Positions 1 to 24,975 of a stretch of 24,975 nt of DNA are shown piece by piece. The notes under the pieces are model-generated. The model was not told the DNA's origin. It searched no databases and saw only the letters and a program-made list of their open reading frames with translations. The translations under genes were made by a program, and so were the position numbers. Source of the stretch: a virus; IMG/VR virus record IMGVR_UViG_3300048784_000043, positions 1 through 24,975 of that record; one strand, given 5' to 3'. Positions within the stretch are counted from its first letter, which is position 1, and the number at the start of each line of letters is the position of its first letter.

Positions 1-1
1 G

Positions 2-109
2 CCGGACCTGGGGGCGGGGTTCGCCCCGGTGTCCATCTCCACTACCGAAATGGTGCTTCCCACCTTCGCCTCGGCCACCTCCGGGGTCATGATCATCGAA
101 GGCGTCTGA
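2..109 (+). CDS. C-terminal fragment of a virion/tail-region protein (5' partial)
   Basis: The frame is open from the window edge to a TGA at 107-109 and encodes the last 35 residues of a protein. The fragment is beta-prone and ends in SGVMIIEGV. No family is recognised. The stop overlaps the next start in a TGATG junction, so the two genes are probably translationally coupled. Position next to a beta-rich protein and a lysis cassette suggests a minor tail or surface protein. That role is inferred from context only. Confidence 0.6.
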   Translation, partial: PDLGAGFAPVSISTTEMVLPTFASATSGVMIIEGV

Positions 110-801
110 TGGCGGCAGCGTTAGTACAGGCCAGCGTTCAGGGAGTCATCACCACCACCACGTCGACGGTGTTGATGGTCGATCCGATCACTGCCGGTGA
201 TACTTTGATCGCAGCCTGTTTCACTGGTGGACCATCAATCTCCGGACATGGTTTTACATCAATAACGGGAGGCGGAGTGAGTTGGTCGTGCATACAGCGA
301 GCGTATGACAACACGGGCGGCGACTTTGGCGTAGAACTTTGGGCCGGGTTTGGCTCGATCGGGGAATCTGCCGGTTCGACGATCGTCGGTGTTGGCGGTG
401 ACGGTGGTGGTATCAGGGTAACGGAATGGTCCGGGGTGGCCTCACTCGATGACGTTGCCTTTACGAATAACCAGTTCACTCCAGCGCTCTCGACACCTGT
501 CACCCCGACCCGGGTGGGTGATCTATTCGTCGTGGTCACCGGTGCTGAGGGTGGCTGTCCGGTGCTCTCGGGCGGTAGCCCCTATACGTCTTTAGCCGTC
601 AGCACCTCCGGCCCACCCGGTGGGTCAGACGGTACCTGTGGCATTTTTGCCTACTACCAGGCCAGCGATAGCTTGGCGCACCAGGCCAGCTACACCAACC
701 CAGGGTTGGACGCCTGTATCTCGGCATGCTTCGAAGTACCGGTCAGTACTGGCGGCTGGGGGGCATCAGACTGGGCGACCGACTGGCAGCTAGTCGAGTA
801 A
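109..801 (+). CDS. Predicted beta-sandwich virion protein
   Basis: This 230-residue protein is almost free of Lys and rich in Gly, Ser, Thr and Val. It has the look of a beta-sandwich: a W-x-C segment near residue 60, an ELWAG motif near 76, a run of alternating hydrophobics and a TEWSGV motif near 107. The pattern of an ELW strand, a T-rich strand and an E-(W/F)-SGV strand recurs in extracellular and phage surface proteins. Six or more Cys residues are unusual for a phage tail protein. The start overlaps the upstream stop by one base. It is most likely a minor tail or receptor-binding accessory protein. No catalytic residues were recognised. Confidence 0.65.
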   Translation: MAAALVQASVQGVITTTTSTVLMVDPITAGDTLIAACFTGGPSISGHGFTSITGGGVSWSCIQRAYDNTGGDFGVELWAGFGSIGESAGSTIVGVGGDGGGIRVTEWSGVASLDDVAFTNNQFTPALSTPVTPTRVGDLFVVVTGAEGGCPVLSGGSPYTSLAVSTSGPPGGSDGTCGIFAYYQASDSLAHQASYTNPGLDACISACFEVPVSTGGWGASDWATDWQLVE

Positions 802-811
802 ACTGAGGGGC

Positions 812-919
812 ATGATTCCGGCGGCAGTCCCCGACCCGATCCCACCCACTGGGCACCAGCGGGTGATGCCCGGCCCGGTACCCGACCCGATCCACACGTC
901 GCCGGGAGCTGTGGGCTAA
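812..919 (+). CDS. Small proline-rich ORF (35 aa)
   Basis: A 35-codon ORF encodes a Pro-rich peptide with a repeated PVPDPI segment (residues 6-10 and 22-26). A GAGGGG sequence lies only one base before the ATG, too close for a good ribosome binding site. Codons end mostly in G or C as in neighbouring genes. It lies between the beta-rich protein and the lysis cassette. Function unknown; it may be non-coding. Confidence 0.3.
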   Translation: MIPAAVPDPIPPTGHQRVMPGPVPDPIHTSPGAVG

Positions 920-965
920 TGTCGGCATCGTCACCGTCAGCGCGGGCTAAGGGGAGCCGAATGAG

Positions 966-1133
966 TTGGGCGAAGTCGGCATGACGATCGGATTCATGCC
1001 AGGAGGCGCATCCCCATTACTGGGAGCTGCGACACTGCTTCCCTTCACCGCCAGGGTGCCGGTGAACTCGTACCTGCTCATCGCCACATCAGGGACCATC
1101 ACGGTCGGGTCCATCACGGCAATCGCCACCTAA
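966..1133 (+). CDS. Small hydrophobic ORF (50-55 aa)
   Basis: The frame encodes a Gly/Ala/Thr/Ile-rich peptide with the motif MTIGFMPGGASP and ends in a beta-prone TSGTITVGS stretch. The start is uncertain: TTG at 966 lies nine bases after AAGGGGAG and gives 55 residues, while ATG at 981 gives 50 with no clear ribosome site. The sequence looks like a small beta-structured virion peptide rather than a membrane helix. A stop codon separates it in frame from a short upstream coding-like stretch (921-947), so a decayed longer gene is possible. Confidence 0.4.
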   Translation: MGEVGMTIGFMPGGASPLLGAATLLPFTARVPVNSYLLIATSGTITVGSITAIAT

Positions 1134-1152
1134 CAGTAACCAGAGGAGAGTC

Positions 1153-1506
1153 ATGATCCAGAAACTTCAGTGGAAGATGCCGACTTGGCCGGGACTGATC
1201 GGTCTACTCGGTCTGGCGTCAGCGGTGGTGACGCAGGTGGGGGATGTGGGGGGTCTACCGAACTCCGTCAAGGTCGCCCTGGTGTCCGTCTCTGGCGGAC
1301 TGGTGATCGTGGAACGTGTCGCCCAGGCGGTCGACAACGCCGTGGCGACCAACGGCAGTGCTGTCTCCGCGGTCGTCAGTTCGGGTGGTTCCGTATCGAA
1401 CAGCGTCCCGGCGATTAGCGTGCCGACCGTGATCGGCCTGTCCCAGTCATCCAATACCCCCGCGGGTCCGGCCACCCCCCCAGCCCCGACCGTCGCTGAG
1501 ACCTAA
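1153..1506 (+). CDS. Putative holin-like membrane protein
   Basis: The 117-residue protein has a short N-terminal basic/aromatic part (residues 1-13), two hydrophobic segments (about 13-30 and 40-60) separated by a Gly-Leu-Pro turn, and a long flexible Ser/Val/Pro-rich tail. Many actinophage holins have two membrane helices with the turn LP(N/P) and an acidic or polar tail. A strong GAGGAG site precedes the ATG. The stop abuts the endolysin start, which fits a holin-endolysin operon. A role in permeabilising the inner membrane is inferred from topology and position; no motif proves it. Confidence 0.55.
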   Translation: MIQKLQWKMPTWPGLIGLLGLASAVVTQVGDVGGLPNSVKVALVSVSGGLVIVERVAQAVDNAVATNGSAVSAVVSSGGSVSNSVPAISVPTVIGLSQSSNTPAGPATPPAPTVAET

Positions 1507-2246
1507 TGCCCACCATCTTCGATGCGGTCGATGTCGACGCCATCCCTCCGTATGCGGAGATCATCCTGGCGTACATCGACGGGGAGTACCCGACCTACAC
1601 GAAGGTCCGGGCACGATTTCCTGCCGCCCGCATCCTCACCATCACCACCAAAGGGGACATCCCCGCCGACATCTGCGACGTGGAGCGGTACGACGCCACC
1701 CCGGAGATCGGAGCGGCAGGTGTCAAAGCCGGGCTGTACCCGACCCTGTACTCTGACACTTCGACCGGACCCTCCCTCAGAAGTCTCCTGGCAGGCGTGC
1801 CGTGGGACTGGTTCGCCGCCGACCCTACCGGCGTGCCTCACATCGTGGACGGTGCTGTGGCGACGCAGTACGCATGGCCCGCGCAGACCGGTGGTAACTA
1901 CGATGTGTCCCTGTCGATCCCGTCCTATCCGTTCGTCGCACCCGAAGTACCCAAAAAGGAGTCCAACATGATCGCCCACAACAGCAAGGGTGGTGGCTAC
2001 TGGGTGGCACGGCCCAACGGAGGGGTCTACGCCTTCGGTGGTGCCCCCTACCTCGGACCCGCCATAAGGTTCGTGCAGGGCTGGGGCATCGGCACCGCGC
2101 AGAACCCGGTGGTCGGGATCGCGGACGACGGGAACGGGGGGTACACCTTGGCAGCCGACAACGGTGTGGCCGACGATCCGCCGGCCCTCTACCATTTCGA
2201 CGCCACGCAACTGAACCCGGATGGAACCCCCATCTACTCGCGATGA
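1506..2246 (+). CDS. Endolysin with glycoside-hydrolase-like domain and C-terminal repeat module
   Basis: Residues 15-145 match the general layout of the glycoside-hydrolase-like TIM-barrel domain (DUF1906/Rv2525c-like) seen in actinobacterial secreted proteins and phage lysins. Landmarks are ILAYIDGEYPT (19-30), ARILTITTKGD (41-51), a CDVERYDATP strand with acidic residues D58 and E60, a DWFAADPTG segment and an ATQYAWPAQ strand near 119-127. A linker follows. A C-terminal module contains GGYWVARPNGGVYAFGGAPY (about 163-182), which resembles the GYW-x-V-x-(x)-DGGVFAFG repeats of actinobacterial envelope proteins and probably binds the cell wall. There is no signal peptide, so export would depend on the upstream holin. 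The bond cleaved cannot be told from the sequence. Confidence 0.75.
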   Translation: MPTIFDAVDVDAIPPYAEIILAYIDGEYPTYTKVRARFPAARILTITTKGDIPADICDVERYDATPEIGAAGVKAGLYPTLYSDTSTGPSLRSLLAGVPWDWFAADPTGVPHIVDGAVATQYAWPAQTGGNYDVSLSIPSYPFVAPEVPKKESNMIAHNSKGGGYWVARPNGGVYAFGGAPYLGPAIRFVQGWGIGTAQNPVVGIADDGNGGYTLAADNGVADDPPALYHFDATQLNPDGTPIYSR

Positions 2247-2512
2247 CCGCTGACGTGAGCGGAGCGACGGTCGGGATCGCGGTCGGTGTCATCATTACGC
2301 TCTGGCTGGCCTCGATGGGGCTCGCCATCAAGATCACCCTGGTCCTCAGCCAACTGTCCAACGAACTCGGTCAGCTCCGAAAGGCGACCAGGCTCAACAC
2401 CAAGAACATCGCCAACATCCAGCAGCGATTCAACGTGCCTCAGGCCACCGACGATGACTTGGACGACGACGAGTCCACAGGTTGGAACGGGAACCGCCAA
2501 CTTACGGGCTGA
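2243..2512 (+). CDS. Small membrane protein of the lysis cassette
   Basis: An 89-residue protein with one N-terminal transmembrane helix (about residues 8-33, ending near GLAIKITL), an amphipathic helix with heptad-like Leu/Ile spacing (33-65) and an acidic DDDLDDDE tail. The ATGA overlap with the endolysin stop places it in the same operon. Single-helix proteins with a coiled coil and charged tail in this position act as second holins, antiholins or spanin-like factors. Which of these it is cannot be decided. No lipobox is present. Confidence 0.6.
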   Translation: MTADVSGATVGIAVGVIITLWLASMGLAIKITLVLSQLSNELGQLRKATRLNTKNIANIQQRFNVPQATDDDLDDDESTGWNGNRQLTG

Positions 2513-2537
2513 CAGAGTTGGTCGAATCGGCTAAACG

Positions 2538-2558
2538 AGTAAACTCCTGGTGAGAGGG
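2538..2558 (+). repeat. AGTAAACT motif, copy 1
   Basis: The sequence AGTAAACTCC-TGGTGAGAGGG lies just after the lysis cassette. It matches 13476-13497 with one inserted C and one substitution. A shorter CGAGTAAACT copy occurs at 795-804. TAAACT could be a -10 element here, with TTGGTC sixteen bases upstream, but the copy at 13.48 kb has no -35. A shared protein-binding or RNA-processing site is equally possible. Confidence 0.45.
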
Positions 2559-2575
2559 AAGTTTGTAAGACAGGC

Positions 2576-2604
2576 TTGACCGGCAAGGATCGTTGCCTTA
2601 CCAT
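2576..2604 (+). promoter_or_regulatory. Leaderless promoter of the recombination operon
   Basis: A TTGACC -35 hexamer (2576-2581), a 17-bp spacer and a TACCAT -10 hexamer (2599-2604) are followed by six bases and the ATG at 2611. Transcription starting about seven bases after the -10 would begin on the A of the start codon, giving a leaderless message. The spacer contains CAAGGATCGTTG (2584-2595), a degenerate copy of the palindrome found at 14390 and 15506, so the promoter may be regulated by the same protein. Confidence 0.6.
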
Positions 2605-2610
2605 GTCCGC

Positions 2611-2754
2611 ATGGCCGACACGAACCAAGTAATCCGATCACTTCCCTTCTACAAGGGGCTCTCCCGTGACCGTCGATCTCCTACACATTTGACCAAGGTG
2701 GTCTACCCCGAAGGGGAGACCGTTATGCCAACCTCGGTGGTACGGAAATCATGA
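2611..2754 (+). CDS. Small leaderless ORF (47 aa) heading the recombination operon
   Basis: The ATG is positioned exactly where the promoter at 2576-2604 would start transcription, and the stop overlaps the next start as ATGA. The 47-residue product is basic, with no recognised domain and no membrane segment. Its body contains a strong hairpin (GGTCT-A-CCCC-GAA-GGGG-AGACC, 2700-2721). It may act as a leader peptide coupling translation to the Cas4-like gene, whose own ribosome site is weak. That coupling is inferred. Confidence 0.55.
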   Translation: MADTNQVIRSLPFYKGLSRDRRSPTHLTKVVYPEGETVMPTSVVRKS

Positions 2755-3566
2755 CTGACCACAGCGACTGCCCCGTAGAAGAGCCGATCATCACCGACGT
2801 ACTGGCCCGGGCCATCCACCGGGAGATGCTGTCAGCGAAGCGCAAGGCTTACGCTTTCCCGACTTGGTTCCGTCACTCCGATGCTGGGAAGTGTGCCCGG
2901 TACCTCTGGTTCGAGCACACCGCCACAACCCAGTCCAATCCACCAGACGTATCATCGGCATGGGTCATGTGGATCGGCACCATGCTCCATGAGGAGCTGC
3001 AACGCGCCCTCCCTGAGCGATTCCCCGGCTGCAAGGTGGAGCCCTCGGTACGTCATGGTGATCTGTCCTCGGGCCACGTGGATGCTCTGGTGACCCTGGA
3101 AGACGGGACGACGATCTGCTACGAACTGAAGACTCTCGGAAGCTTCGGGTTCGACAAGGCGGTGGGGTGGAGACGGAAGAACTGGGCGCTGGGCATCCCC
3201 CAGGGGCCGGCCGCAAGTGCGAGACTTCAAGGCGCGCTCAACGCCACTGCCGCAGACGCCGATCTCCTGGTCATCGGGGCGATGGGTTTGGAGTCCGCCT
3301 CCAAGGGGTTCGCGGACAAACACGGTATCAGCGAGATCGGCCGGACCGTTGCGGAGTGGCACTACACAAAAGCGGAGTTCGGCCCATGGGCCACCCAGGA
3401 ACTAGCGCGGTTGCAGTCGATCCGCCACGACTTGGAGCACAAAATCGTCCCTCCGAGAACTGCCATCGGTGATGAGTTGGAGCAGATCACCCTCAACCCC
3501 AACCTCGCGAGCCCGCCGTGGCAGTGCCAATACTGCGGACATTTCGACAACTGTAGAGGAGCCTGA
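2751..3566 (+). CDS. Cas4/RecB-like PD-(D/E)XK exonuclease
   Basis: This 271-residue protein carries the full Cas4-like plan. C48 lies in HSDAGKCARYLWF near the N-terminus. A conserved His (H80) lies in GTMLHEEL. The nuclease core follows as GHVDALV (D111) and ICYELKT (E125, K127), then a Q in ARLQGALNA (about 160). Three C-terminal cysteines (C259, C262, C268) in WQCQYCGHFDNC would complete a four-Cys iron-sulphur cluster with C48. Cas4/AddB-type enzymes resect DNA ends; in phages they usually sit with annealing proteins, as here. No CRISPR array or other cas gene is in the window. Substrate polarity is unknown. Confidence 0.85.
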   Translation: MTDHSDCPVEEPIITDVLARAIHREMLSAKRKAYAFPTWFRHSDAGKCARYLWFEHTATTQSNPPDVSSAWVMWIGTMLHEELQRALPERFPGCKVEPSVRHGDLSSGHVDALVTLEDGTTICYELKTLGSFGFDKAVGWRRKNWALGIPQGPAASARLQGALNATAADADLLVIGAMGLESASKGFADKHGISEIGRTVAEWHYTKAEFGPWATQELARLQSIRHDLEHKIVPPRTAIGDELEQITLNPNLASPPWQCQYCGHFDNCRGA

Positions 3567-3567
3567 C

Positions 3568-3954
3568 ATGGACCTGACCGAACATCAGCAGCAGTACCTC
3601 GACGGACTGATCGAGCTGCACAAGTTCCTGAGCGAGCGGCCCGCCCTGATCCCAGAGGCCCCGATCATCGTGGATAACTTCGTGTGGGACGAGGACCAGT
3701 TCGCTCCGAAGGTGAAGGCGCTGGGTTCTGCGGAGAAGAAGAACACCTCGGACTACTACTACTTGCGTCGGAACATCGGCATCCACAAGGTCGAAGTGAC
3801 GATCCGACGCGAGAAGGTGTGCGAGCGAGTGCAGGTCGGCACCAAGGAAGTCACTCACACGATCTACCCCGAGAACGTCCAGACGACGACTATCACTGAG
3901 GAAGTCCCGGTGTACGAGTGGAAGTGCCCCGACTCGATCCTGGGAGGCTCCTGA
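3568..3954 (+). CDS. Conserved-looking phage protein of unknown function
   Basis: A 128-residue acidic and Tyr-rich protein. Residues 1-30 form a predicted helix, 45-70 contain DNFVWDEDQF, and the second half is beta-rich with a VCERVQVGTKE strand and an EVPVYEWKCP ending. The start was placed at 3568 because GAGGAG precedes it and the Cas4-like gene stops one base earlier. A longer upstream frame is a shadow of that gene. Its place between nuclease and annealing protein suggests a role in DNA recombination or replication, but no catalytic motif was seen. Confidence 0.7.
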   Translation: MDLTEHQQQYLDGLIELHKFLSERPALIPEAPIIVDNFVWDEDQFAPKVKALGSAEKKNTSDYYYLRRNIGIHKVEVTIRREKVCERVQVGTKEVTHTIYPENVQTTTITEEVPVYEWKCPDSILGGS

Positions 3955-4139
3955 TGTGGTTGTCTATCGAATCCGAGGGTACCAATGCCATCCGCGTCCT
4001 ACACACCACAGGAGATGACGCGGTGATAGTCGGGCTCCACACCCTCTCCATTCACATGACCGAAGATCAGCTCCGGAAGTTGGAGTTTGAGGTCCGGACG
4101 ACCCTCTCCGCCATCGAGCACGACCGGAGCGAATCGTGA
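3954..4139 (+). CDS. Small protein of unknown function (61 aa)
   Basis: The product has alternating beta strands (residues 1-31) and a C-terminal helix with TEDQLRKLEFEVRTTLSAIE. It begins in a TGATG overlap with the upstream gene and ends in a GTGATG overlap with the next. No domain is recognised. Size and fold prediction suit a small regulatory or accessory protein of the operon. Confidence 0.65.
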   Translation: MWLSIESEGTNAIRVLHTTGDDAVIVGLHTLSIHMTEDQLRKLEFEVRTTLSAIEHDRSES

Positions 4140-4351
4140 TGGGAAAGGTGAAGCAGCGTCTTCTGAAGGCCAGTTTCCAAGTCGGTGACCGGGTGGTCGT
4201 CAAACCTCGGGATCAGGCTGGGCGATGGGGAGGCACCGAAGGGACGGTCGATGACATCAGAGGCGAGTATACGCCCGTATACAGGGTGTCCTTCGATCAC
4301 CTACCGACCGCAGAGTTCACAGAGATCGAACTGAGGGGAACAGGTGGCTGA
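4139..4351 (+). CDS. Small KOW/SH3-like protein
   Basis: A 70-residue basic protein. Residues 14-40 read FQVGDRVVVKPRDQAGRWGG and continue with GTVDDI, resembling an SH3-like barrel of the KOW or CarD-like kind that binds nucleic acid or protein. Translation may begin at ATG 4139 (TGATG overlap) or at GTG 4136 one codon earlier. The 3' end overlaps the annealing-protein gene by eight bases. A DNA- or RNA-binding role is inferred only from the predicted fold. Confidence 0.6.
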   Translation: MGKVKQRLLKASFQVGDRVVVKPRDQAGRWGGTEGTVDDIRGEYTPVYRVSFDHLPTAEFTEIELRGTGG

Positions 4352-4928
4352 TTTCAAGATCGACCCCGATTACAAAGAAGTGCCCGAACGGATGGCCGAG
4401 TTCTTCGAGAAGCATCCGGAGGGGAGCTTCCAGACGGTCGGTGAACCGTGGCTTATGGAGGTCGGTGGGATGTCGTTCTTGTGCTACAAGGTCGCCGCCT
4501 ACCGCACTCCCGACGACGAGCGTCCTGGCATCGCCATGGCCTGGGAGCCCGTGCCTGGTACGACCCCTTACACCCGCAACTCCGAACTGATGAACGCGGA
4601 GACTTCCGCGTGGGGGAGAGCCATCATCGCCATCGGTGCATCGACCGCCAAGAAGATCGCCTCGGCAAATGAGGTTCGGAATCGTCAGGCAGAGCAGGGA
4701 GTTGCCACCCAGCAGCGATACCAAGTCGAGCAGAGCGCCACCAACGCACCCGATGTCAGCCAAGCCTCGGTGAAGCAGATGAACCTCATTCGGGTCAAGA
4801 TGAAGGACCAGGGAGTCACCGAAGACATGGCGGTGTTCGGCAAAGCCACGGAGATTCTTGGTAAGCCCGTCAAGTCCCTCGCTGATCTTTCTGTGAAGGA
4901 AGCCTCTACCCTGATCGACGCGTTATGA
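4344..4928 (+). CDS. Putative single-strand DNA annealing protein (Erf-like)
   Basis: This 194-residue protein has the landmark NAETSAWGRAIIAIGAS (about residues 84-100) followed by KKIASANEVRNRQ. This recalls the (D/E)TSA-(V/W)-GRAL-x-x-(L/I)G and AS-(R/A)-x-E-(V/M) motifs of Erf-type annealing proteins. A Gln-rich linker leads to a C-terminal helical domain ending LADLSVKEASTLIDAL, a common tail in such proteins. GTG start, preceded by GAGGGG. Beside a Cas4-like exonuclease, it would promote strand annealing in recombination. The family assignment rests on these short motifs. Confidence 0.65.
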   Translation: MADFKIDPDYKEVPERMAEFFEKHPEGSFQTVGEPWLMEVGGMSFLCYKVAAYRTPDDERPGIAMAWEPVPGTTPYTRNSELMNAETSAWGRAIIAIGASTAKKIASANEVRNRQAEQGVATQQRYQVEQSATNAPDVSQASVKQMNLIRVKMKDQGVTEDMAVFGKATEILGKPVKSLADLSVKEASTLIDAL

Positions 4929-5251
4929 GCGAACCGACGCTGTGGGACGAAATCCCCGTTGCCATCGCCCAGGTGGAAGAGAACGCCGACCGGGCATGGC
5001 TGGAAGCCGCCGAGCAGATCATCCGGGGACTCACTGCCGGCAGCCGGTTCATCGGAGAGCAGATCGTGGACCGAGTGACGGAGGAGGGTTTCGTCACACA
5101 CGACCTGCGGGCGATGGGACCAGTCATGCAACGCCTTCGGAGGGAAGGGGTCATCGAGCACACGGGCGAATACCGCCCTGCCCGCACAAGTCACGGTAGC
5201 CCGAAGCCCTTGTGGCGTGTTCGATACAGGGAGAGGACGCGGCAGCCATGA
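4925..5251 (+). CDS. Winged-helix-like DNA-binding protein
   Basis: A 108-residue, mostly helical protein. Residues about 40-80 have a winged-helix pattern: a helix with GEQIVDRVTEEGF, a turn, HDLRAMGPVMQRLRREGVI as recognition helix, and a TGEYRPARTSHGSP wing followed by LWRVRYR. ATGA overlap with the annealing gene. Related small proteins are frequent in actinophage early operons. It may be a transcriptional regulator or a replication accessory factor; no target is evident. Confidence 0.6.
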   Translation: MSEPTLWDEIPVAIAQVEENADRAWLEAAEQIIRGLTAGSRFIGEQIVDRVTEEGFVTHDLRAMGPVMQRLRREGVIEHTGEYRPARTSHGSPKPLWRVRYRERTRQP

Positions 5252-5646
5252 AAAGCTCTCGCCTCAACCCCGTCAGCAAGAAGAGGCGCGGCTACCAGGC
5301 AGAGTACCGAGCCCAAACCCTACTGGTGAAGGAACGCTCCGGTGGAAGGTGCGAAATCCGACAAGCGCACGACTGCGATGGGATCGCCACCGACTCCCCC
5401 CATCACCGGAAGTTCCGGAGCCAAGGGGGATCGAACAGTGTCGACAACTTGCTCGACGTGTGCTGGACCGGACACGCTTGGATACACCATGGCTGCCGGG
5501 ACTGCATGGAGATGTACGGGCTAATCGTTCCACGTGAAACACCCGAGTTCCCCTACCAAGGAGAAGCAGTGAATCGCTCTACAAACACCGAAGCAACGCC
5601 ATCTTCACCGTCAGCCTGTTCACCGTCTGTGTCATCGGAGGGATGA
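5248..5646 (+). CDS. HNH endonuclease
   Basis: The N-terminal 105 residues form an HNH fold: GGRCEI (about 32-37), HDCDG, DSPHHRKFRSQGGSNSVDNL with the first His/Asn core, DVCWTGHAWIH with the final catalytic His, and C-x-x-C. ATGA overlap with the previous gene. The natural protein probably ends near GLIVPRETPEF: after about 5565 the frame loses its GC-rich third positions and encodes a Ser/Thr/Pro tail, while another frame looks coding. The C-terminal 25 residues may be the result of a frameshift. Near a terminase, HNH proteins can help packaging, but here terminase is 11 kb away, so a free-standing nuclease is more likely. Confidence 0.8.
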   Translation: MKSSRLNPVSKKRRGYQAEYRAQTLLVKERSGGRCEIRQAHDCDGIATDSPHHRKFRSQGGSNSVDNLLDVCWTGHAWIHHGCRDCMEMYGLIVPRETPEFPYQGEAVNRSTNTEATPSSPSACSPSVSSEG

Positions 5647-6257
5647 CGTGCCTACCACCATCACCTTCGATGACGACGAGTACGACACCGTCCGCTACGG
5701 CTTCACCGACGAAGCACTCCGGGTCGTCCACGCCAAGCTCGACGACGCCGAGGTGGCTCTGGCAACAGCCCCCGTGGATGGGAGCGGAGCGGTCAACATC
5801 TCCGACTTCGACACCTCCGACTTCGCCCCCACAGACGACGACCCATGTATCTGTTACCCCAACCGTGCTGGCGAGCCAGCCGCCGACTGTCCCGTCCACG
5901 CCATCGTCACCCGCTGCATCCTCTGTGGACACGCCACCGACCACTACGCCAGTTGCTTCGCCAGGTCCGGCCGATGACCTCCCCTACGGCCTTACGTCGA
6001 CGGAGGTGGCTCTGTGGGTGCACGTCAACTCCTGCGAGGAGGGCGGGGACTGGACCGTCGACGGTAGCCAGTACTCCGGCGGACTCGGATGGACCCATGC
6101 GTCGTGGGATCAGTTCGGTGTCCCGATGGGTTTCGGCCCGGACGCCGCTGACGCCACGGAGTACCAGCAGATCGCCGCGGCCGTGCAGTTCGCCATCGCC
6201 TACTACGGCGGCCCGGATGGCGGACCTGACCAAGGGGGCACGTGTGCGGGGTATTGA
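5643..6257 (+). CDS. Lysozyme/Rpf-like domain protein, 5' end uncertain
   Basis: Only the part from about 5985 to 6257 is clearly coding. It has LWVHVNSCEEGGDWTV, then SGGLGWTHASWDQFG and a helix with QQIAAAVQFAIAYYG. This is the plan of transglycosylase-like/resuscitation-promoting-factor domains (CE-S/G-x-x-W, GGL-x-(F/W), W-x-x-(F/Y)G, QI-x-(V/A)A), with the catalytic Glu probably one of the two after Cys. Such domains cut peptidoglycan. Upstream, the same frame is open to 5538 and includes a signal-anchor-like run (NAIFTVSLFTVCVIGG, 5595-5642) and a Pro/Ser/Thr-rich stretch, but lacks a usual start codon before the hydrophobic run. Internal GTG codons at 5925, 6006 and 6018 are alternatives. 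Confidence 0.6.
   Translation: MTCLPPSPSMTTSTTPSATASPTKHSGSSTPSSTTPRWLWQQPPWMGAERSTSPTSTPPTSPPQTTTHVSVTPTVLASQPPTVPSTPSSPAASSVDTPPTTTPVASPGPADDLPYGLTSTEVALWVHVNSCEEGGDWTVDGSQYSGGLGWTHASWDQFGVPMGFGPDAADATEYQQIAAAVQFAIAYYGGPDGGPDQGGTCAGY
5648..5977 (+). CDS. Small acidic Cys-rich (zinc-binding-like) protein
   Basis: GTG start with GGAGGG six bases upstream. The 109-residue product is acidic in its first half (FDDDEYD, DFDTSDFAPTDDD). In its second half it has four groups of possible zinc ligands: CIC (67-69), CPVH, CILCGH and a late Cys. Third codon positions are strongly GC, marking this as the main coding frame between 5648 and 5977. A different frame (5643-6257) is also open over the same bases. 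Function unknown; the ligand pattern suggests a small zinc-stabilised fold. Confidence 0.7.
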   Translation: MPTTITFDDDEYDTVRYGFTDEALRVVHAKLDDAEVALATAPVDGSGAVNISDFDTSDFAPTDDDPCICYPNRAGEPAADCPVHAIVTRCILCGHATDHYASCFARSGR

Positions 6258-6260
6258 GCG

Positions 6261-6434
6261 ATGACCCTACCGACCCTGGACTGGGACACGCCCCGTACCC
6301 AACGGCGCATGGCGGCCATGTACCGGCGAGAAGACCGGAAGATGGCCCGGTGGATTCGGCGCCACAAGATCGACACCCGGACGATCATCGAACGATCTAG
6401 TGAAGCCCCCCACCTACCGAAAGGACCCCGATGA
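6261..6434 (+). CDS. Small basic protein (57 aa)
   Basis: The 57-residue product is Arg-rich with a helix containing RRMAAMYRREDRKMARWIRR. It starts three bases after the lysozyme-like frame and overlaps the next ORF as ATGA. The high positive charge suggests nucleic-acid binding, but no known fold is seen. It is too short for the supplied long-ORF thresholds; the overlaps and codon bias support it. Confidence 0.5.
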   Translation: MTLPTLDWDTPRTQRRMAAMYRREDRKMARWIRRHKIDTRTIIERSSEAPHLPKGPR

Positions 6435-6559
6435 GTGAGCCCACAGAAACCTGCGGAGCGATGCTCGTCCCGTTCTGTCATGCGAGCGCGCTCCCGGTCA
6501 CCCCGGCAAGCACCGAGCGACATGGGAGGAACGTGAAACCACCTGTTCGTGGAGCATGA
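6431..6559 (+). CDS. Small ORF (42 aa) of the accessory island
   Basis: The ORF starts with MSEPTETCGAMLVPFCHASA and ends near GRNVKPPVRGA. It overlaps the upstream stop as ATGA. Its own stop overlaps a further 16-codon ORF (6556-6606) whose peptide begins MTPDRTT, similar to the MTPDPT starts found at 9547 and 10568. No function can be given. Either ORF may serve mainly to carry translation to 6603. Confidence 0.4.
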   Translation: MSEPTETCGAMLVPFCHASALPVTPASTERHGRNVKPPVRGA

Positions 6560-6602
6560 CCCCCGACCGCACCACCCAGGCACCGAAGCCCAAGGAGGGA
6601 TC

Positions 6603-6998
6603 GTGACCATTGACGAGCTACGGGAACTAGGGGAGCGAGCCACGAAGGGGTTGGCAATCACGCAGTTTGTCTGTACCAAGTGCGGGTTCGTCCGAGCTGC
6701 CACCGAAGGGGAACTGGCCGCCGTCTGTGACCGCTGCCCGTACATGATGATCGGCACGGTTGATCGCGTCCTCAGTGTCAACGCACTCACCGACCTCCGC
6801 AACCACTGGGACGCCCTGGTCGATCTGGCAGAAGCGGCGGAGAAGCTGCGGAAGCTGCACGTCAAGCGGGACCAGATGATCGACAACGACACCTGGGAGG
6901 ACGAGGGCGCGATTCCCACGTACACGGCCATCGCCAACGCCGAGAAGCGTGTCGCTGAATCTCTGTCCGCCCTGACCCCCAAGGAGGGGGACAAGTGA
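6603..6998 (+). CDS. Zinc-ribbon and helical protein
   Basis: GTG start with AAGGAGGG just upstream. The 131-residue protein has an N-terminal helix, a zinc ribbon (CTKCGF near residue 24 and CDRCPY near 45), then helices with heptad-like spacing (LVDLAEAAEKLRKLHVKRD). It ends in PKEGDK. The bases encoding that end and the overlapping GTGAG start are nearly the same as at 11265-11280. A protein- or nucleic-acid-binding role is inferred from the ribbon. Confidence 0.65.
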   Translation: MTIDELRELGERATKGLAITQFVCTKCGFVRAATEGELAAVCDRCPYMMIGTVDRVLSVNALTDLRNHWDALVDLAEAAEKLRKLHVKRDQMIDNDTWEDEGAIPTYTAIANAEKRVAESLSALTPKEGDK

Positions 6999-6999
6999 G
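6984..6999 (+). repeat. Gene-junction repeat GAGGGGGACAAGTGAG, copy 1
   Basis: Sixteen bases covering the EGDK stop of one gene and the GTG start of the next are identical to 11265-11280. The element supplies a stop, a ribosome binding site and an overlapping start. It behaves like a portable gene junction. Confidence 0.6.
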
Positions 7000-7708
7000 C
7001 AAGGAACACCCGAAAGGACACCCCATGACGACCATCATCCACATCGACCCCGACCTACCGCTGCACGTACTGGACGAGCACGGATGGACCCAGGGATCGT
7101 TCGAGTCCGGCGACGGGAAGGTGTGCGCCCACGGAGCCATCCGACTCTGTGCCCCGGTCCCCGGTGACGCCTACCTGATCGAACAGGTAGAGGGGCGGCT
7201 CGGGCGGCACTCGACCGGATGGAACGACGACGACTCCACCACCGAAGCGGACGTGCGGGCCTGGTTCGCCCAGGGCATCGACATCACCGACGCCGACCTG
7301 GAAGCCACCTTCGGCCATCAGTGGCGGGCGGTCGTGTCCCTGGTCCGCCGAGCCGCAATCCTCACCCCCAACGAAGTGGAGCGTCTGGACGCAGCCGGGG
7401 ACGCAGACTGGTACGCAGCCTGGGACGCAGCCTGGGACGCAGCCAGGGACGCAGCCTGGGACGCAGCCAGGGACGCAGCCTGGGACGCAGCCAGGACCGC
7501 AGCCAGGACCGCAGCCAGGACCGCAGCCAGGACCGCAGCCGGGGACGCAGCCAGGGACGCAGCCTGGGACGCAGCCAGGGACGCAGCCTGGGCCATCGTC
7601 ACCTACGACCTCGCCACCCCCGACGGTCCCTACACCATCGAATACCGGGACCTCCTCTTGGCCCCATGGATCGAGGTCTGTGGGATGCCGGAGGGTCTGG
7701 TGTCGTGA
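6995..7708 (+). CDS. DUF6197-like protein with alanine-rich tetrapeptide repeats
   Basis: The first 75 residues resemble the DUF6197-type segment common in actinophage and actinobacterial proteins: LHVLDEHGWTQGSF, then GKVCAHGAIRLC. A middle region (about 80-130) is helical. Residues 132-199 are seventeen tandem four-residue units, mostly DAAW and DAAR, with some TAAR, predicted to form one long helix. The C-terminus returns to ordinary sequence. GTG 6995 is favoured because AAGGAGGGGG precedes it; ATG 7025 is the alternative. Function unknown. The repeat probably varies in length between relatives. Confidence 0.65.
   Translation: MSKEHPKGHPMTTIIHIDPDLPLHVLDEHGWTQGSFESGDGKVCAHGAIRLCAPVPGDAYLIEQVEGRLGRHSTGWNDDDSTTEADVRAWFAQGIDITDADLEATFGHQWRAVVSLVRRAAILTPNEVERLDAAGDADWYAAWDAAWDAARDAAWDAARDAAWDAARTAARTAARTAARTAAGDAARDAAWDAARDAAWAIVTYDLATPDGPYTIEYRDLLLAPWIEVCGMPEGLVS
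7388..7591 (+). repeat. Tandem 12-bp repeat (17 units) inside a gene
   Basis: The consensus unit is GACGCAGCC(T/A)GG, in frame, encoding DAAW or DAAR; a sub-block of four units begins ACC instead of GAC. Units are highly conserved even at silent positions, so the array is recent or homogenised. It has no spacers and is coding, so it is not a CRISPR array. Confidence 0.9.
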
Positions 7709-7854
7709 GCAAGGAACCGCAACTCGGAACGTGCAAGAACGGCACGCTGGAGCACAACGGTCGAGGGAAGCACCCTCACCGAGAGTACATCGGCTGCCGA
7801 GGCTGGCAACCCCTCCCCACTGACCGAGCTACCGAACCCCGAGAAGGCGAATGA
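7705..7854 (+). CDS. Small basic protein (49 aa)
   Basis: GTG start overlapping the previous stop. The first codons, MSKEP, repeat the MSKEH start of the gene at 6995 at the DNA level (13 identical bases). The product is rich in Gly, Arg and His with CKNGTLEHNG and GCRGWQPLP. Two Cys and several His could bind metal, but there is no recognised finger. ATGA overlap with the next gene. Confidence 0.55.
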   Translation: MSKEPQLGTCKNGTLEHNGRGKHPHREYIGCRGWQPLPTDRATEPREGE

Positions 7855-8237
7855 TGAGGAGTGATATGCAGACGGCGCAGACGGACATGCCATGGATCAT
7901 CTACACCTACGGCCGGACTCACGATCTGTGGTGGCCGTTCTGGAGCAGCACCCGAGTCCTCGGCCGGTCGTGCATCGTCTGCGAGTGCTGCGTCTGCGGC
8001 GACCGGACGCCTCTGTGGATGAGGATTCCCCGGTTCGGCCCCGTGCCGGAACCCGAGGGTGGAATGCACCCGCAGCGCCGGGCCTACCTCAAGGCTCACC
8101 TACACCCCGGCAAGGGCCACCCGATGAGCTGGGCGAAGCCACTCCGTAACCTCAATGTGTTCTCAGGGGGGCTACCGCTCGACCTGCTCGCTGCCCGTCT
8201 TGAGGCCGACATCAACCAGGGGAGCACCGATGACTGA
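7851..8237 (+). CDS. Cys-rich protein of the accessory island
   Basis: A 128-residue protein with an aromatic N-terminal part (PWIIYTYGRTHDLWWPFW), a dense CIVCECCVCG cluster near residues 41-50 suited to zinc or iron-sulphur binding, and a basic middle with His. The start may be ATG 7851 or ATG 7866; the second has GAGGAG at a better distance. It ends in a GSTDD tail similar to GGTDD at 10744. Function unknown. Confidence 0.55.
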   Translation: MMRSDMQTAQTDMPWIIYTYGRTHDLWWPFWSSTRVLGRSCIVCECCVCGDRTPLWMRIPRFGPVPEPEGGMHPQRRAYLKAHLHPGKGHPMSWAKPLRNLNVFSGGLPLDLLAARLEADINQGSTDD

Positions 8238-8586
8238 CACCCCCCGCCCACCCCTAGAGGGGGAAGGGGCAGTACGAGGCAACTGTGACGCTAGGCACTT
8301 CCAGACGGTGCGCTTCATCGGCCACCCGGAGATTTCAACCTGCGTCAACTGGAAGCCGCTCGACCTACCTGCGGAAGCAAAACGACTCTCCTCTGAACTG
8401 GCAGCAACGAGAGAGGAGCGGGACAGGCTGCAAGCGGTGACTGACCACGTTCCAAGCCTGCTGCGATGGATGGACCGCCACCACGGAGGCGACCCGTCGC
8501 TCGACAGCGAGGAGTTCTACGTCGAGAAGGAAGAAGCGGAACGGCTGCTGGCTGCTCTCGACGCATCACAGAAGGAGGAGGGATGA
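8230..8586 (+). CDS. Coiled-coil accessory protein with shared modules
   Basis: The N-terminus has RGNCDARHFQTVRFIGHPE and may be a small folded domain. Residues 50-70 (LSSELAATREERDRLQ) form a coiled coil, and the C-terminus is LLAALDASQKEEG. The coiled-coil and terminal segments are repeated almost exactly at DNA level in the gene at 9547-10230, which points to module exchange. Starts eight bases inside the previous gene. Confidence 0.6.
   Translation: MTDTPRPPLEGEGAVRGNCDARHFQTVRFIGHPEISTCVNWKPLDLPAEAKRLSSELAATREERDRLQAVTDHVPSLLRWMDRHHGGDPSLDSEEFYVEKEEAERLLAALDASQKEEG
8395..8424 (+). repeat. 30-bp coding repeat, copy 1 (ELAATREERD)
   Basis: Identical to 9982-10011. A third, partial copy of the upstream 19 bases is at 9880-9898. 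All copies encode the same coiled-coil segment in the same frame. Confidence 0.8.
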
Positions 8587-8587
8587 G
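8552..8587 (+). repeat. 36-bp gene-end/start repeat, copy 1
   Basis: Identical to 10196-10231. The repeat encodes the ALDASQKEEG terminus and carries GGAGGAGGG plus an overlapping ATGA start for the next gene, which is different after each copy. Confidence 0.85.
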
Positions 8588-8711
8588 CGAACGAACCTGC
8601 ACCTGTAAGCGTATCCGCTACGACGAGGCGTGCCACCAGCTCCACGACGACGGATGCCCCGAACTTTCCCCTGACCCCACCCCTTCACCGACACCCGAGG
8701 AGAGAACGTGA
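8583..8711 (+). CDS. Small Cys-rich protein (42 aa)
   Basis: The peptide starts MSERTCTCKRIRYDEACHQLHDDGC, with CTC, C-H and a later Cys that could form a tiny zinc site, and ends in SPDPTPSPTPEERT. The DNA for that ending is repeated at the start of the genes at 9547 and 10568. ATGA overlap before it and GTGA overlap after it. Confidence 0.55.
   Translation: MSERTCTCKRIRYDEACHQLHDDGCPELSPDPTPSPTPEERT
8667..8698 (+). repeat. PDPTPSPTP-encoding repeat, copy 1
   Basis: Thirty of 32 bases match 9556-9587, and 22 bases (8668-8689) match 10572-10593 exactly. Here the repeat lies at the end of a gene; in the other two copies it lies at the beginning, in a frame that still encodes a Pro/Thr/Asp-rich peptide. 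Confidence 0.8.
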
Positions 8712-9550
8712 AACCGCCATTCACGTATTACGGCGGGAAGATGGGGATGGCCGAGCGGATTATCTCGCTGATGCCCCCGCACAAGGTCTATATGGAGCCG
8801 TTCGCGGGCAGCTTGGCTGTGATGTTCGCCAAGGGCCGATCGACCGTGGAGATCGTCAACGACGTAGACGACGACATCGTGACGTTCTTCCGGGTTCTGA
8901 GGGATCAGCCTGAGGACTTGGTGCGGTTGTGTCGCCTAACGCCTTACGCCAAGGCTGAGTACGAGGAGGCGAAGCGGCCCGGGCCGTGGGAAGACCTGGA
9001 GCGGGCCCGCCGGTTCTGGTGCCGGGTCAACCAGTCGTTCGCCAAGACGGCCGCACTCTCGACGGGGTGGAGCATCACGACTGCCCGCACTCAGTCGGGA
9101 GCTGACTCCACACAGGGTCGGATCGACCGGTTCCTCCTTTGCGCCGAGAGGCTGAGTCACGTCGAGATTGAGCATTGCGACGCCGCCGACCTAGTGAAAC
9201 GCCTCGCCACATCGGAAACCTGCATCTACGCCGATCCCCCCTATCTGGCATCCACCCGCGTCATGCGCCGGTCGGGAGCGAGCGACTATTCACACGACAT
9301 GGCCGACGAAGAATCGCACGAACGCCTGGCCGACACGCTGCACGCCACCGAGGCGGCCGTGGTGCTCAGTGGCTACCCGTCACCCCTCTATGACAGCCTC
9401 TATGGCGATTGGTGGACCGTGGACATTCCGGTTCTGGTCCATTCGTCCAACGCAACCACGACGGCCCGAGCCGAGCGCATCGAGCGCCTATGGACGAACC
9501 GAGAGCCGAACCATGGACAGTTCGACTTCACGATGGGAGCCGTTTCGTGA
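8708..9550 (+). CDS. Dam-like DNA N6-adenine methyltransferase (D12 class)
   Basis: A 280-residue protein with the class D12 order: FTYYGGK (residues 5-11) for cofactor binding, YMEPFAGS (28-35), IVNDVDDDIVTFF, and the catalytic ADPPY (175-179). A target-recognition region lies between about 85 and 150. GTG start overlapping the previous stop. No cognate restriction enzyme is nearby, so it is an orphan enzyme, probably protecting phage DNA or marking it. The target sequence cannot be read from the protein. Confidence 0.9.
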   Translation: MKPPFTYYGGKMGMAERIISLMPPHKVYMEPFAGSLAVMFAKGRSTVEIVNDVDDDIVTFFRVLRDQPEDLVRLCRLTPYAKAEYEEAKRPGPWEDLERARRFWCRVNQSFAKTAALSTGWSITTARTQSGADSTQGRIDRFLLCAERLSHVEIEHCDAADLVKRLATSETCIYADPPYLASTRVMRRSGASDYSHDMADEESHERLADTLHATEAAVVLSGYPSPLYDSLYGDWWTVDIPVLVHSSNATTTARAERIERLWTNREPNHGQFDFTMGAVS

Positions 9551-10230
9551 CCCCCTCCCCTGACCCCACCACTACACCGACACCCGACGGCTACCCCGGA
9601 CTCCGAGTGCTCCCGATGGATGACGAGTCCATCGCCAGGCGCTTCCACGACACCTACGAGTCCGCCGCCGCTCGGTTCGGCTACGCCACCCGTCCCGAGT
9701 CAGCAGTGCCGTGGGAGGAGGTGCCCGAGAACAACCGGCTCCTCATGCAAGCCGTCGTTCAGACGGTTGTGCGCCCGATCATCGACACATACCAAGCCGC
9801 ATGGGAATCGCACCGCAAGGGGCTACAGGCTGCCGCCGAAGAAATCGAATCGCAGCAAGCCACCATCGACACCTTCACCTCTGAACTGGCAGCAACGAAG
9901 GACGCGCTATACGAGGCGCGGTCGCTGAACCACACCACGACCAAAGCCTCGCTGCGGATGGACCTCCGCAGCGCCAACGAGGAACTGGCAGCAACGAGAG
10001 AGGAGCGGGACCGATTCAGGGACGCGCTTCTGGACGGCATCGAGGCGAGGCGTGCCGAAGAACTGGCCGACCGTCTCGACAAGGTAGAGCCGGTGGTGGA
10101 GGCAGCGACGAAGATGCCCGCCAGCAAGATCGCAGGAATGGTCAATGGCGACGTGGAGGCCGTGCGCTGGTTCTTCGACATGGCACAAGCCCTGTCTGCT
10201 CTCGACGCATCACAGAAGGAGGAGGGATGA
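9547..10230 (+). CDS. Coiled-coil accessory protein
   Basis: GTG start in a GTGA overlap gives 227 residues. The first 20 are PDPTTTPTPD-rich (shared repeat). A segment with SIARRFHDTYES follows. Then comes a long coiled coil (about 80-180) with two ELAAT segments, and finally the ALDASQKEEG terminus shared with the gene at 8230. The internal duplication (9880 and 9982) suggests growth by module duplication. No enzymatic motif. Confidence 0.6.
   Translation: MTPSPDPTTTPTPDGYPGLRVLPMDDESIARRFHDTYESAAARFGYATRPESAVPWEEVPENNRLLMQAVVQTVVRPIIDTYQAAWESHRKGLQAAAEEIESQQATIDTFTSELAATKDALYEARSLNHTTTKASLRMDLRSANEELAATREERDRFRDALLDGIEARRAEELADRLDKVEPVVEAATKMPASKIAGMVNGDVEAVRWFFDMAQALSALDASQKEEG
9982..10011 (+). 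repeat. 30-bp coding repeat, copy 2
   Basis: Exact copy of 8395-8424 in the coiled-coil part of the gene at 9547. Confidence 0.8.
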
Positions 10231-10231
10231 G
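10196..10231 (+). repeat. 36-bp gene-end/start repeat, copy 2
   Basis: Exact copy of 8552-8587. The following gene starts MRCTL here and MSERT at copy 1, so the repeat joins unrelated downstream genes. Confidence 0.85.
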
Positions 10232-10571
10232 GTGCACGTTGCGCGATGTGGCGAAGCATCCGAGCGGCTTGGCGTCCTGGTGGATTGACCTGCCGATGCG
10301 CCGCCGGGCCTGGTGGTCCATGGCGCTCATGGAGCCGGGTACAGGGTGGCTCCGCTGGGGTCGAGACGATCGCTCGCGCATCTACTACGACCCGCCCGAC
10401 ATGGATCAGTGGACCGTGACGCCGCCGCTGCGCCGGGCGTGGGACCAGATCCATTGGGCGCTTCTCATCCCCCGGCTGATGATCCGGGAGCACCTGACGT
10501 GGGACGAAGCCGGACCGGCATGGGAATGCCTGCGAGCAGACCCCGAGCGAAAGAAGGACCTATGGCGATGA
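10227..10571 (+). CDS. Trp-rich protein of unknown function (114 aa)
   Basis: A basic protein with many tryptophans (ASWWIDLPMRRRAWWSM, GWLRWGRDD, RAWDQIHWALLIP). It could be a small soluble domain or membrane-associated, but no clear transmembrane helix is present because Arg residues interrupt the hydrophobic stretch. ATGA overlaps on both sides. No family recognised. Confidence 0.55.
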   Translation: MRCTLRDVAKHPSGLASWWIDLPMRRRAWWSMALMEPGTGWLRWGRDDRSRIYYDPPDMDQWTVTPPLRRAWDQIHWALLIPRLMIREHLTWDEAGPAWECLRADPERKKDLWR

Positions 10572-10744
10572 CCCCTGACCCCACCCCTTCACCAGGACCA
10601 GGGGAACCGATCAGCGAGAAGCCGTGGCGGAACGACTGTTGGTGTCGGCATTACCGGAAGCCATGCGAGTACCACCAAGGCTACGAGGATGCCCTCGACG
10701 CCGCCGAAGCCGAGAACACCCACAGAGGGGGAACCGATGACTGA
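10568..10744 (+). CDS. Small Cys-rich protein with repeated N-terminus (58 aa)
   Basis: Starts MTPDPTPSPGPGEPISEK, encoded by the repeat shared with 8667 and 9556. A short CWCRHYRKPCEYH stretch (residues 24-36) could bind zinc. A helical tail ALDAAEAENTHRGGTDD follows. ATGA overlap with the previous gene; the next start lies eight bases inside. Confidence 0.55.
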   Translation: MTPDPTPSPGPGEPISEKPWRNDCWCRHYRKPCEYHQGYEDALDAAEAENTHRGGTDD

Positions 10745-11279
10745 GCCGATCAGCGACGAGGACTTGGCGAAGTTCCGCGAGGTGCATCAGCGGACGGGCG
10801 ATCCCGAGATGGGACCGGATCGGTGCATTGAGGGGCGGTGGGTGACCTGGCCGTGTGCATCTGTCGCCGTGCTCGCCCGCCTCGACGCCGCTGAGTCTCG
10901 GGCCAGGGATGCGGAAGGGGAACGGGAGCTCTACGACACCGCCGTCGCACAGGCCAACTACTGGGTCAGGGGCTACAAGGACGCGTTCGACAAGCTGGCG
11001 GAGGACGCCGAAGCCACCATCACCTCTCTACGGCTTCAAGTAGAGGAAGGGGAGCGGGAACGGGAGGAACTCGCCAAGGCGTCCCATCTGATCGACGTTT
11101 ACGACCACTGCGACTGCACCTACGACTGCATCTGCGATGAGAACGGCCCGTGCGTCACCTGCGCCCTCGGCATTCGGTGGAGGTTCGCCTACTCGAAGGC
11201 CCTCGACGCCGCTGGCATCACTGACGACTCGTATATCGACGCTGCTGCTGCCCTGGCTCCCATAGAGGGGGACAAGTGA
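10737..11279 (+). CDS. Coiled-coil protein with Cys cluster
   Basis: The N-terminal part (about 1-55) contains EVHQRTGDPEMGPDRC and a VTWPC segment. A coiled coil follows (ARLDAAESRARDAEGERE and SLRLQVEEGEREREELAK). Residues about 124-142 hold CDCTYDCICDENGPCVTC, six Cys that could hold one or two metals. It ends APIEGDK in the same junction as 6984-6999. Function unknown; the domain mix recalls other proteins of this island. Confidence 0.6.
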   Translation: MTEPISDEDLAKFREVHQRTGDPEMGPDRCIEGRWVTWPCASVAVLARLDAAESRARDAEGERELYDTAVAQANYWVRGYKDAFDKLAEDAEATITSLRLQVEEGEREREELAKASHLIDVYDHCDCTYDCICDENGPCVTCALGIRWRFAYSKALDAAGITDDSYIDAAAALAPIEGDK

Positions 11280-11629
11280 GAATCGTCCGCAAAGAGATGT
11301 TCGTGGCCATCGGCGGCGAGAACGGTCTCCGACTACCCGTAGTGAAGCAGGCAGAGTACGACGCCCTGGTGGCCCGACTCGTTGCTGCCGAAGCCGACAA
11401 GGGCGAGTGGGAGGCATCGGCCCGGAGGTGGGAAGCGTCTGCTATCGAGCGGCTTGAGCGAGCGGAGACGGCCGAGATGCACCTCTCCAGCGCCGAAACC
11501 CTCCTGACCGGCTGGCTCTACTCAGGAGCCTGGGAGGTCGACAGGCTCGACAAGCACACGAAGGACACCGAGGCGTGGCTGTCGGACAACGACAGCAGTG
11601 AGGGATTCGACCTTGGGGAGGGATCGTGA
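11276..11629 (+). CDS. Helical/coiled-coil protein (117 aa)
   Basis: GTG start inside the shared GAGGGGGACAAGTGAG junction. The product begins with a short beta hairpin (RIVRKEMFVAIGG). It continues with a long helix (EYDALVARLVAAEADKGEW, ASARRWEASAIERLERAE) and an acidic tail. GTGA overlap with the resolvase gene. No known domain. Confidence 0.6.
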   Translation: MRIVRKEMFVAIGGENGLRLPVVKQAEYDALVARLVAAEADKGEWEASARRWEASAIERLERAETAEMHLSSAETLLTGWLYSGAWEVDRLDKHTKDTEAWLSDNDSSEGFDLGEGS

Positions 11630-11985
11630 CCGACGCGACGACCTTGAGGGTTCCGGGGAAGCTGTGGACGGTGAACGCTGAGCGCCGGATGCACTGGTCA
11701 CGACGAGCGCGGCTCACCAAAGAGATGCGGGAGGCCGGCTGGGGAATCGCGCTGGCGTACAAAGCGCCACGACTGTCGAAAGCCCTGGTTACGGTGACAC
11801 CTCACCAGTCGAAACGCGGACCGCTCGCGGACTCGCACGCCTTCTACCCGGCCGTGAAAGCCTGCGTTGATGGTCTCGTGGATGCACGGGTGATCCCAAA
11901 CGACACCCAGGACTGCCTAGAGCTGGTAGTGAAGCCGAACGTGAGGGATGAGTGGGAGGGGTTGGAGGTAGAAATCCGTGGATGA
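11626..11985 (+). CDS. RusA-like Holliday junction resolvase
   Basis: A 119-residue protein, the usual RusA length. The N-terminus has LRVPGKLWTVNAERRMHWSRR. The core is ADSHAFYPAVKACVDGLVDARVIPNDT (about residues 67-93), which fits the RusA pattern of an early Asp, a K-x-x-x-D and a final Asp near (N/D)DT that together bind metal. Basic residues in the first half would contact DNA. It lies in the same transcription direction as the nuclease and annealing genes, and could resolve recombination or packaging intermediates. Confidence 0.75.
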   Translation: MTDATTLRVPGKLWTVNAERRMHWSRRARLTKEMREAGWGIALAYKAPRLSKALVTVTPHQSKRGPLADSHAFYPAVKACVDGLVDARVIPNDTQDCLELVVKPNVRDEWEGLEVEIRG

Positions 11986-12151
11986 AATCGCTGTCACTGT
12001 GGTTAGACGTGTGGATAACGTAGTGATCGACTACGTGCGTGTCTGCACCGAGTCCACGCTGGATGAGGTAATTGAGTGCGAGCACATGACCCCCGGCCAC
12101 GTTGTAGACATCACGCTCACCCGAGACACGCAGGCAGTCAGTCTTCTCTAG
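11978..12151 (+). CDS. Small protein (57 aa), GTG start
   Basis: The frame from GTG 11978 has strongly GC-ending codons and GGAGG nine bases upstream. It encodes a beta-rich acidic peptide (DEIAVTVVRRVDNVV, TPGHVVDITLTRDT). It overlaps the resolvase stop by eight bases. It is the last plus-strand gene of the operon and overlaps the last minus-strand ORF tail to tail (12138-12151). Function unknown. Confidence 0.6.
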   Translation: MDEIAVTVVRRVDNVVIDYVRVCTESTLDEVIECEHMTPGHVVDITLTRDTQAVSLL

Positions 12152-12206
12152 ACGGTCGGTGAAGCCACTGACGGAAGTCCTTCACCTCGCGAGTCTCAGC
12201 CTTCAT
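12138..12206 (-). CDS. Micro-ORF (22 aa) at the end of the minus-strand cluster
   Basis: ATG at 12206 begins inside the last codons of the upstream minus-strand gene. The 22-residue product is charged (ETREVKDFRQWLHRPSRED). It ends within the plus-strand gene at 11978, giving a 14-bp convergent overlap. Evidence is only position and composition; it may be untranslated. Confidence 0.3.
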   Translation of the reverse strand: MKAETREVKDFRQWLHRPSRED

Positions 12207-12390
12207 ACCCCAGTCGGTCGTACAACGCCTCAATGCGGTCGGCTTCCATCTGCTCGTAGTCCGGCTCGCGGATGCACCCACCTTCGCAGTCCTCGTCCTC
12301 GCACCACTCCTCATGGTCGGCTTCGTAGACATCGGGAGGTTCTTCCCAGCTCCGAGGCACGAAGTCATAGGGCACGTCGCTGAGTTTCAC
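12196..12390 (-). CDS. Acidic Cys-containing protein (64 aa)
   Basis: GTG 12390 overlaps the upstream stop (GTGA) and has GGAGG four bases before it, so it is preferred over the ATG at 12411. The product is very acidic (about a third Asp/Glu). It has CEDEDCEGGC (C-x5-C-x3-C) in the middle and a helix EQMEADRIEALYDRLGYEG at the end. A small metal site or a DNA-mimic role is possible; neither is shown. Confidence 0.6.
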   Translation of the reverse strand: MKLSDVPYDFVPRSWEEPPDVYEADHEEWCEDEDCEGGCIREPDYEQMEADRIEALYDRLGYEG

Positions 12391-12476
12391 TGGTCCTCCG
12401 TTCCATGGCATGGGCAGTGCGCCTCATCCTCGGGGATCGGCTGGTGTTCCACTTCTCCGCAGTTCGGGCAGTTCAC
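12387..12476 (-). CDS. Zinc-ribbon micro-protein (29 aa)
   Basis: The minus-strand frame from GTG 12476 overlaps the previous stop. It encodes a 29-residue peptide with CPNCGE at the start and CPCH at the end, a complete C-x2-C/C-x-C-H ligand set. Its stop overlaps the next GTG. Such single-ribbon peptides are easily missed by gene finders. Regulation by protein contact is a guess. Confidence 0.55.
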   Translation of the reverse strand: MNCPNCGEVEHQPIPEDEAHCPCHGTEDQ

Positions 12477-12880
12477 GACAGCCGGCCGGCAGCGTCCAGC
12501 TCGGCGGCGCAGGTCGGGCACAAGGTCAACCGCTCCCAGTGCGGGCTACCGTCCAACCGTGGCGAGTTGACCCCACGATCAGTGAGGGTGGCGTCGTCTT
12601 CGTGCTCACCACACATGGCGCAGTTCGGGCAGGCACTCACCAGGGCCGGCCGAACGTCACAGATGCGGCCGGCCCTGGAGAGCGTGATCTCGACCGGCTC
12701 ACCGTCCTTGGTGCCGCCGTTGTTGAATCCGTAGACGAAACCGGAATCGGACGACGTGAGCGTATTCACCATCTCACCCTCTGCCGTCTCGAATACCACC
12801 CTGTAGCGCGGGTTGCCGTAGATCGTGTTGTTGAGACGCTCTCGGCGGATGATGGTTGCTCGCACCTTGCTCGTGGTCAT
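12473..12880 (-). CDS. Beta-rich protein with C-terminal zinc motifs (135 aa)
   Basis: The start at 12880 is chosen because GGGAGG lies eight bases upstream; the frame is open further to 12934. Residues 1-70 are beta-rich (KVRATIIRRERL, NPRYRVVFETAEG, SGFVYGFNNGG). The C-terminal half has CPNCAMCGEHEDD and LCPTC, two pairs that can bind zinc. Third gene product in the cluster with Cys pairs. Function unknown. Confidence 0.65.
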   Translation of the reverse strand: MTTSKVRATIIRRERLNNTIYGNPRYRVVFETAEGEMVNTLTSSDSGFVYGFNNGGTKDGEPVEITLSRAGRICDVRPALVSACPNCAMCGEHEDDATLTDRGVNSPRLDGSPHWERLTLCPTCAAELDAAGRLS

Positions 12881-12884
12881 GTCG

Positions 12885-12900
12885 TGAACCTCCCAGTTCA
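12885..12900 (-). promoter_or_regulatory. Ribosome-site hairpin, copy 2
   Basis: On the minus strand TGAAC-TGGGAG-GTTCA forms a five-base stem that places the ribosome site GGGAGG in loop and stem, followed by CGACATG. The same arrangement precedes the gene starting at 13223. Confidence 0.45.
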
Positions 12901-12962
12901 TCCCCGTAGGCAATCTGCCATCGGCTACCGCCACCCGCCGAAGCGGGGAGCGGTGGTCGACG

Positions 12963-13223
12963 TCAGTTGCCAGCGGCGCGGTAGTCCAGCTCAGCGGCCC
13001 ACGCTTCGGGGTAGCCGTGCTGGCACGTGGTGGCGTCCATGCCGCAGAACATCAGCGGCGCCAGGTCGTCCGCCGTGTTGTGGTCGGGGTCCATGTGGGC
13101 GTGGTCGTGACCGTCGACCCACGCCTGCCGCTGGTAGTCGTAGTGGCACCCCGCCTCCAGCTCGCCGCGGTCGTCCCATTCTGCGGTGAGGATGTCGGTG
13201 TAGCCCTGCGGTAGTGCCATCAT
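12963..13223 (-). CDS. Acidic His/Cys-containing protein (86 aa), first of the minus cluster
   Basis: ATG 13223 follows GGGAGG. The product contains YTDILTAEWDDRGELEAG near the N-terminus, a His/Asp-rich WVDGHDHAHMDPDHNTADD (34-52) that may bind divalent metal, and FCGMDATTCQHGY (59-71). It would be the first gene read from the candidate promoter at 13287-13259. No family recognised. Confidence 0.65.
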   Translation of the reverse strand: MMALPQGYTDILTAEWDDRGELEAGCHYDYQRQAWVDGHDHAHMDPDHNTADDLAPLMFCGMDATTCQHGYPEAWAAELDYRAAGN

Positions 13224-13225
13224 GT

Positions 13226-13242
13226 CGAACCTCCCAGGTTCG
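13226..13242 (-). promoter_or_regulatory. Ribosome-site hairpin, copy 1
   Basis: On the minus strand CGAACCT-GGG-AGGTTCG is a perfect seven-base stem with a three-base loop that covers the GGGAGG ribosome site, directly followed by ACATG. Folding would hide the ribosome site; opening by a protein, RNA or temperature would expose it. A related hairpin precedes the gene at 12880. Confidence 0.5.
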
Positions 13243-13258
13243 TTCCGTAGTTAGGAGT

Positions 13259-13287
13259 AGTGAAGCACAGAAGTACGTCTCTGTCAA
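13259..13287 (-). promoter_or_regulatory. Candidate promoter of the minus-strand cluster
   Basis: On the minus strand a perfect TTGACA (13287-13282) and TTCACT (13264-13259) are separated by 17 bp, 36 bp ahead of the ATG at 13223. The -10 is weak. The leader would include the ribosome-site hairpin. Confidence 0.45.
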
Positions 13288-13321
13288 CGCTCATTGCCAA
13301 CAACCCGCTTACCGGGGAAAG

Positions 13322-13337
13322 TTGACCACGCGGTCAA
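13322..13337. promoter_or_regulatory. Perfect inverted repeat, possible operator
   Basis: TTGACC-ACGC-GGTCAA has six-base arms and a four-base centre. It lies 35 bp upstream of the minus-strand -35 element. The TTGACC arms resemble -35 hexamers in both directions, so it may be an operator or part of overlapping promoters. Confidence 0.4.
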
Positions 13338-13475
13338 GAACTCAGATGAGACGTGCAATCCTTCGGTTGCACTGCCGGCAGTGGTCTGCACTCTCGGTGC
13401 GTGTGGTCAGCGGACGATGAGCGGACGTGACGGTGGCGTGTCCTGACGGGATGGGATGGGGGGTGGCTACTTACA

Positions 13476-13497
13476 AGTAAACTCCCTGGTCAGAGGG
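13476..13497 (+). repeat. AGTAAACT motif, copy 2
   Basis: AGTAAACTCCCTGGTCAGAGGG, matching 2538-2558 with one extra C and one substitution. It overlaps the palindrome at 13496-13509 at its end. There is no clear -35 upstream, so a simple promoter explanation does not cover both copies. Confidence 0.45.
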
Positions 13498-13548
13498 GGT
13501 GCGCACCCCACGCCGCACCATGATTCTCGGTCTCCGTTTGGCCCTTCG

Positions 13549-13962
13549 CAGAGAGAGATAAGCGGTGGAGCTTCCACACCTTCGATCCGTTTTCCCTGCT
13601 CAAGCCTCAAAAATCGCAGCTACTGAAAAAATCTCGTGCCTCTCTCTGAGGACAACCCAACCCGCTTTTGGTTGGGGCGTCAGTCCAACTGAGCGAAGCG
13701 AAGGCGGAAGGCCTTGCGGGGATGGGGAACGATGACGCGACAGTGGAGCTAGAACCCCAGGTCGGATTCTAGAAAACCAGCTGCCTTCGTATCCGTAACC
13801 TCGGGTGATCAGGGATACTCTCCCGTCTCCTTCTCCCTGATACCGGTCTCGCTCACAAGGTCCGCACCTCTGCGGAGGGATGGCCTGGGAAGGACGACGC
13901 CATTGGCTTGGCCACAACACCCCTGTTACACCCATGTCTGGTTGAGCGACTTGTTCTAGTCG
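13549..13962 (-). ncRNA. Candidate structured non-coding RNA
   Basis: About 415 bases without a plausible gene contain a series of perfect stems: 13549-13557/13640-13648 (9 bp), 13656-13662/13670-13676 (7 bp), 13701-13705/13711-13715 (5 bp), 13749-13754/13767-13772 (6 bp), 13808-13815/13834-13841 (8 bp), 13861-13866/13871-13876 (6 bp) and 13947-13951/13958-13962 (5 bp). Loops are purine-rich when read on the minus strand (for example AAAAGCG and GAGG), which favours that strand. The 111-codon minus ORF across it has poor codon bias. Large ornate phage RNAs such as GOLLD or ROOL are possible relatives, but no signature was recognised. Folding at this GC content is partly expected by chance. 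Confidence 0.3.
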
Positions 13963-14002
13963 ACAGCTCGGCGGGAGATTTTGAGATAGTCGGGCCAGGG
14001 GC

Positions 14003-14269
14003 TTACCGATCCCTGGACTTCAAGAGGCATTCGAGATGAACCCAGCCTCTTCCTAGCGTCGGAGATACCCGATCTCCTGGTGAGATGGTGGTACCGCAGG
14101 GCCTACAGAGGCTGCGGTACCGAGCGACGTACTGCCGGCTGTTCCCCATCACCTCTTGCTTTTCAGCCAGGGAAAGACCCGGTGAGTGGGCATCACTGTG
14201 ATTTGACTTGCGCTTAGCAGGAGTCCCGATAGGGAACTCCAAGTGCTCTACGTCGATTGGAAGTTTCAC
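14003..14269 (-). CDS. Zinc-finger protein, possible regulator
   Basis: The C-terminal 45 residues contain RYRSLCRPCGTTISPGDRV and WVHLECLLKS, the C-x2-C ... H-x2-C layout of a small zinc finger found in many phage and bacterial proteins. The upstream part (KRKSNHSDAHSP) is polar. The frame is open to 14392, but that segment overlaps the candidate minus promoter, so GTG 14269 is proposed as start (88 residues); the ribosome site is weak. Codons are less GC-rich than elsewhere, suggesting a separate origin. Its divergent promoter region suggests a regulator of the rightward genes, by inference. Confidence 0.6.
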   Translation of the reverse strand: MKLPIDVEHLEFPIGTPAKRKSNHSDAHSPGLSLAEKQEVMGNSRQYVARYRSLCRPCGTTISPGDRVSPTLGRGWVHLECLLKSRDR

Positions 14270-14347
14270 TTCCGACCCTGAAAGGTGTACTTCATCTGGT
14301 ATCGCTTTCTCTTGACTCAGATGTGGAGCCTGTTGAGAGTTTTCTCC

Positions 14348-14376
14348 ATCCAACACCCGACTGTTCGATATGTCAA
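14348..14376 (-). promoter_or_regulatory. Leftward promoter of the divergent pair
   Basis: Minus strand: TTGACA (14376-14371), 17 bp, TTGGAT (14353-14348). It would transcribe the zinc-finger gene. The -35 is one arm of the inverted repeat 14371-14391. Confidence 0.5.
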
Positions 14377-14391
14377 TACCCCCTATTGACA
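14371..14391. promoter_or_regulatory. Perfect inverted repeat joining two divergent -35 elements
   Basis: TGTCAATA-CCCCC-TATTGACA has eight-base arms and a five-base centre. Each arm carries a TTGACA -35, one facing left and one right. A dimeric protein bound here, or RNA polymerase itself, would make the two promoters mutually exclusive. Confidence 0.65.
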
Positions 14392-14415
14392 AGGCACCTT
14401 GCCATCAGTCATAAT
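14386..14415 (+). promoter_or_regulatory. Rightward promoter with palindromic operator
   Basis: TTGACA (14386-14391), 18-bp spacer, CATAAT (14410-14415), the best sigma70-type match in the window. CAAGGCACCTTG (14390-14401), a palindrome with five-base arms, begins within the -35. No start codon lies at the expected transcript start (about 14422), so this message has a leader of roughly 110 bases with two hairpins. Confidence 0.65.
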
Positions 14416-14455
14416 GAACCTGGTTCTGTGGAAGAACCTGAAGTTGAGAGTTCGA

Positions 14456-14493
14456 CCCCCACACCTGCTGACTGGTATCGCCGGGTGTGGGGG
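14456..14493 (+). terminator. Strong leader hairpin, possible attenuator
   Basis: CCCCCACACC (14456-14465) and GGTGTGGGGG (14484-14493) form a perfect ten-base stem with an 18-base loop, followed by TCCTCTC but no long T run. A smaller hairpin GGTTCT/AGAACC (14422-14438) precedes it. It lies between the promoter at 14386 and the gene at 14532, where it could attenuate transcription or insulate the next promoter. Confidence 0.45.
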
Positions 14494-14516
14494 TCCTCTC
14501 ATGTCTGGACAAGGTT

Positions 14517-14525
14517 TGGTACGAT
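14517..14525 (+). promoter_or_regulatory. Extended -10 promoter for a leaderless gene
   Basis: TGGTACGAT gives an extended -10 (TGN plus TACGAT, 14520-14525) followed by six bases and the ATG at 14532, the same geometry as at 2599-2611 and 15526-15538. No good -35 is present; extended -10 promoters can do without. No ribosome site precedes the ATG. Confidence 0.5.
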
Positions 14526-14531
14526 CCGGTC

Positions 14532-14885
14532 ATGTCTGACACCTTCGGTGCGCTCTACATCAGCGGTCAACAGACCGGGCTGCCGAGCGGTGGGCAGCAG
14601 GGCATCGGACCGTTCGCCATCCCCGCCAGTGGGGTGCAGGACACGCAGACCGTCATCGTGAACACCACGGCGACCATCCCGGTCCCCTCGGGGGCACAGG
14701 GGGTGCTGCTCGTCCCGCCGGTCGCAGGAGATGTGGCGTGGAGTTTCCGGACCATCAACGGAGACACCGGCACCTACCTGAACCAGAGCCTCCCGAGCTT
14801 CATCGACTTCGATCCTGACAACTACCCATCCAACATCCACCTGAACTCCGCGTCTAGCGTGGCGATCACCGTTCAGTTCATCTAG
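14532..14885 (+). CDS. Small beta-rich protein, likely virion or surface accessory
   Basis: A 117-residue protein without charged clusters. It has a Gly/Gln-rich N-terminus (YISGQQTGLPSGGQQG), beta strands around TQTVIVNTTATIPVPSG and WSFRTINGDTGTY, and an ITVQFI end. Composition is typical of phage head decoration or surface proteins. The start is fixed by the leaderless promoter and by loss of codon bias upstream. Its distance from the head genes (about 2 kb) leaves other roles open. Confidence 0.6.
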   Translation: MSDTFGALYISGQQTGLPSGGQQGIGPFAIPASGVQDTQTVIVNTTATIPVPSGAQGVLLVPPVAGDVAWSFRTINGDTGTYLNQSLPSFIDFDPDNYPSNIHLNSASSVAITVQFI

Positions 14886-14892
14886 GAGAGAC

Positions 14893-15420
14893 ATGTCCGA
14901 CACCTCTGATCCCTCGACCACCCCCACCCCTCCGGTGGACCCTACCGATGCGGTACAGACGGAACCTGTCCAGACCGAGCCTGTGCCGGACCCTGCATCT
15001 TCGTCTTCCCCCGCCGAGTCCCCCACCCCCGATTCCTCGGTGCCCGTTGCCAGTTCCGAGCCGGTCGACGCACCGGCCCCTGATCCGTCCGTACCTCCTC
15101 CGGATAGCCCGATCCTTCCGGTTGAAGGAGTCTCTGACTCGCCGGCTCCCGTCCAAGAGACCACTCCGGAGGTCGTACCGGACCCCGTTCCTGCCCCGTC
15201 TCCCACCCCGACCGTTGTCGACGGCCCGCTGCAACAGCAGACCTTCCACGACACCCGTGAGATCGAAGCCGCCCAGCGCGCCGGCCTGACGAGTCCCCGC
15301 GGGCTTCCGCTGAACGACTACGCGCTGGACCAGGTACGCCGGCTGTCGGTGGCTGTCGGAGCCATCGAAGACTGGGCCAAGGAACTTCGCAAGGCAATCG
15401 ACAACATCATCACGTCGTAA
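14893..15420 (+). CDS. Pro/Ser/Thr-rich protein with C-terminal helix
   Basis: Residues 1-115 are almost only Pro, Ser, Thr, Val, Asp and Glu, with repeats such as QTEPVQTEPVPDP, and would be disordered. Residues 116-175 form a helical domain (REIEAAQRAGLTSPRG and SVAVGAIEDWAKELRKAIDN). AGGAGAG precedes the ATG. The plan, a flexible stalk with an anchoring domain, suits a virion-attached or capsid-associated protein. The stop is six bases before the tRNA, so the two are probably co-transcribed. Confidence 0.6.
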   Translation: MSDTSDPSTTPTPPVDPTDAVQTEPVQTEPVPDPASSSSPAESPTPDSSVPVASSEPVDAPAPDPSVPPPDSPILPVEGVSDSPAPVQETTPEVVPDPVPAPSPTPTVVDGPLQQQTFHDTREIEAAQRAGLTSPRGLPLNDYALDQVRRLSVAVGAIEDWAKELRKAIDNIITS

Positions 15421-15426
15421 CAACGG

Positions 15427-15500
15427 AGCGGGGTGGAGCAGTCTGGTAGCTTGTCGGGCTCATAACCCGAAGGTCGGAGGTTCAAATCCTCCCCCCGCCA
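15427..15500 (+). tRNA. tRNA-Met (CAU), initiator-type
   Basis: A 74-nt cloverleaf folds fully: acceptor 15427-15433 with CCCCGCC before A73, D stem GAGC/GCTT, anticodon stem TCGGG/CCCGA around CTCATAA, and T arm GGAGG-TTCAAAT-CCTCC. Initiator features are present: the first pair is an A1xC72 mismatch, the anticodon stem has three consecutive G:C pairs (29-31 with 39-41), and the D stem has A11:U24. The CCA end is not encoded. Bacterial initiators usually have C1xA72, so the mismatch is unusual in type but would still mark the tRNA for formylation and initiation. Elongator function cannot be fully excluded. Confidence 0.88.
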
Positions 15501-15501
15501 C

Positions 15502-15531
15502 TTGACAAGGTTCCTTGCTTCGTGCAAGGAT
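15502..15531 (+). promoter_or_regulatory. Leaderless promoter with two palindromes
   Basis: TTGACA (15502-15507), 18 bp, AAGGAT (15526-15531), six bases, then ATG 15538. CAAGGTTCCTTG (15506-15517) begins within the -35, exactly as CAAGGCACCTTG does at 14390. CAAGGATTCTTG (15525-15536) covers the -10. CCTTGC/GCAAGG (15513-15518 and 15524-15529) could also pair as a hairpin. The -10 is weak, so an activator or repressor is likely to matter. Confidence 0.55.
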
Positions 15532-15537
15532 TCTTGC

Positions 15538-15831
15538 ATGGACCTCGGAGACATCGGAACCGAAATTGCCACCCTCGATGAGGAGAACGGCAAGCGGTTT
15601 GCTGACCTCGCCGCCGGGCGATACGGACCTCCCGTCCAGCTCCAACCCGGAACCTTCGAGTTGCTGAAGCTCACCGTCTACGTGGAGCGCATCCTTGAGC
15701 ACCTGGGCTCGGACCTACTGGATCAGGCCAAGTTGGACTTCGCCAACCACGTCTCCGAAGCCCTTGACAAGTTGGAAGAGGCATCCCGCCGGGCGAAGTT
15801 CACCCAAGGACTGAACGGGAACCGTGGCTGA
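15538..15831 (+). CDS. Small helical protein (97 aa), leaderless
   Basis: The start follows from the promoter position; no ribosome site is present. The product is acidic with an N-terminal DLGDIGTEIATLDEENG segment, a helix ELLKLTVYVERILEHLG and a C-terminal helix with LDFANHVSEALDKLEEASRR. The start of the next gene lies eight bases inside its end, and the pair may act together with the HTH protein that follows. No family recognised. Confidence 0.65.
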   Translation: MDLGDIGTEIATLDEENGKRFADLAAGRYGPPVQLQPGTFELLKLTVYVERILEHLGSDLLDQAKLDFANHVSEALDKLEEASRRAKFTQGLNGNRG

Positions 15832-16027
15832 ACTTATCGCCCTCACCGACTACCTGGATGAGATCGACAAGCTCTCCCGAGGTCGTGCTATCTACGACCA
15901 ACTGGTGATCGACGCCATTCAGAAAGCACGTGACTTCGGTGTGTCCTGGTACCAGATTGCAGAGGCGCTCGGAGTGACGCGACAGGCCGCGCAGCAGCGG
16001 TACGGAAAGCACATGAGAGATGGCTGA
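15824..16027 (+). CDS. Small HTH DNA-binding protein
   Basis: GTG start. The 67-residue protein is one helical domain. Residues 34-60 carry a helix-turn-helix: ARDFGVSWYQIAEALGVTRQ followed by AAQQRYGKH. The pattern G-x-SW-x-x-IA-x-x-LG-(V/I)-(T/S)-x-QAA-x-(Q/R)R is common in small actinobacterial regulators. Being next to palindrome-bearing promoters, it is a good candidate for the protein that binds CAAGGNNCCTTG; this link is inferred. A DNA-recognition role in packaging is the alternative. Confidence 0.75.
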   Translation: MAELIALTDYLDEIDKLSRGRAIYDQLVIDAIQKARDFGVSWYQIAEALGVTRQAAQQRYGKHMRDG

Positions 16028-16685
16028 TGACCGCCTTGGATTCGATCCTCGTGCTCTTCCTCGTCGTGATGACGATGGCAACCTGGTATTCCCTGTACCT
16101 GCTTCGGAGCCGTTCGTTGAGCCCACCTTCCCCGACTCCTACTTCGATGCCCGAGAAGCCTTCGGAGGCGCTGATCGAGAAGATGATGGAGATGATGAGG
16201 ACGGAGAGGTCGGAGGACCGGAGGCTGATGGAGACGCTGGTCCTGGGGAGGGAGGTGACCAGCGAACCATCCACGATGTCTTCGCTGACACTGCCGATGG
16301 AGTTCGACTACGACTCGACGCCCCTACCGCCTGGGATCGAAGCAGTGATGTCACGAGAGGCGGAGGAGGACTTGCTGGAAGCTGGGAGGAGGGAGCGCGA
16401 CGCTTTGCTGGCGAAGAGACAGGAGCTGGAGGCGGAAGTCCTGAGTCGGATGGCCCAAGACCAATCGGAGACTTCCTCACCCGGACCGTGGTTGGCGACG
16501 GAGGACGAATCCGGGCTCCCGACGTAACCTTGGAGTGTGTCCCCAACTCGGTCTCCGGATTGAAAGGCGGGAACGTGTCGGTCAACTTCCACGTCAAGTT
16601 CGAGTTGGCCGACGAAGCCTTCAAGGTACACCGCCTCCAAGGGAAGTCGGTCATCATCGACATCTACGAAATCGAGGAGGACTGA
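16020..16685 (+). CDS. Acidic/Gly-rich protein with beta C-terminus, overprinted by 16027-16527
   Basis: The 221-codon frame starts in GAGAGATG and ends in a TGATG overlap. Residues 1-50 look natural (LVFPVPASEPFVEPTFPDSY), 50-165 are Asp/Glu/Gly-rich and disordered, and 165-221 are clearly coding with NVSVNFHVKFELADEAFKVH and a SVIIDIYEIEED end. From 16020 to 16527 the third positions are less GC-rich than in the alternative frame. If only the last part is translated, a start near 16480-16540 (GTG or TTG) would be needed. Function unknown. Confidence 0.55.
   Translation: MADDRLGFDPRALPRRDDDGNLVFPVPASEPFVEPTFPDSYFDAREAFGGADREDDGDDEDGEVGGPEADGDAGPGEGGDQRTIHDVFADTADGVRLRLDAPTAWDRSSDVTRGGGGLAGSWEEGARRFAGEETGAGGGSPESDGPRPIGDFLTRTVVGDGGRIRAPDVTLECVPNSVSGLKGGNVSVNFHVKFELADEAFKVHRLQGKSVIIDIYEIEED
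16027..16527 (+). CDS. Membrane-anchored coiled-coil protein (166 aa)
   Basis: ATG 16027 overlaps the HTH gene stop as TGATG. One N-terminal transmembrane segment (residues 4-27, SILVLFLVVMTMATWYSLYL) is followed by a Pro-rich stretch, then charged helices (EALIEKMMEMMRTERSEDRR; EAEEDLLEAGRRERDALLAK) with heptad spacing. Codons end in G or C about 80% of the time, the signature of primary coding here. The whole gene lies inside the longer frame 16020-16685. It may be a membrane-associated assembly or early host-takeover protein; nothing decides between these. Confidence 0.65.
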   Translation: MTALDSILVLFLVVMTMATWYSLYLLRSRSLSPPSPTPTSMPEKPSEALIEKMMEMMRTERSEDRRLMETLVLGREVTSEPSTMSSLTLPMEFDYDSTPLPPGIEAVMSREAEEDLLEAGRRERDALLAKRQELEAEVLSRMAQDQSETSSPGPWLATEDESGLPT

Positions 16686-16780
16686 TGGGAACAGCGATTG
16701 TCATTGTCGTGGGTCTCTGGTGGATCGCAACCGTGTGGGGTGAGATTCCGACCGACCGTCACGGAAGGCCGGACCGGTGA
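16685..16780 (+). CDS. Small membrane protein (31 aa)
   Basis: Starts in a TGATG overlap and overlaps the next GTG. The product has one transmembrane helix (residues 2-18, GTAIVIVVGLWWIATVW) and a charged PTDRHGRPDR tail. Its overlaps with both neighbours support it. Role unknown. Confidence 0.55.
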   Translation: MGTAIVIVVGLWWIATVWGEIPTDRHGRPDR

Positions 16781-17139
16781 CCGCTGATGAGTTCAAGACA
16801 CTGGTGGAGCGGATGCTCACAGAGGGAGTTCCGCCGGCAGTGGTTGCGCGCATCGTCAACATGGATGTCGACCTCATCAAAGAGGCGCAGAAGGAAGTCC
16901 GGGTCAAGCGGTACGGGACCGACGACCTCAACGACTACTTGGAGCAGATGCAGTGGCGGACCATCGAAGAGGCGATGACCTCGCTTGCGACAGGAAGCTC
17001 GACCGACAAGGCGCGAGTCATGTCGACTGTTCTCGGCAAGCAGATGACCGCCGCCACCAAACGGATGCCTGAGGGTCAGCGTGACGCGGGAGCGAAGATT
17101 CAAGAGCTGATGGCGTCGATGCGAGGGGATGATGGGTAG
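16777..17139 (+). CDS. Putative terminase small subunit
   Basis: GTG start. The 120-residue, all-helical protein begins with a helix-turn-helix-like part (FKTLVERMLTEGVPPAVVAR and IVNMDVDLIKEAQKEV), continues with an oligomerisation-like helix, and ends with a basic/acidic tail. It overlaps the large terminase gene by eleven bases, the usual place for the small subunit that recognises phage DNA. Length is at the lower end for the family. Assignment is from position and fold. Confidence 0.6.
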   Translation: MTADEFKTLVERMLTEGVPPAVVARIVNMDVDLIKEAQKEVRVKRYGTDDLNDYLEQMQWRTIEEAMTSLATGSSTDKARVMSTVLGKQMTAATKRMPEGQRDAGAKIQELMASMRGDDG

Positions 17140-18847
17140 GCCGCAACTCGATCTCTGGCCGTGGCTTGAGCAGTTGACCCTGAAACCGAAGAACGCCCGG
17201 CCGATCAAGTTCGACCGCAACTCCCCCTTCGCCTGGGCGCAGCGACAGTTCGTCGCGGAGGTGGAGCGTCAGTACAACGCGGGACTGCCGGTGAGGATCA
17301 TCGTGCTCAAGGGTCGACAGATCGGCATTTCCACCGTCACCGAGGCGATCCTGTTCCTGTGGTGCTTCCTCCACCCCGGCACCAACGCAGTGGTGATGAG
17401 CAAGGACGACGACTCTTCCAACTACCTGTTCGGGATGAGCAAGAGGTTTTGGGAGACCAGCCCATTCAACGGGCCGTGGACGACGAAGTACAACCGCATC
17501 GGCTACTTGGAGTGGGAGATGTCCCCGCTCAACTCCACCTTCACCACCGTCACTGCCGGATCGGACAACCCCGGACGAGGCATGACCATCCAGGCCGCGC
17601 ATCTTTCGGAGTGTGCGTTTTGGGAGGACGCTGACAACGTGGCCGGTGACCTGGGCGAAGCCATCCCCGACAACCACGGAACGATCATGGTGCTGGAATC
17701 CACCGCCCAAGGTGTCGGTGGATACTTCCACGACGAGTGGGCGAAAGCCCAGGACGCCACCGGGGAGAAGTCTCCCTTTCACCCGTTCTTCTTCGAGTGG
17801 TGGAAGCACGAAGAGTACGAGGTCACAACCACCCACCTGAAGTACGGCGATCTTGACGAGGAAGAGAAGGAGTTGCTCGACACCTATCCGGCCATGACCA
17901 TTCCGAAACTGGCGTGGAGACGGAGGAAGATCGCGACCTACCAGAATCCGGAGACGTTCAAGGAGGAGTACCCCAACTCCATGGAGGAAGCTTTTTTGTC
18001 GACCGGATCGAACGTCTTTCCTCTCGCCAAGTTGGCGCAGATGTACGAACCAGACGTGGTGTACGAGCAGGGGTTTCTCTTCAACGACAACGGGAAACTT
18101 CAGTTCCAACCCGACGACGACGGCCACTTGTTCATCTACAGGCAACCCGATCCGCGGAGGCGCAGACGGTACGTGGTGTCTTGTGACCCGACGTGGACGG
18201 TGGAGGGAGACCCCGCCTGTATCCAAGTCATCGACCGGGCCTCCATGGAGCAGGTGGCCGTGTGGCACGGAGCCGCCGACCCGAAGACCATCGGTGAGAT
18301 CAGCCTTGCCATCGCTCTCTACTACGGACCCGAGGCCATCTTGAACACCGAGATTCAAGGGGGAGGGAAGGTCGTCCTCGCCGTGTGGAGAGAGGCCAAC
18401 TACCAGCACATTTGGATGGACCGACGCCCCGACCGCCCCAAGGTGATGATGCAAGCCTTCGGATGGAACTCCACCTATGAGACCAAAAAGCAGATGCTCG
18501 GGACCATGCAAGGGATCATCCACCGTCAGCAGGCGTTGATCCACCACCCCGCCACCTACTACGAGATGACCCGGTACGTCACCAACGAGGACGGCACCTA
18601 CGGGCCTTCGCGGAGGTCCGGGCACGACGACACCGTGATTTCCCTAGGGATCGGGTGGATGACGGTCGTCACCGAAGGCCAGTCGTTGGACTACGCCGCC
18701 CTCGGGGCGAGTCCCCAGCCGTACATCCCCGGTATCTCCCGACCTCAGATTCCCAACATGGGGTCAACTCCAACCCTGCTCGGAGCAGGTAGGTTTGGGG
18801 AACCGATGGACAGCGACGCCATGATCGGAATAGAGGAAACGTACTGA
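17129..18847 (+). CDS. Terminase large subunit (ATPase and nuclease)
   Basis: A 572-residue DNA-packaging motor. The ATPase part has a Walker-A-like KGRQIGIST (61-69), a Walker B region ending HLSECAFWED with E161 as likely catalytic Glu, and a coupling-like STAQG near 191-195. The nuclease part has SCDPTW with D353, NTEIQGGG with E408, and SGHDD with D500/D501, the three acidic sites of the RNase H-like fold. The protein works on concatemeric DNA at the portal. Start ATG 17129 or 17132. Confidence 0.95.
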   Translation: MMGRPQLDLWPWLEQLTLKPKNARPIKFDRNSPFAWAQRQFVAEVERQYNAGLPVRIIVLKGRQIGISTVTEAILFLWCFLHPGTNAVVMSKDDDSSNYLFGMSKRFWETSPFNGPWTTKYNRIGYLEWEMSPLNSTFTTVTAGSDNPGRGMTIQAAHLSECAFWEDADNVAGDLGEAIPDNHGTIMVLESTAQGVGGYFHDEWAKAQDATGEKSPFHPFFFEWWKHEEYEVTTTHLKYGDLDEEEKELLDTYPAMTIPKLAWRRRKIATYQNPETFKEEYPNSMEEAFLSTGSNVFPLAKLAQMYEPDVVYEQGFLFNDNGKLQFQPDDDGHLFIYRQPDPRRRRRYVVSCDPTWTVEGDPACIQVIDRASMEQVAVWHGAADPKTIGEISLAIALYYGPEAILNTEIQGGGKVVLAVWREANYQHIWMDRRPDRPKVMMQAFGWNSTYETKKQMLGTMQGIIHRQQALIHHPATYYEMTRYVTNEDGTYGPSRRSGHDDTVISLGIGWMTVVTEGQSLDYAALGASPQPYIPGISRPQIPNMGSTPTLLGAGRFGEPMDSDAMIGIEETY

Positions 18848-19212
18848 TGAAGTGGTTTGCCTACCATTGCCCCTCCTGTGGTGACTTCGACGTGGACGGG
18901 ATCGCGCAGGACACGATCTCGTGTCGGTGCGGACGGACGGCCAAGCGGAAGTATGCCGTCAGCTTCATGGGTTCGTCCCTCAAGTCCCAGGCGCGGTGGG
19001 ACCCGGTAGTTGGGGAGTACGTGGAGAACGACCGACAGTTCCGCTCCCTGCTCCGAAAGGGACAGGAAGAGCAGAGTGAGAAGCTGAACATGGACGTGAA
19101 GCTCGCCCTGGTCGACTCGCGGGACACCGAAGCACTGGCCGAACTGCACGGTCATTCAGTCGAAGAGAGGCTTGAGGTCAAGGCCAGGACCGATTTCGTG
19201 GAGAACGCATGA
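18847..19212 (+). CDS. Zinc-ribbon protein between terminase and portal
   Basis: The N-terminus has YHCPSCGDF (7-15) and SCRCGRTA, forming a C-x2-C ... C-x-C ribbon. The rest is helical and charged (DRQFRSLLRKGQEEQSEK). TGATG overlap with terminase and four-base overlap with portal. Ribbon proteins of this kind are common in phage head modules. A contact with terminase or DNA is possible. Confidence 0.7.
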   Translation: MKWFAYHCPSCGDFDVDGIAQDTISCRCGRTAKRKYAVSFMGSSLKSQARWDPVVGEYVENDRQFRSLLRKGQEEQSEKLNMDVKLALVDSRDTEALAELHGHSVEERLEVKARTDFVENA

Positions 19213-21056
19213 CACTGATCCAGGTCGAGCCGCCGCCGAACTACGACGAGCAGGAGTTCATCTCGCGTCTCCGTGACGTCTACAGCCAGGCCAAAGAGAC
19301 CAAAGGCTCAATGCTGAGCGAGTGGAAGCGGAACTACCGGATCACCATGAACCGCGCCGCTCCTGCGGTAGCCGCGGCTCCCGGTACTCGGGCCAACGAA
19401 GTATTCCCGACCATCGACTCGCGTATCGGGTGGATGACCGACCAGGAGATTCAGTTCTCCATCACTCCCGCGTGCGACCCGTTCTCCATGTACTCGATGG
19501 TCTCCGACACTCTCGGGGAGCAGTTGGAGTCGATCCTGAACTCCACCATGAAGTCGGAGGGCTGGGACGGCGAAATCCAGAAGATGCTGTGGGACGCCGC
19601 CATGTTCGGGGCCGGCTTCCTGAAATGCGTGTGGGACGCGGGGCTGTCGGACGGGCTGGGGAACGTCGCCCTCAAGTCCACGTCGCCCTGGTGTCTCTAC
19701 GTCGACCCCTACGCCACCGATCTGGACGACGCCCAGTACATCATCGAAGTCCACACCATGTCTCCCTCGGAGATCGAACGGCGCTACCCGGACACCACCG
19801 CGCAGATGCTGCACGACTCTGCGGTCACCGGAGACACCGACCGTGACCACCTCCCCCCCAACCAGGTTTCCAACCGGCAGAAGAACGCCGGGGTTCTCAT
19901 CCCCATCGACGCTGGTCAGGGAGCGACGACCTGGGGGGCTCCGGGCGGGGCGAAGAAGCACACCTCTTCTCGGCAGGAAGGCGTGAACGTCTACGAGTTC
20001 TGGCTTCGGGAGAACTACGAAGAAGAGATCGAACCCGGCGACCCGACCCTTGGAGACGAGCCGCGCAAGGTCATCATCGACCAATGGAGGGTCGTGGTGA
20101 TGTCCGGTAACCGGATTCTTCTGGACGAGTTGGCGGAAAACCTCTTCCACACCAACCGCCACCCCTACGTGCGCTACGTGGATGTGGAGACCGGCGAGTT
20201 TTGGGGCTCCCCGATCCTTCGGGATTTGGCCCCCTGCCAGCAAGCCATGAACACCCTCCTGGCGATGGGGCAGAACAACATCATCTACACCGGCAACCCC
20301 GTAGTGATCGGAGTCAAAGGTTCCGGTGCCGACCGGTCGACCTGGACCAACAAGCCGGGACAGATATACGACGTGAACGGCGGACCGGGGCAGGGGGACA
20401 ACAAGCCGCAATGGTTGAATCCCCCTCAGCTCCCGAGTGCCCTGATGCAGTTCGTCCAGTTCTGGCGGGAGGAGATGGAACGGATTGCCGGACTGTCCGC
20501 CACCAACCGCGGGGAAGTGCCGTCTGGCCGTGCCACCGACAAGCAGGTCTCCGCGGGGCAAGAGGCGGGGTTCATCCGCATCCGCTCCGCCATCCGGAAC
20601 TTGGAACGCACACTCCGGAAGGCCGGCGAGCTTCTGACCAACCTGGTCATCATCAACTACGACACCCCGCGCTTCGTGGCGATTGTGGGGGACGAAGGGG
20701 AGATGAGTTCGATTCGCCTGGCCGCTCAGCACTTCTACTCCCCGACCGAGGATCACACCGGGAAGGTCACCTTCGCCCCCCTCCGGTTCACGATGATGGT
20801 CAACGCCGGATCGTCCAAGCCCACTTCCCGTGCTGCCCGCATTCAGGAAGCCAACATCTTGAAGCAGATGAACGTGGTGGACGATCAATACGTGCTTCAG
20901 GCGTACCGGGTCTCCCACTGGAAAGCGGTCATGCAGCGCAAGCAGCAGCAGGAACAGATGCAGCTCCAACTCGCCCAGGCCCAGGCCGCGGCAGGGATTG
21001 CTCAGAAGTCCGGGGGCAAACGACCCCCATCCCAGGCACCCAAGCCCGGCGGGTAG
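19209..21056 (+). CDS. Portal protein
   Basis: The 615-residue length, position after terminase, and features fit a portal: N-terminal helix with FISRLRDVYSQAKETKGSML, ANEVFPTIDSRIGWM, PWCLYVDPYATDLDDAQYI (about 158-176), a stem-like region around LRDLAPCQQAMNTLL, and a Gln-rich C-terminal barrel helix (RKQQQEQMQLQLAQAQAAAG). It would form the dodecameric ring for DNA entry and exit. The sequence resembles actinophage and podovirus-like portals of 550-700 residues. A short basic Pro/Lys tail ends it. Confidence 0.88.
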   Translation: MTLIQVEPPPNYDEQEFISRLRDVYSQAKETKGSMLSEWKRNYRITMNRAAPAVAAAPGTRANEVFPTIDSRIGWMTDQEIQFSITPACDPFSMYSMVSDTLGEQLESILNSTMKSEGWDGEIQKMLWDAAMFGAGFLKCVWDAGLSDGLGNVALKSTSPWCLYVDPYATDLDDAQYIIEVHTMSPSEIERRYPDTTAQMLHDSAVTGDTDRDHLPPNQVSNRQKNAGVLIPIDAGQGATTWGAPGGAKKHTSSRQEGVNVYEFWLRENYEEEIEPGDPTLGDEPRKVIIDQWRVVVMSGNRILLDELAENLFHTNRHPYVRYVDVETGEFWGSPILRDLAPCQQAMNTLLAMGQNNIIYTGNPVVIGVKGSGADRSTWTNKPGQIYDVNGGPGQGDNKPQWLNPPQLPSALMQFVQFWREEMERIAGLSATNRGEVPSGRATDKQVSAGQEAGFIRIRSAIRNLERTLRKAGELLTNLVIINYDTPRFVAIVGDEGEMSSIRLAAQHFYSPTEDHTGKVTFAPLRFTMMVNAGSSKPTSRAARIQEANILKQMNVVDDQYVLQAYRVSHWKAVMQRKQQQEQMQLQLAQAQAAAGIAQKSGGKRPPSQAPKPGG

Positions 21057-21069
21057 TAACATTCGATCC

Positions 21070-21255
21070 ATGAAGGAAGCCCGACCGCACACGTCCAACA
21101 TGTCTCCCGAGATGAGCACCAAGAACCGGGGGTCGATCCTTCCGGCCGAGCGTGCCCGACTCGACACCGATGAGGGGGGGCTGTACTCCCGCAACGCCTT
21201 CGAGGAGCCGGACGACTACCACTCCAACTCGGGTCCCGACTCCGTACTCCACTAG
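21070..21255 (+). CDS. Small polar protein (61 aa), possibly leaderless
   Basis: Starts 13 bases after the portal stop without a ribosome site; TAACAT seven bases before the ATG could be a -10, but no -35 was found. The product is hydrophilic (NMSPEMSTKNRGS, RARLDTDEGGLYSR) and ends in PDDYHSNSGPDSVLH. It might be a head-completion or internal protein. Low certainty about function. Confidence 0.5.
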   Translation: MKEARPHTSNMSPEMSTKNRGSILPAERARLDTDEGGLYSRNAFEEPDDYHSNSGPDSVLH

Positions 21256-21296
21256 GTGCTACCGTTCCCATGAACAGAGCGAAGGAGAACTAGACG

Positions 21297-21467
21297 GTGC
21301 CTCTCAAGCGAGGGTCTTCCAAGAAGGTGGTCAGCAACAACATCGCAGAGATGCGGAAGGCCGGACACCCTGAGAAGCAAGCCGTCGCTGCGTCGCTGTC
21401 CAACGCTCGGAAGTCGAAGCGGGGCAAGCGCACCGCCAAACGTTCTACCAGACGTGGAGGGAGGTGA
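21297..21467 (+). CDS. Small basic conserved phage protein (MPLKxGxSKK type)
   Basis: GTG start with AAGGAG ten bases upstream. The first 40 residues ([20 protein letters not shown], then [20 protein letters not shown]) match a family of very small phage proteins with the pattern MPLKKG-x-S-x-x-x-I-x-x-NI-x-E-(M/L)-x-x-(A/S)G-(H/K)-P-x-(K/D)QAVA-x-A. The tail is almost only Lys, Arg, Gly and Thr. Such proteins recur near head genes; their role is not established. Nucleic-acid binding is likely from charge. Confidence 0.75.
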
Positions 21468-21470
21468 AAC

Positions 21471-21548
21471 ATGGAGAAGAACCTCACTGAGGCCCGTGAC
21501 CGGAAGGGTCACCGCGGTGGCCGCAAGCACGGGCGCAAGGGGCGGTGA
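21471..21548 (+). CDS. Very small basic protein (25 aa)
   Basis: ATG three bases after the previous stop, with GGGAGG eight bases upstream. The peptide has eleven Lys/Arg and three His among 25 residues (ARDRKGHRGGRKHGRKGR). It resembles the tail of the protein before it and could neutralise packaged DNA. It is too short for confident calling. Confidence 0.45.
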   Translation: MEKNLTEARDRKGHRGGRKHGRKGR

Positions 21549-21554
21549 GCCTCA

Positions 21555-21629
21555 GGGCGCTTCCGTAGCGCCCGCCGTGCAGCAGTAGTACCGGGGGGCG
21601 GGACGTACCGGATGATCGTCCCGCCCCCC
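21555..21629 (+). terminator. Two strong hairpins, possible terminator or processing site
   Basis: GGGCGCT-TCCGT-AGCGCCC (21555-21573) is a perfect seven-base stem. GGGGGGCGGGACG (21593-21605) pairs perfectly with 21617-21629 around an 11-base loop. There is no T run. The second ends 20 bp before the next ATG. It may end the portal transcript partly, or protect the capsid message from decay. Confidence 0.55.
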
Positions 21630-21649
21630 ATCACCAACAAGGAGAAGTC

Positions 21650-21805
21650 ATGGCAGACCAGAATCAAGTTCGACCCAACTACGGGGGCATGCCGAAGGGC
21701 AAGGCCAACATCATGCGACAGGGCCAGACGGAGACCGAGGCGTGGGGACAGGACCCCGCTGCCAAGGGTGAAATCCCCGCGGTCAAGGACTACCCCTCGC
21801 GCTGA
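21650..21805 (+). CDS. Small protein of the head module (51 aa)
   Basis: AAGGAG lies eight bases before the ATG. The product is polar (RPNYGGMPKGKANIMRQGQ) with a C-terminal KDYPSR. TGATG overlap with the next gene. Small proteins here are often structural accessories; no domain is recognised. Confidence 0.55.
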   Translation: MADQNQVRPNYGGMPKGKANIMRQGQTETEAWGQDPAAKGEIPAVKDYPSR

Positions 21806-22152
21806 TGCCGGCAACCAAGGGGAGCGGTGCTCCCTCTTCCGTAGCCGAAGGAATGAACGGGATCGTGCAAGCGATCTCCGCGACGATGACGGCCCCCGAC
21901 GCGGGGCCGCATCTCAAGTTCCTGCAAGGTCTCTTGCAGGCCACGGTGGGGCAGTTGCAGCAGGGCAACGCCCCGAAGCCGCAGGGTCAGCCGGGACAGC
22001 CCCCCGGCCCCGGCGGGACGAACATCAACCAACTCATGGGTGGCCAACCGCAGCCGCCTTCCGCTGGACCGCAGGGTGGACCGACCCAAACCGGAGCGTC
22101 CGCCGACGACATCCGCCGCATGGTCGGCGCTAACGCAGGGACGCCCGGATAA
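21805..22152 (+). CDS. Gln/Gly/Pro-rich head-module protein (115 aa)
   Basis: The N-terminal half contains a helix (GMNGIVQAISATM and PHLKFLQGLLQATVGQLQQG). The second half is low complexity (GQPGQPPGPGG). It is followed by a short helix DDIRRMVGA. TAATG overlap with the scaffold-like gene. It may be a portal- or scaffold-associated protein. A palindrome TGCAAGGTCTCTTGCA lies inside the gene (21923-21938) and is probably incidental. Confidence 0.6.
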   Translation: MPATKGSGAPSSVAEGMNGIVQAISATMTAPDAGPHLKFLQGLLQATVGQLQQGNAPKPQGQPGQPPGPGGTNINQLMGGQPQPPSAGPQGGPTQTGASADDIRRMVGANAGTPG

Positions 22153-23135
22153 TGGCAAGTATCAGAGAACTCTTCGCAGACCCCGAACTCAATGAGGAGG
22201 GCGGGGAAGAGCAGATCGACCTGAACAAGGTGCTCGATGAAGTCACCAACGTACTGAACGATCGGACTCCGCCGCCTGAGCGTGAGTCAAGTACCCCGGA
22301 GGACGAGGCACCGTCCGATCCTGACCAGTCGGCCGCCGCCGACGAGGAGGGAGATGGGGAGGAGGAGGAGGAACCGGAGGCACCGGAGTCGGTCCCCGCT
22401 GCCTCGGTTCCTCCCTCCGATCCACTGGCAGAACTCCCCCCTGAGCGACGGGCCGCACTTCTGGCGCTCGATCAGACCCTCATGTCCGACGAGTCCAAGC
22501 GGGCAGAGGTGTTCCGGATTCTTTCGGGCGAGCCCAGGGTGCAAGCTCCCCCCCCGCCGACTCTTCCTGAGCACATCGACCCCGACTCGTTCGAGGCGAC
22601 TATCTGGAAAGAGCAGCAGGCCACCAACGCTCGGATCGCGGAGATTTCCGAGCACACCCGCCTACAGCAGGAGGCGTTCGAGAAGCAGCGGGCCAACGCC
22701 GCAGCGATGGAGGCCGGAAACCGGTTCGCACAGAAGTACGCCGGCAAGCTGGACCAGAACGACATTCTGGAAATCGCCAAGTACGCGGGTACCACCGGTA
22801 TCGCCGGAACCTTCACCGCCACCAAGGAAGGACGGGAGAACCCGACCGAAGCCTTGGAGCGGGCGTTGGAGCACACCCTGTGGACCAACGAGTCCTTCCG
22901 AGCCAAAATCCTGGGGACTGACGGGCCGACCACGCCCCCCGGAGAGCAGCCAGCCGCGCAGGAAAGGAAGCGCAAGCTGACCGCTGTCAGTTCCTCAGCA
23001 TCCCCCGTGACCGGATCGTCCTCGACGCGATCCCCCTTGGAGAACGATTCCAATGGTAGGTTGCAGGAGAAGTCGAGGATGCAAGTTGTCCAAGACCTTG
23101 CTACGGGACTAGCGAGAGAATCGAGAGCAGGATAA
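22152..23135 (+). CDS. Scaffold-like capsid assembly protein
   Basis: A 327-residue acidic protein directly before the capsid gene. Residues 40-95 are Glu/Pro-rich and disordered. Residues 145-190 form a coiled coil (ATIWKEQQATNARIAEISEH, then TRLQQEAFEKQRANAAAMEAG). The C-terminal part is basic (QERKRKLTAV, RLQEKSRMQ). Disordered acid region, coiled coil and basic capsid-binding end are typical of scaffolds that form inside the procapsid and leave before DNA entry. No protease motif is seen. Confidence 0.75.
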   Translation: MASIRELFADPELNEEGGEEQIDLNKVLDEVTNVLNDRTPPPERESSTPEDEAPSDPDQSAAADEEGDGEEEEEPEAPESVPAASVPPSDPLAELPPERRAALLALDQTLMSDESKRAEVFRILSGEPRVQAPPPPTLPEHIDPDSFEATIWKEQQATNARIAEISEHTRLQQEAFEKQRANAAAMEAGNRFAQKYAGKLDQNDILEIAKYAGTTGIAGTFTATKEGRENPTEALERALEHTLWTNESFRAKILGTDGPTTPPGEQPAAQERKRKLTAVSSSASPVTGSSSTRSPLENDSNGRLQEKSRMQVVQDLATGLARESRAG

Positions 23136-23138
23136 TCA

Positions 23139-24104
23139 ATGGTCACTCCCACCGGTGTCGACACCATCACGTCGATTTCTCGACGCATCCTCCGAGAGGA
23201 GGCCACCGATGTGTACTACCTCGGGTCACCGTTCACGGAGCGACTGTTCCGCCAGAACCGGGTGAAGCGTCGGGGCGGACTCCACATCGAGTCGCGGTTC
23301 ATCTACCAGCCGTGGGCAACCGGTGGAGCGTTCTACGGTCCTGAGGTTCTGAACGTCGAGCCCTCCGATACCGAGATTTCCGGTGCGTGGGACTGGAAGG
23401 AGTACTACACCAACGTGACGCTGGACCAGCGTTCGTTGATCCGTGCGGACTCCGAGTACGCCGTCGCCAACTACGTGGTGGAGCAGTGCGAACTCGCCAA
23501 GATGGACCTGCGGGACAAGATTGCCTACGGCATCTGGTCGGACGGTTCCAACTACAAGGCCATCGACGGCATCTACGAGATCGTGGACACTGGCACCTAC
23601 GCCCCCACCTACGCCGGACTGTCCCGTTCGGCGTACCCGTTCCTGAAGGCGCAGGTCGACTCGACCACCACCACCCTGGGCCTGGCGTCCATGAACAGCC
23701 TGTGGGACCTCTGCACCAAGGGTGCGAGGGCTCCGAGCGTCACCGTCTCCACCCGCGCCAACCTGACCCGGTTCGAGAACCTGCTTCAGGCCCAGGTGCA
23801 GTACACCCAGCCCACCACCGCCGTCGACCAGACGTTCGCCAGCGGTGGCTTCTCCGGTGGGTGGTACCGCAACCAGCCGTGGATCGTGGACGAGCACATC
23901 AACCCGACCGGCACCGAGGGAGTCCTGTTCTTCCTGAACGAGTCGTACTTCGAGCTGGTCATCAACCAGAACGGCGACTTCGAGGTGGGCGACTTCCAGC
24001 AGCCGACCAACCAGTTCGTCATCACGTCCCTCACCTACGTGGCGCTCAACCTGCTCTGCCTGAACCCCCAGGTGCAGGGCAAGTTCACGGCGTTGACGGC
24101 CTGA
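23139..24104 (+). CDS. Major capsid protein (HK97-fold type)
   Basis: The 321-residue protein follows the scaffold-like gene with AGGA before its ATG. It has the common plan: N-terminal helix (SISRRILREEATDVYYLGS), an LIRADSEYAVANYVVEQCEL long helix region, DLRDKIAYGIWSDGSNY, and a late FVITSLTYVALNLL strand-helix. This recalls the family with the pattern of a wobbling W-x-W-K-x-YY and an A-x-x-x-L-x-x-x-IA-x-x-(L/I)-(F/W)-x-DG. No N-terminal delta domain is fused, in keeping with a separate scaffold. Confidence 0.85.
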   Translation: MVTPTGVDTITSISRRILREEATDVYYLGSPFTERLFRQNRVKRRGGLHIESRFIYQPWATGGAFYGPEVLNVEPSDTEISGAWDWKEYYTNVTLDQRSLIRADSEYAVANYVVEQCELAKMDLRDKIAYGIWSDGSNYKAIDGIYEIVDTGTYAPTYAGLSRSAYPFLKAQVDSTTTTLGLASMNSLWDLCTKGARAPSVTVSTRANLTRFENLLQAQVQYTQPTTAVDQTFASGGFSGGWYRNQPWIVDEHINPTGTEGVLFFLNESYFELVINQNGDFEVGDFQQPTNQFVITSLTYVALNLLCLNPQVQGKFTALTA

Positions 24105-24123
24105 TCGGAACCAAGGAGCCACC

Positions 24124-24747
24124 ATGCCGCTGACCAATAGCTACAACGTCGCAGCTCAGAACAACGAGCAGCCCGAATACCAGGTTCTGTGGGAGCCCAT
24201 CGCCGTGGACCCTGCGTCCGCGGCGTCGGTCACCTTCCCCACCGCCGCAGGAGCGGGCGCGTGGGTACCGGGTGCCATCCTGTCCTACAACACCGCTGGC
24301 GTCGGTGCCTACCCCCCGCTGGGGTACGGCGCAGCCGCCAACCAGGGCGGTGACTCGGGCAACTCGGGCAACCCCACCTTCCCGAACAACTGGACGGTCC
24401 AGTACGTCGATCTGGCCCCGGTGAGCACGACTACCTACCTGGCGGGTGTGTTCCTCGGAGGCCCGTCGCTTGGCGCTCCGTTGCCGGTGGTTCCCAACAC
24501 CATCCCCGGCGGTCCCGCTTTCTCGGCCATGGTCGGCAAGCGGGGCATCGCCCAGGTGTTGGTGGACAACTCCACCACCATCGGGCACACCCTGAACGGC
24601 TCATCCACCTCCGGTCACACCGGTCAGGCGTCGGACACCGGAGGTTCGACGTGGACCTTCGGCACCACCATCGGCATCGTGCTTCAGGCAGTCACCGTTT
24701 CGGCCGGCCCGGTGCTGTGCTGGGCTGCCGTCAACTTCCCGCACTGA
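24124..24747 (+). CDS. Virion structural protein downstream of capsid
   Basis: The 207-residue product is Gly/Ala/Thr/Val-rich and nearly free of Lys. It has beta strands throughout (EYQVLWEPIAVDP, AGAWVPGAILSYN, TYLAGVFLGG, GKRGIAQVLVDNS). AAGGAG precedes the ATG. In this position it may be a head decoration or head-tail joining protein. No family is recognised. Confidence 0.7.
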   Translation: MPLTNSYNVAAQNNEQPEYQVLWEPIAVDPASAASVTFPTAAGAGAWVPGAILSYNTAGVGAYPPLGYGAAANQGGDSGNSGNPTFPNNWTVQYVDLAPVSTTTYLAGVFLGGPSLGAPLPVVPNTIPGGPAFSAMVGKRGIAQVLVDNSTTIGHTLNGSSTSGHTGQASDTGGSTWTFGTTIGIVLQAVTVSAGPVLCWAAVNFPH

Positions 24748-24757
24748 GAGGTAGGAC

Positions 24758-24975
24758 ATGGGCTCGGGACTTCCCTTCGCCACACCAGTCGCCACGGACG
24801 AACTGTGGAAGAACATCCTGTTCGACCTGGGCGTACCCATCGGCGCTAGTCCGACCGAAGTGCACGGGATTCTCCTAGGTCTCGACAACGGTCTGTTCGC
24901 CAAAAACCTGGGCATCTACGGCAACGGCTCGGACGGGGTGTGCAACTTCATCTCCACGGGTTCGGCCACCGTGGC
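24758..24975 (+). CDS. Start of a virion protein (3' partial)
   Basis: ATG 24758 follows GAGAGGTAGG. At least 72 residues are in the window: a helix around DELWKNILFDLGVPIG, EVHGILLGLDNGLF, and a Gly/Ser-rich beta part from IYGNGSDGVCNF. The rest lies beyond the window. The beta start suggests a surface or fibre-like protein. Confidence 0.65.
   Translation, partial: MGSGLPFATPVATDELWKNILFDLGVPIGASPTEVHGILLGLDNGLFAKNLGIYGNGSDGVCNFISTGSATV

What the first reader, a model, noticed from the sequence alone, without database searches (positions are those of the whole stretch)
15427..15500. Phage-encoded initiator-type tRNA with an A1xC72 mismatch
Seen: a complete tRNA with CAU anticodon, a mismatch at the first acceptor pair, three G:C pairs in the lower anticodon stem and A11:U24. 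Known: these are the marks of bacterial initiator tRNA; phage tRNA-Met genes are usually thought of as elongators. The usual mismatch is C1xA72 (or C1xU72); A1xC72 is a different solution. Inference: the phage supplies its own initiator to boost or redirect translation initiation.
Basis: partly seen in the sequence, partly recalled or inferred. Interest (0 to 1): 0.78.

Follow-up and report, generated by a model that had tools for sequence, protein, structure and literature searches.

The report
Phage-borne initiator tRNA, uncommon end mismatch
A phage from an uncultured-virus collection carries its own start-of-protein (initiator) tRNA; the odd base pair at its tip is uncommon but already occurs in isolated phages and in some bacteria, so this is a further example of a known kind of gene.

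Summary
Window 15427-15500(+) is a complete CAU tRNA (Rfam 63.7 bits) with A1xC72, A73, A11:U24 and three G:C pairs at 29-31:39-41. These are initiator marks. Its nearest relatives are all initiators (97.3% to a bacterial one in hand; one Nitrospirota initiator is identical except C1 for A1), while the best elongator-type CAU tRNA is 74%. The 3' CCA is not encoded.

The claimed novelty mostly falls. Initiator-type tRNA-Met genes lie in hundreds of phage records, at least one already annotated tRNA-fMet. A1xC72 is already present in cultured phages (five of six mycobacteriophages of clusters C1/C2 checked, and Cellulophaga phi4:1), in 20 other IMG/VR contigs, and in bacterial initiators (12 of 107 matching Nitrospirota genomes). 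It is one substitution from the common C1xC72. A 2016 survey counted AxC once in 4438 bacterial initiators: uncommon, not new. Related phages with the site readable lack the tRNA, so it looks like recently acquired cargo.

Best reading: a working, formylatable initiator tRNA that tops up or replaces the host pool. The most novel reading left open is evasion of tRNA-end-modifying toxins: A1-C72 in E. coli tRNAfMet cut acetylation by AtaT to about 20% (PMC7595197).

The parts
15427..15500 (+). initiator-type tRNA gene, anticodon CAU, A1xC72 mismatch, A73, no encoded CCA
   Evidence: ARAGORN, Rfam RF00005 63.7 bits, arm parse, nearest neighbours all initiators
15427..15427 (+). A1, the unusual first base; differs from C1 of an otherwise identical Nitrospirota initiator
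   Evidence: G335
15499..15499 (+). C72, mismatched partner of A1
15461..15463 (+). anticodon CAU
   Evidence: ARAGORN places it at position 35 of the gene
14893..15420 (+). upstream gene (175 aa, Pro/Ser/Thr-rich, no PHROG match), ends 6 bases before the tRNA
15538..15831 (+). downstream gene; its homologue in relative L181 starts at the equivalent ATG without a tRNA before it
17129..18847 (+). terminase large subunit (places the tRNA upstream of the packaging/head module)
   Evidence: PHROG 2, E 6.3e-21
23139..24104 (+). major head protein used to find relatives
   Evidence: PHROG 9953, E 7e-38

Best explanation
A phage-borne bacterial initiator tRNA gene, acquired as cargo from a bacterium with a C1xC72 (or A1xC72) initiator. 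It is co-transcribed with neighbouring phage genes, trimmed by host enzymes, given its CCA by the host, charged by host MetRS, formylated because positions 1 and 72 do not pair, and used in the ribosomal P site, where it tops up or replaces host initiator tRNA during infection. Shown here: sequence, tRNA class, initiator marks, phage context, absence from related phages, precedents. Inferred: expression, processing, charging, formylation, use in initiation and benefit to the phage.
For: Complete tRNA with all arms intact. A11:U24 is present in 4430 of 4438 bacterial initiators and in none of the elongator Met or kIle genes of the same survey; a 1x72 mismatch is in 98.6% (PMC5143459). The known formyltransferase determinants (1x72 mismatch, A73, G2:C71, C3:G70, G4:C69) are all present (PMC9976931; PMC7949028). 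Nearest neighbours are initiators at 93-97%, best elongator-type CAU tRNA 74%; a Nitrospirota initiator is identical except base 1. Bacteria carry A1xC72 initiators of their own, so the pair is presumably functional in them. A1-C72 E. coli tRNAfMet transcripts were used as Met-charged substrates in vitro (PMC7595197). Relatives sharing the flanking genes lack the tRNA.
Against: No expression data; only one phage species (the window and the contig L008, 100% identical over 13 kb). CCA is not encoded, whereas 14 of 16 unique cellular A1xC72 initiators encode it. The host is unknown, so whether the host initiator differs is unknown.
Confidence: 0.75

Rival explanations
1. The tRNA counters host tRNA-targeting defence: it replaces host initiator tRNA destroyed or blocked by toxins, and A1xC72 makes it a poorer substrate for enzymes that read the acceptor end.
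For: Mutating C1-A72 to A1-C72 in E. coli tRNAfMet cut acetylation by the toxin AtaT to about 20% (PMC7595197). Phage tRNAs as defence evasion is a published idea (PMC10264068). A1xC72 occurs in several phage groups.
Against: The anticodon loop is canonical (CUCAUAA), so no escape from anticodon nucleases is visible. A1xC72 is also a normal state of some bacteria. With the same strict pattern, A1xC72 is not significantly enriched in viruses over cells (4/9 vs 16/63 unique tRNAs, p 0.25). No such toxin is known for this unknown host.
Confidence: 0.08
2. Neutral passenger: a recently captured host tRNA gene, drifting, with C1 to A1 a random substitution and no benefit to the phage.
For: Single lineage; absent from relatives where the site can be read. 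One mutation from a bacterial initiator.
Against: All stems and all initiator marks are intact. A1xC72 is held by other phages and bacteria, so it is a tolerated state, not decay.
Confidence: 0.14
3. Prophage attachment-site remnant or host contamination.
For: Many C1-type initiator hits in IMG/VR lie within about 100 bases of a contig end, as expected for prophages integrated at initiator tRNA genes.
Against: This tRNA is whole, mid-contig, between phage genes, and on a second identical 13 kb stretch. No integrase matched among the 20 ORFs searched.
Confidence: 0.02
4. Elongator tRNA-Met or tRNA-Ile2 (CAU).
For: Only the shared anticodon; ARAGORN does not separate the classes.
Against: A11:U24, 1x72 mismatch, three G:C pairs, best elongator-type identity 74%.
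Confidence: 0.01

Closest known systems
Bacterial initiator tRNA-fMet genes of Nitrospirota (L169 with A1xC72; G335 with C1xC72)
   Same: Same arms, anticodon, three G:C pairs, A11:U24, A73; L169 97.3% identical and also A1xC72; G335 identical except C1
   Different: Cellular; L169 encodes CCA, the phage copy does not
tRNA-Met of mycobacteriophage clusters C1 and C2 (ArcherS7, Ghost, Sebata, Myrna, Phabba)
   Same: Phage-borne initiator-type tRNA with A1xC72 and A73, no encoded CCA
   Different: Large genomes (about 155-165 kb) with many tRNAs in a cluster; here a lone tRNA on a 25 kb fragment (the longest related contigs are about 38-40 kb). Myrna and Phabba lack the full GGG/CCC stem
tRNA-Met of crAss-like phage cr60_1
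   Same: Initiator-type tRNA a short way upstream of the terminase large-subunit gene
   Different: U1:A72, different sequence, host not given in the record

Membership tests
Bacterial initiator tRNA (tRNA-fMet) | Complete tRNA fold with anticodon CAU | tested here: met
Bacterial initiator tRNA (tRNA-fMet) | No Watson-Crick pair at 1:72 | tested here: met
   A1xC72
Bacterial initiator tRNA (tRNA-fMet) | A11:U24 in the D stem | tested here: met
   GAGC/GCUU; statistics
Bacterial initiator tRNA (tRNA-fMet) | Three G:C pairs 29-31:39-41 | tested here: met
   UCGGG/CCCGA
Bacterial initiator tRNA (tRNA-fMet) | Formyltransferase minor determinants A73, G2:C71, C3:G70, G4:C69 | tested here: met
   sequence; determinants from PMC9976931
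Bacterial initiator tRNA (tRNA-fMet) | Charged, formylated and used in the P site | not testable with these tools
   needs bench work
Elongator tRNA-Met / tRNA-Ile2 (CAU) | Paired 1:72 and C11:G24 | tested here: not met
   A1xC72, A11:U24; best elongator-type identity 74%

The most novel reading that the evidence does not exclude
A1xC72 is a favoured state of phage initiator tRNAs because it keeps formylation and initiation but weakens recognition by host toxins that modify the acceptor end of initiator tRNA, so the phage keeps translating when host initiator is blocked.
Probability: 0.07. Interest if true: 0.7.

Novelty: new member of a known kind. Interest (0 to 1): 0.24.

Why it matters
It shows that phage-borne initiator tRNAs, and the A1xC72 mismatch, are wider than usually noted. 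It also points to a cheap test: whether 1:72 variants held by phages escape toxins that target initiator tRNA. The single locus adds little beyond existing cases.

Tried and rejected
Host by prophage search: the head protein gave no match in 296 genomes of the phylum of the Acidimicrobiia centre and only weak distant matches in 2 of 198 Nitrospirota; the portal gave none in 296 genomes of the Acidimicrobiia class, while viral records used as positive control matched. The host stays unknown. No cultured close relative: best protein identity to phage records is about 20-26%. Degenerate tRNA in relatives: none by Rfam in 8 relatives; the L181 intergenic stretch folds as a hairpin, not significantly (z -1.3). 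Virus-over-cell enrichment of A1xC72 was not significant in a matched comparison. The cell scan of A1 was also capped.

Full report
Observation. The window is a 24,975-base IMG/VR record. ARAGORN finds one tRNA, tRNA-Met(CAU), at 15427-15501, and Rfam's tRNA family matches 15427-15500 end to end with 63.7 bits. Reading the arms gives A1xC72, six perfect further acceptor pairs, A11:U24, a G10.U25 wobble, GGG/CCC at 29-31:39-41, loop CUCAUAA, T-loop UUCAAAU and A73. The genome goes on with CUU, so CCA must be added.

Class. In a survey of 4438 bacterial initiator genes, A11:U24 is in 4430 and in none of the elongator Met or kIle genes, and 98.6% have a 1x72 mismatch (PMC5143459). Among 149 distinct CAU tRNAs in hand, the closest to the window tRNA are all A11 types (97.3% for a Nitrospirota one), and the best C11 type reaches 74.3%. 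It is an initiator by sequence. The formyltransferase determinants listed in reviews (1x72 mismatch, A73, G2:C71, C3:G70, G4:C69) are all there.

How unusual is A1xC72? The same survey counts C A 3392, C U 626, U U 207, C C 90, A A 39 and A C 1. Larger present collections show more. A scan of GTDB genomes for A1 initiators with GGG/CCC stems (capped at 120) gave 92 A1xA72, 23 A1xC72 and 3 A1:U72; by record title 19 of the 23 are Nitrospirota MAGs, the rest a SAR324, an Acidimicrobiia, an Actinomycetes and a Proteobacteria MAG. In 107 matching Nitrospirota genomes 12 have A1xC72 (the centre genome, chosen for it, included) and 15 have C1xC72 (my count). In Acidimicrobiia A1xC72 is rare (2 of 198, both found beforehand), while C1xC72 and C1xU72 make up the rest of the matches. 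Nitrospirota genome G335 carries the window tRNA letter for letter except C1. The phage tRNA is thus one substitution from a normal bacterial initiator, or a near copy of an A1xC72 one.

Is a phage initiator unusual? No. The window tRNA matches 263 records of the phage collection and the Myrna tRNA-Met 375, 199 of them Mycobacterium phages; some of these records look like bacterial contamination (for example a Salmonella genome record), so the totals are upper figures. I read 20 records one by one: 19 are initiator-type by A11:U24, the other (RpAliso) did not parse cleanly, and a twentieth, Alone3, has A11:U24 but an irregular T arm under my parser. A1xC72 is in Phabba, Myrna, ArcherS7, Ghost, Sebata and Cellulophaga phi4:1; ScoobyDoobyDoo (A1xG72) is already annotated tRNA-fMet. 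In IMG/VR the A1 scan (57 stretches, not capped) gave 55 well-formed tRNAs, 21 of them A1xC72 counting the window's own copy, 17 distinct sequences. My paper searches found no study devoted to phage initiator tRNAs in the held library; one paper notes that phages generally avoided encoding tRNA-fMet where VapC targets it.

Context. Downstream lie terminase, portal and head protein genes. Twenty-nine IMG/VR loci carry the head protein at 74-100% identity. Only L179/L008, 100% identical to the window over 13 kb, has the tRNA. In L181 and L182 neighbouring genes are present and the tRNA is not. So the tRNA is lineage-specific cargo at a variable spot. It begins 6 bases after one gene and ends 37 bases before the next, which suggests processing from a longer transcript; the best promoter-like site is at 14386-14415. 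The host is unknown.

Mechanism. Most likely the tRNA is made within a phage transcript, processed and CCA-tailed by the host, charged, formylated and used to start translation. All of these steps are inferred. Why A1? Drift from C1xC72 or inheritance is enough. One published measurement keeps a more interesting reading open: changing C1-A72 to A1-C72 in E. coli tRNAfMet lowers acetylation by the toxin AtaT to about 20% (PMC7595197). That test is in E. coli, the enzyme reads other acceptor pairs more strongly, and I find no significant excess of A1xC72 in viruses under a matched pattern, so I give it 7%.

Verdict. Real, correctly read, and ordinary in kind: a further phage initiator tRNA, with an uncommon but precedented 1x72 mismatch.

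Noticed in passing
window 14386-14402, 15502-15518, 15524-15537; L181 1954-1967: TTGACAAGGNNCCTTGC occurs twice exactly, a -35-like hexamer overlapping the palindrome RCAAGGNNCCTTGY; one copy is the -35 of the best promoter-like site, the other starts 2 bases after A73 of the tRNA, followed by a second palindrome GCAAGGATTCTTGC that abuts ATG 15538. L181 has the perfect palindrome abutting the equivalent ATG. Possible repressor operator.
   Followed up: partly
window 14454-14495: Perfect 12-bp inverted repeat just after the promoter-like site; the region folds far better than shuffles (z -5.3).
   Followed up: no
window 13421-14486: About 1 kb with no convincing forward gene between the left-hand genes and the right-hand genes; may be a control region.
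   Followed up: no
IMG/VR A1 initiators among L002-L058: A1:U72 (a full Watson-Crick pair) is in 22 of 55 well-formed viral A1 initiator-type tRNAs, although the 2016 survey found A:U in none of 4438 bacterial initiators.
   Followed up: partly
IMG/VR C1 initiators, L366-L444: Many C1-type initiator hits lie within about 100 bases of a contig end, as if initiator tRNA genes are common prophage integration sites.
   Followed up: no
Clavibacter phage CN1A, L243 from 300: An intact initiator-type tRNA (U1:A72) lies where the record annotates no tRNA.
   Followed up: no
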